A stretch of 64,000 bases of DNA, taken from NCBI RefSeq assembly GCF_030345095.1, contig NZ_CP128360.1, forward strand, positions 4,216,001 through 4,280,000, read 5' to 3'. A program made the position numbers and the translations under genes. Source of the stretch: Solwaraspora sp. WMMA2056. GTDB lineage: Bacteria; Actinomycetota; Actinomycetes; Mycobacteriales; Micromonosporaceae. The notes under the pieces were generated by a model. It was not told the origin of the DNA. It searched no databases and was given only the letters and a program-made list of their open reading frames with translations. Below, piece by piece: positions 1 through 64,000 of the stretch. The first letter of the stretch is position 1. Every line of letters begins with the position of its first letter.

Positions 1-143
1 GGCCGGTCCCGGAACGACGCGTCTCGGGGAACCATAACTTTTCCGGGCAAAAGCTCGTTTATCAGACGGGCGCCGTCGTAGGTCGACGACCTGGTGCCCG
101 CCCGCACCTGTTCTCCCGACGGACGGCAGCGAGAAGGAGCGCG

Positions 144-1268
144 ATGACCCGCGTGATGACGGTGGTCGGCACCCGGCCGGAGATCATCCGACTGTCCCGG
201 GTGATGGACCGGTTGGACCGTACGGTCGAGCACGTGCTGGTGCACACCGGCCAGAACTGGGATCCGTTCCTGTCCGAGGTCTTCTTCACCGAGCTGCGGC
301 TACGCCCGCCGGACCGGTCCCTCGGCGTCGACACCACCTCGCTGGGCCGGGTGCTCGGTGGGGTGCTGGTCGGCGTCGAGGAGGCGATCGCCGACCATCG
401 GCCCGACGCTCTGCTGGTGCTGGGCGACACCAACAGCGCCATCGCCGCCCTGATGGCCCGCCGGATGCGGGTGCCCGTCTACCACATGGAGGCGGGCAAC
501 CGCTGCTTCGACATCAACGTGCCCGAGGAGACCAACCGGCGGCTGGTCGACCATGTCAGCGACTTCAACCTGGTCTACAGCGAGCACGCCCGGCGCAACC
601 TGACCGCCGAGGGCCTGCACCCGCGCCGGATCCTGCACACCGGCTCGCCGATGCGCGAGGTCCTGGACCACTACCGGGCCGACATCGCGGCCTCGACGGT
701 GCTCGACCAGCTCGGCCTGACCCCCGGTGGGTACGTGGTGGTCAGCGCGCACCGGGAGGAGAACGTGGACCGGCCGGACCGGCTGCACCGGCTGCTCGAC
801 TGCCTGCGGGCGGTCCGTGACGAGTGGGCGCTGCCGGTGCTGGTCAGCACCCATCCGCGAACCCGTAAGCGGTTGGAGGCGCTGGCGAGCGACCCGACCA
901 GCCTCGACCGGATCACCTTCCATGAGCCGTTCGGCCTGTTCGACTACGTGAGCCTGCAGCGGGCCGCCCACTGCACGTTGTCCGACAGCGGCACGATCAG
1001 CGAGGAGGCCGCGATCCTCGGCTTCCCGGCGGTGACCCTGCGCGAGTCGATCGAGCGGCCGGAGGCGTTGGACGCCGGCGGCATCATCATGACCGGCCTG
1101 GACCCGGCCGGGGTGGTCGAAGCGGTCCGGGCCACGGTCGGGCAGGTCGCCGCCGACGGCGTGCCCTGCCCGGCGGACTACCAGGTGCCGGACACCTCCC
1201 GACGGGTGGTCGACTTCATCCTGTCGACCGTCCGGCGGCACCACGAGTGGGCCGGGCTGCGGCGCTGA
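144..1268 (+). CDS. UDP-N-acetylglucosamine 2-epimerase family protein (WecB/CapG/FnlC type)
   Basis: A 374-residue cytoplasmic sugar-nucleotide 2-epimerase of normal family length. Family signatures are visible: GTRPEIIRLS at the N terminus, HTGQNWD, GDTNSA, HMEAGNR followed by PEETNRR, HREENVD, and SDSGTISEEA near the C terminus. The ATG start follows a good ribosome site (AGAAGGAG). WecB converts UDP-GlcNAc to UDP-ManNAc, while the CapG/FnlC/WbvD branch epimerises C2 of a UDP-2-acetamido-2,6-dideoxy-L-hexose. Because a CapE/FlaA1-type dehydratase and an RmlD/WbvR-type reductase lie about 12 kb downstream, I infer the second role, but sequence alone does not separate the two. It opens the polysaccharide locus and is followed after 59 bp by a glycosyltransferase gene. 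Confidence 0.9.
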   Translation: MTRVMTVVGTRPEIIRLSRVMDRLDRTVEHVLVHTGQNWDPFLSEVFFTELRLRPPDRSLGVDTTSLGRVLGGVLVGVEEAIADHRPDALLVLGDTNSAIAALMARRMRVPVYHMEAGNRCFDINVPEETNRRLVDHVSDFNLVYSEHARRNLTAEGLHPRRILHTGSPMREVLDHYRADIAASTVLDQLGLTPGGYVVVSAHREENVDRPDRLHRLLDCLRAVRDEWALPVLVSTHPRTRKRLEALASDPTSLDRITFHEPFGLFDYVSLQRAAHCTLSDSGTISEEAAILGFPAVTLRESIERPEALDAGGIIMTGLDPAGVVEAVRATVGQVAADGVPCPADYQVPDTSRRVVDFILSTVRRHHEWAGLRR

Positions 1269-1327
1269 CCGGTGCCGGCACAGTCGTGGACAGCCGAACC
1301 GACCGACGAGCCGAAGGTGAGTCGACC

Positions 1328-2521
1328 GTGCACGACGTGACGACCGCCCGCGCCGCCGACGGCACCGCCCCCGTCACCACCTTGCGGATTCTCGCCACGG
1401 CCGGGGTGTTCGAACCCGGCTACCGGGGCGGCGGGCCCATCCGTTCACTGCGGTTCATCCTGGACACCCTCCCGGCCGACATCGACGTCACACTGGTCAC
1501 CCGGGACCGGGACCTGGGGGCCGCCGCGCCGTACCCGGGTCTGTCTGGTCGCCTGGTCCGCCGCGACGCCCGGTCGTCGGTGTTCTACCTGGACCCGACG
1601 AACCCGCGCCAGTGGATCAGGCTGCTGCGTCACCTGCGGTCCCACCCGGTCGACCTGCTCTACGTCAACAGTCTCTGGTCGATGTTCTCGGTGCTCGCGA
1701 TCGCGGCGGCGGCACTGCGGTTGCTGCGCGTACCGGCGATTCTGCTCGCTCCCCGCGGCGAGCTCGCCCCGGCGGCGCTGGCGATCAGGCGGCGTAAGAA
1801 GCGGCTGTTCCTGGCGGCATGGGCGCCGGTGCTGCGCCGCCTCGACGTACGGTGGCAGGCGTGCAGCTGGCGGGAACAGCGGCAGATCCTGGCGGCGCTG
1901 CCGTGGGCGCGGGTGATGGTCAACGGCAACGAGTGCCCTGTCCCGGACCGCGACCCGCCACCGGTGACCCCGCACGACGGCCCGCTGCGGCTGGTCTTCA
2001 TCGGTCGCATCTCTCCCATGAAGAACCTCGTCACGGCGTTGGCGGCCGTCGCCCGCGTGAGCCGACCGGTCCACTTCGACATCCACGGACCACGGGAGGA
2101 CGAGGCGTACTGGGCGCGGTGCCGCGAGCTGATCGCCGCGATGCCGACCCACGTCAAGGTCCGCTACCTGGGCGAGCTCGCCGCAGACGAGGTCCTGACG
2201 ACCTTCAGCGGCTACGACGCCTTCCTGTTCCCCACGCTCGGCGAGAACTACGGCCACGTGATCCTGGAGAGTCTCGCCGCCGGCTGCCCGGTCGTCTGTT
2301 CCGGCGAGACCCCGTTCAGCGACCTGATCGCCAGCGCCGGTGGGGCGGTGGTCGACCCGGCGACCGCATCCGCCGTCGCGGCCGTGCTGGACTCGTTGGC
2401 GGACCGGTCGGCCAGTGAGCGGGCGGCGGCCAAGGAGGCGGCGGGCCGGCGGTACCGACTCTGGCGCCGGCAGACCCGGGAACTGCACGTTCTCGATCAC
2501 GCCCGCCGGTTCTGCCGCTGA
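1328..2521 (+). CDS. GT4-like glycosyltransferase (polysaccharide assembly)
   Basis: A 397-residue GT-B-fold glycosyltransferase. The N-terminal acceptor half contains GYRGGGPIRSL, typical of GT4 enzymes in exopolysaccharide loci. The C-terminal donor half starts near LVFIGRISPMKNL and carries the EX7E-type region GENYGHVILESLAAGCPV that binds the nucleotide sugar. I chose GTG at 1328 because AAGGTGA lies 7 bases upstream; an ATG at 1247 is in frame but would overlap the 2-epimerase gene and lacks a ribosome site. It should add one sugar to a lipid-linked repeat unit at the inner membrane face. Donor and acceptor cannot be read from the sequence. Confidence 0.85.
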   Translation: MHDVTTARAADGTAPVTTLRILATAGVFEPGYRGGGPIRSLRFILDTLPADIDVTLVTRDRDLGAAAPYPGLSGRLVRRDARSSVFYLDPTNPRQWIRLLRHLRSHPVDLLYVNSLWSMFSVLAIAAAALRLLRVPAILLAPRGELAPAALAIRRRKKRLFLAAWAPVLRRLDVRWQACSWREQRQILAALPWARVMVNGNECPVPDRDPPPVTPHDGPLRLVFIGRISPMKNLVTALAAVARVSRPVHFDIHGPREDEAYWARCRELIAAMPTHVKVRYLGELAADEVLTTFSGYDAFLFPTLGENYGHVILESLAAGCPVVCSGETPFSDLIASAGGAVVDPATASAVAAVLDSLADRSASERAAAKEAAGRRYRLWRRQTRELHVLDHARRFCR

Positions 2522-2647
2522 CCTGCCCTGCGGTGGCGGCCGTGACCGGCGGCGGGAGCGGATCGTTGTCTGTCGTGACCGGACCGGCTCGGGCCCGGCC
2601 ACCCGACCGCCGGCCGCAGCCACACCCGCCGGGAGTAAGGACAGCAC

Positions 2648-3187
2648 GTGCCCAGTCGCATCCGTCCGCTCATCCAGCGGGTCCGGGACCACCTCGCGGC
2701 GTCCCGGAACCCAGAGGCGTTCGTCAGGTCGCTCGGGGTCAATCTCACCGGCCGGGTCCGGTTCTACGGCGTCAACCGTGCGATGTTCGGCTCGGAACCC
2801 TGGCTGATCACCATCGGCGACAACGTGTACGTCACCTCCGAGGTGCAGTTCGTCACCCACGACGGCGGCACGTTGATCCTGCGTAAGGATTATCCCGACC
2901 TCGACTGGACGGCGCCGATCACCATCGGCGACGACGTCTACATCGGGATGCGGGCGATGATCCTGGCCGGCGTCACCATCGGAAACCGGTGCGTCATCGG
3001 CGCGGGCGCGGTCGTCACCCGGGACGTCCCGGACAACACGGTGGCGGCCGGGGTGCCGGCCCGGCCGATCCGCACCACCGACGAGTACCTCGAACGGCTG
3101 CGCGCCAAGTCGCTGGGCATCGGGCATCTGCCGGTGCCGGCCAAGCACGAGGCGATGAAGCGGATCTACCGGGTCGGCACCGGCTGA
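2648..3187 (+). CDS. hexapeptide-repeat acyltransferase
   Basis: A 179-residue left-handed beta-helix (LbH) acyltransferase of the maltose/galactoside acetyltransferase superfamily. The hexapeptide core runs from about residue 57 (ITIGDNVYV) through ITIGDDVYIG and GVTIGNRCVIGAGAVVTRDV to the VAAGVPARPIR cap. The His in FVTHDGG is the probable catalytic base. A GTG start follows GGGAGTAAGGA. Such enzymes usually O-acetylate a sugar of the repeat unit with acetyl-CoA as donor, but the acceptor is unknown. The C-terminal 40 residues extend past the helix. It is the last gene of the first plus-strand unit and is convergent with the next gene. Confidence 0.85.
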   Translation: MPSRIRPLIQRVRDHLAASRNPEAFVRSLGVNLTGRVRFYGVNRAMFGSEPWLITIGDNVYVTSEVQFVTHDGGTLILRKDYPDLDWTAPITIGDDVYIGMRAMILAGVTIGNRCVIGAGAVVTRDVPDNTVAAGVPARPIRTTDEYLERLRAKSLGIGHLPVPAKHEAMKRIYRVGTG

Positions 3188-3219
3188 GCCAGGGCGGTGG
3201 TGCTGCTGCGTCCGGACGG

Positions 3220-5244
3220 CTAGGCCCGGCGGTAGGCGAGCCGGGGCGGCGGGTGCTGGTGCACGCCGGCGAGGGTCACCGGCCCGAGCGGGCCGCTCAC
3301 CCCGACCATGTCGTAGCCGTACCGGTCACCGGACATGGCCGCCGCGACCGTCCCCAGGGCCAGCGTCGTCGCGCTGCCGGCGTCACTGGTCCGCAGCGCG
3401 GGCGGCGTGACCCCGCTGGCCTGCCACACCACGGCGTACCAGTGCCAGCCGGCCGGTAGCGTCACCGGGGTGGCCCGCACCGACTCCCTGACCCCGACGG
3501 GGGCGACGGCGACGGTGCCGAAATCGGCGATCGGGCTGCGCAGCGCGGGTCGCCCGGTCACCGGGTCGTGGGCGTACACCCCGTGCCGCAGCACCCCGCT
3601 GCCGGCGGCGGTCACCTCGACGCAGACCCGGTCGACCGGGGTCGCCTCGGCCAGGTGGACCGGGTAGAGCAGCAGCCGTTGAAAGGCCCCGGCCCAGCCG
3701 GTGCTGCGCGTCGCACCGGCCAGCGGCAGGAAGTAGCTGCCGACGGTGTCCGTCGACCCGGGCAGCGGCTCGCGGCCCGGCTGCCCGACCGCCTGCCACA
3801 TCCCGTACCCGGGGGAGACCGGCACGCTGTAGGTGACCCCGTCGGCGGCGACCCGGTCGGCCACGGCGAGGTTCGTCGGCCCGGCGGGCACCAGCAGCCG
3901 GTGGTACAGCTGCGGCACCGCCATCCGGGCCTGGGTGACGGTGCCGACCCGCTCGATCATGACGAAGTCCCGACCGCCGGCGGAGACGACGATCTCGGTG
4001 GCCGCCGAGTACGGGGCCAGGTAACGGCGGTACGCCGTACCGGTCACCGACTCGCCCGCCGCCATGGTCCGCCCCCAGACCAGCTGCGGGTAGTTCTTCT
4101 TCAGGCTGGAGCTGATGAACCAGCCCTTCACGGTGGTGTGGCGCGACCGGACGCCGGGGTGGCCGTCGTCGATCGGCAGCAGGCCGACGGCGATGCCCCA
4201 CTGCTGGATGTTGCCGCTGCTCAGTGCCCACTGGGTCATGCTGGCCGCTGGCGTCGCCGGCTCCCGCAGGGTCGCCGGGGTGAAGTCGGTGAGCGCGGTG
4301 AGGGTGTCGATCGCGGCCCAGGCCGACCAGCTCAGGCCGCCGGTGTAGCCGACGTTCGGCATGAACTGCCGGCGGTTGCCGCCGGCCGGTGCGGTCAACG
4401 GCGCGCACTGGGTCACCCCCGCGTTGAGCGTGAACCGGCTCAGCGCGGTCACCGTCTGGCTGACCAGCAGGCCACCGGTCACCCATCGGTAGACGTTGTG
4501 GACGCGGCACAGCGACGGAATCCGGTTCATGATGGTGGCGATCGGGGTGCCGACGTTCGCCTGCGCGGTGTCGATCATTCCCCGGTAGCTGGGGATGACG
4601 TACGACTCGCGGATCTGCAGTTCCTGACCGGTGGAGCGGCCGTCGCGCACCGGCCGACCGTCGAGTTCGACGGCGACGGTGTGCGAGTGGGTGGCCGGCC
4701 GGATCTGGACGTCGGGGGTGACGGCGGTGACCGGGACCGTGGTCCGGTTGGTGGCACCGGCGACGTGGGTCAGTGGCGCCGCCGGCCGGACCCGGATGCC
4801 CTGGGCGATGCCGTCGACCACCGTGTACGGGTTGCCGAACAGCAGGCTGCCGGGGCTGGTGACGGCGAGCAGGGTGAAGATCCGTACGCCGTCGGTCCAC
4901 CGCGACCCCACGTCGGCGGTGGTCTTGCCGTGGTTGGTCACGGCGATCTGGGTGCCGACGTTGTATCCGTGGTTGCCGCCGACGTACGACCAGCCGGTGT
5001 TGATCGGGCAGTTGTCGTCGGAGGTGTCGTGGATCCGGGTGCCGACGGCGGACATGACCGGCCACACCTGGGCGTCGGTCGCGGTCGACGCGACGATGCT
5101 GACCTGGGGGAGTCCGGAGTGCCACATGCCGACCATGGCCTCGGCGTACGCCAGGTTCGCCGGCATCACCAGGTCCCTGGTGGCGTCGAACCTCGACCGG
5201 ATGGACATCAGGGCGTTGGACCGGTAGACGATCAGTTCCGGCAT
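3220..5244 (-). CDS. large protein of unknown function in polysaccharide locus
   Basis: A 674-residue protein that I do not recognise. The start is secure (GGAGG seven bases before ATG). There is no signal peptide, membrane segment or repeat array. The composition is rich in Thr, Val, Ala and Gly, as in an all-beta protein. Visible landmarks are an early HDTSDDNCPINTGW stretch, NHGYNVGTQIAVTNHGKTT around residue 95, YVIPSYRGMID around 225, and a C-terminal part (from about 480) resembling the jelly-roll domains of phage tail-fibre or polysaccharide-binding proteins (YFLPLAG, YPVHLAEATPVDRV, GWHWYAVVWQ). It lies alone between convergent and divergent polysaccharide genes. A glycan-binding or glycan-cleaving role is possible, but I cannot name a family. 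Confidence 0.8.
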   Translation of the reverse strand: MPELIVYRSNALMSIRSRFDATRDLVMPANLAYAEAMVGMWHSGLPQVSIVASTATDAQVWPVMSAVGTRIHDTSDDNCPINTGWSYVGGNHGYNVGTQIAVTNHGKTTADVGSRWTDGVRIFTLLAVTSPGSLLFGNPYTVVDGIAQGIRVRPAAPLTHVAGATNRTTVPVTAVTPDVQIRPATHSHTVAVELDGRPVRDGRSTGQELQIRESYVIPSYRGMIDTAQANVGTPIATIMNRIPSLCRVHNVYRWVTGGLLVSQTVTALSRFTLNAGVTQCAPLTAPAGGNRRQFMPNVGYTGGLSWSAWAAIDTLTALTDFTPATLREPATPAASMTQWALSSGNIQQWGIAVGLLPIDDGHPGVRSRHTTVKGWFISSSLKKNYPQLVWGRTMAAGESVTGTAYRRYLAPYSAATEIVVSAGGRDFVMIERVGTVTQARMAVPQLYHRLLVPAGPTNLAVADRVAADGVTYSVPVSPGYGMWQAVGQPGREPLPGSTDTVGSYFLPLAGATRSTGWAGAFQRLLLYPVHLAEATPVDRVCVEVTAAGSGVLRHGVYAHDPVTGRPALRSPIADFGTVAVAPVGVRESVRATPVTLPAGWHWYAVVWQASGVTPPALRTSDAGSATTLALGTVAAAMSGDRYGYDMVGVSGPLGPVTLAGVHQHPPPRLAYRRA

Positions 5245-5547
5245 GGTGACACCTCCACGCGAACGGTGCGACGCTGCTGTCAGCGTGCGCCTGTGCGCAG
5301 GTCACGGCGGTTCTCGGTCGCCTGGGTGACAGTGGGACGAACCGTTCGGCCGCGCCCGGAGCCGGATGATCGGCCGCCGGCACGCCGCATGACCGGCGCG
5401 CGCCGGGACCGCACGATCGGCCGACCGGTCCGGCCGGTCGGGCGACCGGCGGGACGGCGTACTGGACAATTAACACTATTGCCCCGTAACGGATGGCGGC
5501 CGCCGCTCGATGAACAGGTGATCGGGCCACACACCGAGGGGTTGACC
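5245..5547. promoter_or_regulatory. divergent intergenic region with hairpin and candidate promoter
   Basis: About 300 bp without a gene lies between the divergent 674-residue protein and the epimerase operon. It holds an 8-bp-arm inverted repeat at 5421-5441 (CCGACCGG, 5-nt loop, CCGGTCGG). It also holds the only AT-rich patch here, with a possible plus-strand promoter TGGACA (5463-5468), an 18-bp spacer, and TAACGG (5487-5492). The promoter call is weak. Confidence 0.35.
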
Positions 5548-6504
5548 ATGCGCATACTGATCACCGGCGGCGCCGGTTTCATCGGCAGCCACCTGGCCCG
5601 CGCCGCCCTGGGCGAACCCGCCGTCAAGGAGGTCACCGTCCTGGACGACCTGTCGGTCGGACTGCGCGGCAACCTCGACGGCCTCGACGTCGAATTCGTC
5701 GAGGGGTCGATCCTGGACCCGGCGGCACTGGCCACCGCGATGGTCGGCCGCGAGGCGGTGGTCCACCTGGCCGCGCTGCCCAGCGTGCCCCGGTCGCTAC
5801 GCGACCCGGTCGCCTCCCACCATGCGAACGCCACCGGCACGCTGATGGTGCTCGAAGCGGCCCGACGCCACGACGTCGAGCACGTGCTGGTCGCCTCCTC
5901 CTCGTCGGTGTACGGGCTGAACCCGGCCCTGCCGAAACCGGAGCTGACCTGGACCCGACCGATGAGCCCCTACGCCGCGAGCAAGCTCGCCACCGAGGCG
6001 TACGCCCTGGCCCACCAGGCGTCGTTCGGGCTGCCCACGCTGGCCCTGCGGTTCTTCAACGTGTTCGGCCCCGGGCAGCGCCACGACCACGCCTACGCCG
6101 CCGTCATTCCCCGGTTCGTGCACGCTGCGCTGCGTGGCGAACCGGCCGTGGTCCACGGCGACGGCACCCAGTCGCGCGACTTCACCTACGTCGGCACCGT
6201 CTGCGACGTCATCCTCGACGCGCTGCGCCGCCGGGTGCACCACCCGCACCCGGTCAACCTCGCCTTCGGTGCCCGGGCGAACCTGCTGCAGCTGCTCGAC
6301 GAGATCGGCACACTGCTCGGTCGCGAGGTGGCCCGTGAACACCAGGCACCGCGTACCGGTGACGTGCCGCACTCGCTGGCCGACAACACCACCCTGCGGC
6401 GACTGTTCCCCGACCTGGTGCCGGTGGCCCGGCTCGACGGGCTGCGCGCCACCATCGACTGGATGGCCCGACGGCGCGACGCCGGCACCGCCACCACCCG
6501 GTGA
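5548..6504 (+). CDS. NAD-dependent sugar epimerase/dehydratase (WbpP/GalE-like extended SDR)
   Basis: A 318-residue extended short-chain dehydrogenase. It has the Rossmann motif GGAGFIGSHL at the N terminus, HLAALPSVPRS, a catalytic SSSSVYG serine block, the YAASK catalytic Tyr/Lys pair, and RFFNVFGPGQR and DFTYVGTV in the substrate half. The wide P-x-SPYAASK region and FFNVFGPGQ fit the UDP-GlcNAc(A)/UDP-glucose 4-epimerase group typified by WbpP. I infer that it supplies a 4-epimerised UDP-hexose(amine) for the polymer. ATG at 5548 is chosen because it places the Rossmann motif at the N terminus. Its stop overlaps the flippase GTG by 4 bp, so the two are translationally coupled. Confidence 0.85.
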   Translation: MRILITGGAGFIGSHLARAALGEPAVKEVTVLDDLSVGLRGNLDGLDVEFVEGSILDPAALATAMVGREAVVHLAALPSVPRSLRDPVASHHANATGTLMVLEAARRHDVEHVLVASSSSVYGLNPALPKPELTWTRPMSPYAASKLATEAYALAHQASFGLPTLALRFFNVFGPGQRHDHAYAAVIPRFVHAALRGEPAVVHGDGTQSRDFTYVGTVCDVILDALRRRVHHPHPVNLAFGARANLLQLLDEIGTLLGREVAREHQAPRTGDVPHSLADNTTLRRLFPDLVPVARLDGLRATIDWMARRRDAGTATTR

Positions 6505-7970
6505 CGACGACAGCGCCCGGCCGCACCACCGCCGGGCCGGTCGCCGCCCCCGACCGCCCGTCGGGGCCCGCCGGGCCCGGTCGGGACCGCGCGGTCACCG
6601 TCGGCATCGTCACGGCGATGGCGGCCCGCGCGGTCGGGATGGCCGCGCCGCTGGTGATCACCCCGGTCTGCTTCCGCTACCTCGGCGATCAGCGGTACGG
6701 ACTGTGGATGGCCGTGACCGCGCTGACCGGGATGGCCTGGTTCGCCGATCTCGGCCTGGGCAACGGCCTGCTCACCCGGCTCAGCCACCTCGGTGCCGAC
6801 GTACGACAGCAGGCCCGGGAGATCTCCAGCGCATTCGCCACCGTCGGCGCGGTGGCCCTGGCCCTGCTCGGTGGCCTGGCCGTGGTCGTCGGACTCGTGC
6901 CGTGGGACCGGCTGTTCGGGGTCACCGACCCGGCTGTCGCCGCCGAGGCCGCGGCCGTCGTCGGGCTCTGCTTCGCGGCGTTCGCGATCAACATCCCGTT
7001 CGCCCTCGTCCAGCGGGTCCAGTACGCCGCCGGCCAGGTCGCCCAGAGCAGCGCCTGGCAGTCGGCCGGCTCCCTGACCAGCATGGTGGCGGTGCTCGTC
7101 GCCGTCGCTGCCGGGTGGCCGCCGGTGGTGGTCATCGCCTACGCGGTGTTCGCCGTCCCTACGGTCAACCTGCTCAACACGATGGTCTACTTCGGCGTCC
7201 AGCGGCCGGTGACACGACCCTCGCCGCGGCTGGTGCACCGGACGACCGCCGCCGGACTGCTCCGACTGGGCCTGCGGTTCTTCGTTCTCACCACGATCTC
7301 GTCGATCGCGCTCAACGTGGACAGCCCGCTGGTCGCCAACGTCCTGGGGTTGACGGTGGCGGCACACTACGCCGTCGTCGCCAAGCTGTTCGGCGTCCTG
7401 TCGGTGTTCGTCGGACTCGTCGGGATGACGGTCTGGCCGGTCAACGGCGCGGCGCTGAGCAACGGCGAGGTGGCCTGGGTCCGCCGGCACACCCGCCGGA
7501 TGATGCTGCTCTACGGCACGGTCGTGGGCGGGGCCGGACTGGCGCTGGTCGGCTGGGGCCACCGGGTGGTCGACCTGTGGGTCGGCGGTGTCGACCGCGC
7601 CATCGTTCCGGTGACCGTGCTCGCCGCGCTGGCCTGCTGGTCGTTCGTGGTGGCGGTGACCTCTCCGCTGATGCTCGTGCAGAACAGCGTCGGCCTGCTC
7701 CGGCCGCAGTTCGTCGGTTGGGCGGCGTTCCTGCTGCTGGCCACCGGGCTGAAGGTGTGGGGCGTGCACCGCTTCGGGCTGGTCGCCGTGCCGGTGGCCG
7801 CCTGCGTGGCCTACCTGGTGACGCTCTGCCCGGCCGCCGTGGTCGGCTACCGGCGCGCTCTGACCGCAGCCGGCACCGTCGCCGCTGCCGACACCGGTGG
7901 CGTCCCTGGCCCCGTCGGTTCCCGTACCGCCGTCGACGAGGAGGAACCCGATGTCCGGGTCCGTGGCTGA
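6501..7970 (+). CDS. polysaccharide flippase, Wzx/MATE-like
   Basis: A 489-residue integral membrane protein with about 12-14 hydrophobic segments (for example AVALALLGGLAVVVGLVPW and LTSMVAVLVAVAAG), typical of Wzx/RfbX transporters of the MOP superfamily. An early GDQRYGLWMAV segment after the first helix is common in lipopolysaccharide flippases. It would move the undecaprenyl-linked repeat unit across the cytoplasmic membrane. The GTG start overlaps the preceding epimerase stop as GTGA, and its own 3' end overlaps the next gene by 20 bp. The tail after the last helix (from about residue 460) is hydrophilic. Confidence 0.85.
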   Translation: MTTTAPGRTTAGPVAAPDRPSGPAGPGRDRAVTVGIVTAMAARAVGMAAPLVITPVCFRYLGDQRYGLWMAVTALTGMAWFADLGLGNGLLTRLSHLGADVRQQAREISSAFATVGAVALALLGGLAVVVGLVPWDRLFGVTDPAVAAEAAAVVGLCFAAFAINIPFALVQRVQYAAGQVAQSSAWQSAGSLTSMVAVLVAVAAGWPPVVVIAYAVFAVPTVNLLNTMVYFGVQRPVTRPSPRLVHRTTAAGLLRLGLRFFVLTTISSIALNVDSPLVANVLGLTVAAHYAVVAKLFGVLSVFVGLVGMTVWPVNGAALSNGEVAWVRRHTRRMMLLYGTVVGGAGLALVGWGHRVVDLWVGGVDRAIVPVTVLAALACWSFVVAVTSPLMLVQNSVGLLRPQFVGWAAFLLLATGLKVWGVHRFGLVAVPVAACVAYLVTLCPAAVVGYRRALTAAGTVAAADTGGVPGPVGSRTAVDEEEPDVRVRG

Positions 7971-9192
7971 CCGCACGATCATCGGTTCCGGTGTCGGGGG
8001 CAGCGGCCCCGACGGTGCCCGCCGGGTGCTGCGGGTGGTCGGTGAACTGAACTTCGGCGGCACCGAGACGCGCACCGCCGAACTGCTGCCCCATCTGGCC
8101 GCCGGTGGCATCGAGGTGCACCTGGTGACGCTGGCCGACCAGGTCGGCCCCGGTCCACTGTCCGGGGCGATCACCCGCTACGGCGGTTCGGTCACCGCCG
8201 TACCACTCGACGCCCGGTTCCCGGCCCGGTTCCACCGCCTGCTGCGCCGGCTACGGCCGGACGCCGTGCACGTCGACTGCGCCAACTTCTCCGGGGTCCC
8301 GCTCGCCCTGGCCGGGCTCGCCGGGGTGCCGGTGCGCGTCGGGCACTTCCGGGGCGACGACGACCAGCGTCGCGGCCTGCCCCGCCGGGTGTCCCGGTGG
8401 ATCTGCGGCCGGCTCCTGCACGGTTGCGCCACCGACATTCTCGGCGTCTCACCCGGATCGCTCGGGGTTGGCTACCGCAGCGACTGGCACACCGACCCCC
8501 GCTGTCAGGTGGTGCTCAACGGACTCGACGTCGAGCGGCTACGCCGGCCGAGTCCGCTGGACCTGCGGGCGGCGATCGGTGCCCGCCCCGGGGACCTGGT
8601 CTGTGTGAGCGTGGGTCGGGCCTCGGCCGAGAAACGGCGATGGCTGCTCCCGCCGATCCTCGCGGCGCTGCGGACCCGGGGGGTGTCCGCGCACGCCGTG
8701 CTGGTCGGCCCCGGCGACGCCGCCGACGACGCCCGGGTCGCGGCGGCGGCGTCCGCCGCCGGCGTCGCCGAGCGGGTGCACCTGCTGGGTGCCCGCGACG
8801 ACGTCGGTGGTCTGCTGCGCCAGGCCGACGTGGTGATCCATCCGTCCTGCCTGGAGGGGCTGCCCGGCGGGGTGTTGGAACCGGTCGCGCTCGGGATCGG
8901 CACGGTGGCGGCGGATCTGCCCGGCGTTCGGTTCATCAGCGGGCACCTGCCCGGCGTCTCCGTCGTCGACATCGACGCGCCGCCGTCGCAGTGGGCGGCG
9001 GCGGCACAGGCCGCTGCGGCGTACACGGCGGCGACCGACACCGCGACGGCCGTCGCACGCTTCGCCGACAGCGTCTTCGCCATCGACACGGCGGCCGCCA
9101 CCCACCTGGCGATCTACCGGCGGCGGCCGGCCCGCCGGCACCCTGCGTCCCCCGGCGGCCGGCTGCGGCCGCCGGCCGATTCGAAATGGTGA
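7951..9192 (+). CDS. GT4-like glycosyltransferase
   Basis: A 413-residue GT-B glycosyltransferase. GELNFGGTETRTAELLPHL near residue 35 is the acceptor-side GG motif seen in WcaL/EpsD-type GT4 enzymes. VSVGRASAEKRRWLL begins the donor half, and HPSCLEGLPGGVLEPVALG is the EX7E region. The ATG at 7951 has a strong GAGGAGGAA six bases upstream and lies inside the end of the flippase gene, so it is preferred over an in-frame start at 7897. It is part of the 5548-10466 operon with 4-20 bp overlaps. Sugar specificity is unknown. Confidence 0.85.
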   Translation: MSGSVADRTIIGSGVGGSGPDGARRVLRVVGELNFGGTETRTAELLPHLAAGGIEVHLVTLADQVGPGPLSGAITRYGGSVTAVPLDARFPARFHRLLRRLRPDAVHVDCANFSGVPLALAGLAGVPVRVGHFRGDDDQRRGLPRRVSRWICGRLLHGCATDILGVSPGSLGVGYRSDWHTDPRCQVVLNGLDVERLRRPSPLDLRAAIGARPGDLVCVSVGRASAEKRRWLLPPILAALRTRGVSAHAVLVGPGDAADDARVAAAASAAGVAERVHLLGARDDVGGLLRQADVVIHPSCLEGLPGGVLEPVALGIGTVAADLPGVRFISGHLPGVSVVDIDAPPSQWAAAAQAAAAYTAATDTATAVARFADSVFAIDTAAATHLAIYRRRPARRHPASPGGRLRPPADSKW

Positions 9193-10466
9193 GACAGATG
9201 CACGACCAGACCATCGCGCCCGGCCGAGAGGCGCCGGCGTCAGTGCCCGAGGCCGACGCCGACGCCGTCGTACCGGGCCGGCCGCGTCCACTGCTGATCG
9301 GTGCGTACGCCTTCCCGCACGGCGACGCCACCTCGAACCGCCTGTTGCAGTTGGCCCGCTGCGCGGCCCCGGCCGGGGTGCGTACCCTGGTGGTCAACGA
9401 CTGGCCCTGTGAGCTGCCCTTTCCGGCCGCGTGCGGTGAGGTGGCCGGTATCGATCTGGTCACCCTGCGGGTGCGGGGACGGACCCGTCTCAGCCGGATG
9501 TCGGCCCGACTGGCCCGCCCGGTGCGGGTGCTGCGGGTCCTGCGGGCCCGCCAGGTGCGGCGCGGCGACGTCTCGGTGGTGCTGCTGCCGATGGCGATGC
9601 TGACCCTGGGCAACTGGGCGGTGCTGCGGCTGGCGTTGGGCGCCCCGGTGGTGGTCGACGCCAGCGAACGTCACGACCGCCGTCAGTTCCGTCGCGGTTG
9701 GCGGGACCCGTACTTCGTCCGCCACCGCTGGTCGACGTTCCTGGCGACGCGGCTCGTCCGCCGCGCCACCGTGGTCTCCACCACTCTCGGCGGCTACCTG
9801 CGGCGGCACGGCCTGCAGGTGCTGGTGGTGCCGCCGCAGGTCGACTGCGCGGAGTTCACGCCACCACGGCCGCCGTCGCTGGCCGCCGGGCTGCGTCTGC
9901 TGTACGCCGGCACGCCTGGCCGCAAGGACATGCTCCACGTGATTCTCTGTGGGATCAGCCGGCTCACCCCGGCGCAGCAGCGTCGGGTGCACCTGACCAT
10001 CGCCGGGATCACCCGCTCCGACGCCGCCCGGCTGTCCGACCTGGATCCGGCGGTGCTGGACGGACTCTGCGCCGAGGTGACCTTCCTCGGCCGGGTACCC
10101 CGGCAGTCGGTGCTGGACCTGCTGGCCGGGTCGCACTTTTCGATGCTCGTTCGCCCGACTGGCGGATACGCGGCCAACGGGTTCCCGTCGAAGGTGCCGG
10201 AGAGCCTCGCCGCCGGTTGCCCGGTGCTGCTCAACTACACCAGCGACCTGGCCGACTACATCCACGACGGGGTCGAGGGGCTGGTGCTGGCGGGCAACGG
10301 CCCGGACGACGTACGCCGGGGGGTCGAGCGGGCCCTGGGACTGGACGACACGGACTGGGCGACGATGAGTCGTGCCGCCCGGTCCAGGGCCCGTCGCTCC
10401 TTCGACCACCGCGCCTGGCGGGACCGGGTCGCTCCCTTCGTGACCGGCGGCGACGCGCGGCCCTGA
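9186..10466 (+). CDS. GT4-like glycosyltransferase
   Basis: A 426-residue GT-B protein. The N-terminal half contains GAYAFPHGDATSNRLLQLA. The donor half runs from GLRLLYAGTPGRKDM through the acidic-site region PSKVPESLAAGCPVLLNY and ends with GVEGLVLAGN. ATG at 9186 overlaps the previous gene's stop; the alternatives ATG 9198 and GTG 9189 would hardly change the protein. It is the last gene of a four-gene coupled operon, and its stop codon lies inside the first copy of a 22-bp tandem repeat. It probably adds the terminal or penultimate sugar of the repeat unit. Confidence 0.8.
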   Translation: MVRQMHDQTIAPGREAPASVPEADADAVVPGRPRPLLIGAYAFPHGDATSNRLLQLARCAAPAGVRTLVVNDWPCELPFPAACGEVAGIDLVTLRVRGRTRLSRMSARLARPVRVLRVLRARQVRRGDVSVVLLPMAMLTLGNWAVLRLALGAPVVVDASERHDRRQFRRGWRDPYFVRHRWSTFLATRLVRRATVVSTTLGGYLRRHGLQVLVVPPQVDCAEFTPPRPPSLAAGLRLLYAGTPGRKDMLHVILCGISRLTPAQQRRVHLTIAGITRSDAARLSDLDPAVLDGLCAEVTFLGRVPRQSVLDLLAGSHFSMLVRPTGGYAANGFPSKVPESLAAGCPVLLNYTSDLADYIHDGVEGLVLAGNGPDDVRRGVERALGLDDTDWATMSRAARSRARRSFDHRAWRDRVAPFVTGGDARP

Positions 10467-10568
10467 GCCGCTGAGCCGGCGGCCCTGAGCCGCTGAGCCG
10501 GCGGCCCTGAGCCGCTGAGCCGGCGGCCCTGAGCCGCTGAGCCGGCGGCCCTGAGCCGCTGAGCCGGC
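10459..10568. repeat. five tandem copies of a 22-bp repeat
   Basis: Five perfect head-to-tail 22-bp units start at 10459, 10481, 10503, 10525 and 10547. Each begins GGCCCTGAGC and ends GAGCCGGC. The first copy contains the glycosyltransferase stop codon. Across each junction GCCGC-7nt-GCGGC can fold as a small hairpin. The array fills the gap between convergent genes and could act as a multi-hairpin terminator or a slippage-prone minisatellite. Confidence 0.95.
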
Positions 10569-10575
10569 GGCCCAG

Positions 10576-10606
10576 GGCGCGTCGGCCACAGTGGCGCGTC
10601 GGCCAC
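10576..10606. repeat. short direct repeat pair
   Basis: GGCGCGTCGGCCAC occurs at 10576-10589 and again at 10593-10606, just after the 22-bp array and before the end of the convergent membrane-protein gene. It is probably another product of local slippage. Confidence 0.6.
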
Positions 10607-10617
10607 CGGGGCGGCGG

Positions 10618-12114
10618 TCAGCGCAGGGCGGGCAGGTGCCGTCGGGACCCTCCGGCGGGAGCGTCCCCGCCGGTGCGGGCCGGGCGCGGCCGGTGATCGA
10701 CCGGCCCGGTGCCGACCCGGACGTGCGTCGGCCGCCGTCGCGGTGTCGGCGCCCCGGTGTCGTCGTCGGTCCGCCGGTCGGTCGGCAGGTGCAGTAGCAC
10801 CGCCGCGACGGCGAGCCAGAACACGTACGGATAGGTCTGCCCGGTGCCGAACATGGCCGATTCGGTGATCTGGATCAGTAGTCCGGTGACGATGAGCCAG
10901 ATCAGGCCCGAGTTGATCCGGGTGACCGGGGCCCGTACGGCGGCGCGGAACACGGCCAGCAGCAGCATCAGCAGCGGTACGACCGCGACCAGACCCAGCT
11001 CCAGCAGCAGCTGCAGGTAACTGTTGTGCACGACGCCGATGTCCAGTCCGAGGAACCTCTCGTAGCTGGTCAGCTGGGCCAGGTGGTCGCGGGAGGCGTA
11101 CCCGAACCCCAGCGCCGGCCGATTCTGCCACCACAGGTCGACGGTCGCCTGCCACATGGCGATCCGGCCGTTGGACAGATCCTCCTGGGCGGTGAACCGC
11201 GCGACGATCTGCTGCATCCACGGCGTGGCGGCCACGGCGGGCAGCAGGTTGAACAGGTAGGCGGTGAGCAGCCCGGCGGCCGCGGCGGTGACCAGTCGCG
11301 TCACCGGGCCGATACCGTGGCGCAGCACCACCCAGAGGGCCCCGACGGCGACGGCGACCAGCGCGGTGCGGGACTGGGACAGCACGAGCGCGCCCGCGGC
11401 CGGCACCATGCCGAGCAGGTCGACCGGCCGGCGGGTCTGCCGGTGGACCGCCCAGCCGAGCGGGATCGTCAACGCGCAGACCATGCCGAGCATGTTGGGG
11501 TTGTTGTACAGCCCCTGGAACCGTTGGCTGCCGGACAGCGCGGCCGCCAACGTGCCGTCGGTGAGCCCGTAGCCGAGACTGACCACGGCGGACAGGCTCA
11601 GCACCAGGTAGATGACGCGCAGGTCGGCCAGAATGACCGTGCGGTCGGGCCAGCGGCGACGGATCAGCAGGTGCACGAGCGCGGCCAGCAGCAGCAGCGC
11701 GACGCCGCGTTGGAAGGTCTCCAGCGCGACGATCGACCAGGTCGCGCTCACCGTGGCGAGCCCGGCGACCAGCCACAGGGCGCCGGCGAACGTCGCGGTC
11801 CACGGGGTGAACCGGGCCGACGGCGGGCGTCGTACGCACAGCAGCCAGACGACCAGCATGCCGACTGCGACGTACCGTGGGTAGAAGCTGGCGTCGACGA
11901 GCGCCTGTACGTCCGACGAGGCGGCGACCAGCAGGCCTATCGTCAGGGCCAGCATCGCCCGCCAGCCGTCCATCCGGCAGGCGCAGCCGACCAGCAGCAG
12001 CAGTGCCGCCACGGCACACGCGATCAACAGGTCGTGCATGGCGAGAATGATCGTGACCACCACGAGGCACGCCGCGCCGACGAGACTCGCCAGTTGGCTC
12101 ACACGGTCCACCAC
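10618..12114 (-). CDS. O-antigen ligase/polymerase family membrane protein (Wzy/WaaL-like)
   Basis: A 498-residue polytopic membrane protein with about 11-12 hydrophobic helices. The Wzy_C signatures are present: SGSQRFQGLYNNPNMLGM (large-loop region), LSQSRTALVA, RIAMWQATVDLW with GFGY, and HNSYLQLLLELG. Family members polymerise or ligate undecaprenyl-linked glycans on the outer face of the membrane. GTG at 12114 (or 12111) follows AAGGACGACAA; an upstream in-frame ATG at 12228 adds an arginine-rich stretch without family support. The C-terminal 60 residues are a hydrophilic Arg/Thr-rich tail. Only 58 bp separate it from the reductase gene upstream, so it is probably co-transcribed with that gene and the dehydratase. 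Confidence 0.85.
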   Translation of the reverse strand: MVDRVSQLASLVGAACLVVVTIILAMHDLLIACAVAALLLLVGCACRMDGWRAMLALTIGLLVAASSDVQALVDASFYPRYVAVGMLVVWLLCVRRPPSARFTPWTATFAGALWLVAGLATVSATWSIVALETFQRGVALLLLAALVHLLIRRRWPDRTVILADLRVIYLVLSLSAVVSLGYGLTDGTLAAALSGSQRFQGLYNNPNMLGMVCALTIPLGWAVHRQTRRPVDLLGMVPAAGALVLSQSRTALVAVAVGALWVVLRHGIGPVTRLVTAAAAGLLTAYLFNLLPAVAATPWMQQIVARFTAQEDLSNGRIAMWQATVDLWWQNRPALGFGYASRDHLAQLTSYERFLGLDIGVVHNSYLQLLLELGLVAVVPLLMLLLAVFRAAVRAPVTRINSGLIWLIVTGLLIQITESAMFGTGQTYPYVFWLAVAAVLLHLPTDRRTDDDTGAPTPRRRPTHVRVGTGPVDHRPRPARTGGDAPAGGSRRHLPALR

Positions 12115-12172
12115 TTGTCGTCCTTCGGCTTGCGGCCGGCCGGCTCGTCGCCAGCGGTCTGTCGGTGCGTGG

Positions 12173-13165
12173 TCAGGCCGGGATCTGCTGCCTGTCCGTC
12201 GGCAGCGGTGCGCCGGACCAGCGGGCACGGGCGGCGTGCAGCGTCCGGATCATGTCCGGCCAGTCCGGCGGGCGGTATCCGGTCGCCTCGGCCAGCGCGT
12301 CGGCCCGCATCGACCGGTCGCAGACGAACTCGGTCTCCGCCACCAGGTCGCCCTGCCATTCGTAGACGTCGGCGACCAGTCGCAGCAGGTCGTACTTGGT
12401 GATCGGCGTGGCGGCCACGTGGTAGAGCCCGGTCAGGTCCGGGCGGGGCAGCACGACGGTACGCAGCAGCCGGGCGAGCTCGACCGTCGTCACTCCGCTG
12501 TAGACCGCCCGGGTGTAGCCACGCACCTGACCGGACTGGCCGAGAAACCAGTCCACCAGCGACCGTCGGGTGGTCAGTTCGTGACCGACGATCGAGGTAC
12601 GCAGCGTGAGCGCGCTGCCGGTGGTCACTTCGCCGAGCAGCTTCGACCGGCCGTACAGGTCCGGCGGGTCCGGCAGGTCGTGCTCGACGTAGGCGCCCCG
12701 GCTGCCGGAGAAGACGCAGTCGGTGCTGACCTGGATCAGCCGGCCGCCGTGTCGGGCAGCGGCGTCGGCGAGCAGGTGCGGCAGCAGCGCGTTGAGGGTC
12801 ACGGTGGGGACCGCGTCCTGCACGTCCGGCCGTTGTTTGATCACGCCGACGCAGTTGACCACGACGTCCGGCCGGAGCTCGTCGATGACGGCGCGGACCT
12901 GGTCGAACCGGGTGGCGTCGACGCCGCTGGTGATCCGGTGCAGCAGTTCGGTCGGGTAGTGGTGCTCCCGACCGTCGAGGCTCCTGACGACCCCGTGCAC
13001 CTCCAGCTCGGGTGCGTCGGCGAGTTCACGCAGCAGCGTGTGGCCGAGCATCCCGGTGGCGCCGACGATCAGTACCCGACGGACGGCCGGTGCGGTGGCG
13101 GTCGCCACGGTACGTCGCCGGGGGACCAGGTCGGGTCGGGTCCGGTCGCCGCCCGCCCCGCTCAC
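12173..13165 (-). CDS. RmlD/WbvR-like sugar-nucleotide reductase (SDR)
   Basis: A 330-residue protein (311 from the alternative GTG at 13108). The Rossmann motif is IVGATGMLGHTLL, followed by VVNCVGVIKQRP, QVSTDCVFSGSRG and the catalytic LYGRSK Tyr/Lys. This pattern fits the reductase that follows the dehydratase in UDP-2-acetamido-2,6-dideoxy-L-hexose synthesis (WbvR, and the reductase part of CapF/FnlB). The C-terminal cupin of CapF/FnlB, which carries the 3-epimerase activity, is missing. I therefore favour a WbvR-like role leading to UDP-L-QuiNAc or UDP-L-RhaNAc over UDP-L-FucNAc (inference). GTG at 13165 overlaps the dehydratase stop as GTGA. Confidence 0.85.
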   Translation of the reverse strand: MSGAGGDRTRPDLVPRRRTVATATAPAVRRVLIVGATGMLGHTLLRELADAPELEVHGVVRSLDGREHHYPTELLHRITSGVDATRFDQVRAVIDELRPDVVVNCVGVIKQRPDVQDAVPTVTLNALLPHLLADAAARHGGRLIQVSTDCVFSGSRGAYVEHDLPDPPDLYGRSKLLGEVTTGSALTLRTSIVGHELTTRRSLVDWFLGQSGQVRGYTRAVYSGVTTVELARLLRTVVLPRPDLTGLYHVAATPITKYDLLRLVADVYEWQGDLVAETEFVCDRSMRADALAEATGYRPPDWPDMIRTLHAARARWSGAPLPTDRQQIPA

Positions 13166-14208
13166 GCGGGCACCGCTGTCAGGGCGAGGGCGTCGACCTG
13201 CGCCCGGACCTCCGGCAGGGTCAACAGCAGGGACTCGATCTCCGGTACGGTCAACCGCCGGGCGTTGTGTGAGTTGTAGTCGGCCAGGCCGCCGCTGTCG
13301 AGGTCGCCCTCGTCGACGTACAGGGCGTAGTTGAGGTCGCGGCTGTCGACCGGCACCCGCAGGAAGTCGCCCAGGTCCTCGGCGTGGGACAGCTCCTCGC
13401 GACTGGCGAGTGTCTCGTAGAGCTTCTCGCCGTGCCGGATGCCGAGGACGTGGAACTTCGCCGGCACGCCGAACAGGTTGCAGAGCGCCTCGGCCAGGTC
13501 GCCGATCGTGCAGGCGTCCGCCTTGCGGATGAAGACGTCGCCCGACTGGCCGTGCCGGAACGCGTGTTCGACCAGCTCCACCGACTGCGGCAGGGACATC
13601 AGGAACCGGGTCATCGTCGGCTCGGTCACCGTCGGCAGCCCGCCCCGGCGGATCTGGTCGATGAACAGTGGGATGACCGAACCACGGGAGTACATGACGT
13701 TGCCGTAGCGCACGCAGCAGACCCGGGTCCGGGCGGCCGGGCTGTTGCGGCTGTGTGCCTGGGCGACCTTTTCCATGATCGCTTTGGTCATGCCCATCGC
13801 GTTGACCGGGTAGACGGCCTTGTCCGTGCTCAGCAGCACCAACGCCTCGACGCCGACCCGCTCGCAGGCCTCGACGACGTGGGCGCTGCCCAGGACGTTG
13901 GTGCGCACCGCCTCGAGGGGGAAGAACTCGCAGGAGGGCACCTGTTTGAGCGCGGCGGCGTGGAAGACGAACTCGGTGCCCCGGGCGGCCTTGAGTACGC
14001 TGTCGTAGTCCCGTACGTCGCCGACGTAGTAGCGGATCCGCTCGTCGCCGAGCCGATGGCGCATTGCGTCCTGCTTGGACTCGTCCCGGCTGAGCACCCG
14101 GATCTCGGCGGCGCCCGCGTCGAGCAGCCGGGAGACCATAATCTGCCCGAACGATCCGGTGCCTCCGGTGATCAGGAAGCGTCTGTCCGATAGTGAGGGA
14201 AGCACCAC
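13162..14208 (-). CDS. UDP-GlcNAc 4,6-dehydratase/5-epimerase, CapE/FlaA1 family
   Basis: A 348-residue polysaccharide biosynthesis dehydratase. It shows ITGGTGSFG at the N terminus, HAAALKQVPSCEFFPLEAV, LLSTDKAVYPVNAMGMTK (the variant active site with Met where other SDRs have Tyr, a hallmark of inverting CapE/FlaA1 enzymes), RYGNVMYSRGSVIPLF and GIRHGEKLYETL. It should convert UDP-GlcNAc to UDP-4-keto-6-deoxy sugar with C5 inversion. It is the first gene of a minus-strand operon (dehydratase, reductase, Wzy-like protein). The divergent gene is the WbuB-like transferase that would use the product. Confidence 0.92.
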   Translation of the reverse strand: MVLPSLSDRRFLITGGTGSFGQIMVSRLLDAGAAEIRVLSRDESKQDAMRHRLGDERIRYYVGDVRDYDSVLKAARGTEFVFHAAALKQVPSCEFFPLEAVRTNVLGSAHVVEACERVGVEALVLLSTDKAVYPVNAMGMTKAIMEKVAQAHSRNSPAARTRVCCVRYGNVMYSRGSVIPLFIDQIRRGGLPTVTEPTMTRFLMSLPQSVELVEHAFRHGQSGDVFIRKADACTIGDLAEALCNLFGVPAKFHVLGIRHGEKLYETLASREELSHAEDLGDFLRVPVDSRDLNYALYVDEGDLDSGGLADYNSHNARRLTVPEIESLLLTLPEVRAQVDALALTAVPA

Positions 14209-14414
14209 TGCCCCTTAGTCCTGTCACTCCCGTCGGACCAGCCGCAGGGAACCTGGGATCACGTCGAACGCGACCATATCGCCTAAAAGGTGGCGTAGCG
14301 GGTTTTTCGTCAAAAGCGAATCCTGGTCATGTCCTCTGCTGCATCAGAGCAGCTTTGACCTCAGTTAAACCTATATGCCGGTCTTAATGACATAAGCGGT
14401 GATATGCGTACTAC
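14209..14414. promoter_or_regulatory. divergent promoter region
   Basis: A 206-bp gap between the divergent dehydratase and WbuB-like genes. It is clearly AT-richer than its surroundings (14285-14405), as expected for a two-way promoter region. TTGACC at 14355-14360 could be a -35 hexamer, but no well-spaced -10 was found. Confidence 0.45.
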
Positions 14415-15734
14415 ATGCAGAACACCGTGGGACTCCGGACAGGCCTTCGGTCGAGCGTGCCGGCTGCCGGGGCCGCCCAGCTGCGCATCGGCCTGCTCAC
14501 TCAGTGGTTCGACCCCGAACCGGGCCCGGCCGCCCTGCCCGGCATGCTCGCCCGCGCCCTGGCCCGTCGCGGCCACGACGTCCGGGTACTCACCGGATTC
14601 CCCAACTATCCGACCGGTCAGCTGGCACCCGGCTTCCGGATGGCCCGCCGGCACGACGAGGACGACGGCGAAGTCCACATCCGCCGGGTCGCGCTCTACC
14701 CCAGCCACGACCACCACGCGGTACGCCGGCTCGCGAACTACGGGTCGTTCGCCGCCTCCGCGCTGTTGTCCGGCACCGACGCGCTGCGCGGCCTCGACGT
14801 CCTCTGGGTGGGCAACTCGCCGATCACCGTGGCGCTGCCGATGTGGTTCATCCGCTACGTCCACCGGGTGCCGGTCCTGCTCCACGTCCTGGACATGTGG
14901 CCGGACAGCGCCGTGGCCAGCGGTTTCATCGGCACCGGTCCGGGTTTGCGGCTGGTCGAGCGGGGGATGGCCCGCTGGTGCGCCGCGATGTACCGCAGCG
15001 CCGCCCGGATCGGGTACGTCTCACCCAGCGCCGGCGACCTGCTCGCCCGCAGGGGGGTGCCGGCGGACAAGCTCGTGCACCTGCCGATGTGGGCGGACGA
15101 GACCGGCCGGGCCCGACCCGGGGACCTGCGCGCCGAACTCGGGCTCCGCACCGACCAGCTGGTCTGCGTGTACGCGGGGGCGCTCGGCGAGGCGCAGGGC
15201 CTCGACTCGCTGATCGAGGCCTGCGCCCGGGTCGACGATCCCCGCTTCGTGTGCCTGATCGCCGGCTGCGGCACCACCGAGCGCCGGCTGCGCGAACTCG
15301 CCGCCACCACCGGCGCCCGCAACGTCCGCTTCCTCGGCCAGCTGCCCCGGCACCGGATGCCCGCGCTGATGGCGACCGGGGACGTGCACTACGTGAGCCT
15401 GCGGCCGGGGGGCATGTCGGCGTACACCATGCCGAGCAAGGTGCCGGCCATCCTCGCCGCCGGGCGGGCGATCCTGGTCGCGGTCGATGGTGACGCCGCA
15501 AGAGTGGCCCACGACAGCGGCGCGGGGATCACCGCGCGACCCGGTGATCCGGACTCGATCGCCGCTGCCCTGCGCGAGGCCTGCGACCTCGGCCGGGACA
15601 AGCTCGACCTGCTCGGCCAGGCCGCCCGCGGCTACTACGACCGGGTCTTCTCGCTGGCCGCCGGGGCTGAGCGGATCGAGCGGGCACTCGGTGAGGCGGT
15701 GACGGCCCATGGCGGCCGGGTACTTCGCCGGTGA
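14415..15734 (+). CDS. WbuB/WcaI-like glycosyltransferase, likely deoxyaminosugar transferase
   Basis: A 439-residue GT4 glycosyltransferase. It has the WbuB-type opening GLLTQWFDPEPGPAALPG, GFPNYPTGQL, HVLDMWPDS, donor-half VCVYAGALGEAQGLDSL, and the YTMPSKVPAILAAGRAIL acidic-site region. In E. coli O26, WbuB is the FucNAc transferase encoded beside FnlABC. Here the gene is divergent from the matching dehydratase, which supports transfer of the 2-acetamido-2,6-dideoxy-L-hexose (inference). No clear ribosome site precedes ATG 14415, so initiation may be weak or leaderless. It overlaps the next gene by 26 bp. Confidence 0.85.
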   Translation: MQNTVGLRTGLRSSVPAAGAAQLRIGLLTQWFDPEPGPAALPGMLARALARRGHDVRVLTGFPNYPTGQLAPGFRMARRHDEDDGEVHIRRVALYPSHDHHAVRRLANYGSFAASALLSGTDALRGLDVLWVGNSPITVALPMWFIRYVHRVPVLLHVLDMWPDSAVASGFIGTGPGLRLVERGMARWCAAMYRSAARIGYVSPSAGDLLARRGVPADKLVHLPMWADETGRARPGDLRAELGLRTDQLVCVYAGALGEAQGLDSLIEACARVDDPRFVCLIAGCGTTERRLRELAATTGARNVRFLGQLPRHRMPALMATGDVHYVSLRPGGMSAYTMPSKVPAILAAGRAILVAVDGDAARVAHDSGAGITARPGDPDSIAAALREACDLGRDKLDLLGQAARGYYDRVFSLAAGAERIERALGEAVTAHGGRVLRR

Positions 15735-16293
15735 CCCGCGCACCAGCCGGGAGCGGATGCTCGCCGGCGACCTGTACGTCGCCGACGATCCGCACAGCGC
15801 CCGGATCGCGGCCCGGGCGGTCGCGCTGACACATGCCTACCACCGGGCGAGCGTCGACGGTCCGCCGGCGGCTGCCCGCGCCATCCTGGCCCGGTTGCTC
15901 GGCAGCCTCGGCGAGGACGTGGTCGTGCGGCCGCCACTGTACGTCGACTACGGCGAGCACCTGCACATCGGTGCCCGCACCTTCGTCAACTACCACCTGA
16001 CGGCGCTGGACGTGGCACCGATCCACATCGGTGCCGACTGCCAACTCGGACCGAACGTGCAACTGCTCACCGCGACACACCCGCTCGAGCCGCAGCCGCG
16101 CCGAGACAAGTTGGAATCGGCCCGGCCGATCACCATCGCCGACAACGTCTGGCTCGCCGGGGGCGTGATCGTCTGCCCGGGCGTGACCATCGGCGAGAAC
16201 AGCGTCGTCGGTGCCGGCGCGGTCGTCACCCGGGACATCCCGCCGGACGTCCTGGCTGTCGGCAACCCCGCGCGGGTGCTGCGGCAGATCTGA
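15709..16293 (+). CDS. hexapeptide-repeat acetyltransferase (LacA/Maa/NodL-like)
   Basis: A 194-residue LbH acetyltransferase. The N-terminal Mac-type segment is MAAGYFAGDPRTSRERMLAGDLY, the maltose-acetyltransferase signature. It is followed by YGEHLHIGARTFVNYHLTALD, HIGADCQLGPNVQLLTATHPLEP (catalytic His), ITIADNVWLAGGVIVCPGVTIGENSVVGAGAVVTRD and VGNPARVLR. It transfers acetyl from acetyl-CoA to a sugar hydroxyl, presumably on the repeat unit. ATG 15709 lies inside the 3' end of the upstream glycosyltransferase, so the two are coupled. This second acyltransferase closes the polysaccharide locus. Confidence 0.88.
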   Translation: MAAGYFAGDPRTSRERMLAGDLYVADDPHSARIAARAVALTHAYHRASVDGPPAAARAILARLLGSLGEDVVVRPPLYVDYGEHLHIGARTFVNYHLTALDVAPIHIGADCQLGPNVQLLTATHPLEPQPRRDKLESARPITIADNVWLAGGVIVCPGVTIGENSVVGAGAVVTRDIPPDVLAVGNPARVLRQI

Positions 16294-16337
16294 GGCGGCA
16301 TCCTGCCATCGGGAAACGGGCCGTGACCGGGCCGAAG

Positions 16338-16360
16338 GTCCCGGATCCCGGGTCCGGGAC
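16338..16360 (+). terminator. candidate terminator hairpin
   Basis: A perfect 8-bp stem (GTCCCGGA/TCCGGGAC) with a 7-nt loop lies 45 bp after the acetyltransferase stop, followed shortly by GGTTTTC. It may end the polysaccharide unit. Confidence 0.45.
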
Positions 16361-16372
16361 GCCCCGGTTTTC

Positions 16373-16386
16373 ACGGCGTTCGCCGT
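16373..16386. promoter_or_regulatory. candidate operator ACGGCG-TT-CGCCGT
   Basis: A six-bp inverted repeat with a 2-bp centre, 16 bp before the regulator's GTG start at 16403. The position suits autoregulation by the HTH protein. No other copy was seen at the flavohaemoglobin promoter, so the assignment is tentative. Confidence 0.3.
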
Positions 16387-16402
16387 TGTAACGTCGGTCA
16401 GT

Positions 16403-17182
16403 GTGAGCGACCACCACGGGCCCGGTCCGGCCGGCGAGATCGTCGACACCACCCGACACCGGGCGTTGGGCACCGCGAGCCGGGCGTCGATGCTGGAGCT
16501 GGTCCGCGCCGCCGCCGGCGGTGTCACCATCGCCGAGGTCGGCGCCCGAACCGGCCTGCACCCCTCCACCGTGCGCGACCATCTCGACCGACTCGTCGCC
16601 GCCGGCCTGCTGGTCAAGGCACGGGCCACGGGCGGTCAGCCCGGTCGGCCCGCCTGGCGTTACCGGACAACGGCTGCACCGGCACCGGCACCGGCACCGT
16701 ACCGGGAGCTTGCCGCCGCGCTGCTGGACCAGTTGGGCCGCCGCCGCACGGACGCCCGCGCTGCGGCCGCCCGCGCCGGCCACGACTGGGGACGCCGTCT
16801 CGCCGCGGCGGCTCCGCCCGGCGGCAGCCCGCTCGACACGCTGCTCGCGGTCCTGCACCGGCTGGGGTTCGCCCCCGTCGCACGATCCACCGGTGCCGAC
16901 CGCACCGAGATCCACCTGACGGTCTGCCCGTTCCTCGAACTTGTCCACCGCAACCCGGACGCCATCTGTTGGCTGCACCTCGGCGTCGTACGCGGTGCTC
17001 TGGAGCAGGCCGGTGCGGCACCCGGCAACGCGGTCCTGGAACCGTTCGGCGCGCCCACCGCCTGCGTGGTCCGGCTCTGTCCGGCAGCGTCGGCCACCGT
17101 CGAACCGGCCGCCACGGCCACCGAGCCGACCGCGCCCACGATGGCCACCACGGGCGCGGTCGACCGGAGGAGACGACCATGA
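16403..17182 (+). CDS. HTH transcriptional regulator with C-terminal cysteines (possible Fe-S sensor)
   Basis: A 259-residue ArsR/MarR-type winged-helix regulator. The HTH is at about residues 25-75 (TIAEVGARTGLHPSTVRDHLDRLVAAGLL followed by a GRPAWRY wing). The C-terminal part has four cysteines in TVCPF, DAICWLH, TACVV and RLCP, spaced much like the cluster ligands of SufR-type repressors, so an iron-sulphur or redox/NO sensing role is possible (inference). It is followed directly by the broken ywiC-like gene, whose ATG overlaps its stop, and lies near a flavohaemoglobin gene. A run of alternating Ala-Pro (about residues 90-98) links the domains. There is no clear ribosome site, so the start could be GTG 16403 on a leaderless message. 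Confidence 0.75.
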   Translation: MSDHHGPGPAGEIVDTTRHRALGTASRASMLELVRAAAGGVTIAEVGARTGLHPSTVRDHLDRLVAAGLLVKARATGGQPGRPAWRYRTTAAPAPAPAPYRELAAALLDQLGRRRTDARAAAARAGHDWGRRLAAAAPPGGSPLDTLLAVLHRLGFAPVARSTGADRTEIHLTVCPFLELVHRNPDAICWLHLGVVRGALEQAGAAPGNAVLEPFGAPTACVVRLCPAASATVEPAATATEPTAPTMATTGAVDRRRRP

Positions 17183-17382
17183 CCGCCGCCGTCGCCGCCA
17201 GCACGGGCCCAGCTCCCGCGTACCGCCGGATGCTGCGGCAGTACCTGCCGCCACAGCACGGTGCCTGGGCGATGCTGCTCCTGCCGTACCTCGTCGGGGT
17301 CGCCCTGGTCGGACCGCACTGGCCGCACCTGCCGTTGCTCGGCGCCTGGCTGGACGGCTACCGGAGTGCGGGCGAGTGTTCC

Positions 17383-17407
17383 GGCCTTCAGGTCGGGGGT
17401 GAAGGCC
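17383..17407. repeat. IS605 left-end hairpin
   Basis: A perfect 8-bp stem GGCCTTCA/TGAAGGCC with a 9-nt loop, about 20 bp inside the left end. It is the kind of imperfect palindrome bound by the Y1 transposase, and the tnpA stop codon (17388) lies inside it. Confidence 0.8.
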
Positions 17408-17858
17408 TGTACTGGGCGGGCCGCCGGGCCCGAGCAGTGTCTTGACCGGGACGGTTCTGCTGGTCGATGTACTGCTTGATGACGCTCGACGGTGCGCCGC
17501 CGACAGAGCCGGCGAAGTACGAGCCGGACCAGAGTTTGTTGGCCCGGTAGTAGTGGGGCGCCAGGTCGGGGAACTCCTGCCGGAGGCGGCGCGAGGAGAC
17601 CCCTTTGAGGCTGTTGACCAGCCTGGCCACGGCGACCTTGGGCGGGAAGTTGACCAGCAGGTGGACGTGGTTGTGGCCGCCGTTGAACTCGACCAGTTCG
17701 GCCTCGAAGTCGGCGCACACGTCTCGCATGATCGCCTCCATCCGGGTCAGGTGCCGGTCGGCGAACACGTTGTGCCGGAACTTCGTCACGAAAACCAAGT
17801 GGACATGCATCGCGAAAGTGCAGTGCCTGCCGGTGCGGATGCCTTGCGATTCGACCAT
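17388..17858 (-). CDS. tnpA: IS200/IS605 Y1 transposase TnpA
   Basis: A 156-residue HUH single-strand transposase that looks intact. It has HVHLVFVTKFRHNVF at the N terminus, the HUH metal motif in GGHNHVHLLV at about residues 61-70, ANKLWSGSYFAGS, and the catalytic tyrosine in VIKQYIDQQ near the C terminus. It would cut and rejoin the hairpin ends of the top strand. The start ATG 17858 is only 19 bp from the divergent tnpB ATG at 17878, the usual IS605 layout. Because this gene is undamaged, the element may still be mobile even with tnpB broken. Confidence 0.92.
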   Translation of the reverse strand: MVESQGIRTGRHCTFAMHVHLVFVTKFRHNVFADRHLTRMEAIMRDVCADFEAELVEFNGGHNHVHLLVNFPPKVAVARLVNSLKGVSSRRLRQEFPDLAPHYYRANKLWSGSYFAGSVGGAPSSVIKQYIDQQNRPGQDTARARRPAQYRPSPPT

Positions 17859-18224
17859 AGACCAACATGATACGGTGATGGCCGTGCAGCTCCGTTACAA
17901 CTACCGGATCACCCCGGACACCGCCCAGCGCACCGCGCTGGCGCAGGCGTTCGGGTGTGCCCGGGTGGTTTTCAACGACGGACTCAGGCTGCGTCAGCAG
18001 GCCCGCGAGGCGGGCGAGAAGTACATCTCCGACGGCGACCTGTCGAAGTTGGTCATCACAGCGGCCAAGGCCACCGAAAGCCGCAGCTGGCTGGGTGAGG
18101 TGTCGGCCGTGGTGTTGCAGCAGGCCCTCGCCGATCTGAACACCGCGTACCGCAACTTCTTCAACTCGCTGTCCGGCGAACGCCGGGGCCGCACGGTGGC
18201 CCCGCCCCGGTACCGGTCCCGTAA

Positions 18225-19709
18225 TAGGGCAGCCGTACTTCGTGACCTGACCGGTGCGGTGGGGTGTGGACGGACAGGGTGTGCGGCGACGGAGACGGCC
18301 ACCGCATGATCGTCCGGTGTTGTGTGGACAACGAAGGATCACGAGGTGGCCGCAGCGGCCATGGTAGAGGCCGGTCGGGTCGAGGAGAACCTCGCCACGC
18401 TGATGGGAGACCTCGGCGCGTGTTTCGCCCGGGTCGAACCACTACGGCAGGCCGGCAAGTACGTCCGTGGCCTGATCGCCGACCTGCCACGCAAGAACTG
18501 CTGGACCCTCGCCGAACACGCCGGGGACACCACCCCCGACCGGATGCAACGACTCCTCGAACGCGCGGTCTGGGACACCGACAAGGCGATGGGCGTGGTC
18601 CGTGACTTCGCCGTGGCACGCCTGGCCGACCCGGACGGCGACAACACGCTGATCTTCGACGAGAGCGGCGTGGAGAAGACCGGCACCGGCACGTGCGGCG
18701 TGACCCGCCAGTACGTGGGCTGCGCGGGAAAGGTCACCAACGCCGTCAACCTGGTCAACGCCACCTACGCCACCCGCGCCGGCCACGCCCTGGTCGGCTC
18801 CCGCCTGTGGATCCCCGCCGCCCACCTCGACGACGACGCCCGCCGCGCCGCCACCGGCGTCCCCGCCGACACCGAGTTCGCGACCAAACCCCGACTCGCC
18901 ACCGACCTGCTCACCGAGACACTCGACGCCGGCGTACCCGTGCGGTGGTGCACCGCCGACGCCGTCTACGGCCGGGACCGGCGACTACGCGACACCTGCG
19001 AGACCCGGGGAATCGGCTACAGCCTCGGCGTGCCGTGCTCGTTCCGGATCACCCTGCCCGGCTGGAAGACGAAGATCCGCGCCGACACCGCTGCCACCAC
19101 CCTGACCACCGACACCGCCTGGCAGACCATGTCCTGCGGGGCGGGTTCCAAAGGCGACCGCTGGTACGCGTGGGCGTGGATCGCCACCGCCAGCCCCCGC
19201 CACTACCTGCTCGTACGCCGGAGCCTGGCTGACCCCGACGACCTGGCCTACTTCTACTGCTGGATACCGGAGCGCCTTCCGGCGACCCTGACCGCGTTGG
19301 TGAGGGTGACCGGCCGGCGGTGGACGATCGAGGAGGACCACGGCTTCGGCAAGGACCACTTCGGGTTCGACCAGTTCCAGAACCGCCTCCACACCCCGAT
19401 CATGCGGCACATAGTGCTGGTCATGGCCGCGCTCGCCGTCTGCGCGGTCACCGCCGCCGACGCCGCGGCCGGGACCACGCCACCACCCCGACCCACCCAC
19501 CCCAGCGAACCACCACCGGCCGACCTCGGACTCGCCCGGCTGACCGTGGTCGAGATCAAACGGCTGTACAACCTCGCGACCAGAGCCTGGCACAGCCTCG
19601 AACACCATCTCCGCTGGTCCTGGTGGCGCCGCCGCCATCAAGCCCGCGCCCGCTGGTACCACTACCGATCCAGACTCACATGATCAAGTCACGAAGTACG
19701 GCTGCCCTA
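18225..19709. mobile_element. IS701-family insertion sequence, complete
   Basis: A 1485-bp element with perfect 22-bp terminal inverted repeats (18225-18246, beginning TAGGGCAGCC, and 19688-19709). It is flanked by a 4-bp direct repeat GTAA (18221-18224 and 19710-19713), the duplication size known for IS701. One transposase gene fills it. Perfect ends and an intact transposase imply a recent insertion. Confidence 0.97.
18346..19683 (+). CDS. IS701-family DDE transposase
   Basis: A 445-residue transposase (453 if GTG 18322 is used; GTG 18346 has AAGGATCACGAG just before it). Family landmarks are YVRGLIADLPRKNCW, LIFDESGVEKTG (first catalytic Asp), GSRLWIP, CTADAVYGRD (second Asp), and RRWTIEEDHGFGKDHFGFDQ (Glu region), then a basic C-terminal tail. 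No frameshift or stop is seen, so the element should be active. It lies entirely within the inverted repeats and interrupts tnpB in the same orientation. Confidence 0.93.
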   Translation: MAAAAMVEAGRVEENLATLMGDLGACFARVEPLRQAGKYVRGLIADLPRKNCWTLAEHAGDTTPDRMQRLLERAVWDTDKAMGVVRDFAVARLADPDGDNTLIFDESGVEKTGTGTCGVTRQYVGCAGKVTNAVNLVNATYATRAGHALVGSRLWIPAAHLDDDARRAATGVPADTEFATKPRLATDLLTETLDAGVPVRWCTADAVYGRDRRLRDTCETRGIGYSLGVPCSFRITLPGWKTKIRADTAATTLTTDTAWQTMSCGAGSKGDRWYAWAWIATASPRHYLLVRRSLADPDDLAYFYCWIPERLPATLTALVRVTGRRWTIEEDHGFGKDHFGFDQFQNRLHTPIMRHIVLVMAALAVCAVTAADAAAGTTPPPRPTHPSEPPPADLGLARLTVVEIKRLYNLATRAWHSLEHHLRWSWWRRRHQARARWYHYRSRLT

Positions 19710-20479
19710 GTAAGGACAACCGGCAGGCGATCCGGTTCACGCAGAACTCCCGGTTCAAGGTCTGTGACAACGGCCGCCTGCGGCTGCCGAAGATCGGCGA
19801 CGTCGCGGTGCGCTGGTCGCGCGGCCTGCCGTCGGATCCCACCTCGGTCACCGTGGTCAAGGACACGGCAGGCCGGTACTTCGCCTCGTTCGTCGTGACC
19901 ATCGGCGAGGACGAGACGCTGCCGCCGGTCGACTCCGAGATCGGCATCGATCTGGGCCTGACCCACTTCGCGGTCATGTCCGACGGCACGAAGGTGACCG
20001 CACCGAAGTTCCTGCGCCGCGCGGCCCGCAAGCTCAAGCGGTTGCAGCAGGCACTCTCACGCAAGCAGCGGGGCAGCAACCGCCGCAGGAAAGCCGTGAT
20101 CGAGGTGGCCCGCGCTCACGCGCGGGTAGCCGACGCCCGGCGGGACTGGCAGCACAAGCTGTCCACAGCGATCATCCGCGACAACCAAGCGGTGTACGTC
20201 GAGGACCTGTGCGTTGTTGGTCTCGGCCGGACTCGGCTGGCGAAGTCCGTGCACGATGCGGGCTGGGCCGCCTTCACCGGCATGCTGGAGTACAAGGCGC
20301 AGCGGTACGGGCGCGTGTTCGCCCGGGTGGACCGGTGGCTCCCGTCCACCCGGATGTGCTGCGACTGCGGCCGGATCAACGAGAAGATCGCGTTGCACGT
20401 CCGGGAGTGGGACTGCCCGTGTGGCAGTCACCACGACCGGGACATCAACGCCGCCATCAACATCAAGGCCGCCGGACAG

Positions 20480-20623
20480 GCGGACTTCAACGACCGTCGA
20501 GCGCACGTAAGACCGGGACTTGTCCCGGCGGCGCGCAGTGAAGCGGTAACCCACCCGGACGCTGCGTGTTCCACGCGCAGCGTGGAGGGAATCTCCGTCC
20601 TCCAGGGCGGAGAGGATGTCAAC
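20480..20623 (+). ncRNA. candidate TnpB omega/re-RNA scaffold at the element right end
   Basis: In IS605 elements the guide RNA overlaps the tnpB 3' end and the right end, and the flanking DNA supplies the guide. Here the region from the zinc ribbon to the right end contains compensable stems, including the right-end hairpin at 20594-20613. The predicted guide would be the ywiC-like sequence from 20624 onward. This is inferred from family knowledge; the 5' boundary is a guess. Confidence 0.35.
20594..20613. repeat. IS605 right-end hairpin
   Basis: CTCCGTCC and GGGCGGAG pair over 8 bp (one G-T wobble) around a TCCA loop, 10 bp before the right junction. It is the transposase-binding palindrome of the right end and probably the terminal stem of the guide RNA scaffold. 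Confidence 0.75.
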
Positions 20624-21241
20624 TGACCTCCTACTACGTCCTGCAGGCCGTCAAGAGCGCCGGCCACGTCGGTTCGCCGCCCAGATCCGGCTGTACGCCC
20701 TGATCACCGTGCCACTGGCGGCGACGGTGCTGGTCGCCCGGCCGGCGGTGCTCTGGTACGCCCCGGTCTACGCCGCCCTGCTGCTGGTCAACGGCGCCTA
20801 TGCCGGCCGTCGCGCCGAACGCGCCCTGGCCAACGATCTCGCCTCGGTGCTGCAGAGCTGCCTGCTGGTCCTCGTGGTGGCCACCGTCGCCGCCGTACCA
20901 CCGGTCCGGGTCCTGCCCGCCTTCGTGGCCCTGCTGCTGTACCTGACCGGGACGGTCCTGTTCGTCAAGACCATGATCCGCAACCGGGACGACGCCCGGT
21001 ACCGACACCTGTCGGTCGGCTACCATCTCGCCGCGCTCGCCGCGGCCGGGTGGATCGACGCGCGGCTCATCCCGGTTTTCCTGGTCCTGCTGATCCGCGC
21101 CTGGCTGCTGCCGTCCTGGCGGCTGCGGCCCGCGCAGGTCGGCGTCGTCGAGATCGTCTGCTCGGTGCTGATTCTCGTCGTCGTACCGGTCGTGTCGTGA
21201 CCGGAGCGTCGCGACCACATCGATCACCCGGAAGGTGTCCC

Positions 21242-21361
21242 ATGTCGCCGTCCTGCCTGACCACCGTCGCCGAGCAACAGCTGCGCCTGGCCCGTGCCGC
21301 CGCGCACGGCCGGCACGCTGGCCGTCAGCCGCGTAGCATCCCCGGGCCGAACACCTCGTAG
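21242..21361 (+). pseudogene. truncated 5' stub of a probable cupin-type gene
   Basis: A 39-codon ORF with a ribosome site (GGAAGGTG) and ATG at 21242. Its first 27 residues (SCLTTVAEQQLRLARAAAHG) resemble the N terminus of small actinobacterial cupin proteins that begin with a Leu-Thr-x-Leu-x-x-x-Gln-Leu helix. After about 21320 it simply reads antisense through the end of the flavohaemoglobin gene. I infer that the rest of the gene was deleted. The family match is from memory and needs a search. Confidence 0.4.
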
Positions 21362-22539
21362 GCGATCCGGTCGCTGGACACGCCCCGACGCAGCAGCCCA
21401 CTGCGGATCCGGTTCATGAACGGCAGCGGCCCGCACAGGTGCACGTAGGCCCCGGCCGGCAGCGGAATCCGGGCCGGATCCACCCGTCCGGCGGAAACTT
21501 CGGCACCGAATTCCGGCACCGGGCCGCCGGCCGGGTCCTCGTACCACAGGCGCACCGACAGGTTCGGCAGCTGCTCCCGCAGATGGGAAAGCTCGCCGCG
21601 CCGGGCATGGGCGGCGACCCGCCGGTCGGCGTGCACCAGCACCACCTCCCGCTTGGGGTCGGCCACCGACAGGTGCTCCAACGCCGACATCGCCGGGGTC
21701 ACCCCGATGCCGGCGCTGACCAGCAGCAGCGGCTCCCCGTCGGCACCGACCGCGCTGACCTCGCCGAACGGTGGGCTCAGCCGCAGCGTGTCGCCGACCC
21801 GGACCCGGTCGTGCAGGTACGTCGACACCATCCCGTCCGGTGTGTCACCGGTCGCCCGGATCCGTTTGACGGTGATCCGCAGGTCGGCAGTGCCGGGGCG
21901 GCCGGAGAGGCTGTACTGGCGGATCTGCTGCCCCCGGTCGCCGTCGAGGTCGACGGCGACCGACACGTACTGCCCGGGAACGAAGGCGGGCACCGGGTCG
22001 TCGTCCGCCGGTACGAGCCGTAACGACACCACGTCGGCGGTCTCGGGCACCACCTGCGCGACCCGCCAGTCGCGCCAGACGGGCGCGTCCTCGGCGATGC
22101 CCGCCACCGTGTACAGCCGGGCCTCGCGGGCGATCAGTTCGCAGGCCAGCAGCCAGTACACCTCGTTCCAGGCGACGGCGACCTCTGCAGTGACGGCGTC
22201 ACCGAGGACCTCGCCGACGGCCGCGAGCAGATGTCGTCCGACGATCGGGTACTGGGTGGCGGTGATGCCGAGCGAGGCGTGCTTGTGGGCGATCCGGTCC
22301 AGCACCGGACCCCAGGGCACGGCACTGTCGCCGGTGAGGTGCCCGGCGTAGGCGGCGACCGCGGTGGCGAGGGCGGCCTGTTGCGCGCCGGTGGCCTGGT
22401 TGCCCCGGTTGAACAGCTGCAACAGTTCCGGGTGGGCACCGAACATCCGCTGGTAGAACCGGGTGGTGATGGCCGTACCGTTGGCCTGGACGGCGGGCAG
22501 CGTCGCGGTGACCACCGCGGCTGAGGACTCCGACAGCAC
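21325..22539 (-). CDS. hmp: flavohaemoglobin, nitric oxide dioxygenase
   Basis: A 404-residue flavohaemoprotein of normal length. The N-terminal globin domain (about 1-140) has FYQRMFGAHPELLQLFN, the proximal-His segment HKHASLGI and WNEVYWLLA. The FAD domain (about 150-260) has FVPGQYVSV and RQYSLSG. The NAD domain has LVSAGIGVTPAMSAL and HLCGPLPFM. It oxidises NO to nitrate using O2 and NADH in the cytoplasm. The gene is divergent from the DGPF/sigma pair and convergent with the broken ywiC-like operon. Co-location with a possible redox-sensing HTH regulator suggests a local NO-detoxification regulon. Confidence 0.95.
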   Translation of the reverse strand: MLSESSAAVVTATLPAVQANGTAITTRFYQRMFGAHPELLQLFNRGNQATGAQQAALATAVAAYAGHLTGDSAVPWGPVLDRIAHKHASLGITATQYPIVGRHLLAAVGEVLGDAVTAEVAVAWNEVYWLLACELIAREARLYTVAGIAEDAPVWRDWRVAQVVPETADVVSLRLVPADDDPVPAFVPGQYVSVAVDLDGDRGQQIRQYSLSGRPGTADLRITVKRIRATGDTPDGMVSTYLHDRVRVGDTLRLSPPFGEVSAVGADGEPLLLVSAGIGVTPAMSALEHLSVADPKREVVLVHADRRVAAHARRGELSHLREQLPNLSVRLWYEDPAGGPVPEFGAEVSAGRVDPARIPLPAGAYVHLCGPLPFMNRIRSGLLRRGVSSDRIAYEVFGPGMLRG

Positions 22540-22629
22540 ACCTGCTCCTTGTCGCTACGTCGACGGGACTCCTGCACACGCAACAGACGCGCAACGTCGC
22601 ACGTCAGGGCCGAAGGTCCCGCGTCGACG

Positions 22630-22653
22630 GTGGTGTGGTCAGGGTGACACCAC
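22630..22653. promoter_or_regulatory. inverted repeat in hmp/sigma divergent region
   Basis: GTGGTGT and ACACCAC form 7-bp arms around a 10-nt loop, about 90 bp upstream of the flavohaemoglobin start and 160 bp upstream of the DGPF gene. It could be a regulator site or an RNA hairpin. The rest of the 272-bp gap shows only a TATCAT (22774-22779) that could be a -10 for the plus strand. Confidence 0.3.
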
Positions 22654-22811
22654 GACGGGCGCGCCGGCTGGACGCCACGCGGGCGCGAAGGTGGGTGTCG
22701 GTGGACCGGGCCGCAGCGGTCAGGCGAGCATTCCGCCGGAAGTCGTCGGGCCGTCGTGCCAGGCTGGTGGGACTATCATCGGCAGCGGCGACCGTCAAGC
22801 GAGGAGTGAGT

Positions 22812-23201
22812 GTGAAGTACCTGGTGCTGATCTACAGTAACCCGGTCAACTGGGAGCACCCGATGTTCCTGCATCAGCAGGAGACCCTCGCCCCGGACGA
22901 GCGGGACGCCCAGCTGGCGGAGTTCTCCGCCCTGCTCACCGAGATCGCCGAGTCCGGTGAGCTGGTCGGCTCCGGCGCCCTGGGCGATCCGGCCAGCGCC
23001 CGGACCCTGCGGAACCGCGACGGTGTCCTGACCGCCACCGACGGTCCCTTCATCGACGCCAAGGAGCACCTCGCCGGCTACTTCCTGCTCGACTGTGCCA
23101 GCGGGGACCGGGCCGCCGAGATCGCCGCCCGGTTCCCGGACACCCGCCACGGTGCGGTCGAGGTCCGGCCGGTCCTGGAGTTCGCGGACCACCTGCTGTG
23201 A
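22812..23201 (+). CDS. YCII/DGPF-domain protein
   Basis: A 129-residue protein of the YCII-related family. It starts KYLVLIYSNPVN, has LAPDERDAQLAEFSALLTEI, and carries the family motif as TDGPFIDAKEHLAGYFLLD, ending with VEVRPVLEF. The fold is a dimeric ferredoxin-like barrel and its biochemical role is unknown. GTG 22812 has GAGGAG five bases upstream; GTG 22806 is a less likely start. It overlaps the sigma factor gene by 4 bp. DGPF genes are the standard partner of ECF42 sigma factors and are known targets of them. Confidence 0.88.
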   Translation: MKYLVLIYSNPVNWEHPMFLHQQETLAPDERDAQLAEFSALLTEIAESGELVGSGALGDPASARTLRNRDGVLTATDGPFIDAKEHLAGYFLLDCASGDRAAEIAARFPDTRHGAVEVRPVLEFADHLL

Positions 23202-24445
23202 ACGCTCCGGCGGAGATGGAGCAACTGCTCCGCCGGCTCGTGCCCCCACTGATCAGGATCCTGGTCCACCGTCACGGCAACTTCGACTCCTGCGAGGACG
23301 CGGTCCAGGAGGCACTGCTCGCCGCCGCCGTGCAGTGGCCCGAGCAGGGCCTGCCCGACAACCCGATGAGCTGGCTGTTGACCGTCGCGACCAGACGGCT
23401 CATCGACGCCCACCGCAGCGAGGTGTCCCGCCAGCGCCGTGAGACGACGGTCGCCGTACTGACCCGGCCGGAGGATCTCGTCGTGTCCAGTCCGGACGTA
23501 TCCGACCGGGTCGACCGCGACGACACCCTGCTACTGCTGTTCCTGTGCTGCCATCCGCAGTTGTCCACCGCGTCCCAGATAGCGCTGACGCTGCGGGCCG
23601 TCGGTGGGCTGTCGACCGCGCAGATCGCCCGGGCCTTCCTGGTCCCGGAGGCCACGATGGCGCAGCGCATCAGCCGTGCCAAGCAGCGGATGAAGGCCGA
23701 CGAGGTCAGTTTCAGCCTGCCCCCGCGGCACGAGTGGGCGCAGCGTCTCGGCGCCGTCCTGCACGTGCTGTACCTGGTCTTCAACGAGGGCTACTCGTTG
23801 GCCACCGAGGACGATCCGCAGCCCGCGCTGCTGACCCGGGAGGCGATGCGGCTCACCGAGGAGCTGTACCGCAGACTCCCCGACGATGGAGAAGTCGCCG
23901 GACTGCTGGCGCTGATGCTGCTGACCGAGGCTCGGCGACCGGCCCGGACCGGTCCCGACGGGGTCCTGGTGCCCCTGGCCGACCAGGACCGCAGCCGATG
24001 GAACCAGGAGTACCTGACCCGAGGGCGCCGGATCGTCACCCGGGTCCTGTCGACCGCGCCGATCGGCCCCTACCAGCTGCAGGCGGCGATCGCTGCGGTG
24101 CACGCGGACGCGGCCCGGTCGCAGGACACCGACTGGCGGCAGATCGTGCTGCTCTACCAGCTGCTCGTGGCCATCTGGCCGAACCCGGTGGTCCGGCTCA
24201 ACCAGGCGATCGCGGTGGCGATGGTACGCGGCCCACAGGCCGGCCTCGACGTACTGGCCGCTGTGGAGGCGGACCGGCGGATGACCGCCAACCACCGGAT
24301 CGACGCGGTTCGGGCCCACCTGTTGGAAATGGCCGGCGACCGGGCCGCAGCACGGTCGGCGTACCTCGTGGCGGCGCAGCGTACCGGCAACGCCGCCGAA
24401 CGCCGCTACCTGCAGGAATGCGCGGCGCGGCTCACCGGTCGGTGA
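23198..24445 (+). CDS. ECF42-type RNA polymerase sigma factor
   Basis: A 415-residue extracytoplasmic-function sigma factor. Sigma region 2 is near the N terminus (DSCEDAVQEALLAAAVQW, NPMSWLLTVATRRLID). Region 4 covers about residues 120-165 (LRAVGGLSTAQIARAFLVPEATMAQRISRAK). A long C-terminal extension follows, with the ECF42/DUF6596 hallmarks VLYLVFNEGYSLA and LADQDRSRWNQEYL and TPR-like helices. This extension replaces an anti-sigma factor in group 42. The GTG start overlaps the DGPF stop as GTGA. A perfect 17-bp hairpin includes the stop codon. Confidence 0.92.
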   Translation: MNAPAEMEQLLRRLVPPLIRILVHRHGNFDSCEDAVQEALLAAAVQWPEQGLPDNPMSWLLTVATRRLIDAHRSEVSRQRRETTVAVLTRPEDLVVSSPDVSDRVDRDDTLLLLFLCCHPQLSTASQIALTLRAVGGLSTAQIARAFLVPEATMAQRISRAKQRMKADEVSFSLPPRHEWAQRLGAVLHVLYLVFNEGYSLATEDDPQPALLTREAMRLTEELYRRLPDDGEVAGLLALMLLTEARRPARTGPDGVLVPLADQDRSRWNQEYLTRGRRIVTRVLSTAPIGPYQLQAAIAAVHADAARSQDTDWRQIVLLYQLLVAIWPNPVVRLNQAIAVAMVRGPQAGLDVLAAVEADRRMTANHRIDAVRAHLLEMAGDRAAARSAYLVAAQRTGNAAERRYLQECAARLTGR

Positions 24446-24457
24446 GCCGCGCCGCGC
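24420..24457. terminator. hairpin terminator overlapping the sigma factor stop codon
   Basis: Perfect 17-bp arms (24420-24436 and 24441-24457) with a GGTC loop lie between the convergent sigma factor and P450 genes. The sigma stop codon (24443-24445) is in the second arm, so the last codons of the gene form half of the stem. Confidence 0.75.
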
Positions 24458-24476
24458 CACGGCGGGTCCGGGGCGG

Positions 24477-25721
24477 TCAGCCGGCGGCGGCCGGCACCGG
24501 CGCGGTGAGAAGGACCGGCAGCTCGCGGTGGCCGTTCATGATGAAGGTCCCCTGCGGGGCGAGCTCCTCCCGAGGCACAGCGAGCCGCAGGTCGGGAAAG
24601 CGCTCGAACAGGGCGGGCAGCGCGATCGACGCCTCCAGCCGGGCCAGCGGCGCGCCGAGGCAGTAGTGCACCCCGTACCCGAAGGAGAGGTGGGACTTGT
24701 CGGCCCGGGTGATGTCGAAGCTGTCGGCGGTCTCGCCGTGCACCTCGGGATCGCGGCCGACACCGGCGAAACCGATCAGCACCGGGTCGCCCTTGCGGAC
24801 CGTCACGCCCGCGAGTTCGACGTCCTCGACGGCGAACCGGAACGGCAGCATCGCCGCCGGTGACTCGGCTCGCAGCGTCTCCTCGATCACCTCGGACCAG
24901 TCCACCGCGCCGGAGCGGACCAGCTCGTACTGGTCCGGGTTGGTGACCAGGTTCAGCACGGCGTGGCTGAGCAGGTTCATCAGTGTCTCGGAACCGGCGC
25001 CGAGCATGAGGTGCAGGGTGCCGACCATCTCCTCGTCGGTCAGCCGGGACCCGTCCTCCTCCTTGGCGGCGATGAGCAGACTGGTCAGGTCGTTTCCCGG
25101 CTCGCGTCGGCGCAGTTCCACCAGGTCCTGCATGGCCTGGTGCCACTGGTCGACGTTGGCGGCGGCCTCCTCCGGTGTGATCGACGTACTGACGTTGACC
25201 TCGCCGCCGCGCAGCGCGTCGGCCCGTGACTCCTCGGGCACGCCGAATAGTTCGCAGACGACCTGCGCGGGCAGCGGGTAGGCGAAGGCCTTCTTGAGGT
25301 CGACGATGGTCCCCGGCGGTATCGCAGCCATCTTGTCGAGCAGGTCGTGGGTGATCCGTTCGATGAGCGGCCGGGCCTCCTCGACCCGACGGGCGGTGAA
25401 ACCCCGCGCGATCAGCTTGCGCAGTCGCACGTGGTCGGCGCCGTCATGGGTGGTCATGTTGTCCATCACCACCCACGTGATCATCGGCCAGCCGGGCGGG
25501 ATCTCGCCGTTGCGCAGCGCTGGCCAGTGCTCGCGAGGATCCTTGAGGAACCGTGGGTCGCTCAGCACCTGCTTGGCCAGCTCGTAGCTGGTGATCGACC
25601 AGGCGGACACACCGCCGGGCAGCTCGACTGCGGCGATCGGGCCCTGTGCCCGCAGGCGCGCGGCTTCGGCATGGATGTCCGTACCGCTGGTGTCGAGAAC
25701 AATTGGGCATCGCTCTGTCAT
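24477..25721 (-). CDS. cytochrome P450
   Basis: A 414-residue soluble bacterial P450. The I-helix oxygen-binding motif is [11 protein letters not shown], the ExxR is in VIEETLRAE, and the heme ligand loop is [18 protein letters not shown] (Cys near residue 355). The start ATG 25721 follows AGGAG by seven bases; an apparent upstream extension is not coding. It resembles actinomycete secondary-metabolism P450s that hydroxylate or epoxidise polyketide-type substrates. No ferredoxin gene is adjacent. Its neighbours (two epoxide hydrolases and an FAD epoxidase-like enzyme) suggest a shared oxidative tailoring pathway. The substrate is unknown. Confidence 0.93.
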
Positions 25722-25985
25722 GGACGGGCTCCTGAGCTCGACGAACAATAGAACGTCAACAGCGGGATAAGGGGCGGGATCGTGATGATCTGCGGGCAGC
25801 AGAGAACAGTTCCACAGCCCGTCGGCTACCGGCTGCACAACGTGCTTCAGATCGTACGGCCGGGTCCACCCTCGTGTTTTCTTCCAACGTGCCGAATCGA
25901 TCTGCCATCCCACCCGCAGGCCTGTGCGGCACCTGGCGATGCCAGTACCGTCGGCTGCTACGGCATTGACGCGGGCGAACACCGG

Positions 25986-26500
25986 GGAGTGTGTGATGGA
26001 GCCGTTCCGTATCGAGATTCCGCAGGAGAGTCTGGATGATCTGGCTGCGCGGTTGGCGGGGGTGCGGTGGCCGGTGCAGCCGGTGGGTGCGGGGTGGGAG
26101 CGGGGGGTGCCGGTGGGGTATCTGCGGGATTTGGTGGGGTATTGGCGGTCGGGGTACGACTGGCGTGCGGCGGAGGCGCGGTTGAACAAGTTTCCGCAGT
26201 TCGTGGCGGAGGTTGATGGGGCGCGGGTGCATTTTTTGCATGTGCGGTCGCCGGAGCCGGGTGCGGTGCCGTTGGTGGTGACGCATGGGTGGCCGGGGTC
26301 GTTTGTGGAGTTTTTGGAGGTGGTGGGTCCGTTGGCGGATCCGCGGGGGTTCGGTGGGGATCCGGGGGTGGCGTTCGATGTGGTGGTGCCGACGATTCCG
26401 GGGTTCGGGTTTTCGGGTCCGGTGTCGGGTACGGGGTGGACGTTGCCGCGGGTGGCGGGGGTGTGGGCGGAGTTGATGCGGCGGCTGGGCTACGACCGCT
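25986..26500. repeat. 515-bp perfect repeat, copy A
   Basis: This segment is base-for-base identical to 28676-29190 (offset 2690). It starts at the ribosome site of the epoxide hydrolase and ends 17 bases before the nucleophile codon. The flanks on both sides differ. Confidence 0.97.
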
Positions 26501-27144
26501 ACGCCCTGCACGGTGGCGACTTCGGCTCGTTGATCTCGCTGGAGGTCGCCCGCCAGCACCCGGCGCGGGTGCTGGGCGTGCACGTCAACTTCCTGGTCAC
26601 CGGGGTGGACACGGCCGCCGACCCGGACCTCAGCGACGCCGAGCGGGGCCGGCTGGCGACGATGGCCCGGTTCCACACCGACCCGGCCGGCTACGTCAAG
26701 GTGCAGGCGACCCGGCCGCACACCCTGGCCTTCGGCCTGACCGATTCGCCGGTCGGGCAGCTGGCCTGGATCGTGGAGAAGTTCCGCGAGTGGACCGACC
26801 CGACGTCGGCGCTGCCCGACGCGGTCGACCGGGACACGCTGCTGACCAACGTGATGCTGTACTGGCTGACCGGTACGGCCGGGTCGTCGGCGGCGCTCTA
26901 CTACGAGATCGGCGCGCAGTTGCGCGCCGGGGCCCCGCCGGTGGCACCCTGGCCGACCGAGGTGCCGGTGGCGGTGGCGGTGTTCCCGCACGACTTCCTG
27001 CTCCCGGTGCGCCGGCAGGCGATGGCCGAGTTGCCGACCATCACCCGCTGGACCGAGTTCGCCCACGGTGGGCATTTCCCGGCGCTGGAGCAGCCGGAGC
27101 TGCTGGTCACGGATCTGCGGGCGTTCTTCGCCGACCGACGGTGA
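25996..27144 (+). CDS. alpha/beta-hydrolase epoxide hydrolase (copy 1)
   Basis: A 382-residue epoxide hydrolase. The N-terminal EHN domain (about 1-105: PFRIEIPQESLDDLAARL, RSGYDWR) is followed by an alpha/beta-hydrolase core. HGWPGS (His97) forms the oxyanion region, Asp175 in HGGDFGS is the nucleophile, and His360 in HGGHFPALE is the base. It adds water to an epoxide to give a diol. Bases up to 26500 are identical to the second copy; downstream the two differ. The identical part avoids C at third positions (valine is GTG or GTT, never GTC), unlike the 3' part, so the gene looks like a mosaic. The stop is 6 bp from the convergent FAD enzyme gene. Confidence 0.93.
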   Translation: MEPFRIEIPQESLDDLAARLAGVRWPVQPVGAGWERGVPVGYLRDLVGYWRSGYDWRAAEARLNKFPQFVAEVDGARVHFLHVRSPEPGAVPLVVTHGWPGSFVEFLEVVGPLADPRGFGGDPGVAFDVVVPTIPGFGFSGPVSGTGWTLPRVAGVWAELMRRLGYDRYALHGGDFGSLISLEVARQHPARVLGVHVNFLVTGVDTAADPDLSDAERGRLATMARFHTDPAGYVKVQATRPHTLAFGLTDSPVGQLAWIVEKFREWTDPTSALPDAVDRDTLLTNVMLYWLTGTAGSSAALYYEIGAQLRAGAPPVAPWPTEVPVAVAVFPHDFLLPVRRQAMAELPTITRWTEFAHGGHFPALEQPELLVTDLRAFFADRR

Positions 27145-27150
27145 GTCGGC

Positions 27151-28482
27151 TCATTCTCCGGCGGCGGGCCGCCGGCGCAGGACCCGTCGGACGATGTTGG
27201 GCCGCATCAGCGCGCTCAGCGGGTCGACCAGACCGGCGGCGCGCAGGAATGCGCCGGACAGCGCCGGGTCGTGTACGGCGGCCGCCTGCAGCCGCGGCAC
27301 GTACGAGTTGCCGATGCGGACCTTCAGCGTCCGCCGTCCCTGTACCCCGGCGAAACCGAGGTCCGGCCCGGCCGACATGTCCCAGGGCGCGTCGATGGCC
27401 CGGGCGACGTCGCGGAAGTAGCCGTCGGCGGCTGGTGCGCCCTGCTGCAGGTGTCGGCCGAGGATCTGGGCCTGTAGCGCGGCGGCCGTCATGCCCTGGC
27501 CGTAGACCGGGTTGAAGGTGCAGACCGCGTCCCCGAGCATCAGCAGGCCCTCCGGGAAGCTGTCCATGCGTTCGTAGCGGCGGCGAACGCTCGCCGGGAA
27601 GTGGAACGACTTCGGCTCGCTCATCGGCTCGGCGTCGCGCAGCGCCCGGTAGATCTCCGGGACCGGCAACGACCGGACATAGGCCAGCAGCCCGTCCCGG
27701 TCGGTCGGTGGGCGGTCGCCGAGCAGACCGGTCAGCGATATCGAGTAGCGGTCCGGCAGACGGGCGAAGATCGCCCCACGGGGCATCTGTGGGGTGGCCA
27801 CCGGAATGATCGCGATCTGTTCACCGATCGGGTCGAACGGCAGTGGCGGGCGGTAGTGGCAGGTGGTGTAGGTCAGATCCATCTTGACCTTCTCCTCCGC
27901 GACCTGCGGATAGCCCAGCTCGACCAGCCAGCGGTGGGTCCGCGAGCCCCGGCCGGTCGCGTCGACCAGCAGGTCCGCGTCGAGGACCTCGGCCTGCCCG
28001 TCGGGGTCGCGCAGGTGCACCCCGGTGACCCGGCGGCGGTCCGCCGTGGTGGCCAGGTGCATGACGTCGCACCTGTCGCGGAAGGTGACGTTGCCCAGGT
28101 CCTTGACACGCTGGCGGATCCGGGCCTCCAGCAGGGGGCGCCCGGCCGCCACACAGATCAGCCCGGTCTCGGTCTTCCGGATCATCTCGCCGTTGAAGTA
28201 CCAGCTCAAACTGGTGCCGAAGTCTCCCACCGGCACGCCAATGCCGACCAGTTCGTCGGTGAGCCCGGGAAACAGTTCCTCGAGGATCCGCTGGCCACGG
28301 GCCAGGAGCGCGTGAATGTGATGGCCCTGTGGCACGGCCCGGCGGGGGTCGTCCCGCTCGGTCAACTGGTCCCGGTCGATCACCGTGACCTCACGGTAGG
28401 CCGGGGCGAGGACCCGGGCGGCCAGACAACCGGCAATGCTGCCACCGAGCACGACGGCCCGGTCGCCGACAATGTGGGCCAT
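27151..28482 (-). CDS. FAD-dependent monooxygenase/epoxidase
   Basis: A 443-residue class A-type flavoprotein. The FAD-binding dinucleotide motif is VVLGGSIAGCLAARVL at residues 9-24, a DG-type region is seen in DLLVDATGRGSRTHRWL, and the GD motif is LLMLGDAVCTFNPVYGQGM near residue 300. The sequence fits the group that includes polyether olefin epoxidases (MonCI, Lsd18) and related hydroxylases. With two epoxide hydrolases next to it, an epoxidase role is attractive but inferred. A 203-bp divergent spacer separates it from the second epoxide hydrolase. Confidence 0.88.
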   Translation of the reverse strand: MAHIVGDRAVVLGGSIAGCLAARVLAPAYREVTVIDRDQLTERDDPRRAVPQGHHIHALLARGQRILEELFPGLTDELVGIGVPVGDFGTSLSWYFNGEMIRKTETGLICVAAGRPLLEARIRQRVKDLGNVTFRDRCDVMHLATTADRRRVTGVHLRDPDGQAEVLDADLLVDATGRGSRTHRWLVELGYPQVAEEKVKMDLTYTTCHYRPPLPFDPIGEQIAIIPVATPQMPRGAIFARLPDRYSISLTGLLGDRPPTDRDGLLAYVRSLPVPEIYRALRDAEPMSEPKSFHFPASVRRRYERMDSFPEGLLMLGDAVCTFNPVYGQGMTAAALQAQILGRHLQQGAPAADGYFRDVARAIDAPWDMSAGPDLGFAGVQGRRTLKVRIGNSYVPRLQAAAVHDPALSGAFLRAAGLVDPLSALMRPNIVRRVLRRRPAAGE

Positions 28483-28508
28483 GAGTTGACTCCTCGATGG
28501 GAGGTGGC

Positions 28509-28520
28509 ATTCGAACGAAT
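28509..28520. promoter_or_regulatory. inverted repeat ATTCG-AA-CGAAT in a divergent promoter
   Basis: Five-bp arms around AA lie 26 bp upstream of the FAD monooxygenase start, in an AT-rich divergent spacer (28483-28685). The size suits a TetR- or MarR-type operator. No regulator gene of the cassette is nearby. Confidence 0.35.
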
Positions 28521-28675
28521 ATCATGCTAACGCTGTTCTTCGTCAACATTTTCTTCCGGACTGCTCGGTTTCATCCGGACTCCTCAGGCCATCTACCCGT
28601 GCTATCTGTCAGTGGCTACTATGAATGGCGGCCCGTGCCGAGATTCTGACTTTCGTGGCCTCCGACAAGTATTGA

Positions 28676-29190
28676 GGAGTGTGTGATGGAGCCGTTCCGT
28701 ATCGAGATTCCGCAGGAGAGTCTGGATGATCTGGCTGCGCGGTTGGCGGGGGTGCGGTGGCCGGTGCAGCCGGTGGGTGCGGGGTGGGAGCGGGGGGTGC
28801 CGGTGGGGTATCTGCGGGATTTGGTGGGGTATTGGCGGTCGGGGTACGACTGGCGTGCGGCGGAGGCGCGGTTGAACAAGTTTCCGCAGTTCGTGGCGGA
28901 GGTTGATGGGGCGCGGGTGCATTTTTTGCATGTGCGGTCGCCGGAGCCGGGTGCGGTGCCGTTGGTGGTGACGCATGGGTGGCCGGGGTCGTTTGTGGAG
29001 TTTTTGGAGGTGGTGGGTCCGTTGGCGGATCCGCGGGGGTTCGGTGGGGATCCGGGGGTGGCGTTCGATGTGGTGGTGCCGACGATTCCGGGGTTCGGGT
29101 TTTCGGGTCCGGTGTCGGGTACGGGGTGGACGTTGCCGCGGGTGGCGGGGGTGTGGGCGGAGTTGATGCGGCGGCTGGGCTACGACCGCT
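28676..29190. repeat. 515-bp perfect repeat, copy B
   Basis: Identical to 25986-26500, covering the ribosome site, the EHN domain and half of the alpha/beta core of the second epoxide hydrolase. Copies lie in the same orientation 2690 bp apart, a direct repeat that could recombine and delete the FAD gene between them. Confidence 0.97.
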
Positions 29191-29846
29191 TCGTCGTGCA
29201 GGGCGGTGACCTCGGTGCCTGGATCAGCCTGACCCTCGCCGGCATGTTTCCCGACAAGGTCCTCGGCGCTCATGTGAACTTCCTGGTCACCCCGCCGAGC
29301 GGAGACCCGGCCGACCTCGCCGGCCTGTCCGGGACCGAGTTGTCGCGGCTGGGGTTGCTGACCACCTACGCCAACGAGCTGTCGGGCTACATGAAACTGC
29401 AGACCACCCGGCCGCAGACCCTCGCGTACAGCTTGACGGACTCGCCGGTCGGCCAGCTGGCCTGGATCGTGGAGAAGTTCAAGGACTGGACCGACTCGGC
29501 ATCGGTGCCGGAGGACGCGGTCGACCGGGACACCCTGCTGACCAACGTGATGCTCTACTGGCTGACCGGCACCGGTGCGACCTCTGCGCACTTCTACTTC
29601 GACAACGCCGACGTGATGCCGACCGCACCCACCCCGCCGCCCCCGCCCCCGCCGCTGCAGGTGCCTCTGGGGGTGGCGGTCTACCCGCGCGATCCCGCCC
29701 AGCCGATCAGGCGGTTCGCGGACCAGGGGTTCCCGAACATCGTCCACTGGGCGGAGTACGACCGAGGGGGGCATTTCCCGGCCCTGGAGGTGCCGGACCT
29801 GTTCGTCGAGGACCTGCGGCAGTTCGCCCGCGCCCTGCCGCGCTGA
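28686..29846 (+). CDS. alpha/beta-hydrolase epoxide hydrolase (copy 2)
   Basis: A 386-residue paralogue of the upstream epoxide hydrolase. Residues 1-168 are identical, then the sequence diverges. The nucleophile is Asp175 in QGGDLGA, and the base is His363 in RGGHFPALE. It keeps DSPVGQLAWIVEKF and LLTNVMLYWLTGT. A run of eight prolines (about residues 318-325, after TAPT) sits in the cap-to-core region where copy 1 has none. Differences around the nucleophile elbow (GAW in place of GSL) suggest altered substrate or regioselectivity. It ends before a 62-bp perfect hairpin. Confidence 0.93.
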   Translation: MEPFRIEIPQESLDDLAARLAGVRWPVQPVGAGWERGVPVGYLRDLVGYWRSGYDWRAAEARLNKFPQFVAEVDGARVHFLHVRSPEPGAVPLVVTHGWPGSFVEFLEVVGPLADPRGFGGDPGVAFDVVVPTIPGFGFSGPVSGTGWTLPRVAGVWAELMRRLGYDRFVVQGGDLGAWISLTLAGMFPDKVLGAHVNFLVTPPSGDPADLAGLSGTELSRLGLLTTYANELSGYMKLQTTRPQTLAYSLTDSPVGQLAWIVEKFKDWTDSASVPEDAVDRDTLLTNVMLYWLTGTGATSAHFYFDNADVMPTAPTPPPPPPPLQVPLGVAVYPRDPAQPIRRFADQGFPNIVHWAEYDRGGHFPALEVPDLFVEDLRQFARALPR

Positions 29847-29854
29847 TCGGAGCA

Positions 29855-29916
29855 GGCTGTCGCCGAGGAGGCCGGCGTGGACCGTCAGGTCCACGCCGGC
29901 CTCCTCGGCGACAGCC
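29855..29916. terminator. 62-bp perfect hairpin, bidirectional terminator
   Basis: Arms 29855-29883 and 29888-29916 are perfect 29-bp complements with a GTCA loop. It sits between the convergent epoxide hydrolase and flavin hydroxylase genes (stops at 29846 and 29923). There is no U-tract, as is common in actinomycetes. Confidence 0.85.
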
Positions 29917-29922
29917 GCCGGC

Positions 29923-31107
29923 CTACACGAACGGCGAGTTCGGCTCCAGTCCGCACAACACTCGTCCGTAGAGTTCGAGGTTGTTGCTCGGCAGATTCAA
30001 CGCGTGCAACGCCATCGCCTGGATATCGCGTTGCAACCGCTGGATCGGCACCTGTGAATAGATGGAGGATCCGCCGCTTGCCAGGGCGACGATGTCGGTC
30101 GCCTCCTTCGCCAGCTGGCACACCCGACCCACCGCCACCCGGGCGTAGGCGCGTTCCTGCAACGTCCAGGGCTCGTCGGCATCGGACTTGCCATCCACCA
30201 TGTCGGCGAGCCGGTAGGCGTGGTACTCCGCCTCGTCGATCTTCAAGCTCGCCTCGGCCACCTGAAGGTGGGTGTACGGTGCCTCACGCTGGCTGTCGTA
30301 GCTGGTGTAGGTGATCGCCCGTCCCGGCAGGCGCTCGAAGAAGCCCTCCAGGGCGCCCTTGGCCACCCCGACCATCTTGCCGACCGTCGCCGCCGAGATC
30401 GCCGCGATCATCGGTGCACGGTACAGCCGCAGGTCGGCGTTGAGTGTGGAGTAGTACTGCTGACCGAGCAGCGGACCGATCCGGACGTAGCGGTGTGCGG
30501 GAATGAACAGGTCCTGGGCGAGGGCCGTGACGCTGCCCGTGCCGCGCAACCCGCCCACCTGCCAGTCGTCGACGAGTTCGACGTCGCCGACCGGCACCAC
30601 CGCCATGATCGGCTCCATCCCGCCGTCGGCGGTGGGCAGCAGGGCCGACAGCAGCTTCCACTGACTGTGCGCGGCTCCGCTGTTGAAACCCCACCGTCCG
30701 GTCACCTGGATGCCACCGTCGACCGGCTGCGCGGTGCCGGTCGGGGCCAGTGTGCCGCAGACCCGTACGTCGGGGGTCGAGAACACCTCGTCCTGCGCCT
30801 CGTCGGGGAACAACCCGAGATTCCACGAGGTGATCCACCAGACCGCGACGGTGAAGGCGGTCGCCGAATCGCCACGGCCGAGGTGCATCGCGACCTCGAC
30901 CATGGTCCGGGCGTCACACTCGTAGCCGCCGAACCGGCGGGGCAGCCGCATCCGGAAGATGCCGGCGTCGGCCATCGCCTCGACGACGTCGTCGGCCAGG
31001 CGCCGGTTCTCGTCCGCCCATTGCGCCCGCGAGCGCAACAACGGTACGAGATCCGCGGCACGCGTGACGAGTTCCGCTCGCGCCGGGATGGTGGAAGTAG
31101 TGGTCAT
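29923..31107 (-). CDS. acyl-CoA-dehydrogenase-fold flavin monooxygenase (HsaA/ActVA-ORF5-like)
   Basis: A 394-residue group D flavin-dependent hydroxylase. The helical N-terminal region is VPLLRSRAQWADENRRL, with the substrate/flavin loops FRMRLPRRFGGYE, GRWGFNSGAAHSQW (the Trp-Gly-Phe-x-Ser-Gly motif) and GLRGTGSVTALAQDLF (Gly-Thr-Gly-Ser). The C-terminal four-helix domain ends LELYGRVLCGLEP. Such enzymes use reduced flavin from a separate reductase to hydroxylate aromatic or polyketide substrates. No reductase is in this window. ATG 31107 follows GGAGGAACG, so the long upstream extension is not used. Confidence 0.87.
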   Translation of the reverse strand: MTTTSTIPARAELVTRAADLVPLLRSRAQWADENRRLADDVVEAMADAGIFRMRLPRRFGGYECDARTMVEVAMHLGRGDSATAFTVAVWWITSWNLGLFPDEAQDEVFSTPDVRVCGTLAPTGTAQPVDGGIQVTGRWGFNSGAAHSQWKLLSALLPTADGGMEPIMAVVPVGDVELVDDWQVGGLRGTGSVTALAQDLFIPAHRYVRIGPLLGQQYYSTLNADLRLYRAPMIAAISAATVGKMVGVAKGALEGFFERLPGRAITYTSYDSQREAPYTHLQVAEASLKIDEAEYHAYRLADMVDGKSDADEPWTLQERAYARVAVGRVCQLAKEATDIVALASGGSSIYSQVPIQRLQRDIQAMALHALNLPSNNLELYGRVLCGLEPNSPFV

Positions 31108-31277
31108 CGTTCCTCCGTCTGGTGTCGGTGGTGCGGGTTCCCCACCCGACTGTGATGTTCGGCGATGCCCGGCGCATCTTTGATTGCGCCTTTCTGTGGC
31201 ACCCCGCAGGGCGGTCGTGCGCGGGGACGGGCGCCCCACACGACCAGCGCCGGACGGGGCCGGGGCGGGCCCGGCCG

Positions 31278-31583
31278 TCAGCCGAAGTCGACCCCGTAGC
31301 TGCCGATGACGGTGGCACCTCCGGCCGTCGGCGGGCCGGCCGCCCGCGTCCCGAACTCACGCTGGAACTCCTGGAACGCGGCGAAGTCCGGCAACGAGGC
31401 GGCACCCGGCTCAGAGACACCGATATGGACGAACGTGACACCGTCGGCGAGTCGGAAGGCGGCGTACCGCAACCCTTGTGGACAGGCGACGGCCAGTTCG
31501 GCGAAGACGTTCTCGACCAGTTTCTGATTCTGGTCGGCCGTTTCGGGTCGCATCTGGTACCGGACGACGAAGGCCTCGCTCAT
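31278..31583 (-). CDS. small ABM-like dimeric alpha/beta-barrel protein
   Basis: A 101-residue protein. The pattern AFVVRYQMRPETADQNQKLVENVFAE, YAAFRLADGVTFVHIGVSE, FAAFQEFQREF fits the antibiotic-biosynthesis-monooxygenase (ABM)/dimeric alpha-beta barrel fold: alternating strands and helices, ending in a strand (VIGSYGVDFG). ABM proteins may oxidise aromatic substrates without cofactors or act as structural helpers; no catalytic residue can be assigned. ATG 31583 follows GGGAG. It lies 170 bp upstream-to-downstream from the flavin hydroxylase on the same strand and may belong to the same unit. Confidence 0.7.
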   Translation of the reverse strand: MSEAFVVRYQMRPETADQNQKLVENVFAELAVACPQGLRYAAFRLADGVTFVHIGVSEPGAASLPDFAAFQEFQREFGTRAAGPPTAGGATVIGSYGVDFG

Positions 31584-31804
31584 GACGACTCCCGGGCAGG
31601 CAGGGTAGATCAGGACATGGGTCGGTGCCAGGATGGGCAGGCACCGGCGGGGAACGCATCTCGCAGATTGCTCACTTTGCTGCTTCTGGAATACGTCGAA
31701 TTCGTCCCGCCGATGCCACGATGCAGGGGTGAGTGGGCGGCCACCTACGGCGGCGGGCAGGCGGTAGGCCCGCCGACCGATACGTCGGGAGAAGGGACAT
31801 CGCC

Positions 31805-32662
31805 ATGTCCGGGTCGAAAGTGCTCGTCATCGGGGCCGCCGGCTACATCGGCTCGGCCGTCGCGGCGGCGTTCGCCGCCGCCGGTCACCGGGTGTCCGGG
31901 TTGCAGCGACCCGGCGGTCGTCCGGTCCCACGCGCCTACCGCGCCGTACCTGGTGACCTCACCGACCCGCCTTCGCTGGTCGCGGCCGTCGACGGGTTCG
32001 ACTTGGTGGTGCACGTGGGCGCGTTGCGTGACGACCGGTACGAGCAGCCCGGGTTGCGCGCCCTGCTCGGTACCGGGACACCGATGCTGTACACGTCGGG
32101 CGTCGACGTGCTCGGGCCCGGTGAGGTCACCGAGGACAGCCCGCCCGAGCCCCACCCGATCGTGGCCTGGCGGGCACCGAGCGAGATCGCCGTACGTGCC
32201 CACGGTGGCCGGTTGATCCGGCCCGGCCTCGTCTACGGCAACGGCGGCGGCGTCGTACACCACATGCTGGCACCGATGACCGCCCGGCTGGGCTGCGGCA
32301 TCTTCCTCGGTGAGCCAGGCGTGCGGTGGGCGGCGGTGCATGTCGAGGACCTGGCCCGGCTGTTCGTCGCGGTCGCCGAGCGGGCGGCACCGGGCACCGC
32401 CTGGAACGCCGTCGCCGAGACCGTCCGGGTCGACGACATCGCCCGGGCGATCGGTGGCGGCGTGGCCAGGTCCCTGCCGGTCGACCAGGCGCCGCCGGAG
32501 ATTCACGACATCGCCGGCCTGTTCCGCTACGACCAGGCGGTCTCGGCCGAGCGGACCCGCCGGGAGATGTCCTGGCAACCGGTGCACGAGTCGATCCTCG
32601 ACGAACTCGGTCGCTGGTCGCCCGCCGCCCGGTCGGATCACGCGCTCGAAGGTCACCGCTAG
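31805..32662 (+). CDS. NAD(P)-dependent epimerase/dehydratase-like SDR
   Basis: A 285-residue atypical extended SDR. The Rossmann motif is VLVIGAAGYIGSAVA at residues 6-20, with VVHVGAL, MLYTSGVDVLG (serine block) and RPGLVYGNGGGVVHHML. The usual Tyr-x-x-x-Lys is not visible: the expected position reads AWRAPSE. The protein therefore resembles NmrA-like or atypical reductases and may lack classical dehydrogenase activity. ATG 31805 follows GAGAAGGGA; upstream in-frame codons lack a ribosome site. It points away from the ABM gene and is followed 44 bp later by a GT2 gene. Confidence 0.8.
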   Translation: MSGSKVLVIGAAGYIGSAVAAAFAAAGHRVSGLQRPGGRPVPRAYRAVPGDLTDPPSLVAAVDGFDLVVHVGALRDDRYEQPGLRALLGTGTPMLYTSGVDVLGPGEVTEDSPPEPHPIVAWRAPSEIAVRAHGGRLIRPGLVYGNGGGVVHHMLAPMTARLGCGIFLGEPGVRWAAVHVEDLARLFVAVAERAAPGTAWNAVAETVRVDDIARAIGGGVARSLPVDQAPPEIHDIAGLFRYDQAVSAERTRREMSWQPVHESILDELGRWSPAARSDHALEGHR

Positions 32663-32706
32663 TCCACGGTGCTCACGCTCGCCCGCGTCAAGATGGAGGA
32701 CGTGCT

Positions 32707-33966
32707 GTGTCCGTACCCGTTTCCCGGTCGAGGATCTCGGTGGTCGTCCCGACCTACAACCGCAGTGCCTATGTCCGGCACACCTTGGCCAATCTGGCGC
32801 GCCAGACCCTGCCGCCGGACGAGTTCGACGTGATCGTCGCCGACGACGGCTCCACCGACGACACCCGCGAGGTGGTCGAGTCGTTCGCCGGCAAGCTGCA
32901 GGTCGCCTACCACTACCAGCCGGACGAGGGGTTCCGGGCACCGGCGGCGCGCAACGCCGGGGCCCGGCTGGCCCGGTCGCCGCTGCTGGTCTTCTTCGAC
33001 GCCGGGGTGATCCCCGGCCCGGACTGTCTCCGCCAGCACCTGGCCCTGCACGCCGACCCGCAGGCACACCGGGCGGTCATCGGCTACGCCTACGCCTACA
33101 ACCCGCCGTACCCGATGCCGGGCATCGCCGAGGCGCTGGCCGAACTTCCTCCGGAAGCGGTGGTCGAGCGGTTCCGGCGCAACCCGGCCTTCCTGGACAT
33201 TCGCCATGTCGAGATGGCCGCCTGCGACTTCGACGTCAGCCGTCGGGCGCTGCCGTGGACGCTGTTCTTCAGCCTGAACTGCTCCGTGCGCGCCGACGAC
33301 TACTGGCGGGCCGGCGGCTTCGCCGAAGCGTTCCGCAAGTGGGGCCTGGAGGACATGGAGGTCGCCTACCGGCTGCACCGCGACGGCGTGTCGTTCGTCG
33401 TGTCCCGCGACGCGTGGATCGTCGAATCCCCGCACGAGCGCAGCGAGGAAGCGAACTGGCTGGCGATCCAGGAGAACATCGACGTCTTCCTGGCCCGTCA
33501 TCCCGAGCCGGTGATCGAGCTCGGCTGGGGCCTGATCAAGAACGAGCTGATCTGGGAATGGGACGACGAGTACCAGCGGCTGACCCGCTGGCTCGACCAG
33601 ATCCGCGACCGTCAGGTCATCGACGAACTGGCCGGCGCGCTGGCGCGGATGGAGGACCCGGGGCGGATCGCCGTACTGGGCGCCGGAGCGGCGGTGCCGG
33701 CGACGATGCCCGACGCCGTCCTGCTCGAACCGGACGGTGAGCTGTGCCGGTCGGCCGCCGACGATCGGCAGCGTACCCATGCTCTCGGGTTGCGCACTCC
33801 GTTGGCCGACTCCGCCGTGGACACCGTCCTGATCACGTCCCGGCTGGCCGGGCTCTGGGACCGCTGGGGGCCGCAGTTGCTGGCCGAGGGGCGGCGAATC
33901 GGGCGTCGGGTCCACCTCACCGGCGACTTCGGTGACCCGGTGCTGGGGTTGCGGACCGACGCCTGA
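32707..33966 (+). CDS. GT2 glycosyltransferase with C-terminal extra domain
   Basis: A 419-residue protein. The GT-A domain is at about 1-260: ISVVVPTYNRSAYVRHTL, VIVADDGSTDDT (nucleotide-binding Asp), LVFFDAGV at the DXD position, and the catalytic WGLEDMEVAYRLHRDG. After about residue 300 comes a 120-residue segment (IAVLGAGAAVPATMPDAVLLEPDG, LADSAVDTVLITSRLAGLWDRWG) that resembles a shortened class I methyltransferase fold without a clear cofactor loop. GTG 32707 has GGAGG seven bases upstream. It faces the ABC exporter operon across a strong hairpin. Sequence style is close to the second GT2 (37764-38660), so both may act on the same product. Confidence 0.82.
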   Translation: MSVPVSRSRISVVVPTYNRSAYVRHTLANLARQTLPPDEFDVIVADDGSTDDTREVVESFAGKLQVAYHYQPDEGFRAPAARNAGARLARSPLLVFFDAGVIPGPDCLRQHLALHADPQAHRAVIGYAYAYNPPYPMPGIAEALAELPPEAVVERFRRNPAFLDIRHVEMAACDFDVSRRALPWTLFFSLNCSVRADDYWRAGGFAEAFRKWGLEDMEVAYRLHRDGVSFVVSRDAWIVESPHERSEEANWLAIQENIDVFLARHPEPVIELGWGLIKNELIWEWDDEYQRLTRWLDQIRDRQVIDELAGALARMEDPGRIAVLGAGAAVPATMPDAVLLEPDGELCRSAADDRQRTHALGLRTPLADSAVDTVLITSRLAGLWDRWGPQLLAEGRRIGRRVHLTGDFGDPVLGLRTDA

Positions 33967-33985
33967 CGGTGGTCGGCGGTCCGGT

Positions 33986-34020
33986 GGTCGGCCGCCCGCG
34001 TCCGGCGCGGGCGGCCGACC
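33986..34020. terminator. strong bidirectional terminator hairpin
   Basis: Perfect 15-bp arms (33986-34000 and 34006-34020) with loop TCCGG, in the 61-bp gap between the convergent GT2 and ABC transporter genes. Confidence 0.85.
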
Positions 34021-34027
34021 GGCCGCC

Positions 34028-35878
34028 CTACCGGTAGGCCTCGGCCTGCAGCGTGAACAGCTCCGCGTACAGTCCGCTGTCGGCCAGCAGTGCGCTGTGC
34101 GTGCCGACCTCGGCGACCCGGCCGTCACGCAGGACCACGATCAGGTCGGCCATCCGGACGGTCGAGAAGCGGTGCGAGACGAACACCGTGATCGCCCCCG
34201 ACGCCTCCGCCACCCGGACCGCCTGATCGGCGTACCGTTCGAACAGCGCGTGTTCGGCGGCCGGGTCCATCGCCGACGCCGGCTCGTCGAGCACCAGCAG
34301 CAGGGGCTGCCGACGCATCATCGCCCGACCCAGCGCGAGCCGTTGCCACTGTCCGCCGGACAGTTCCGCGCCGTCGGCGTAGCTCTTGCCGAGCTGGGTA
34401 CGCAGCCCGTCCGGCAGGTGCGTCAGTACGCTGCGGGCCTGTGCCCGGACCAGTGCGTCGTGCACCGCCTCGGGGGAGTCCGCCTGTGGCAGGTCCCCGA
34501 GGCCGACGGCATGCTGCAGGTCGAACTCGTAGCGGGCGAAGTCCTGGAAGCCGACCGAGATCCGCTCCCACCACTGCGGCGTGTCCATGGCCGCGAGGTC
34601 GACCCCGTCGACGAGGATCCGCCCACCGGTCGGCCGGTAGAAGCCGCACAGCAACTTGATGAGGCTGGTCTTGCCGGCACCGTTCTCGCCGACGATCGCC
34701 ACCCGGGCACCCGCCGGCAGGGTCAGCCGCACGTCGCGCAGCACCGGCACGTCGGTGCCGGGGTAACTGAAACTGACGTCGGCGAACTCGATGCCACGCG
34801 TCAACCGTTGCGTCGGCGCGGGCTGCGTGACCAGCGCCGACTGCGCAGGCACCGGTGCCGGCAGGTCGTCGGTCGGAGCCGACCCGGACACGGGCCGGTG
34901 CCGGTCGGCGGCGTCGACGGTTGCCCGGAAGTCGGCCAGTCGCCGGTAGGCGCTGGCCATCCGTTGCAGATCCTGCAGCAGGGTCACCGCCATGGTGACC
35001 TGTTGGTTGACCGCGACCGCCAAGACGATCACCAGGACGATGTCACCGATGGCCCGTTGCCCGGTGATCGCGTCCCGCACCACCAGCAGCACCGCGCCGA
35101 CGTAGCCGAGCGCGAAGATGAGCTGCCCGGCGGCCTGCACCGCCGTACCGGTCAAGTGGGCCCGCCACAACCGCCGGGTGGCGCTGTCCCACAGCCGGGC
35201 GTGCCGGTCCCGCAGCTCACCGGCGAGCCGGAACACCCGCAGCTCGCCCGCGTGGGTGGCGGACGTGGCCAGGTGGAACAGGTTGAGGGCGACCCGGGTG
35301 GGTTCGGCGGTCGCGGTCCGCGAGGCGTCCCGGATCCGTTCGGCGATCCGCCCGGCCACCAGCGGCGGGACCGCTGCCAGTGGCAGCAGCAGCAGGACCG
35401 GATTGACCCAGGCGAGCAGGATGCCGGTCAGTACGATCGCCAGACTCAGCCCCAGCCCGTTCATCAGTGACTCCAGGCTGGTGCGGAACTGCCGGCTCTC
35501 CTGCTGCAGTACGGTGAGCGCGTCGGCCTGGTCCGGCTGCTCGTGATGGTCGATCAGTACGGATCCGTTGGACAACCGGAGCAGTTGCTCGTCGAAGTCG
35601 AGCTCGGCCAGTTCGGACAGTTCGAAGTAGGCCACGTGCGCGAAGTGCGAAAAGGTCAGACTGGCGATGACCAGAGCGGCGGCGGCGACCCCGGCGACGG
35701 TCGCGTCCGCCGTCCGGCCGGTGACCACCGCGTTGGTCATCACTCCCAGCACCACCGCCAGCATCGGTGCCGCCGCGGCACCGGCGAGCATCAGTACCAC
35801 CGAGACGAACGTCTTGCGGCGGTCCAGACGCCAGGAGGTGGCCAGGATCCGGGCACTGACCCGCAGTACGCCGATCAT
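34028..35878 (-). CDS. ABC exporter half-transporter (membrane + ATPase), second subunit
   Basis: A 616-residue type IV ABC exporter subunit. The N-terminal six-helix membrane domain spans about residues 1-310. The nucleotide domain has Walker A in VGENGAGKTSLIKL, the signature LSGGQWQRLALGRA, Walker B LLLVLDEPASAMDP, and switch His in FVSHRFSTV. It starts with an ATGA overlap with its partner, so the two are probably made in equal amounts as a heterodimer. The substrate is likely a natural product or glycan rather than a nutrient, given exporter architecture and the GT2 genes on both sides. RamA/RamB-like lanthipeptide exporters are a comparable pair, but no precursor peptide gene was found. 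Confidence 0.9.
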   Translation of the reverse strand: MIGVLRVSARILATSWRLDRRKTFVSVVLMLAGAAAAPMLAVVLGVMTNAVVTGRTADATVAGVAAAALVIASLTFSHFAHVAYFELSELAELDFDEQLLRLSNGSVLIDHHEQPDQADALTVLQQESRQFRTSLESLMNGLGLSLAIVLTGILLAWVNPVLLLLPLAAVPPLVAGRIAERIRDASRTATAEPTRVALNLFHLATSATHAGELRVFRLAGELRDRHARLWDSATRRLWRAHLTGTAVQAAGQLIFALGYVGAVLLVVRDAITGQRAIGDIVLVIVLAVAVNQQVTMAVTLLQDLQRMASAYRRLADFRATVDAADRHRPVSGSAPTDDLPAPVPAQSALVTQPAPTQRLTRGIEFADVSFSYPGTDVPVLRDVRLTLPAGARVAIVGENGAGKTSLIKLLCGFYRPTGGRILVDGVDLAAMDTPQWWERISVGFQDFARYEFDLQHAVGLGDLPQADSPEAVHDALVRAQARSVLTHLPDGLRTQLGKSYADGAELSGGQWQRLALGRAMMRRQPLLLVLDEPASAMDPAAEHALFERYADQAVRVAEASGAITVFVSHRFSTVRMADLIVVLRDGRVAEVGTHSALLADSGLYAELFTLQAEAYR

Positions 35879-37767
35879 GCGACCACCTCCGCCGGATCCA
35901 CGAACCGGTCGGCCTGCAACCGGAACAACCGCGCGTACTGCCCGCCCAGCGCCATGAGTTCGTCGTGTCCGCCCTGTTCGATGACGACGCCGTCGGCGAT
36001 CACCACGATCCGGTCGGCCCGGCGCACGCTGGAGAACCGGTGTGAGATCAGCAGTGTCGTCGCCTGCTGGGTCAACCCGGCGAACTCGTCGAAGAAGCGG
36101 GCCTCGGCCCGTACGTCGAGACTGGCCGTCGGTTCGTCGAGCACGACGATCGACGCACCGTGGCGCAGGGCGAACAGCGCGCGGGCCAACGCGACCCGCT
36201 GCCATTGCCCGCCGGACAGGTCGACCCCGCCGGTGAGGTGCCGGGCCAGCGGCGTGTCCATTCCGGCGGGCAGGCCCTCCAGCGTCGATCCGAGGCCGAC
36301 GGCCTCGGCGGCGGCCCGGACACCGGCGGTGTCGTGCCGGGCGTGGACCGCGCCGAAGACGATGTTGTCGGCGGCTGACGCCTCGTACCGGGCGAAGTCC
36401 TGGAAGATCACCCCAAGGCGGGCCCGCCACTGGTCGACCGGATAGTTCGCGATGTCGACCCCGTCGAGGTAGATCCGACCCGAGGTCGGCTCGTACAGCC
36501 GGGCGAGAAGCTTGACCAGGGTGGTCTTGCCGGCACCGTTGAGCCCGACGATGGCGGTGCACTGGCCGACCGGGATGGTCAGGTTCAGCCGGTTGAGCAC
36601 CGGTCGGTCCTGACCCGGATAGTGGAAGCTGACGTCGTCGAACCAGATCTGCGACTCCGGTCGAGGCACGGCGGTGGCCGCCGTCGGCGCGGTGGAAGTC
36701 GTGCCCGGTCCACCGCGCGCGTCGCCGCGGTCGTCGGTGGATTCCCGGGTCACGCTGTCCGCGTGGGCCGCGAAGCGCCGGACCGCCTCGTAGGCGTGCA
36801 TGCCGATCGCGGTGGCCGCGTCCGCCTCCGGGTAGTACTCGCTGAGCCGTAACATGCCCAGGATCGCCTGCATGACCAGCACGAACGTCGTCAGAGCGGC
36901 GGCTTCGGCGGTGCTGCCCAGGGCGGCGAACACCGCCGTGCTCACCAGCAGGCCCCAGGACGCGAAGCCGATGAACGGCCACAGGTAGATGCGTCGTCGG
37001 GCCGCCCACACCGGTCGCAACAGCCCGAGGTACGCCTCCCGCAGGGTCTGCTGCAGCCATCCGACCAGCCCGAAGATGCGGATCTCCTTGCCGGCCGCAC
37101 TGCCGGTGGCCAACTGCCGGACGTAGTCGACCTTGCGCTCCGGGGTGGCCAGGTCGAACCGGACCTGCGCGTACTTGCGCAGTCCACCTCGCTGCCCGTA
37201 CCGGAACAGCAGCACGGCGCTGCCCAGGCCGATCGCCGCCAGCCAGGAGAAGTGCATTCCGACCAGCACCGCGTAGCCGGTGAGCTGGGTGTAGCGGGCG
37301 ATGAGCGCCAGCAGCCCGGGCACCGCCTGACCGGGACTCTGGAAGCCGAACTCCAACTCGCGCGCGGCGGTGCGCAGGTGGTTGAGCACCTGTTGGTTCT
37401 CGAGCGCGGCGACCCCGGTGCCGCGCAGTGACGCGGCCATCAACTCGTCGAAGACGTGGCCGTCGATGCGGCGCGACACCAACGTTCCCAGTGAGGTGGC
37501 CACCGGGGCGAGGATCTGCTGGCCCACGAAGGCCGCGGCGGCGATCAGGAACACCGTGACCAGCGCGTCCCAGGCCGGCGAACCCAGCCCGTCGGTGACC
37601 GCCTGCGGCACCCGGCCGATCACGACGCTGGTGGCGACGATGAACGCCACCGGCAGCAGGCCGAGTACCAGGTAGATCGCGGCGAGCAGCGTCACCGGGG
37701 CGATCCCGGCCCGCGGTGCCAGCCGGACGATGTTCCATCGCTCCGTGACCCGGTCCCGGCTGATCAT
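35875..37767 (-). CDS. ABC exporter half-transporter (membrane + ATPase), first subunit
   Basis: A 630-residue ABC exporter subunit. The membrane domain has six helices (LLAAIYLVLGLLPVAFIVAT first), with a RIFGLVGWLQQTLREAY coupling-loop region. Walker A is VGLNGAGKTTLVKL, the signature LSGGQWQRVALARALF, Walker B IVVLDEPTASLD, and H-loop LISHRFSSV. Both ATP sites of the presumed heterodimer look complete. The start ATG overlaps the GT2 stop, and its own stop overlaps the second subunit start, so four genes are read as one coupled operon from 39379. Confidence 0.9.
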   Translation of the reverse strand: MISRDRVTERWNIVRLAPRAGIAPVTLLAAIYLVLGLLPVAFIVATSVVIGRVPQAVTDGLGSPAWDALVTVFLIAAAAFVGQQILAPVATSLGTLVSRRIDGHVFDELMAASLRGTGVAALENQQVLNHLRTAARELEFGFQSPGQAVPGLLALIARYTQLTGYAVLVGMHFSWLAAIGLGSAVLLFRYGQRGGLRKYAQVRFDLATPERKVDYVRQLATGSAAGKEIRIFGLVGWLQQTLREAYLGLLRPVWAARRRIYLWPFIGFASWGLLVSTAVFAALGSTAEAAALTTFVLVMQAILGMLRLSEYYPEADAATAIGMHAYEAVRRFAAHADSVTRESTDDRGDARGGPGTTSTAPTAATAVPRPESQIWFDDVSFHYPGQDRPVLNRLNLTIPVGQCTAIVGLNGAGKTTLVKLLARLYEPTSGRIYLDGVDIANYPVDQWRARLGVIFQDFARYEASAADNIVFGAVHARHDTAGVRAAAEAVGLGSTLEGLPAGMDTPLARHLTGGVDLSGGQWQRVALARALFALRHGASIVVLDEPTASLDVRAEARFFDEFAGLTQQATTLLISHRFSSVRRADRIVVIADGVVIEQGGHDELMALGGQYARLFRLQADRFVDPAEVVA

Positions 37768-38660
37768 CGGCGCTGCAATTCGTACTCGGCGCAGCTGGGC
37801 AGGCCGCGCTCCCGGATGATGTCGTTGATGTTGAGCGGGTGAACCTCCAGGGTGGAGAAACCGGGCATCAACGACATGATGGGGGTACCGTACTTTTCGA
37901 CCATGTAGCGGTAGTTCGCCGCCTCCCGTGCCCGCGAGGCCAGCGGATGCGGCACGTGCAGGCTGGCGGCGTCCCGGTTCAGCACGATCCGAGCGCCGGC
38001 CCGGTGCAGCCGGTAGCCCAGGTCGAGGTCCTCACCACCCCAGCCCTCGAACGACTCGTCGAACATGCCGACCGCCCGTACCTGGTCGGTGTTCGCGGAG
38101 GTGTTGCAGGTGAAGTAGACGACCCAGGGGGCGGGCAGGTCACCGAAGTCGTCGCCGTACTTGGCGTAGAAGTCCTCCCGGATGTCCGGCCACAGCCCAC
38201 GCTCGCGGACCAGTGCGATCGATCCGTCGGCGTCGGCGTAGTCCAACGTCCGGTTCATCCGTCCGGACTCGCGTTCGTGCAGCAGCAGGCAGTAGGCGTA
38301 CCCGATCACGGCGACCGGCCCGGCGTGGGCCTCGTGGGTGTCGACGTGCGCCCGTAGACATCCTGAGTGGGCGATGACCCCGTCGTCGAGGAAGACGCAG
38401 ATGTCCGACCGCGCCTCGGTGATGCCCAGGTTGCGGGCGGCGGCCGCCCGCGACCCGGTGTCGGCCTGGAAGAAGTAGCGTAGGTCGAACCGGTCGGCGA
38501 AGCCCTGCACCATCTCACCGGTGCCGTCGGCGGATCCGTCGTCGACGACCAGCACCTCGAACTCGTCGCGGGGCAGCGACTGGCGGGTCAGTGACGTCAA
38601 GGTGTACTCGAGCAACCGCCGTCGGTTGTAGGTCGGAATGATCACACTGCACCGGGGCAT
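37764..38660 (-). CDS. GT2 glycosyltransferase
   Basis: A 298-residue GT-A glycosyltransferase. It has SVIIPTYNRRRLLEYTL, VLVVDDGSADGTGEM, a DXD-like LDDGV at about residue 91, and a C-terminal galactosyltransferase-type block FEGWGGEDLDLGYRLHRAGA with the catalytic Glu-Asp. Its stop and start codons overlap those of the neighbours. A lone GT2 inside an ABC exporter operon suggests sugar decoration of the exported compound (inference). Donor and acceptor are unknown. Confidence 0.87.
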   Translation of the reverse strand: MPRCSVIIPTYNRRRLLEYTLTSLTRQSLPRDEFEVLVVDDGSADGTGEMVQGFADRFDLRYFFQADTGSRAAAARNLGITEARSDICVFLDDGVIAHSGCLRAHVDTHEAHAGPVAVIGYAYCLLLHERESGRMNRTLDYADADGSIALVRERGLWPDIREDFYAKYGDDFGDLPAPWVVYFTCNTSANTDQVRAVGMFDESFEGWGGEDLDLGYRLHRAGARIVLNRDAASLHVPHPLASRAREAANYRYMVEKYGTPIMSLMPGFSTLEVHPLNINDIIRERGLPSCAEYELQRR

Positions 38661-39379
38661 CAGGCCGCTCCGTTCCCGTCGTACCGGTCGTGGTGGCGCA
38701 GCCAGGGACGACCGGGCGCGTCCTGTCGGCCGAGCGCGGTCAGGTCGAGGTAGTTGTAGGTGCCGTGCAGCAGGTCGGTGCTGTGTGCGTAAGCGGAGTA
38801 GGTGTGCAGCACGGTGTCACCGTCGCGCAGGAACACGCTGACCCCGCCCTGCTCACCCTGGGTGAACCAGACCTCGCCGTCGGCCTCGAGCGTCGCCTTG
38901 TCCTTGAAGTTGTACGTCACCGGTGCCACCGACTCGTCGAGCGTGACGTGGAAGTCGTAGTTGAAGGAGCTGCCGTACGACGAGTACCACGGCACGGACC
39001 AGCCCATCCGCTCGCGGAACGCGGCGATCTTCGTGGCCGGGGCCCGGGACACGAGGACGAGCGTGGTGTCCCGGGAGTGCAGGTGAGACAGGTGGCCGAT
39101 GTTGTCGGCGAGGAAGGAACAGTGCTTGCAGCCTTCGTCCCAGGCCGGGTCGAACATGAAGTGGTACGTGATCAGTTGCCGCCGGCCGTCGAACAGGTCC
39201 AGCAGGGTCGCCGTGCCGGTCGGGCCGTCGAAGACGTACTCCTTTTCGATCTTCACCGCCGGTAGCTGTCGACGCTGCTCGGCCACCGCCGCCCACATCC
39301 GGGCGGCCTCCTCCTCCTTGGCCAGCAGTTCCTTGCGTGCGGTGAGCCAATCGTGTCGAGCGACGATCTGTCGAGTCAT
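38660..39379 (-). CDS. DUF899 thioredoxin-like protein
   Basis: A 239-residue DUF899 protein. Family landmarks are WLTARKELLAKEEEAAR near the N terminus, YVFDGPTG, the redox-like DEGCKHCSFLADNIGHL (CxxC), VLVSRAPATKIAAFRERMGW, and a C-terminal GVSVFLRDGDTVLHTYSAYAHSTD. The fold is thioredoxin/peroxiredoxin-like, and the two Cys at about residue 84-87 could be redox-active, but no function is proven. It heads the GT2-ABC-ABC operon with a 1-bp overlap. An open in-frame stretch up to 39556 is probably leader, not protein, as it lacks a ribosome site and family similarity. Confidence 0.85.
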   Translation of the reverse strand: MTRQIVARHDWLTARKELLAKEEEAARMWAAVAEQRRQLPAVKIEKEYVFDGPTGTATLLDLFDGRRQLITYHFMFDPAWDEGCKHCSFLADNIGHLSHLHSRDTTLVLVSRAPATKIAAFRERMGWSVPWYSSYGSSFNYDFHVTLDESVAPVTYNFKDKATLEADGEVWFTQGEQGGVSVFLRDGDTVLHTYSAYAHSTDLLHGTYNYLDLTALGRQDAPGRPWLRHHDRYDGNGAA

Positions 39380-39690
39380 GGTGTGTTGCCCCTGCGGTAG
39401 TAGTTCGCCGGTTGGCGCTTCCGATGGGTAGTCGGAGCCGACCGGCCGGACTCGACACTGGTCTGCCGGCGGCCCTCGGCGCCGGGTTCCAGGCTGGCCT
39501 TCAGCCGCCACTGGTGGATCTTTCGACCTAACGTTCAAAAGTTCGAGTATTTCCATCGGAAGATCTTGCTACCCGAGCGAATGTGGCTCATGATGTGCCG
39601 CAGTCGTGATCGAGATCATCGCGTCCGCCGAGCAGCACACCTCGGTGATGGTTCCGACCGGCACCCACCCGCACCGCCGAAGGGGGAGGA
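39380..39690. promoter_or_regulatory. divergent intergenic region
   Basis: A 311-bp gap between the DUF899 operon and the secreted multidomain protein. The 39515-39600 part is AT-rich and likely holds promoters for both strands. No convincing -35/-10 pair, operator or small gene was found. Confidence 0.4.
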
Positions 39691-42684
39691 ATGTCTCCAC
39701 ACCCACCACGATTCCGTCGACCAGTCACGTTCGCCGCCGCCGCGGTCATGCTCGGTTCGTTGGCCACCGTCGGCGCGTCGCCGGCCGCCGCCCAGAGCAC
39801 CGACCTGCCACCGCAGGAACCAGGCGTGACGCTGCGTACCTACGACGTGCGGGTACCGCTGTCGGAGATCTGTACTCTCAAGCCTGGCCAGACCCCCAAC
39901 GTCGACAAGCTGATGCCGGTCGTCGACTGGTCCACCGCCGCCGACTTCGGCTTCGAGGACAACTTCGTCACGCACGCGCTCGCCAACCTGCACATCGCCA
40001 CCGCGGGGACCTACACCTTCCGGCTGACCAGCGACGACGGCTCCCGGCTCTACATCGACGACGCGGTGGTGGTCGACCACGACGGGCTGCACGGTGCCAC
40101 CTCCATGGACGGCGCGGTCACCCTGACCGAGGGACACCACGCGCTGCGGGTCGAGTACTTCGAGGCCGGCGGCGGCCAGCAGCTCACCCTGGCGTGGCAG
40201 CCACCGGGCGCGGCGGACTTCGTCGTCGTGCCCAGCTCCGTGCTGAGCACCGACGCCGGCGTGGTCCGGGTGACCGCGCCCGGCCGCAAGGAGTGCCAGG
40301 GGGTCACCGACACTCCCGGCGACGGGCTTCCGCTGGACGGGGTGCACCCCGACTACACCCTGACCGACCTGCGCCCGGACGGCTTCCAACCACAGGTCTC
40401 CGGAATGGCCTGGACCGCCGACGGTCGGCTGGTCATCGCCACCTGGGGCGGCAGCGAACAGTTCAGCGGCGAGGTCTACATCGTCGAGAACGTCACCGGG
40501 GACAGCGGCCCGGACGAGGTGACCTACAAGCGGGTCGCCAGTGGCCTCAACGAGCCGATGGGCGTGGCCGTCGTCGACGGCATGATCTACGTCTCGCAGA
40601 AGCACGAGCTCACCGAGCTGCGCGACACCAACGGCGACGACGTCGCCGACGAACTGCGGACGGTCGCCAGCTGGCCGTACGGCGGAAACTTCCACGAGTT
40701 CGCCTTCGGGCTGCTCTACAAGGGCGGCAACTTCTACCTGAACCTGTCGGTGGCGATCGACTACGGCGGCGCGACCACCAACCCGCAGCCGGTGGCCAAC
40801 CGGGGGACCAGTGTCGTGGTGAACCGACGTACCGGCAAGGTCAGCTACGTCGCCGGTGGGCTGCGTACCCCCAACGGCATCGGCTGGGGGCCGGACAACG
40901 AGCTGTTCGTCACCGACAACCAGGGCGGCTACCTGCCGGCCAGCAAGTTGGTCCATATCCAACCCGACCAGTTCTTCAACCACTACACCAACCCGGCCGG
41001 GCCGTACGACGCCAACCCGGTGACCCAGCCCGCGCTCTGGCTGCCGCAGAACGAGATCGCCAACTCGCCCAGCACCCCGGTGCTGCTCAAGAAGGGCCCG
41101 TACCGGGGGCAGTTCCTGATCGGCGACGTCACCTACGGTGGGCTGCAGCGGGCGTACCTGGAGAAGGTCAAGGACCAGTACCAGGGCGCGGTGTTCCGGC
41201 ACACCCAGGGCCTGGAGGCCGGCGTCAACCGGGTCACCCTCGGCCCGGACGGTGCCATCTACGTCGGTGGGCTCGGCGCCGACGGCAACTGGGGCCAGCC
41301 CGGCAAGCTGCGGTACGGCCTGCAGAAGCTCACCCCGAACGACAACCGTACGTTCGACATGAAGTCGATGAGCGCCACCCCGAACGGCTTCAAGATCGAG
41401 TACACCCGGCCGCTGTCCACGGCGACCATTCAGGACATCGCCGGGCGCTACCAGGTCGAGCAGTGGCGCTACGCGCCGACCCCGACCTACGGAGGCCCGA
41501 AGGTCGACGAGGAGTCGCTGCGGGTCAGTGGGGTCAAGGTCTCCAACGACCGGCGGACGGTCTGGCTGACCATCGACGGGCTCCAGCAGGGCCGCGTGGT
41601 GCATCTGCGCTCGCCCCGGTCGTTCACCGCGTCCAACGGCGAGCAGCTGTGGAGCACCGAGGCCTGGTACACCCTCAACGCCATCCCCGGTGTCCAGCCC
41701 GACCGGGTCTTCTACGAGGCCGAGGAGGGCCACCGCCAGGGCAGCGCCCGGGTCGACACCGAGCACGCCGGCTTCTCCGGGGTCGGCTTCGTCGCCGGGT
41801 TCGGGGACCTCAACGCCGCGACGACCGTACACGTCGACGTGAAGCGCAACGGCGAGTACGAGGTGGGGCTGCGCTACAGCAACGGTCCCAACCCGTTCTC
41901 CGGCGACAAGACCGTCAGCATCTACGTCAACGGCGAGAAGGTACGCCAGACGGTCCTGCCGTCCACCGTCACCTGGAAGGAGTGGGCGACCAAGTCCGAG
42001 CTGCTGACGTTGCGCAAGGGTGTCAACGCCATCCAGTACCGGGTGGAGACCGGCGACACCGGACACGTCAACCTGGACCTGGTGACCGTGCGTCAGCCCG
42101 GCGAACGGATCGTGCTGTTCGACGGTGGCGACCTGGCGGAGTGGCAGCACACCGACGGGCGTTCGGCGAGCTGGCCGCGACTGGCCGACGGGTCGATGGA
42201 GGTCTGCTGCGGCGATCTGCGTACCCGCCAGGCGTTCGGCGACTTCCGGTTGCACGTCGAGTTCAAGGTGCCGCAGCTGCCGGCCGACGTGACCGGGCAG
42301 AACCGCGGAAACAGCGGTGTCTACCTGCAGGAACGCTACGAGATCCAGATCCTCGACTCGTACGGTGACCCGACCCTGGACACCAACGAGGCAGGTGCGA
42401 TCTACCTGCAGAAGGCGCCGGACGTCAACGCCGCGCGGCCGGCGGACACCTGGCAGACGTACGACATCACCTACCGGGCCGCCCGTTACGACGGTGCCGG
42501 TACCAAGACCGAGGATGCCCGGGTGACGCTGGTCTGGAACGGCGTGACCGTCCACGACGATGTCGCCATCACCGGTCCGACCGGCGGCAACATCCCCGAG
42601 GGGCCGGCCACCGGATCCATCAGGTTGCAGGACCACCAGAACGCCGTGCAGTACCGCAACATCTGGATCGAGCCGTTGAGCTGA
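39691..42684 (+). CDS. secreted PA14/sorbosone-dehydrogenase-like/CBM/DUF1080 protein
   Basis: A 997-residue secreted protein. A signal peptide covers about residues 1-34 (Arg-rich start, hydrophobic core, ASPAAAQ cleavage). Next comes a PA14-like lectin domain (about 50-190, TFRLTSDDGSRLYID), then a six-blade beta-propeller of the glucose/sorbosone dehydrogenase type (about 230-570: FQPQVSGMAWTADGRLVI, LNEPMGVAVVDG, GLRTPNGIGWGPDNELFVTDN). A CBM6/35-like domain follows (about 685-790, VFYEAEEGHRQGSARV), then a DUF1080/3-keto-disaccharide hydrolase-like jelly roll (about 800-997, LFDGGDLAEWQH, GNSGVYLQERYEIQILDS). It probably binds and modifies an extracellular glycan. The ATG follows AGGGGGAGGA. 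A terminator follows. Confidence 0.88.
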   Translation: MSPHPPRFRRPVTFAAAAVMLGSLATVGASPAAAQSTDLPPQEPGVTLRTYDVRVPLSEICTLKPGQTPNVDKLMPVVDWSTAADFGFEDNFVTHALANLHIATAGTYTFRLTSDDGSRLYIDDAVVVDHDGLHGATSMDGAVTLTEGHHALRVEYFEAGGGQQLTLAWQPPGAADFVVVPSSVLSTDAGVVRVTAPGRKECQGVTDTPGDGLPLDGVHPDYTLTDLRPDGFQPQVSGMAWTADGRLVIATWGGSEQFSGEVYIVENVTGDSGPDEVTYKRVASGLNEPMGVAVVDGMIYVSQKHELTELRDTNGDDVADELRTVASWPYGGNFHEFAFGLLYKGGNFYLNLSVAIDYGGATTNPQPVANRGTSVVVNRRTGKVSYVAGGLRTPNGIGWGPDNELFVTDNQGGYLPASKLVHIQPDQFFNHYTNPAGPYDANPVTQPALWLPQNEIANSPSTPVLLKKGPYRGQFLIGDVTYGGLQRAYLEKVKDQYQGAVFRHTQGLEAGVNRVTLGPDGAIYVGGLGADGNWGQPGKLRYGLQKLTPNDNRTFDMKSMSATPNGFKIEYTRPLSTATIQDIAGRYQVEQWRYAPTPTYGGPKVDEESLRVSGVKVSNDRRTVWLTIDGLQQGRVVHLRSPRSFTASNGEQLWSTEAWYTLNAIPGVQPDRVFYEAEEGHRQGSARVDTEHAGFSGVGFVAGFGDLNAATTVHVDVKRNGEYEVGLRYSNGPNPFSGDKTVSIYVNGEKVRQTVLPSTVTWKEWATKSELLTLRKGVNAIQYRVETGDTGHVNLDLVTVRQPGERIVLFDGGDLAEWQHTDGRSASWPRLADGSMEVCCGDLRTRQAFGDFRLHVEFKVPQLPADVTGQNRGNSGVYLQERYEIQILDSYGDPTLDTNEAGAIYLQKAPDVNAARPADTWQTYDITYRAARYDGAGTKTEDARVTLVWNGVTVHDDVAITGPTGGNIPEGPATGSIRLQDHQNAVQYRNIWIEPLS

Positions 42685-42695
42685 TCCGCCTACCT

Positions 42696-42736
42696 CCGGC
42701 GGCGCCGGGCCGGGTCCACCGGTCCGGCGCCGCCGG
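42696..42736 (+). terminator. terminator hairpin after the secreted protein
   Basis: Eighteen-bp arms (42696-42713 and 42719-42736, one G-T pair) with a 5-nt loop, 12 bp after the stop codon. Confidence 0.8.
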
Positions 42737-42947
42737 CTGTCGCCGCGTCCGTCACGGGCTGTCGTCCCACAGCGATATTCAATCGTTTCGTGACGGGCGA
42801 CGAGAAATTGTTGACATTGGGTGTGCCGGTGGTTGACCATGGCCGGACGGCGGGGTGACCACGCTCACACCGAGCCGCACCTGCGCCCCGGGTGCACCCG
42901 CCTGGATTGACGCACCCCACGACCTCCGTCCCGGAAGGGCCTCGTCA

Positions 42948-43919
42948 ATGAAGAAGACCCTCACCCTCGGGTTGATCGCCACCGTCGCGTTCGCCCTTAC
43001 CGCCTGCACCGATTCTGACGCGCCCCCGACCGACCAGGCCGACGACGACCTGCGTCAGGTCCGCGTCGCGGCGCTACCGATCACGGAGACCGCCGCGCTC
43101 TGGGGCGGTATCGAGGCCGGCATCTTCGCCGAGCACGGTCTCGCGGTCGAGGTGCTGCCCGCACAGGGCGGCGCACAGGCGATTCCCGCCCTGATCAACG
43201 GAGACATCGACTTCGCCATCGGCCAGCCGTTCGGTCCGTTCCGCGCCGATCTGCAGGATCTCGGCGTCGTGATGATCGGCAACTACGCCTCCTCCTACGC
43301 CGACGGCGACGACATCAACGCGGTCGTGGCGTCGGCGCAGTCCGGCATCACCCGGCCCGCCGAGCTCGCTGGCCGCCGGGTGGCCGTCAACAGCCTCGGT
43401 GCCGCCGGCGACGTGACGATCATGGCTGCGGTGGAGCAGGACGGCGGCGACCCGACCGCCATCCAGTTCGTCGAGGTCGCCTTCCCCGACGTCCCCGCCC
43501 AGTTGGAAGCGAACAACATCGACGCCGCCTGGGTGCCGGAGCCGTTCGTCACCCAGCTGCGCGGTCGGGGCGACGTCCTCGTCGTGGAGCCCTATCAGGC
43601 GGTCATCCCCGGACTCGCCACCCTGACGACGATCACCACCGCCGAGCGCCTCGAGTCCGACGCCGATCTGATCGCCGACTTCTCCACCGCGATGGAGCAG
43701 ACGCTGCAGTGGGCGCAGGACTCCGCCAACGAGGCGGCAGTGCGCCAGGCGATCAAGGACAACCTGGAGCTGCCCGAGGCGGTCGCCGACTCGGTGCGGC
43801 TGCCGGAGTTCGGCTGGGAGCTCGACCGGGCGAGCCTGGAGACGCTCGCGACCCTCGCGGGCGAGTACGGCGTCCTGGAGCAGCAGCCGGACTTCGACCG
43901 CCTCATCCAGCAGCAGTAG
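42948..43919 (+). CDS. NMT1/SsuA-type ABC transporter substrate-binding lipoprotein
   Basis: A 323-residue solute-binding lipoprotein. The signal peptide ends in the lipobox ALTAC, so Cys at about residue 20 is lipidated. The mature part has VRVAALPITETAALWGGIEAGIFAEHGL, GGAQAIPALINGDIDFAIGQ and LAGRRVAVNSLGAAGD, typical of NMT1/THI5/SsuA binding proteins for nitrate, sulphonates, taurine, pyrimidine or aromatic acids. It is the first gene of an importer operon with two permeases and one ATPase. An intergenic hairpin behind it may raise its dosage. The neighbouring catabolic genes point to an aromatic or related organic acid. Confidence 0.88.
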   Translation: MKKTLTLGLIATVAFALTACTDSDAPPTDQADDDLRQVRVAALPITETAALWGGIEAGIFAEHGLAVEVLPAQGGAQAIPALINGDIDFAIGQPFGPFRADLQDLGVVMIGNYASSYADGDDINAVVASAQSGITRPAELAGRRVAVNSLGAAGDVTIMAAVEQDGGDPTAIQFVEVAFPDVPAQLEANNIDAAWVPEPFVTQLRGRGDVLVVEPYQAVIPGLATLTTITTAERLESDADLIADFSTAMEQTLQWAQDSANEAAVRQAIKDNLELPEAVADSVRLPEFGWELDRASLETLATLAGEYGVLEQQPDFDRLIQQQ

Positions 43920-43925
43920 CGGTGC

Positions 43926-43968
43926 GGTCCCGCCCGCCCGCGGCCACCGGCACGCTGCGGGCGGGACC
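43926..43968 (+). terminator. intercistronic hairpin after the binding-protein gene
   Basis: Perfect 12-bp arms GGTCCCGCCCGC (43926-43937) and its complement (43957-43968) around a 19-nt loop, between the binding protein and first permease. It may stabilise the upstream message or attenuate readthrough, a common arrangement in importer operons. Confidence 0.65.
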
Positions 43969-43985
43969 CCCGACCAGGGAGCAAC

Positions 43986-44786
43986 ATGCACGTTCTGTCC
44001 ATCCGACGTCCCCGTTCACTGCGCAAGGCGGTGCTGGGCGTCGTCGGACTGACCGGGTTCCTCGTCGTCTGGCAGCTGATCCCGACGCTCGGCCTGGTGA
44101 ATTCGCAGTACCTGCCGTATGTCACGGACGTAGTCGCACGACTCGCCGAAGAGTTTCGTGACCTCGCCTTCTGGCGGCGGCTCGGGTCCACCATGACCGC
44201 CTGGGCGATCGGGCTGGGAGTAGCGACCGTGGCCGCTGTCGCTCTGGGCACGCTCGTCGGTCTGGTGCCGGCCCTGCGCAGGGCCACCCACACGATGGTC
44301 GAGTTCCTGCGCCCGATCCCGTCGGTCGCGCTCATCCCGCTGGCCGTGCTGCTGTTCGGCATTCAGCTGCAGGCGGCCCTCGTGATCATCATCTACGCGT
44401 CGTTCTGGCAGGTGTTCGTGCAGGTGATCTACGGCGTCGCCGACGTCGACACGGTCGCTCGCGACACCGCGCGCAGCTTCGACCTGACCCACCGTGAGCG
44501 GTTGTTCTACCTGGTGCTACCGACCGCCCTGCCGTATCTGATGACCGGTGTCCGGCTGGCCGCCGCGGTCGCGCTCATCCTGGCCATCACGGCCGAGATG
44601 GTGATCGGCAACCCCGGACTCGGCCGCATGATCGAGTTGTCCCGCTCCGCCGGCGACGCCGTCGGGCTCTACGCCTTCGTCGTGGTGACCGGGCTGCTCG
44701 GGCTCGGCGTCAACCTGGTCTTCCGGTTCATCGAGCGGCGCTCGCTCTCCTGGCACCAGTCGGTACGCGGAGAGGAGGTCCAGTGA
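43986..44786 (+). CDS. ABC transporter permease, SsuC-like
   Basis: A 266-residue inner-membrane permease with about six helices. The coupling (EAA) loop is VARDTARSFDLTHRERLFYLVLPTALPYLMTGV, typical of the SsuC/TauC family. The preceding gene supplies the binding protein. Its stop overlaps the second permease start as GTGA. Two different permeases suggest a heterodimeric channel. Confidence 0.88.
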   Translation: MHVLSIRRPRSLRKAVLGVVGLTGFLVVWQLIPTLGLVNSQYLPYVTDVVARLAEEFRDLAFWRRLGSTMTAWAIGLGVATVAAVALGTLVGLVPALRRATHTMVEFLRPIPSVALIPLAVLLFGIQLQAALVIIIYASFWQVFVQVIYGVADVDTVARDTARSFDLTHRERLFYLVLPTALPYLMTGVRLAAAVALILAITAEMVIGNPGLGRMIELSRSAGDAVGLYAFVVVTGLLGLGVNLVFRFIERRSLSWHQSVRGEEVQ

Positions 44787-45619
44787 CCGCGTCAGCCGTA
44801 CCCGCCGACGGGGCCGCTCGCCGACCGCGTCGGCGGCCCTCCGCCGTCCGGCGGATCGTCGAGAATCTGCTCTACTCCTTCGGCCTGCCCTTCCTGCTGC
44901 TGGTCGTCTGGGGGCTGGCGTCGACGTCGTCGTCGAACCGGTTCTTCCCCGGGCCGGTGCCGATCCTCGACGCGTTCGTCGCCACCTGGGTCGGTCCCGC
45001 GTTCGTCTCCGACGTGCTGCCGAGCCTGTACCGGCTGGCCCTGGGGATCGTCGCCTCGATCGTGCTCGGCATCGCCGCCGGTACGCTCATCGGCCTGTTC
45101 CGGTGGCTGCGGGAACTACTCGAACCGCTGCTGGAGTTCTTCCGGGCGATCCCGCCGCCGGTGCTGATCCCGGTCGTGATGCTGCTGCTGGGCATCACCG
45201 ACACGATGCGGGTGGTGGTGATCGTCTCCGGGGCGCTCTGGCCGATCCTGCTGAACACGATCGACGGTGTCCGCGCAACCGACTCGGTCATGTCCGAGAC
45301 CGCCGACTCGTTCCAGATCACCTGGTGGGAGCGGCTGTGGTTCCTGGTGCTGCCGGCGGCCAGCCCGCGCATCATGGCCGGCGTGCGCCAAGGGCTGTCG
45401 GTCGCGCTCATCCTGATGGTGATCTCGGAGATGTTCGCGTCCTCCGCCGGACTCGGCTACCGGATCGCCTACTTCCAACGCAACTACCTCATCGCCGAGA
45501 TGTGGAGCGGCATCCTGCTGCTCGGCCTCGTCGGTGTCCTGCTCGCGGTCACCTTCGGTGTCGTCGAGCGGCGCGTGCTGCGCTGGTACCACGGAGCAAG
45601 GGAGATCAATCGTGCCTGA
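44783..45619 (+). CDS. ABC transporter permease, SsuC-like
   Basis: A 278-residue permease paralogous to the upstream one. The basic N terminus (RRPRRRPSAVRR) precedes a first helix YSFGLPFLLLVVWGLA. The EAA-type loop is SVMSETADSFQITWWERLWFLVLPAASPRIMAGV. It ends overlapping the ATPase gene by 8 bp. It should pair with the 43986-44786 product. Confidence 0.88.
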   Translation: MTASAVPADGAARRPRRRPSAVRRIVENLLYSFGLPFLLLVVWGLASTSSSNRFFPGPVPILDAFVATWVGPAFVSDVLPSLYRLALGIVASIVLGIAAGTLIGLFRWLRELLEPLLEFFRAIPPPVLIPVVMLLLGITDTMRVVVIVSGALWPILLNTIDGVRATDSVMSETADSFQITWWERLWFLVLPAASPRIMAGVRQGLSVALILMVISEMFASSAGLGYRIAYFQRNYLIAEMWSGILLLGLVGVLLAVTFGVVERRVLRWYHGAREINRA

Positions 45620-46412
45620 GCGGAGCGTCCTGCTGCGGGTGGAACACCTGCGCAAGGTCTACGAGTCGGCGAACGGCGACGTCGAGGCGATCGGCGACAT
45701 CAGCTTCACGATGCACGCCGGTGAACTCGTCTGCATCGTGGGGCCGTCGGGCTGCGGCAAGACGACCCTGCTGAAGTGCCTGGCCGGTCTGCTGCGTCCC
45801 ACCAGCGGGCGCATCGAGATGGACGGGGCCCCGGTCACCGGCCCGAGCCCCGCGATGGCCGTCGTCTTCCAGGAGTACGGTCGCAGCCTCTACCCCTGGC
45901 TGACGGTCCGGGGCAACGTCGAGCTGCCGCTGCGGCACAAGCGGCTCTCCCGCAGCCAACGGGGCAAACTCGTCACCGACGCCCTCGAGGCGGTGGGTCT
46001 GGGCCACGCGGCCCGCAGCCACCCCTGGCAACTGTCCGGCGGCATGCAGCAGCGGGTGGCGATCGCCCGGGCCGTCGCGTACCACCCGGAAGTGCTGATC
46101 ATGGACGAGCCGTTCGCTGCGGTCGACGCCCAGACCCGGGCGGACCTGGAGGATCTGGTACGGCAGCTGCACACCGACCGCAAGATATCGATCGTCTTCG
46201 TCACCCACGACATCGACGAGTCGGTCTATCTGGGCGAGCGGGTGCTCGTGTTGTCGAAGTCGCCGACCTGGGTGCAGGAGGACCTCGCGATCGACCTTCC
46301 GGCCGAGCGCGATCAGATCACCACCCGGGCGCTACCTCGGTTCACCCAACTGCGGACGCAGATCTACGGACAGATCCAGCGGGCCAAGCGGGGGGAGACC
46401 GCCACCGCCTGA
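45612..46412 (+). CDS. ABC transporter ATP-binding protein, SsuB/TauB-like
   Basis: A 266-residue ATPase. Walker A is VGPSGCGKTTLLK, the Q-loop is in VVFQEYGRSLYPWLTVRGNV, the signature is LSGGMQQRVAIARA, Walker B VLIMDEPFAAVD, and the H-loop FVTHDIDESVYL. GTG 45612 with AAGGGAGATC is chosen over an upstream in-frame ATG. It energises import through the two permeases. The next gene (PaaX) starts 36 bp downstream. Confidence 0.92.
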   Translation: MPERSVLLRVEHLRKVYESANGDVEAIGDISFTMHAGELVCIVGPSGCGKTTLLKCLAGLLRPTSGRIEMDGAPVTGPSPAMAVVFQEYGRSLYPWLTVRGNVELPLRHKRLSRSQRGKLVTDALEAVGLGHAARSHPWQLSGGMQQRVAIARAVAYHPEVLIMDEPFAAVDAQTRADLEDLVRQLHTDRKISIVFVTHDIDESVYLGERVLVLSKSPTWVQEDLAIDLPAERDQITTRALPRFTQLRTQIYGQIQRAKRGETATA

Positions 46413-46448
46413 CCGTACCGTCGGACCAGTGCCGCCCGAGGGGGAGCC

Positions 46449-47336
46449 GTGCGTAGTCGACAACCGAAACAGTTGCTGCTCGCCTTCTTCGGGGAGCACG
46501 TCGTCGACGACGACCCCGGTCCGATCCGCGCGAGTGTGCTGATCGGCGTTCTCGAAGGTGCCGGCGTCGCCGCCCCGGCGACCCGGGCCACCCTCGACCG
46601 GCTCGTGCAGACCGGCGTCCTTGCCCGCAGCCGGCAGGGCAGGGAGATCCGCTTCTCGCTCACCGGGCACGGAGCGGCGGTGCTGCGCGAGGCGACCGAC
46701 CGGGTCCGTGGTCCGCGGCCGTTCGATCCGCAGGGCCCCGGGTGGACGCTGGTCACGTTCACCATCCCGGAGGGCCAACGGACCCTGCGCCATCGACTGC
46801 GGTCGACGTTGACCTGGGAAGGGTTCGCGCCGTTGCGCGACGGGCTGTGGCTGGCCCCCGGCGAGGTCGACCTGGCCGGCTCGCTGGAGCCGCTGCGCCG
46901 GGACCTGCCGGCCGGCACCGTCGTCGCCTTCCACGCCCGGGAGCTCGGCGAGTTCCCGATCGCCGACAGCGTCCGGGCCGCCTGGGACATCGAATCGATC
47001 CGCCGGGAGCACCTCGCGTTCATCGACGTCTGGGACGACCCGGCGGCGGCGACACAGGCGACCAGTGCGTTGTCCGTACGGACGATGCTCGTGGCGGACT
47101 GGCTCGCGTTGCTGCGGGCCGACCCCCGGCTGCCCCGGCAGTTCATGGACGCACAGTGGCCCGCCACCCGGTCGACACAGGTCTACCGTCGAATGCACGG
47201 ACAGCTGGCCGCTCCGTCGGCCGCGGAGTTCGCCGCGCTCGTCGGAGGGGTCGACGGAGTCAGCCGGCGAACCGGGCCCGCAGCTCGGCCTTCCGCACCT
47301 TCCCCGAGGCGGTCCTCGGCAGCTCGTCCACGATGA
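46449..47336 (+). CDS. PaaX-family transcriptional regulator
   Basis: A 295-residue regulator. The N-terminal winged helix is LIGVLEGAGVAAPATRATLDRLVQTGVLARSRQGREIRFSLT split over residues 30-75; the PaaX central domain has LRHRLRSTLTWEGFAPLRDGLWLAPG; and the C-terminal part is FMDAQWPATRSTQVYRRMH. PaaX proteins repress aromatic-acid (phenylacetate) catabolic genes and release DNA on binding an aryl-CoA. GTG follows GAGGGGGAG. The last 25 codons overlap the 3' end of the convergent acyl-CoA ligase by 77 bp, giving an Arg/Ser/Pro tail. The position between importer and ligase suggests control of both by the aryl-CoA product (inference). Confidence 0.85.
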   Translation: MRSRQPKQLLLAFFGEHVVDDDPGPIRASVLIGVLEGAGVAAPATRATLDRLVQTGVLARSRQGREIRFSLTGHGAAVLREATDRVRGPRPFDPQGPGWTLVTFTIPEGQRTLRHRLRSTLTWEGFAPLRDGLWLAPGEVDLAGSLEPLRRDLPAGTVVAFHARELGEFPIADSVRAAWDIESIRREHLAFIDVWDDPAAATQATSALSVRTMLVADWLALLRADPRLPRQFMDAQWPATRSTQVYRRMHGQLAAPSAAEFAALVGGVDGVSRRTGPAARPSAPSPRRSSAARPR

Positions 47337-48795
47337 CCAGGTTCTTCGGCATCTTGTAGCGGGCGATCCGGCCGTCGAGGAATTCGCGTACCGTCCCGAG
47401 GTCGACGCTGGCACCCTCGCGGACCGTCACGATCGCCCAGGGCACCTCGCCCCAGCGGGGGTCAGGTACGCCGATCACGGCCGCCCCCGTCACCCCGTCG
47501 ACCTCGCTGAGCAGCAGCTCGAGCTCTGGCGGGTAGATGTTCTCGCCGCCTGAGATGATCATGTCCTTGAGCCGGCCCGCGATGTACAGGTAACCGTCGT
47601 CGTCCAGGTAGCCGAGGTCCCCGGACCGCAACCAGCCGTCCGAGGTGAACGCCGCCGCCGTCGCCTCCGGCAGCCGGTGGTAGCCGGGGAACACGTTCGG
47701 CCCGGCGATCTCGATCTCGCCGATGGCGCCGGCCGGCACCGGCGTACCGTCGCCGCTGGCGATCCGCACGTCGGTGAAGAAGTGCGGCAGGCCGACGCTG
47801 CCCTGCTTCGCGCGGGTCATCGCCGGTGGCAGCGCGGTTGCCCCCGGCGAGGCCTCGGTCATGCCGTAACCCTGCGAGAACGACAACCCCCGCTGCTCGT
47901 ACGCGTCGAGGATCCGCACCGGCACCGCCGACCCGCCGCAGGTGAGTTTCGTCAACGACGACAGGTCGGTGGACGACCAGTTCGGATGCTCGGCCATCAT
48001 CTGGTACGTGGTCGGCACGCCGCTGAGCATCGTCACGCCGTACCGTTCGATCTGGGCCAGCGCCCGGCCCGGTTCGAAGCCCTTCTCCAGCACGAGCGTC
48101 CCGCCCTTGAGGATCACCGGCAACGCCCCCATGCCCAGGGAGGCGACGTGGAACAGCGGCGAGATCATCAACGCGACGTCCGTGGAGACCACGTCGTAGT
48201 CGACGATGCAGTTGAGCGCGACCCAGGTCAGGTTGCCGTGGGTCAGCGTCGCGCCCTTGGCCCGGCCGGTGGTACCCGACGTGTAGATGATCGCGGCCGG
48301 GTCGTCCATGCCCACCTGGCGTGCGGCGACCTCGCCTGCCTCGTCGGCCTCGACCTCTTCCATCAGTCGGGCCAGTCCGGGCTGCTGCGCACTGCCGAGG
48401 CCGGTGACGACGATCCGTGGCGCCGCCGCCCCACCGGTGGCGGCAGCGACCCGGGCCGCGAAGTCGGGGTCGTGGATCAGGACCCGGGCACCGCTGTCGG
48501 TGAGCACGTGCGTGATCTCCGGCGGCGCGAGGCGGGTGTTGACCGGGACGAACACCGCGCCCAGCCGCGCGGCCCCGAACATCACCTGGAGAAAGTCCGG
48601 GCTGTTCTCCCCGAGGTAGGCGACGCTGTCGCCGGTGCCGACGCCGAGGTGGCGCAGCGCCGCCGCGACCCGGTCCGCGCCGTCGACGAACTGCCGGTAC
48701 GTCATGGTCGACCCCTCGCCGTGGACGAGGGCGGTCCGGTCGGGTGACATGCGGCGGCGCTTGGTCAACCAGGTGCCGATCCCGTGCTGGTGCAT
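47260..48795 (-). CDS. acyl-CoA ligase (AMP-forming)
   Basis: A 511-residue ANL superfamily ligase. The phosphate loop is IIYTSGTTGRAKGATLTH, then LKLTCGGSAVPVRIL and SQGYGMTEASPG (A5), GDLGYLDDDGYLYIAGRLKDMIISGGENIYPPELE (A7/A8) and the catalytic Lys in PRTASGKVRKAELR. It activates a carboxylic acid to its CoA ester; FadD3- and feruloyl-CoA-synthetase-like members act on ring-containing acids. ATG follows GGGAGAATCTG. It is the last gene of the MaoC/amidohydrolase/SDR direction and overlaps paaX at its 3' end. Confidence 0.9.
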   Translation of the reverse strand: MHQHGIGTWLTKRRRMSPDRTALVHGEGSTMTYRQFVDGADRVAAALRHLGVGTGDSVAYLGENSPDFLQVMFGAARLGAVFVPVNTRLAPPEITHVLTDSGARVLIHDPDFAARVAAATGGAAAPRIVVTGLGSAQQPGLARLMEEVEADEAGEVAARQVGMDDPAAIIYTSGTTGRAKGATLTHGNLTWVALNCIVDYDVVSTDVALMISPLFHVASLGMGALPVILKGGTLVLEKGFEPGRALAQIERYGVTMLSGVPTTYQMMAEHPNWSSTDLSSLTKLTCGGSAVPVRILDAYEQRGLSFSQGYGMTEASPGATALPPAMTRAKQGSVGLPHFFTDVRIASGDGTPVPAGAIGEIEIAGPNVFPGYHRLPEATAAAFTSDGWLRSGDLGYLDDDGYLYIAGRLKDMIISGGENIYPPELELLLSEVDGVTGAAVIGVPDPRWGEVPWAIVTVREGASVDLGTVREFLDGRIARYKMPKNLVIVDELPRTASGKVRKAELRARFAG

Positions 48796-48832
48796 CAGAT
48801 TCTCCCGGTCGTGCAGGAACCCGATCTCCTGG

Positions 48833-49285
48833 TCAGGCGTGGAAGCGGTACAGCCCCCGCGCCGCGACCGCCGGCTTGGTGCCGCCGTCGATCTCGATGG
48901 TCTGGTCGACGGTCAGTTGGTAGCCGCCCCGGACCTCGGTGACCTCGACGACCACGGCACGCATGCGGATCCGGGAGCCGACCGCGACCGGGGCGGGGAA
49001 CCGCACCTTGTCGAGGCCGTAGTTGACCTTCGTCGACACTCCCTGGACGTCAAGGAGCTTCGTCCAGAACGGCACGGTCAGCGACAGGCTGAGGAAGCCG
49101 TGCGCGATCGGCGTACCGAACGGCCCGTCCTTGGCCCGCTGCGGGTCGACGTGGATCCACTGATGGTCGTCGGTGGCGTCGGCGAACAGGTTGATCTGGT
49201 CCTGGGTGACCGTCCGGTACTCGGTGTACCCCAGGTCGGTGCCGGCCAGCCCGGGCAGCTGATCGTAGGTGATGGTCGTTGACAT
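48833..49285 (-). CDS. MaoC-like hot-dog dehydratase
   Basis: A 150-residue (R)-specific enoyl-CoA hydratase/MaoC-type protein. The motif FADATDDHQWIHVDPQRAKDGPFGTPIAHGFLSLS carries the catalytic Asp/His pair of the family. It would hydrate an enoyl-CoA formed after ligation. ATG 49285 follows AAAGGAAC; an upstream in-frame ATG at 49306 is less likely. It sits between the ligase and the amidohydrolase in one unit. Confidence 0.88.
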   Translation of the reverse strand: MSTTITYDQLPGLAGTDLGYTEYRTVTQDQINLFADATDDHQWIHVDPQRAKDGPFGTPIAHGFLSLSLTVPFWTKLLDVQGVSTKVNYGLDKVRFPAPVAVGSRIRMRAVVVEVTEVRGGYQLTVDQTIEIDGGTKPAVAARGLYRFHA

Positions 49286-49321
49286 GGCGTCTGTTCCTTT
49301 CCTCACCCGTCGCCTGCGTCC

Positions 49322-50203
49322 TCACTCGGTCAGACGCAGGAGACGGGCGGCGTTGTGCTTGACGATGCCGGGGAGCACGTCGGGTTTGAGATCGGTGGTC
49401 TCGACGTCCCGCAGCCAGCGGTCCGGGGTGAGCAACGGGTAGTCGGTGCCGAACAGCACCCGGTGTTTGAGGATCGAGTTGGCATGGCGCACCAGCTCGG
49501 CGGGGAAGTACTTCGGGCTCCAACCGGACAGGTCGATCCAGGTGTTCGGCTTGTGCGTCGCCACCGACAGCGCCTCGTCCTGCCAGGGCACCGACGGGTG
49601 GGCCATGATGATCTGCAGGTCCGGGAAGTCGGCGGCGATCGGATCGAGTCGCATCGGATTGGACAACCCGAGCCGCAGACCGTAGCCGCCGGGCAGCCCG
49701 GCCCCGATGCCGGTCTGCCCGGTGTGGAACAGGGCCGGCACCCCGGCCCTGGCGATCAGGGCCCACAACGGCGCGTACTGCTCGTCGCCGGGGTCGAAGC
49801 CCTGCACCGTCGGATGGAACTTGAAGCCGCGTACCCCCTCGTCCTCGACGAGTCGGGCCGCGGCCTCCAGGGCCGCCTCGCCGGTGCGCGGATCGACCGA
49901 GCCGAACGGGATGAGCACGTCGGCGTGGTCGGCGGCGGCCCGGGCGATCTCGGTGCTGGACAACGGCGGATGCCGCAGCTGGGTACGCGCGTCCACGGTG
50001 AACACGACGGCCGCCATCCGACGTTCGCGGTAGTACCGCGCCACGGCCTCGATCGCCGGCCGGGGACCGTCGGTGCGGAAGTATTTCGACGCGGCGGCCT
50101 CGAGCGGTGCCGGCAGCGACGAGTGGCCGTGGTCGTCGACCTCGATGTGCACGTGGACGTCGATCGCGGTGATCGCGTCGATGTCGATCGCTGGCTGGTA
50201 CAT
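49322..50203 (-). CDS. metal-dependent amidohydrolase/decarboxylase (amidohydrolase 2 family)
   Basis: A 293-residue TIM-barrel hydrolase of the ACMS-decarboxylase-like group. The metal-binding HVHIEVDDHGHS is at residues 16-27, with FKFHPTVQGF, ALFHTGQTGIG, IMAHPSVPW and LFGTDYPLL (metal Asp) following. Members decarboxylate or hydrolyse aromatic and muconate-type acids. ATG follows GGAGG with 8-bp spacing. Its place beside an acyl-CoA ligase and an SDR suggests a step on a ring-derived acid. Confidence 0.85.
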   Translation of the reverse strand: MYQPAIDIDAITAIDVHVHIEVDDHGHSSLPAPLEAAASKYFRTDGPRPAIEAVARYYRERRMAAVVFTVDARTQLRHPPLSSTEIARAAADHADVLIPFGSVDPRTGEAALEAAARLVEDEGVRGFKFHPTVQGFDPGDEQYAPLWALIARAGVPALFHTGQTGIGAGLPGGYGLRLGLSNPMRLDPIAADFPDLQIIMAHPSVPWQDEALSVATHKPNTWIDLSGWSPKYFPAELVRHANSILKHRVLFGTDYPLLTPDRWLRDVETTDLKPDVLPGIVKHNAARLLRLTE

Positions 50204-50258
50204 GGCGCGGACCTCCGGCCGACGGATCAGGAGACGGCGGGCTCAGGACCCGGCGGGC

Positions 50259-51185
50259 TCAGGACCCGGCGGGGCGGAACTCCTCGGGCAGCTCCGGGAA
50301 CCGCTCACCGACGCTCTGCAGCGCGTCGGCGAACTCGGTCGACCAGCCGGCGACCAGCGCCTCGTAGGTCCAGCCGCCCTCGCGGTACGCGGTCGCAGCG
50401 GCCTCCGGGTGGGTCCAGATCTGGATCCGGTCGCCGCCCACGCCGATCACCTGTCCGGTGATCCCGGCGGCGGCGTCGGAGCCGAGGAAGGCGACGAGAC
50501 CAGCGACGTCGTCAGCGGTGCCGAAGCCGAGATCGTGCCGGAAGAACGCCGGCACCGGCGCACCCTTCGCCTCGGCCTCGACCGCTGCGGCGAAGTAGGG
50601 CACGGTCGCCGTCATCGCGGTCGCCGCGACCGGCACCACGGTGTTGGCGGTGATCCCGGCCCGCTTCAACTCCAGCGCCCAGGTCCGCACCATGCCGACG
50701 ATGCCCGCCTTGGCGGCGGCGTAGTTGGTCTGCCCGAAGTTGCCCCGCTGCCCGGTGGGCGAGCCGACGCAGATGATCCGGCCACCCTCGCCGGCCTGCC
50801 GCATGTGTCGTACGGCCTCGCGCACCATGGTGAAGGTGCCGCGCAGATGGACGTCGACGACGGTGTCGAAATCCTCGTCGCTCATCTTCCAGAGCACCGT
50901 GTCCCGGAGCACGCCGGCGTTGGTCACCACGATGTCGAGCCGGCCGAAACTGTCGACCGCGCTGGCGACCAGGGCCTGCGCGGTCTCGGTGGGACCGACC
51001 GGTGCGACCAGCGCGACGGCGCGTCCGCCGGCCGACTCGATCGCCGCGACCGCCTCGTCGGCGGCTCCGGCGTCGACGTCGTTGACCACGACGCTGGCGC
51101 CCTGACGGGCCAACTGCCGGGCGTAGGCCAGGCCGAGGCCCCGTCCGGAGCCGGTGACGATGGCGACTTTGCCGTCCAGAGACAT
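50259..51185 (-). CDS. SDR-family 3-oxoacyl/hydroxyacyl-CoA reductase or dehydrogenase
   Basis: A 308-residue classical SDR. Rossmann motif VTGSGRGLGLAYARQ at residues 10-24, NAGV, serine in ICVGSPTGQRG, and the catalytic pair NYAAAKAG. The C-terminal extension of about 50 residues (GGWTYEALVAGWSTEFADAL) is found in actinobacterial SDRs of beta-oxidation-like clusters. ATG 51185 follows AAGGAG. It likely oxidises the MaoC product. It is divergent from the MarR gene across 84 bp. Confidence 0.88.
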   Translation of the reverse strand: MSLDGKVAIVTGSGRGLGLAYARQLARQGASVVVNDVDAGAADEAVAAIESAGGRAVALVAPVGPTETAQALVASAVDSFGRLDIVVTNAGVLRDTVLWKMSDEDFDTVVDVHLRGTFTMVREAVRHMRQAGEGGRIICVGSPTGQRGNFGQTNYAAAKAGIVGMVRTWALELKRAGITANTVVPVAATAMTATVPYFAAAVEAEAKGAPVPAFFRHDLGFGTADDVAGLVAFLGSDAAAGITGQVIGVGGDRIQIWTHPEAAATAYREGGWTYEALVAGWSTEFADALQSVGERFPELPEEFRPAGS

Positions 51186-51269
51186 CGGGAACTCCTTCGC
51201 GTCGAAGCCGATCGGACCATGAACCGTTGAGAATGTCAATTATTGGAGTTGCTTGCTACCATCGTCGCC
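51186..51269. promoter_or_regulatory. divergent promoter/operator region of SDR and MarR genes
   Basis: The AT-richer 51218-51258 stretch contains TTGA-GAATG-TCAA (51227-51239), a short inverted repeat whose two halves can serve as -35 elements in both directions (TTGAGA plus, TTGACA minus). This is a plausible MarR operator. Confidence 0.4.
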
Positions 51270-51737
51270 ATGCCTGCGAGCGGGAAGCCCCGGCACGCCG
51301 GCGCCGACGGCCTTCGGGGTAGCGTGCTCGGCGCTGACCTGGTGTTTCTCCTCGCCCGTGCCAACGCGATCACGCTCGCGGCGGCGAACGCGGCGCTTGC
51401 CGAGTACGGGCTCAAGCCCCGGTCCTACTCGGTGCTCGCGCTGGCTGCCGACGATGCCCGCCCCACCCAACGGGAGCTGGCCGAATTTCTCCGGCTGGAT
51501 CCCAGTCAGGTGGTCGCCGTGATCGACGACCTGGAGCGCCGTCACCTGGTGGCCCGCCACACCGACCCCGCCGACCGGCGCGCCAACGTACTGGTCGCCA
51601 CCGACGCCGGCCGGGCCCTGTTCGCCCGCGCCCGGGAGTCGGCCCGCGCCGTGGAACACGGCCTGCTGGCCGCCGTGACCCCCCAGGAGCACCAACGGCT
51701 GGCCGAGTTCCTGCGGCTACTGGCCTTCCCGGGCTGA
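51270..51737 (+). CDS. MarR-family transcriptional regulator
   Basis: A 155-residue winged-helix regulator. It has LKPRSYSVLALAADDARPTQRELAEFLRLDPSQVVAVIDDLERRHLVARHTDPADRRANVLVAT, the MarR DNA-recognition and wing segment with the conserved DPxDRR. It probably represses the divergent SDR-led catabolic operon and is relieved by a phenolic or acyl-CoA ligand. ATG 51270 has no strong ribosome site; a TTG at 51243 would add nine residues. It is convergent with the IclR gene. Confidence 0.87.
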   Translation: MPASGKPRHAGADGLRGSVLGADLVFLLARANAITLAAANAALAEYGLKPRSYSVLALAADDARPTQRELAEFLRLDPSQVVAVIDDLERRHLVARHTDPADRRANVLVATDAGRALFARARESARAVEHGLLAAVTPQEHQRLAEFLRLLAFPG

Positions 51738-51780
51738 GCCGACGCCCGGCCTGCCCCACCGTCGCGCACCACCGGATGCC

Positions 51781-52533
51781 CTAGCGCCGCGGTCCGGCCA
51801 GCGCACGGGAGATCGCCCGGCCGGCCGCCTGCACCAGCGGGGCGAGAGCCACCGGATCGGCCCGGTCGTACGCGACCACCAGGGAGACCGCCGCCGTCAC
51901 ACCGGTCGGACCCCAGATCGGCGCGGCGACCGAGAGCGCGTCCATCGTCACCTGGCGGTCGCTCACCGCGTACCCGACGCGCCGCGCCTCGGCGAGGTGG
52001 CGGCGCAGCCGCGCCGGATCGGTGATGGTCAGCCGGGTGTAGCGCTCCAGGGGCGCGGCCAGCACCCGTTCCCGGACCTCGTCCGGCGCATGGGCCAGCA
52101 GCACCAGACCCACCCCGGTGGCGTGCAGCGCGAACCGGCCACCGACCCGGGTCAGCACCGGCACCGCGTGCCGTCCGGCGATCCGTTCGATGAAGACGAG
52201 TTCCAGGTCCTGGCGCACCGCGAGCTGTACGTTCTCGTGCGTCACCTCGTACAGGTCCTCCAGCACCGGCAGCGCCAGCTCGCGCAGCCCCAGCCCACGC
52301 GGCGCGAGTGAACCCAGCTCCCACAGCCGCAGGCCGATCCGGAAACGCCCGTCCGCGCCGCGCTCCAGCGCGCCCCAGGCGACCAGCTCGGCGACCCGCC
52401 GGTGCGCGGTGGGCAACGGCAGGCCGGCGCGCCGGGCCAGCTCGCTGAGCGTCAACGCCGGCTCGGCCGGGCTGAACGCGTCGAGCAGCGCCAGCACCTT
52501 GCTGGTGACCGACCGGCCCGGTGGCGTACCCAT
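51781..52533 (-). CDS. IclR-family transcriptional regulator
   Basis: A 250-residue regulator. The N-terminal HTH is LTLSELARRAGLPLPTAHRRVAELVAWGALE and the C-terminal effector domain has RYTRLTITDPARLRRHLAEARRVGYAVSDRQ and SVAAPIWGPTG. IclR proteins often control aromatic degradation genes (PcaR, MhpR). ATG 52533 gives the usual family length. GTG 52581 overlaps the reductase stop as GTGA and is an alternative. It is co-directional with the Rieske operon and may regulate it. Confidence 0.87.
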   Translation of the reverse strand: MGTPPGRSVTSKVLALLDAFSPAEPALTLSELARRAGLPLPTAHRRVAELVAWGALERGADGRFRIGLRLWELGSLAPRGLGLRELALPVLEDLYEVTHENVQLAVRQDLELVFIERIAGRHAVPVLTRVGGRFALHATGVGLVLLAHAPDEVRERVLAAPLERYTRLTITDPARLRRHLAEARRVGYAVSDRQVTMDALSVAAPIWGPTGVTAAVSLVVAYDRADPVALAPLVQAAGRAISRALAGPRR

Positions 52534-52577
52534 CCCGCCATCATCGCCGCCCGACGGTGTCCGGCACGACCCGACGG

Positions 52578-53600
52578 TCACAGCTCCAGTACGAGTCGGG
52601 GCGTACGGGACCGGGAGACACAGATCATCATCGTGTCACCCGCGGCCCGTTCCTCCTCGGTGAGCAGACTGTCGCGGTGGTCGGGAACCCCGGCGCGGAC
52701 CGTCGTCTCACAGGTGCCGCAGGTGCCTTCACGGCACGAGGAGAGCACCGCGACGCCGGCCTGCTCCACCGCTTCCAGGATCGACGTACCGGGCGGCACG
52801 GTCACCGTACGGCCGGTCAGTGCCAGCTCGACCTCGACGCTGGCCGGCGCGTCGCCGGCGCGGCCGCGATCGCTGCCCCCGTCGTCGCCCCCGCCGCCGT
52901 CGTCTCGTGGCGCGAACCGTTCGACGTGCAGGTCACCCGCCGGCCACGCCCGGCAGCGCTGCTGCACCGCCCCGATCAGTGACTCCGGCCCGCAGCAGTA
53001 GACGACGGCACCACTGCGCCGGTCCAGCAGTTCGGTCAGGTCGAGCAGGCCCACCTCGTCCTGCGGCCGTAGCAGCACCCGGTCGCCGTAGCGCTGCCGC
53101 AGCTGCCCGGCGAACGCCATCGTGGCCCGGCTGCGGCCGCCGTACACCAGCCGCCAGTCGGCTCCGGCGGCGTCGGCGGCGGCGATCATCGGACGGATCG
53201 GGGTGATGCCGATGCCGCCGGCGATGAACAGGTACCGGCGTGCCGCGACCAGCGGGAAGTTGTTCCGGGGCCCGCGCACCGTGATCCGCGCGCCGTCGAC
53301 GAGCCGGTCGTGGACCTGCCGGGAGCCGCCCCGGCCGGTGGGTTCGAGCTGCACCGCGATCTGCAGACCGGTCCGGTCGGCCGGGTCGCCGCAGAGCGAG
53401 TACGGGCGGACCAGACCCGGACCCGGTATCAGGTCGACGTGCGCGCCGGGTGACCAGCGGGGCACCTCACCACCGTCGGGTCGGCACAGGGTCAGCACCA
53501 CCACCCCCGTCGCCACCTGCTCGCGGCGGGCGACCACCAGCTCCGTCGTGGCAAGCTCGGCCGTGGTCGTGCGCCCACCGTGCTGTCCGGCGGCGCTCAT
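52578..53600 (-). CDS. VanB-like oxidoreductase with C-terminal 2Fe-2S ferredoxin domain
   Basis: A 340-residue reductase of the phthalate dioxygenase reductase family. The FMN-binding region is RPYSLCGDP, the NAD domain is LFIAGGIGITPIRPM and YCCGPESLI, and the plant-type ferredoxin domain has SSCREGTCGTCETTV with a final Cys in MMICVS. It passes electrons from NADH to the Rieske oxygenase. A Gly/Asp-rich linker (about residues 240-258) joins the reductase and ferredoxin parts. Its ATG overlaps the stop of the small gene upstream as ATGA. Confidence 0.92.
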   Translation of the reverse strand: MSAAGQHGGRTTTAELATTELVVARREQVATGVVVLTLCRPDGGEVPRWSPGAHVDLIPGPGLVRPYSLCGDPADRTGLQIAVQLEPTGRGGSRQVHDRLVDGARITVRGPRNNFPLVAARRYLFIAGGIGITPIRPMIAAADAAGADWRLVYGGRSRATMAFAGQLRQRYGDRVLLRPQDEVGLLDLTELLDRRSGAVVYCCGPESLIGAVQQRCRAWPAGDLHVERFAPRDDGGGGDDGGSDRGRAGDAPASVEVELALTGRTVTVPPGTSILEAVEQAGVAVLSSCREGTCGTCETTVRAGVPDHRDSLLTEEERAAGDTMMICVSRSRTPRLVLEL

Positions 53601-53833
53601 CCGACCACCAGACCGCGGTCGACGGCACCGGCCGGTTCCCGGTGCACCGTCGGCACCGACCGGGCCGGCCAGTGGCCACGCGGGTGGTCGAGCAGCCACT
53701 GCCACAGCTCGACCGGATCGTCGCCGACCCGCTCGGCGCCGCAGTGGCAGGTGCCCCGCAGGGTGTCGGTGCCCGGCAGCCAGTGGATCCGGTAGAGCCG
53801 GTCGCCGGCGGGCAGCCCGTCGGGAAGGGTCAC
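53597..53833 (-). CDS. small CxC-containing protein between Rieske oxygenase and reductase genes
   Basis: A 78-residue protein that I do not recognise by name. It starts TLPDGLPAGDRLYRIHWLPG, has GTCHCGAER at about residues 28-36 (two Cys and one His), then a Trp-rich ELWQWLLDHPRGH. The GTG overlaps the oxygenase stop (GTGA) and its TGA overlaps the reductase ATG (ATGA), so it is translationally locked between the two subunits. That placement supports a helper role, such as stabilising or ferrying metal to the oxygenase (inference). It is too small and reading frames around it are too clean to be a shadow. Confidence 0.75.
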   Translation of the reverse strand: MTLPDGLPAGDRLYRIHWLPGTDTLRGTCHCGAERVGDDPVELWQWLLDHPRGHWPARSVPTVHREPAGAVDRGLVVG

Positions 53834-54870
53834 CGCGCTGCTCCCACCGACCCCGACCCGATCATCCGTGCGATCAGGCGTCGGGCGGCGAGCCCGCCGG
53901 TGTCGATGTTGATGCTCAGTTCCTGGTACCGCTCCGGTTCGGCGGCGATCACCTGCTCCAGGGTGTTCAGCGCGGTGACGTCCTGCATGACCACCGTGTG
54001 GTTGCTCTGGTACAGGTATTCGCTGACCGATTCGTCGTCGAGGGCGAAGTCCCGCGCCACCGCCCAGAAGTCGTACGTGGTGTGCTCGGTCGACGGAGTG
54101 ATGGCGTAGACGATCTCGGCGTGGAAGGCCGCACTGTCCGGACCCTCCGCCGGTGGGTACACGCCCTGCGGGGCGATCCGGCTGTGCAGCAGGTACAGGC
54201 ACGGCGGGTGGTACTCGATGTCCTGCCACCGGGTGATCCGGCCTTCGATGCCGGTGGATCGGGCATAGAACGGCGGGCATTCGGCGTCGTCCATGTGCCG
54301 GCTGACGCAGACGATGCCGGCGTCGTCGTCGACGGTGGTGGTGATCGGGGTGTTCGCCACCTCGGGGGTGCCGATGTAGCCACCGTGCAGGTAGGTCTCG
54401 TGGGACAGGTCCATCAGGTTGTCGACCAGCAGGCTGTAGCGCGCGTTCAGCGGCGCCATGCCACGGACCACCGTGTAGCCGGGATCGGCCAGCCACGGCG
54501 CGCGGGGGATCGCGGCCGGGTCGGGGTCGTCCTCGCCGATCCAGACCCAGATCAGGGTGTCCTGCTCCACCACCGGATACGCGGCGACCCGCGCGGTGCG
54601 CGGGATGCGTTGCTGCCCCGGGACGAACACGCAGCTGCCGGCGGCGTCGTAGGTGAAGCCGTGGTAGCCGCAGACGATCGTGTCGCCGTCGAGCCGGCTC
54701 TGCGACAGCGGGAACCGCCGGTGCACGCACCGGTCGGCCAGCGCCACGGCGGTCCCGGCCTCGGTGCGGTACAGCACGAGCGGCTCACCCAGCACGGTAC
54801 GGGCGAGCAGTTCCCGGCCGACCTCGTTGCTGTACGCGGCCACGTACCACTGGTTACGTGCGAACGGCAT
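53830..54870 (-). CDS. VanA-like Rieske non-haem iron oxygenase
   Basis: A 346-residue oxygenase alpha subunit. The N-terminal Rieske 2Fe-2S site is CVHRRFPLSQSRLDGDTIVCGYHGF (split as CxH and CxxH). The catalytic Fe site is DNLMDLSHETYLHGG. The general form matches vanillate O-demethylase VanA and related aromatic-ring demethylases/hydroxylases. The start ATG 54870 follows GGGAGG. The ring substrate is unknown. It heads the oxygenase-small protein-reductase operon. Confidence 0.93.
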   Translation of the reverse strand: MPFARNQWYVAAYSNEVGRELLARTVLGEPLVLYRTEAGTAVALADRCVHRRFPLSQSRLDGDTIVCGYHGFTYDAAGSCVFVPGQQRIPRTARVAAYPVVEQDTLIWVWIGEDDPDPAAIPRAPWLADPGYTVVRGMAPLNARYSLLVDNLMDLSHETYLHGGYIGTPEVANTPITTTVDDDAGIVCVSRHMDDAECPPFYARSTGIEGRITRWQDIEYHPPCLYLLHSRIAPQGVYPPAEGPDSAAFHAEIVYAITPSTEHTTYDFWAVARDFALDDESVSEYLYQSNHTVVMQDVTALNTLEQVIAAEPERYQELSINIDTGGLAARRLIARMIGSGSVGAAR

Positions 54871-54986
54871 GCGACGGACCTCCCTGGCGGCGATGGTGTG
54901 GGTGGGGGTGGTCGTATGGTCCCGGGTGGCCCGACCGCCCGGGACCCCTACTTTCACTCAGTGAAAGCTCACCTTGCCGCCGCGCG

Positions 54987-57329
54987 TCAGCCCACCGTGC
55001 TGGTCGTCCACCGGCGCGACGCCGTGGTGACCGGCACGGTCGGACCGACCACCGTGGTCCGTCCCTGCACCGCCCGGTCCGCGCTGGTGCCCACCCAGAT
55101 CTCGACGTCACCGGGCTCGACCACCCGGGTCGACGTACGGTCGGTGAAGGCCAGCCGGGTCGTCGGCACCGTCAACTCGACGGTGACCGCCTGGCCCGGT
55201 GTGAGATGGATCCGGCGGTAGCCGAGCAACTGCGCCACCGGCCGGGTCACCGAGGCGACCACGTCACGGCCGTAGAGCTGGACCACCTCGTCGCCGGCGA
55301 CCGTTCCGGTGTTGGTCACCCGAACCCGCACCACCAGCTCCCCGTCGCTGGGCACCGTCGCCGGCACGGTCAGCTCCGAGTAGCCGAAGGTGGTGTAGGA
55401 CAGGCCGTGGCCGAACGGCGCCGGCGGGGTCACCGCCAGGTTGGTCACCTCGTGGCCCTCACCGAGCGCCGGGTGCAGATAGGAGTACGGCTGCGCCCCG
55501 GCCGACCGGGGCAGGCTGACCGGCAGCCGCCCGGACGGGTTCACCCGTCCGGAGAGCACACCGGCGATCGCGCCGGCACCCTCCTCGCCAGGGAAGAACG
55601 CCTGCACCACGGCGGCGCAGCGGTCGAGCGCCCAGCCGATCGCGTACGGCCGTCCGGTGAGCAGCACCAGGACCACCGGGGTCCCGGTGGCCAGCACGGC
55701 CTCGACGAGGTCGCGCTGCACCCCGGGCAGTTCCAGGTCGTCGGTGTCGCAGCCTTCGCCGACAGTGCCGCGACCGAACAGGCCGGCGCGGTCACCGACG
55801 ACGAGTACGGCGACGCTGGCGGCGGCGGCCGTGGCGACGGCCTGCGCGATGCCGGACCGGTCGTCGTCGTCGACCCCGCAGCCGTGGGCCCAGCTCACCA
55901 GGTCGGCACCGAACTCCGCCCGGACCGCGTCGAGGACCGTCGGCACCTCGATGCCGGCGTCCACGCCAGGATGCTGAGGCAGGACGTGGTTGACGAAGGA
56001 GTAGCAGCCGAACATGGCGCTGGCCAGGTCGGCGTTCGGTCCGATCACGGCCATCGACCGTCCCGGTGCCAGCGGGAGCGTGCCCTGGTTGCCGACCAGC
56101 ACGATGGACCGCTCGGCGAGCCGGCGGGCGATCGCCCGGTGCGCGGGCGAGTCGAGGTCGATGTCCCGGGGCGGCTCGTCGGTGAAGGTGGCGTCGAGCA
56201 GTCCGAGTTCGTGCTTCTGCCGCAGGACCCGCAGTACGGCCTGGTCGAGCAGCGCCTCGTCGACCCTGCCCGCCCGGATCGCCTCCGGCAGCCGGAGGTA
56301 GGCGTCGCCGGTGGGCAGCTCGACGTCGACCCCGGCGGCCAGGGCCTGGACCGCCGCCTCGGTGTGGTCGCTCGCGACGTGGTGCAGCAGGTGGAGGAAG
56401 GCGACTCCGAAGTAGTCGGCCACGAGCACGCCGTCGAAGCCCCACTGGTCCCGGAGCAGTCCGGTGAGCAGGGTCGGGTCGGCGGCGACGGGCACCCCGT
56501 CGATCTCCGCGTAGGAGTGCATGACGGAGCGGACGTCGCCGTCGAGCACAGCCATCTCGAACGGCGGCAGCAGGACGTCGGCGACCTCCCGTGGACCGGC
56601 GTGCACCGGCGCGAAGTTACGGCCGGCGCGGGAGGCGGAGTATCCGACGAAGTGCTTCAGCGTGGCGTGTACCCCCTGCGACTGCAGACCGCGCACGTAC
56701 GCGGTGCCGATCGTGCCGACCAGGTACGGGTCCTCGGCGATGCACTCCTCGACCCGCCCCCACCGCGGGTCGCGGATCACGTCGAGCACCGGGGCGAGGC
56801 CCTGGTGCACGCCGAGGGCCCGCATCGACGTACCGATCGCCGAGGCCATCTCCGCGACCAGGTCGGGGTCGAAGGCGGCCCCCCACGCCAGCGGCGTCGG
56901 GAAGGTGGCCGCCTTCCAGGCCGACAGGCCGGTCAGGCACTCCTCGTGGACGATCGCCGGGATGCCCAGCCGGGTCCCGGTGACCAGATCGGACTGGAAC
57001 TTCCACAGCCAGGCCGCGCGTGCCGCCGGGTCGACGGGCCGGGTGCCGTACGCCCGGGTCAGGTGCCCCAGGCCGTGCCGGGAGAAGTCCTCCAGGCGTA
57101 CGGCGTCGGCGAACTCACCCTGCAGCGGCGCGACGGACTCGCCGTCCCCCTTCTCCCAGAAGCCGACCAGTTGGGCGAGCTTCTCGTCGAGCGTCATCCG
57201 GCCGAGCAGCTCGCGGACGCGGGTCTCGCCGTCCGGTGCCGTCCGCCGGTCACGTGCCTGCGGCAGGTCGAGGTACGACCCAGCCGGTCCCGGTGCGACC
57301 CCGTCCACCGTCGCGCGGACCTCAGTCAT
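54987..57329 (-). CDS. glycoside hydrolase family 3 (beta-glucosidase/xylosidase)
   Basis: A 780-residue cytoplasmic GH3 enzyme (no signal peptide). The (beta/alpha)8 domain has MTLDEKLAQL, IVHEECLTGL, DPRWGRVEECIAEDPYL, TLKHFVGYSASRAGRN and the nucleophile segment GFDGVLVADYFGV. The alpha/beta sandwich is at about 390-600, with GDRAGLFGRG. A C-terminal fibronectin-III-like domain (about 680-760) contains PFGHGLSYTTFGYSEL. It would release monosaccharides from imported beta-linked oligosaccharides. It is the last gene of the sugar operon, whose importer is damaged upstream. Confidence 0.92.
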   Translation of the reverse strand: MTEVRATVDGVAPGPAGSYLDLPQARDRRTAPDGETRVRELLGRMTLDEKLAQLVGFWEKGDGESVAPLQGEFADAVRLEDFSRHGLGHLTRAYGTRPVDPAARAAWLWKFQSDLVTGTRLGIPAIVHEECLTGLSAWKAATFPTPLAWGAAFDPDLVAEMASAIGTSMRALGVHQGLAPVLDVIRDPRWGRVEECIAEDPYLVGTIGTAYVRGLQSQGVHATLKHFVGYSASRAGRNFAPVHAGPREVADVLLPPFEMAVLDGDVRSVMHSYAEIDGVPVAADPTLLTGLLRDQWGFDGVLVADYFGVAFLHLLHHVASDHTEAAVQALAAGVDVELPTGDAYLRLPEAIRAGRVDEALLDQAVLRVLRQKHELGLLDATFTDEPPRDIDLDSPAHRAIARRLAERSIVLVGNQGTLPLAPGRSMAVIGPNADLASAMFGCYSFVNHVLPQHPGVDAGIEVPTVLDAVRAEFGADLVSWAHGCGVDDDDRSGIAQAVATAAAASVAVLVVGDRAGLFGRGTVGEGCDTDDLELPGVQRDLVEAVLATGTPVVLVLLTGRPYAIGWALDRCAAVVQAFFPGEEGAGAIAGVLSGRVNPSGRLPVSLPRSAGAQPYSYLHPALGEGHEVTNLAVTPPAPFGHGLSYTTFGYSELTVPATVPSDGELVVRVRVTNTGTVAGDEVVQLYGRDVVASVTRPVAQLLGYRRIHLTPGQAVTVELTVPTTRLAFTDRTSTRVVEPGDVEIWVGTSADRAVQGRTTVVGPTVPVTTASRRWTTSTVG

Positions 57330-57401
57330 TGGCTGCCTTTCCTTGTCGTGCGCGGGCCACGGTTCGCCACGCGCACCGTTCGTTGTGCGGTCGCGGGTGC
57401 C

Positions 57402-58280
57402 TCAGCCCTTGACGGCACCCTGCAGGCCACCGACGATCTGCTTCTCGGCGATCGTGAAGAAGACCAGCGCCGGCAGCATCGCCATCGAGGTGAAGGCGAG
57501 GATTCCGGCGGTGTCGGAGGTGTACTGGCTGGAGAAGTTTTGCACGCCCAGCGGAAGGGTGTGCAGGTCGGCGTCACCGAGGACGAGCAACGGCAGAAGG
57601 AACGCGTTCCAACTTGTCACGAACGCGAGGATCCCGACCGTGACGAGCGCGGGTCGGGACAACGGCAGCATGATCCGCCAGAGGAAGCCGAGCCGTCCGG
57701 TGCCGTCGATCGCTGCGGCGTCCTCCAACTCCTTGGGTACGGCGGTCAGGAAGGGACGCAGGATCACGATCGTCAGCGGTAGCGCGAAGGCGATCTGCGG
57801 CAGGATGACCGCGAAGTAGGAGTTGATCAGCGCCATGTCCCGCAGCATCAGGTAGAGCGGCAGGATCGCCGCCCCGGCGGGAAACAGCAGGCCGAGGGTG
57901 AAGAAGGTGTAGAGCAGCTCCCGGCCCCGGAACGTGTACCGGGCGAGCACGAACGCGGCACAGAGTCCGAGCGTCACGACCCCGAGCGTCGTACCGAAGG
58001 CGACCACCGCGCTGTTGAACGCCTGCTGCCAGAAGCCGCTCTGGGTCAGCACCCGTACGTAGTTCTCGCCGACCCATGGATCGGGCAGCGCGGCCGGGTC
58101 GGCGACGATCTGTGGCGTGGTCCGGAAACCTCCGATGATCACGTAGATCACCGGCGCGATCGACGCACCGACGACCACGAGGGCCAGTGCGTAGGTCAGC
58201 GGGCTGCCCCACGACGAGTCCCGGCGGCGGACGTTCCGGCGGCGCCTGGTGGGCGGCGCGGCGACAGCGGTCGCGGTCAC
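57402..58280 (-). CDS. carbohydrate ABC transporter permease, MalG-like
   Basis: A 292-residue permease of the MalG family with six membrane helices. The EAA loop is ELEDAAAIDGTGRLGFLWRIMLPLSRPAL. It is intact and follows the damaged MalF gene by one base. Without a whole MalF partner it probably cannot form a channel. The start is GTG 58280. Confidence 0.9.
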   Translation of the reverse strand: MTATAVAAPPTRRRRNVRRRDSSWGSPLTYALALVVVGASIAPVIYVIIGGFRTTPQIVADPAALPDPWVGENYVRVLTQSGFWQQAFNSAVVAFGTTLGVVTLGLCAAFVLARYTFRGRELLYTFFTLGLLFPAGAAILPLYLMLRDMALINSYFAVILPQIAFALPLTIVILRPFLTAVPKELEDAAAIDGTGRLGFLWRIMLPLSRPALVTVGILAFVTSWNAFLLPLLVLGDADLHTLPLGVQNFSSQYTSDTAGILAFTSMAMLPALVFFTIAEKQIVGGLQGAVKG

Positions 58281-58281
58281 G

Positions 58282-58872
58282 TCAGCCCCTCCTTCCGGTC
58301 ACTGCGCCCTCGATGTCCCGGCGGAGGAGGAACCGCTGGAACAGCAGCGCTGCGATGAACGAGATCACGAACAGAATCACGGCGATCGCGTTGCCGTAGC
58401 CCCACAGTCGCGCGAAGAAGCCGTTGTCCACCATGTAGGTCGCCATCGTGGCCGAGGCGCCCAGCGATCGTACGGCGGGCACGGAGGTCACCCAGATGAC
58501 GTCGAAGACCTGCAACGAGCCGATCATCGACAGGAACATCCAGATCCGGATCGTCGGCCCGAGTAGCGGCAGGGTGATGTGCCGTTGGATCTGCCACCAG
58601 CTGGCGCCGTCGATCTCGGCCGCCTCGGTCAGCTCCGGCGGTACGTTGGACAGTCCGGCGAGCAGCAGGATGATCGCGAAGCCGACGTACTTCCAGGTGA
58701 GGACGAACAGCAGGGTCCAGATGACGATGTCGAGGTCGGCCAGCCAGGGTCGCACCAGGCCGCCCAGTCCGATCGACCGCAGCAGCGCGTCCGTCGTACC
58801 CCCGCCGGTCAGCAGCAGCTTCCACATGATGCCCGCGGTGACCTCGGCGAGCACGTAGGGGACGAAACGTTG
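58282..58872 (-). pseudogene. 3' remnant of a MalF-like sugar permease gene
   Basis: About 195 codons encode the last four helices of a MalF-type permease, starting RFVPYVLAEVTAGIMW and including the EAA loop ELTEAAEIDGASWWQIQRHITLPLLG. The normal N-terminal ~90 residues are missing. At about 58871 the coding frame changes into the binding-protein reading frame, which marks a deletion junction. An ORF reaching 58938 exists, but its first 23 residues are out-of-frame binding-protein sequence. Confidence 0.85.
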
Positions 58873-59417
58873 AGCTCGTCCAACGTGGTCGGGGGAGCGG
58901 TGATGCCGGCCTGGGCGAACAGGTCCTTGTTGTACCACATGCCTTCGATGCCCATCCGGTACGGCAGACCGTACTGCCGGCCGTCGGCCTGCCAGATCTC
59001 CACTGACGAGCCGATCCGGGCGACCTCGTCCTGGACCTGGTCGGTGATGTCCTTCAGGTAGTCGGCTTCCGCCTGTTCCCGCAGCTCACCGCCGCCCCAG
59101 GCCTGGAAGATGTCTGGCGGGTCGTTGCTCAGCAGCGCGGCGGGCAGCCGGGTGCGCTGGAGTTGGTTGGTCTCGATCCCCTCGATCTCGATCGTGACCG
59201 TTGGGTGCAGCGCGGAGAAGTCCTTGGCGACCTTCTCCCAGTATTCCTTGCCGGCGCCGTCCTGCGAGGCGTTGTGCCACCAGGTCAGGGTGACCGGGTT
59301 TTCGTACAGTTCACCGGCAGCCTCGCTGCTGTCGTCGCCGCTGCTGCAGCCGGTGGCTAGAAGGGTGCTGGTCAGAAAGAGCGCTAGGACGGCGCCAGCG
59401 CGGCGCGTTATCGCCAT
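58870..59417 (-). pseudogene. 5' remnant of a sugar-binding lipoprotein gene
   Basis: The first ~180 residues of an ABC sugar-binding protein are present: lipoprotein signal with lipobox LATGC, VTLTWWHNASQDGAG, AALLSNDPPDIFQAWGGGE, and YGLPYRMGIEGMWYNKDLF. The sequence ends at TTLDELN and then reads out of frame through permease DNA to a stop at 58809. About 250 residues are missing. The ATG has GAGGAG upstream, so a truncated product may still be made. Confidence 0.87.
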
Positions 59418-59466
59418 TGGGGGTCTCCTCGACTGGTCAGTCGGGTGCTTGGCCTGACGGGGAGTT

Positions 59467-59480
59467 TTACAGCGATGTAA
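59467..59480. promoter_or_regulatory. candidate LacI operator TTACAGCGATGTAA
   Basis: A palindrome with a central CG and 5-bp TTACA/TGTAA arms, 50 bp upstream of the binding-protein start. It suits repression of the sugar operon by the divergent LacI protein. Confidence 0.5.
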
Positions 59481-59490
59481 CGCGGTGTCA

Positions 59491-59502
59491 ATCGATATCG
59501 AT
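59491..59502. promoter_or_regulatory. candidate operator ATCGATATCGAT
   Basis: A perfect 12-bp palindrome in the same divergent spacer. A weaker CG-centred site (GATAACGTTTTC, 59500-59511) overlaps its right side. Together with 59467-59480 it could give cooperative LacI-type repression. Confidence 0.4.
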
Positions 59503-59520
59503 AACGTTTTCGACTCGGCG

Positions 59521-59549
59521 GTGACGGGCCGCCGCCGGCCCCCTATCAT
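59521..59549 (+). promoter_or_regulatory. candidate lacI-family gene promoter
   Basis: GTGACG (59521-59526), a 17-bp spacer and TATCAT (59544-59549) would start transcription at about 59556, right at the GTG 59557 start, so the message may be leaderless. Confidence 0.35.
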
Positions 59550-59556
59550 CGTCGAC

Positions 59557-60639
59557 GTGGAGTTCCCGCAGCGTGTGAAGATGTCGGACGTAGCCCGGGC
59601 GGCCGGCGTCTCGGTGGCGACCGTGTCGAAGGTCGTCAACGGCCGGTACGGCGTCGCGCAGGCGACCGTCGAGCGGGTGCGGCGGGTCATCCATCAGCTC
59701 GGCTACGAGGCGAGCCTGGGGGCGCAGAGCCTGCGCAGCCACCGGACCAACGTGCTGGGCATCCTGGTGGCCGAGTTCGAACCGTTCTCCACCGAGCTGC
59801 TGAAGGGGGCCTCCAAGGAGGTCGCCGGCACCGGCTACCAGCTGCTGGCGTACTCCGGCGGCGACGGCGACGGCGCGGCCATCGGCTGGGAGCGTCGCTC
59901 GCTGGCCCGGCTGTCCGGCACCCTCATCGACGGCGCCGTGGTCGTCACCCCGACCGTGGTGGAGACCAAGCAGGGCTTCCACGTCGTCGCGGTGGACCCG
60001 CACACGGGCCCGTCCGGCCTGCCCACCGTCGACTCGGACAACTTCGCCGGGGCGATCCTCGCGACGAACTACCTGCTGGCCCTCGGGCACCGTCGGATCG
60101 GGCACATCAGCGGTCGGGCGGACCTGGAGTCGGCGCGACTGCGGGAGGCGGGCTTCCGCCAGGCCATGGCCGACGCGGGTGTGCCGGTCGACGACGCCCT
60201 CGTGCGGGTCGGTGGCTTCCGGATCGAGAGCGCCGCCGGCACCGTCGCGGAACTGCTCGCGTTGCCGGAGCCACCGACGGCGATCTTCGCCGGTAACGAC
60301 CTGTCCGCGATCTCGACGCTGAACGTCGCCCGCGAGATGGGACTGAGCGTCCCCGACGACCTGTCGGTCATCGGGTTCGACAACATCCCGGAGTCCGCGC
60401 TGGTCAACCCGCCGCTGACCACGATCACGCAGCCCCTGCAGCGGATGGGTGCCGAAGCGTTGCGGCTGCTGGTGGACCTGATCGCCGGGGTGGAGCGCGA
60501 CACCCACATCCGGCTGCCCACCGAGCTGGTGGTGCGCGCGTCGTGCCGCCCCTACCGTCCGCCGGTCGGCGAGGGCGCCCTGGCGGCGGTGCCGGCCCCG
60601 GCCGTGCCTGCTGCCGCCCCGGCGGTGCCGGCCCCTTGA
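59557..60639 (+). CDS. LacI-family transcriptional regulator
   Basis: A 360-residue LacI-type repressor. The N-terminal HTH and hinge are MSDVARAAGVSVATVSKVVNGRYGVAQ split by the usual turn, then a periplasmic-binding-protein-like effector domain with VDSDNFAGAILATNYLLALGHRRIGHI and VPDDLSVIGFDNIPES. The C-terminal 30 residues are an Ala/Pro/Val tail. The start is uncertain: GTG 59557 suits a leaderless message, GTG 59575 and ATG 59581 are alternatives, and the longer GTG 59485 frame would overlap operators. It is divergent from the sugar transporter/GH3 operon and is likely its regulator. Confidence 0.88.
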   Translation: MEFPQRVKMSDVARAAGVSVATVSKVVNGRYGVAQATVERVRRVIHQLGYEASLGAQSLRSHRTNVLGILVAEFEPFSTELLKGASKEVAGTGYQLLAYSGGDGDGAAIGWERRSLARLSGTLIDGAVVVTPTVVETKQGFHVVAVDPHTGPSGLPTVDSDNFAGAILATNYLLALGHRRIGHISGRADLESARLREAGFRQAMADAGVPVDDALVRVGGFRIESAAGTVAELLALPEPPTAIFAGNDLSAISTLNVAREMGLSVPDDLSVIGFDNIPESALVNPPLTTITQPLQRMGAEALRLLVDLIAGVERDTHIRLPTELVVRASCRPYRPPVGEGALAAVPAPAVPAAAPAVPAP

Positions 60640-60953
60640 CCGCGCCGGTACCGCGCTCGTAGCCACGCGGGGTCTGATGAAACGTTTCACGGCACGCCTC
60701 CGGACCGGCGAGTCCGCGGCAGGAACCTGTCGACCGATCCTCTGATGCGGGGCCCGGCTGGTGCACGACACCCAACGGATCACGTGCTGCCGGCCGCGAG
60801 ACGGATCCGTACCGGGCAGGCTGATTCGATAGACTGACCGGCGATCGTGGTGTCGGCCTCGGCGGGCCGGTGCCGGTGTCCACCCCCTGCGGCTGCGTTC
60901 CGGTCCTCGGCGAGCCGGGTGCATGCCGTCACCACCAGCCAAGGAGCACCTTC
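60640..60953. other. intergenic region, no gene seen
   Basis: A 314-bp gap downstream of the LacI gene. It contains the LacI-type operator at 60678-60689 (separate entry) and a possible -10 TAGACT near 60830, but no clear gene or terminator. Confidence 0.5.
60678..60689. promoter_or_regulatory. perfect LacI-type operator TGAAACGTTTCA
   Basis: A perfect 12-bp CG-centred palindrome that matches the common LacI/GalR-family consensus. It lies 39 bp after the LacI gene and about 265 bp before the next start, so its target gene is unclear; it may mark the remains of an older promoter. Confidence 0.6.
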
Positions 60954-61028
60954 GTGCCAGCAGCTCGCCGATTCCGCGACCGCCGCGACCGTGCCGACGG
61001 TCATCTGCCGGGAGGTGCCGCGCGATGA
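60954..61028 (+). CDS. 24-residue leader ORF
   Basis: GTG 60954 follows a strong AAGGAG seven bases upstream. It encodes an Arg-rich 24-residue peptide (PAARRFRDRRDRADG then HLPGGAAR). Its TGA overlaps the ATG of the next gene (ATGA at 61025-61028). It is most likely a coupling leader; the peptide itself may have no role. Confidence 0.45.
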   Translation: MPAARRFRDRRDRADGHLPGGAAR

Positions 61029-61753
61029 GCAATCGGACCCGCCCCCGACGCCCTGCCGCCGCGTCCCGCCCCACCGGCGCATCGAGGTCCCGGCCGGTCC
61101 CGGTATCGGGGTCCGGCCGGTTCGCCGTGCCGGTCCGGCGTATCGCTCCCGTGGCGATCGCGTTCGCGCTCGGTGCCCTGCTCGCCGGTCCGGTCGGCGC
61201 CGTCACCGCCGACAAGGGTCCGCCGGCAGACGATCCGGTCGCCGTGCTGCGGGCGCAGGAGGCCGAACGCAACGCGGCGCAGATCGTCGAGCTGACCTCG
61301 CTGGCCCGGCAGATCCAGGGGAGTCTCGTTCCGGTGCTCGACGGGTTGGCCGAGGCGGTGCCTCCAGGAGCGCCTCCAGGTCCGCCCGCCAGCCAGTCCG
61401 ATGTGGAATCGTGGCAGGTGGTCACCGGCGACACGGTCGCCGTGTTCGCCAATCCGCCGTCCGGCGGCACCGGGGTCAACATCGCCCGCTCCGGCCTGGC
61501 CGCCTCGGTGCGCGCCCTCGACGCCGCCGTCGACACCTACGCGGCGGCGCTGGCCCAGCCGTCGGACGCCCGGGGCACACTGCTGGAGCTCGCCGGCCGC
61601 CAACGCGACATCGCCGTCGCCACCTGGTCGAGTGCGGCCACCCAGCTCGACGTACTCAACGTCGACGCCGGCAACGGCCACGTGCACGTCTTCCTGCCGT
61701 CGACGCCGGGGCAGGGCGCGTTGACCGCCGACGGCGCACCCGAGGGAGAGTGA
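61025..61753 (+). CDS. hypothetical membrane-anchored or exported protein
   Basis: A 242-residue protein I do not recognise. A basic Arg/Pro/Ser-rich N terminus (residues 1-38) is followed by one hydrophobic helix PVAIAFALGALLAGPVGAV, then a soluble part rich in Ala (LRAQEAERNAAQIVELTSLARQIQ, LRALDAAVDTYAAAL, HVHVFLPS). The region 55-85 can form a short coiled coil. ATG 61025 has GGGAGG and overlaps the leader ORF stop. The likely place is the membrane with the soluble part outside. No enzyme motif was seen. Confidence 0.75.
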   Translation: MSNRTRPRRPAAASRPTGASRSRPVPVSGSGRFAVPVRRIAPVAIAFALGALLAGPVGAVTADKGPPADDPVAVLRAQEAERNAAQIVELTSLARQIQGSLVPVLDGLAEAVPPGAPPGPPASQSDVESWQVVTGDTVAVFANPPSGGTGVNIARSGLAASVRALDAAVDTYAAALAQPSDARGTLLELAGRQRDIAVATWSSAATQLDVLNVDAGNGHVHVFLPSTPGQGALTADGAPEGE

Positions 61754-61871
61754 CGTGGCCAGGACATCGCGCTTGCCCCTATGGTGTTTCCGGCCGGCAG
61801 GCGCGATGGTGGTCCTGTCGGGAGTCGCATCCGCGACGCGTGGATCGTAGGCCTACCGGAGGGTCGATCGG

Positions 61872-64000
61872 GTGTTCAGCCGTATTGCCATCGTCAACCG
61901 TGGAGAAGCCGCGATGCGGCTCATCCATGCCGTCCGGGAGTTGGCCGCCGAGACGGGGGCGAGAGTCGAGACCGTCGCCCTCTACACCGATGTCGACCGT
62001 ACCGCGACGTTCGTCCGCGAAGCGGACATCGCCTACGATCTCGGGCCGGCGTCCGCCCGTCCGTACCTCGACCTGGCAGTCCTGGAGCGCGCCCTCGTGG
62101 CGACCGGTGCCGACGCGGCGTGGGTCGGCTGGGGGTTCGTCGCGGAGTCCCCGGCGTTCGCTGAACTGTGCGAGAAGACCGGTGTCACCTTCATCGGGCC
62201 GAGCGCCCACGCCATGCGCCAACTCGGCGACAAGATCGGCGCGAAGCTGATCGCCGAGGAGGTCGGCGTGTCGGTCGCGCCGTGGAGCCGGGGTGCGGTC
62301 GAGACCCTGGACGCCGCGCTGACGGCGGCGAGCGACATCGGCTACCCGCTGATGCTGAAGGCGACCGCCGGCGGCGGCGGTCGCGGCATCCGGGTGGTCA
62401 CCAACGAAGCCGAACTCGCCGACGCGTACGAACGCACCAGCCAGGAGGCGGCCCGGGCGTTCGGCAGCGGGGTCGTCTTCCTGGAACGCCTGGTCACCGG
62501 TGCCCGACACGTGGAGGTCCAGGTGATCGCCGACGGCCAGGGCACCGCCTGGGCGCTCGGGGTCCGCGACTGCTCGGTGCAGCGGCGCAACCAGAAGGTC
62601 ATCGAGGAGTCGGCCTCGCCGGTGCTCGACCCGGCGCAGGCCGCCGACCTCAAGGCATCGGCCGAACGGCTGGCCGTCGCGGTCGGCTACCGGGGCGCGG
62701 CGACCGTGGAGTTCCTCTACCACCCGGGTGACCGCATGTTCGCGTTCCTCGAGGTCAACACCCGGCTGCAGGTCGAGCATCCGATCACCGAGGCGACCAC
62801 CGGGTTCGACCTGGTCAAGGCGCAGCTGCACGTGGCTTCGGGTGGACGCCTCGAGGGTGGGCCGCCGCCCGAGCGCGGGCACGCCGTCGAGGCCCGGCTC
62901 AACGCCGAGGACCCCGACCGCGACTTCGCGCCGTCACCCGGCCGGATCGCCCGGCTGGACCTGCCCTCCGGGCCGGGTATCCGGGTGGACACCGGGGTCA
63001 GTGAGGGCGACACCATTCCTGCGGCCTTCGACTCCATGATCGCAAAGATCATCGCGTACGGACGGGACCGCGACGAGGCACTCGGCCGGCTGCGTCGGGC
63101 GATGGCGAACACCACCGTGATCATCGAAGGCGGTGCGACGAACAAGAGCTTCGTGCTCGACCTGCTCGACCAGCCCGAGGTGATCGACGCCAGCGCCGAC
63201 ACCGGCTGGATCGACCGGGTCCGCGGCGAGGGTCGGCTCGTCTCGCACCGGCACGTCGCCGTCGCGCTCGCCGCCGCCGCGATCGAGGGCTACGAGGCCG
63301 ACGAGCAGGTCGAGCGGCAACGCCTGCTGTCCACCGCGTCCGGCGGCCGCCCCCAGGTGCAGCACGCCAGCGGCCGACCGGTCGACCTCAAACTGCGGGG
63401 TGTCGGCTACCGGGTACGGGTGGCCCGGACCGGTGCGTACCGGTTCCGCGTCGGTATCGAAGCGGGCGACGCCGTGCACAGCGCCGACGTCGAGCTGGAC
63501 CGCTTCGACCGGCACACCGGGCAGATCGTCGTCAACGGCAGCCGCCACCGCCTGGCCACCGGCACCCACGGGCCCGTTCACCTGGTCGAGGTCGACGGAG
63601 TGACCCACCGGGTCAGCCGCGACGAGGGTGGGGTCCTGCGAGCCCCGATGCCCGCGCTGGTCGTCGCCACCCCGGCGCAGGTCGGCGCCGAGGTCGAGCC
63701 AGGGGCACCGGTGCTGGTCCTGGAAGCCATGAAGATGGAGACGGTCCTGCGGGCACCGTTTACGGCCGTGCTGAAGGAACTGGCCGTTTCGGTGGGCAAC
63801 CAGGTCGAGGCCGGCGCGCCGCTGCTGCGCCTGGAACCGGTGGCCGACGGCGACGCCACGGCGGCCGGGCCGGCCGCCGCGCCCGTCGAACTGGACATGC
63901 CCGCCGCGACCGGGGCGACCCCGGCACCGCAGCGTGCCCGGCGCGGCCAGGAAGACCTGCGCGGTCTGCTGCTCGGCTTCGACGTCGACCCGCACGACGA
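61872..64000 (+). CDS. acyl-CoA carboxylase, biotin carboxylase and BCCP domains (runs off window)
   Basis: At least 709 residues, open to the right edge. The N-terminal biotin carboxylase domain (about 1-445) has VNRGEAAMRLI, KATAGGGGRGIR (ATP-grasp glycine loop), FLEVNTRLQVEHPITEATTG and the RLNAEDP motif. After a linker domain comes biotinyl carrier sequence VLEAMKMETVL with the biotin Lys at about residue 621. A further hydrophilic stretch ends the window. Actinobacterial members with this opening are long single proteins with a carboxyltransferase part after BCCP; that part would lie beyond the edge. It carboxylates acetyl- or propionyl-CoA type substrates. GTG 61872 has no strong ribosome site. 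Confidence 0.92.
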   Translation, partial: MFSRIAIVNRGEAAMRLIHAVRELAAETGARVETVALYTDVDRTATFVREADIAYDLGPASARPYLDLAVLERALVATGADAAWVGWGFVAESPAFAELCEKTGVTFIGPSAHAMRQLGDKIGAKLIAEEVGVSVAPWSRGAVETLDAALTAASDIGYPLMLKATAGGGGRGIRVVTNEAELADAYERTSQEAARAFGSGVVFLERLVTGARHVEVQVIADGQGTAWALGVRDCSVQRRNQKVIEESASPVLDPAQAADLKASAERLAVAVGYRGAATVEFLYHPGDRMFAFLEVNTRLQVEHPITEATTGFDLVKAQLHVASGGRLEGGPPPERGHAVEARLNAEDPDRDFAPSPGRIARLDLPSGPGIRVDTGVSEGDTIPAAFDSMIAKIIAYGRDRDEALGRLRRAMANTTVIIEGGATNKSFVLDLLDQPEVIDASADTGWIDRVRGEGRLVSHRHVAVALAAAAIEGYEADEQVERQRLLSTASGGRPQVQHASGRPVDLKLRGVGYRVRVARTGAYRFRVGIEAGDAVHSADVELDRFDRHTGQIVVNGSRHRLATGTHGPVHLVEVDGVTHRVSRDEGGVLRAPMPALVVATPAQVGAEVEPGAPVLVLEAMKMETVLRAPFTAVLKELAVSVGNQVEAGAPLLRLEPVADGDATAAGPAAAPVELDMPAATGATPAPQRARRGQEDLRGLLLGFDVDPHD

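Follow-up and report, generated by a model that had tools for sequence, protein, structure and literature searches.

A probable GRINS-like element shared by two epoxide hydrolase genes of Solwaraspora sp. WMMA2056

GRINS are the closest described counterpart of the repeat studied here. In the excerpts of two papers on which our comparison draws, they are repeated, show GC and TA skew, are tied to gene conversion and lie within PKS genes (PMC10394414, PMC9899208). The same excerpts give identities that are often >90%, or >80% over at least 500 bp, and GC and TA skews that each exceed 25%, or 0.15 in another paper (PMC10394414, PMC9899208). The length has a floor of 500 bp (PMC9899208) and is typically ~1 kb (PMC10394414). 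Set against these excerpts, the segment present in two epoxide hydrolase genes (EH1 and EH2) is near-identical between its copies (100% over 515 bp; same direction, 2,690 bp apart) and strongly skewed on the coding strand (GC skew +0.46, TA skew +0.46), and it is about half as long as is typical, though above the 500-bp floor. It differs from GRINS, as the excerpts portray them, in its home, which is a pair of stand-alone epoxide hydrolase genes instead of assembly-line PKS modules, in having two copies only, and in that the protein sequence has shifted as well. The nearest ketosynthase match begins ~54 kb past the end of the window, i.e., of the whole 64-kb stretch of DNA that was analysed. 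In our judgement, the shared 515 bp are very probably a GRINS-like element: strand-skewed recoded coding DNA in two paralogues of one neighbourhood, made identical by gene conversion.

Such an element would lie in small single-chain enzymes, outside the usual home in PKS genes, the giant antibiotic-making enzymes for which GRINS have mainly been described. The abstract of the 2021 PNAS paper on GRINS reportedly mentions them in many gene families. A literature search found no paper that treats GRINS together with epoxide hydrolases, which says little because the original GRINS paper was outside its reach. PKS genes are poor test beds for the origin of GRINS because of their great size, their many copies and their repetitiveness. 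A case with just two copies of 515 bp, with sharp ends and with sequenced relatives that lack the element makes this origin testable, including whether recoding alone raises the rate of conversion and what price the enzyme pays for its altered residues.

Ectopic gene conversion between bacterial paralogues leaves a sharp-ended block of identity beside older, diverged sequence. The same kind of block is found here, but ectopic conversion does not itself predict a strand skew that matches the block. The enzymes belong over their full length to the family of the EHN-type (microsomal-like) epoxide hydrolases represented by PDB 5f4z and 4i19/4qa9. The closest solved relative, 5f4z, matches EH2 over residues 1-384 (622.6 bits) and EH1 over residues 1-378 (487.2 bits), and the traits of the family are present in both: the EHN and alpha/beta hydrolase domains, the Asp, the HGWP motif and GGH. 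The polyproline run that the earlier note, made from the sequence of the window, had singled out in EH2 is real, yet ordinary for the lineage, and 5f4z has a similar one. What sets EH1 and EH2 apart from their EHN-type homologues is the recoded 5' half, absent in 40 of 44 and in 149 of 153 genomic genes.

The identical segment and its strand skew

Pairwise comparison of the two copies, 25986-26500 in EH1 and 28676-29190 in EH2 (both on the plus strand), gives 515 identical bases out of 515, in agreement with the base-for-base match described in the earlier note. The block has a leftward extension of 0 bases, and its first mismatch is at 26501/29191. The ATGs lie at 25996 (EH1) and 28686 (EH2), so that 10 upstream bases including the ribosome site are common to both genes, and each copy spans the ribosome site and codons 1-168. 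The note had placed the start of the match at the ribosome site and its end 17 bases before the nucleophile codon, Asp175 in both proteins, and the coordinates agree (codon start 26518 in EH1). It had also read a clear divergence of the proteins beyond the break from the motifs around this residue (GGDFGS in EH1, GGDLGA in EH2), and they are indeed 53% identical there. Among codons for the same residue, synonymous differences number 0/168 before the break and 30/113 after it, which excludes a chance origin of the identity. Fourfold sites differ at 0/105 positions in the 5' halves and at 21/73 in the 3' halves; this contrast, like the absence of any difference in 515 bp, points to recent copying. 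The third, donor copy for which the note had proposed to look was not found in searches of the organism's own genome (7.01 Mb, one contig).

The composition of the segment is as unusual as its identity. Its third codon positions hold 74% G, 18% T, 8% C and 0% A (GC skew +0.81), while those of the two 3' halves hold 43-48% C and 45-53% G. Within the 64-kb window, the only runs with joint positive skew (GC >0.25, TA >0.2) are the two repeats, and the negative sign appears jointly in four short runs only, none longer than 180 nt. The two repeats also rank first for skew among 16,910 windows of 500 nt in 864 kb of the own genome, a sample that consists of the window and 40 stretches, 6 of them around ketosynthase matches, 3 beside the window and the rest spread along the chromosome. 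By a maximum-likelihood change-point in third-position composition, the skewed codon style stops after codon 164 in EH1 and EH2 alike (plus strand), with a range of codons 159-164 in EH1 (26472-26487) and 161-164 in EH2 (29168-29177). By a test that we added ourselves, the skew is confined to the repeat: the 3' halves are near zero (GC/TA 0.01/0.10 in EH1 and -0.06/0.04 in EH2), and the best change-point precedes the end of identity by 13 nt in both genes. The end of identity falls in an LGY.R stretch that is conserved among relatives. The skew had been overlooked in the earlier note; we regard its match with the repeat as the decisive feature.

The fourfold sites of the shared half hold 93 G, 10 T, 2 C and 0 A; those of three relatives hold 46-54 C and 42-48 G. 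The change was hence mainly from C to G, and simple deamination of cytosine or adenine does not by itself account for the skew. The segment carries 27 runs of at least three G on the coding strand and 0 on the opposite strand, and equally many one-strand runs occur in just 4 of 3,361 own-genome windows. An unusual density of G-quadruplexes was considered and rejected, and a role of R-loops or G-quadruplexes is conjectural, as there is a single G4 motif, a count reached by 191 of 3,361 other own-genome windows.

The two enzymes and the direction of copying

EH1 (25996-27144, plus strand, 382 aa) and EH2 (28686-29846, plus strand, 386 aa) both consist of an EHN and an alpha/beta hydrolase domain by Pfam (PF06441 and PF00561 in EH1). 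Between the copies of the repeat lies, as the earlier note had recognised, a FAD-dependent monooxygenase-like gene (27151-28482, minus strand; PF01494 above its cut-off, PF01266 and PF00890 below theirs), divergent from EH2. As a direct repeat, the copies could delete the 3' part of EH1 together with this gene, and the geometry fits. A cytochrome P450 gene (24477-25721, minus strand; PF00067, start set from the reading frame) is divergent from EH1. The FAD gene adjoins epoxide hydrolase genes in many relatives and a P450 gene stands beside them in several, a neighbourhood which suggests that the hydrolases open epoxides made by one of these oxidases.

Among 16 sequences, the invariant columns are H97-S102, D175 and G358-F361. 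EH1 and EH2 both retain the catalytic Asp, the HGWPGS motif and the distal GGH histidine, which we take to be the nucleophile, the oxyanion motif (HGWP) and the C-terminal catalytic histidine, respectively. Because these are kept, both are probably active tailoring enzymes, each with its own cap. The AlphaFold model of EH1 (mean pLDDT 84.8, pTM 0.88, junction blocks >90) puts the end of the skew and the end of identity in the same predicted loop (164-168), which connects a helix to the strand (169-173) in front of D175. On this placement, the EHN lid and the first strands, along with the oxyanion motif, would come from the shared half; nucleophile, cap and histidine would be each gene's own.

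The 3' halves have distinct affinities. The C-half of EH2 groups, at 69-75% identity, with those of four relatives (L082, L015, L087 and L017) within a supported clade of 11 rows that excludes the C-half of EH1. The shared N-half matches the EH2 clade at 6 of 7 lineage-specific columns, and 147 other sequences do so at 3 of 7 at most. A careful tree also joins the shared half to the EH2 clade, at non-significant support (64/74), and a quick tree with more rows put it elsewhere, likewise unsupported; recoding lengthened the branch of the shared half in the trees. Based on the columns, and with the careful tree in agreement though without significance, EH2 is likely to be the donor and EH1 the recipient.

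The earlier note had left the choice between recent gene conversion and duplication. Conversion accounts for the absence of synonymous change in the 5' halves beside an older divergence of the 3' halves, and recent whole-gene duplication is unsupported, given that the 3' half of EH2 sits in a supported clade that excludes that of EH1. Duplication of the whole gene with fast divergence of the 3' half was also rejected, since the 3' halves have synonymous differences as well (30/113 against 0/168 codons). We would reconstruct the events as follows. Two distinct genes, as their unlike 3' halves show, coexisted, EH1 beside the P450 and EH2 beside the FAD monooxygenase. The 5' half of one of them, probably EH2, took on a recoded sequence, a result that is seen directly; at the DNA level, C and A would have been replaced in the coding strand, with C to G the main change at fourfold sites and residues pushed toward G/T-rich codons. 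Homologous recombination would then have carried the recoded half into the other gene, recently and presumably in one direction, and the copying would have ended in the loop just before the nucleophile strand, at a stretch (LGYDR) in which the native genes still resemble each other. A coding strand rich in G runs may promote strand exchange.

The note had further proposed that a fixed N-terminal half joined to two catalytic halves widens the substrate range. This reading is unsupported because conversion made the pair more alike; it homogenised the two genes, 12 of 14 epoxide hydrolase pairs in comparable loci have no near-identical block, and we saw no evidence for a role in diversification. 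Gene pairs in such clusters may share a recent half that masks their true ancestry. A possible older conversion near codons 259-288 is a hint only (2/23 synonymous differences).

Recurrence in relatives and a survey of repeats

Two sets of homologues were used, 44 epoxide hydrolase genes first and then a larger one of 153, drawn from relatives and from the GTDB contig collection. The larger set required a single match that starts within the first 8 query residues and spans at least 300, and counted genes alike in bases 601-900 once; these rules excluded the frame-broken gene of genome G051. In both sets, skewed 5' halves occur in the window pair and in one pair of genome G062 only. In the 153-gene set, the GC/TA skews of the 5' halves are 0.45/0.46 for the window pair and 0.26/0.36 and 0.23/0.31 for the G062 pair, and the mean of all 153 genes is -0.04/+0.04 (sd 0.08). 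G062 belongs to another genus of the same family. Its two genes stand in opposite orientation, are 95% identical over 817 nt, have their change-point at codon 214 and are accompanied by homologous FAD and P450 genes; no further close copy of the pair was found in the G062 genome. The DNA is only ~74% identical to the window segment, and we therefore take the recoding in G062 to be an event separate from that of the window pair.

Two epoxide hydrolase genes are present at 14 loci, the window and 13 others, L040 and L058 being treated as a single place. Near-identical blocks occur at two of these, the two with skewed pairs, and the other 12 have neither block nor skew (Fisher's exact test, p = 1/91, calculated by hand). 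The frame-broken G051 gene is skewed as well, most strongly in its 5' half, and no duplicate of it was found within its 20-kb locus. A search for more recoded epoxide hydrolase genes in 394 genomes of the class (E up to 1e-55) gave one further match, G766, which is unskewed. The idea that epoxide hydrolase genes are a hotspot of skew was unsupported, with 3 of 31 skewed runs falling in them in 1.89 Mb around such genes.

We surveyed 2.74 Mb in 157 stretches, made up of the window, the own-genome sample and the loci of relatives; L178 was dropped because it is on the same contig as L096, and no further overlap of at least 1,500 bases at 97% identity was found among 119 of the stretches, the window and the own-genome sample set aside. 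Near-identical local repeats of at least 100 bp were found at 11 loci, of which seven are jointly skewed: both epoxide hydrolase pairs, glycosyltransferase pairs in the FAD/epoxide hydrolase loci of three relatives (with the opposite sign, the coding strand being C/A-rich), a PKS-like frame of the own genome with an exact skewed repeat of 266 bp, and a short skewed repeat in L209. The remaining four (L130, L151, L213 and L224) are unskewed. Counted in windows of 150 nt, 26 of 52 repeated windows are skewed and 311 of 18,148 others. Because such windows are not independent, we also tested by locus, with the window dropped and the glycosyltransferase trio counted once, and obtained 4/8 skewed (simulated p 4.5e-6). 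In this 2.74-Mb survey of the own genome and of loci around epoxide hydrolase genes, which is not a random genome sample since the relatives' loci were picked around these genes, skew in near-identical local repeats far exceeds the background. The association of repeat and skew is observed, and the segment may promote conversion in a putative causal role.

We suggest, tentatively, a general process that is not bound to PKS. It would recode and copy paralogous tailoring genes in actinobacterial clusters, strip one strand of almost all C and A, change the protein regardless of function and homogenise the paralogues; GRINS would be a mutational phenomenon independent of gene family, which PKS genes merely show most often. 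Examples that can be named for a PKS-independent process are the epoxide hydrolase pairs of the window and G062 and the glycosyltransferase pairs of the three relatives.

The strongest competitor is ordinary recent conversion between paralogues, in which the donor just happened to be skewed, without any relation to the repeat. Pairs of epoxide hydrolase genes within one locus are common, as the 14 loci including the window attest, and skew and repeat are separable, since unskewed near-identical repeats exist at 4 of 11 loci and skewed runs without a near-identical partner occur in the own genome. Against this account stand a distance of no more than 13 nt between the end of the skew and the end of the identity in each gene, the restriction of near-identical blocks to the two skewed epoxide hydrolase pairs, with 12 others having neither feature, and a strong enrichment of repeats for skew. 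We consider it improbable.

Much less likely is a foreign gene with another codon usage as the source of a 5' half inserted in both genes. The codon style does differ from that of the neighbouring genes, and no near-identical homologue was found in 354 genomes of the family, where the best DNA match is 77% identical and comes from a gene that is also skewed. The shared half, however, bears residues of the EH2 clade, and no donor appeared among the 80 best of 181 GTDB-contig loci (at most 63% protein identity) or, with E up to 1e-55, in the 394 genomes of the class. A third-position GC skew of +0.81 without A matches, to our knowledge, the usage of no genome. An assembly artefact, one copy having been filled with the sequence of the other, is highly unlikely: perfect identity would be its signature and our judgement is drawn from the assembly itself, yet the genome is one contig, the flanks are unique and differ on both sides of both copies, both reading frames are intact across the breaks, and the pattern recurs in G062 at 95%, not 100%, identity.

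Residue changes in the shared half

The recoding extends to the protein. With residue changes scored by the G/T content of the first two codon positions, 23 sites of the shared half deviate from a clear family majority, 17 toward G/T-richer codons, 3 away and 3 neutral. The net shift is +14, and the maximum in 149 other genes is +5. The C-halves are without such a trend (9 up and 13 down in EH1, 10 up and 14 down in EH2). As the residues have shifted too, beyond any of the 149 homologues, this speaks for a process at the DNA level rather than for selection of codons. Translational selection in both genes, for expression tuning or 5' mRNA structure, would suit an element that begins at the ribosome site and spans the 5' half, but it is very doubtful in view of the 17 to 3 residue shift, and codon choice alone would not yield 515 bp of identity. 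The G062 copies have a weaker residue trend, 10 to 7 and 12 to 7; of the 149 other genes, 7 equal or exceed the first of these values and 1 the second.

Skewed and repeated stretches elsewhere in the genome

An exact direct repeat of 266 bp lies in one of the stretches sampled from the same genome (L195, 11957-12222 and 12383-12648, near C1:4082000 on the single contig), with a GC skew of 0.38 and a TA skew of 0.20. The frame that contains this repeat is 2566 aa long and has a ketosynthase match. A second sample (L214) holds a strongly skewed stretch at 4501-5490 (C1:4904500-4905489), for which we found no near-identical partner in the genome. The third such region, of about 840 nt (L226, 5341-6180; C1:6655340-6656179), is found at the 5' end of a gene that is very long and may be RHS-like, although this name is a guess. 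Its GC skew is 0.26-0.41 and its TA skew is positive for the most part; it has two paralogous places, at 75% identity, which are weakly skewed.

Epoxide hydrolase and glycosyltransferase genes in relatives

An epoxide hydrolase gene of genome G051 (L173, 9976-11123) is most strongly skewed in its 5' half and has a frame break close to a G run; no duplicate was found within its 20 kb locus. Three relatives carry, in their loci with FAD monooxygenase-like and epoxide hydrolase genes, a pair of glycosyltransferase family 2 genes (L060, 11839-14361; L185, 14607-17113; L186, 16951-19001, the last assigned by homology only). Each pair includes near-identical blocks, 100% identical across 299 bp in L060, and their coding strand is C/A-rich, a sign opposite to that of the G/T-rich 515-bp identical 5' halves of the two epoxide hydrolase genes.

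Other reading frames of the window

The 413-aa frame at 12038-13279, for which no Pfam match was found, has a third-position GC of 0.76, low for this genome, and may not be a gene. At 18322-20626, a DDE_5 transposase gene is followed by an IS605 OrfB gene that carries a Cas12f1-like TNB domain.
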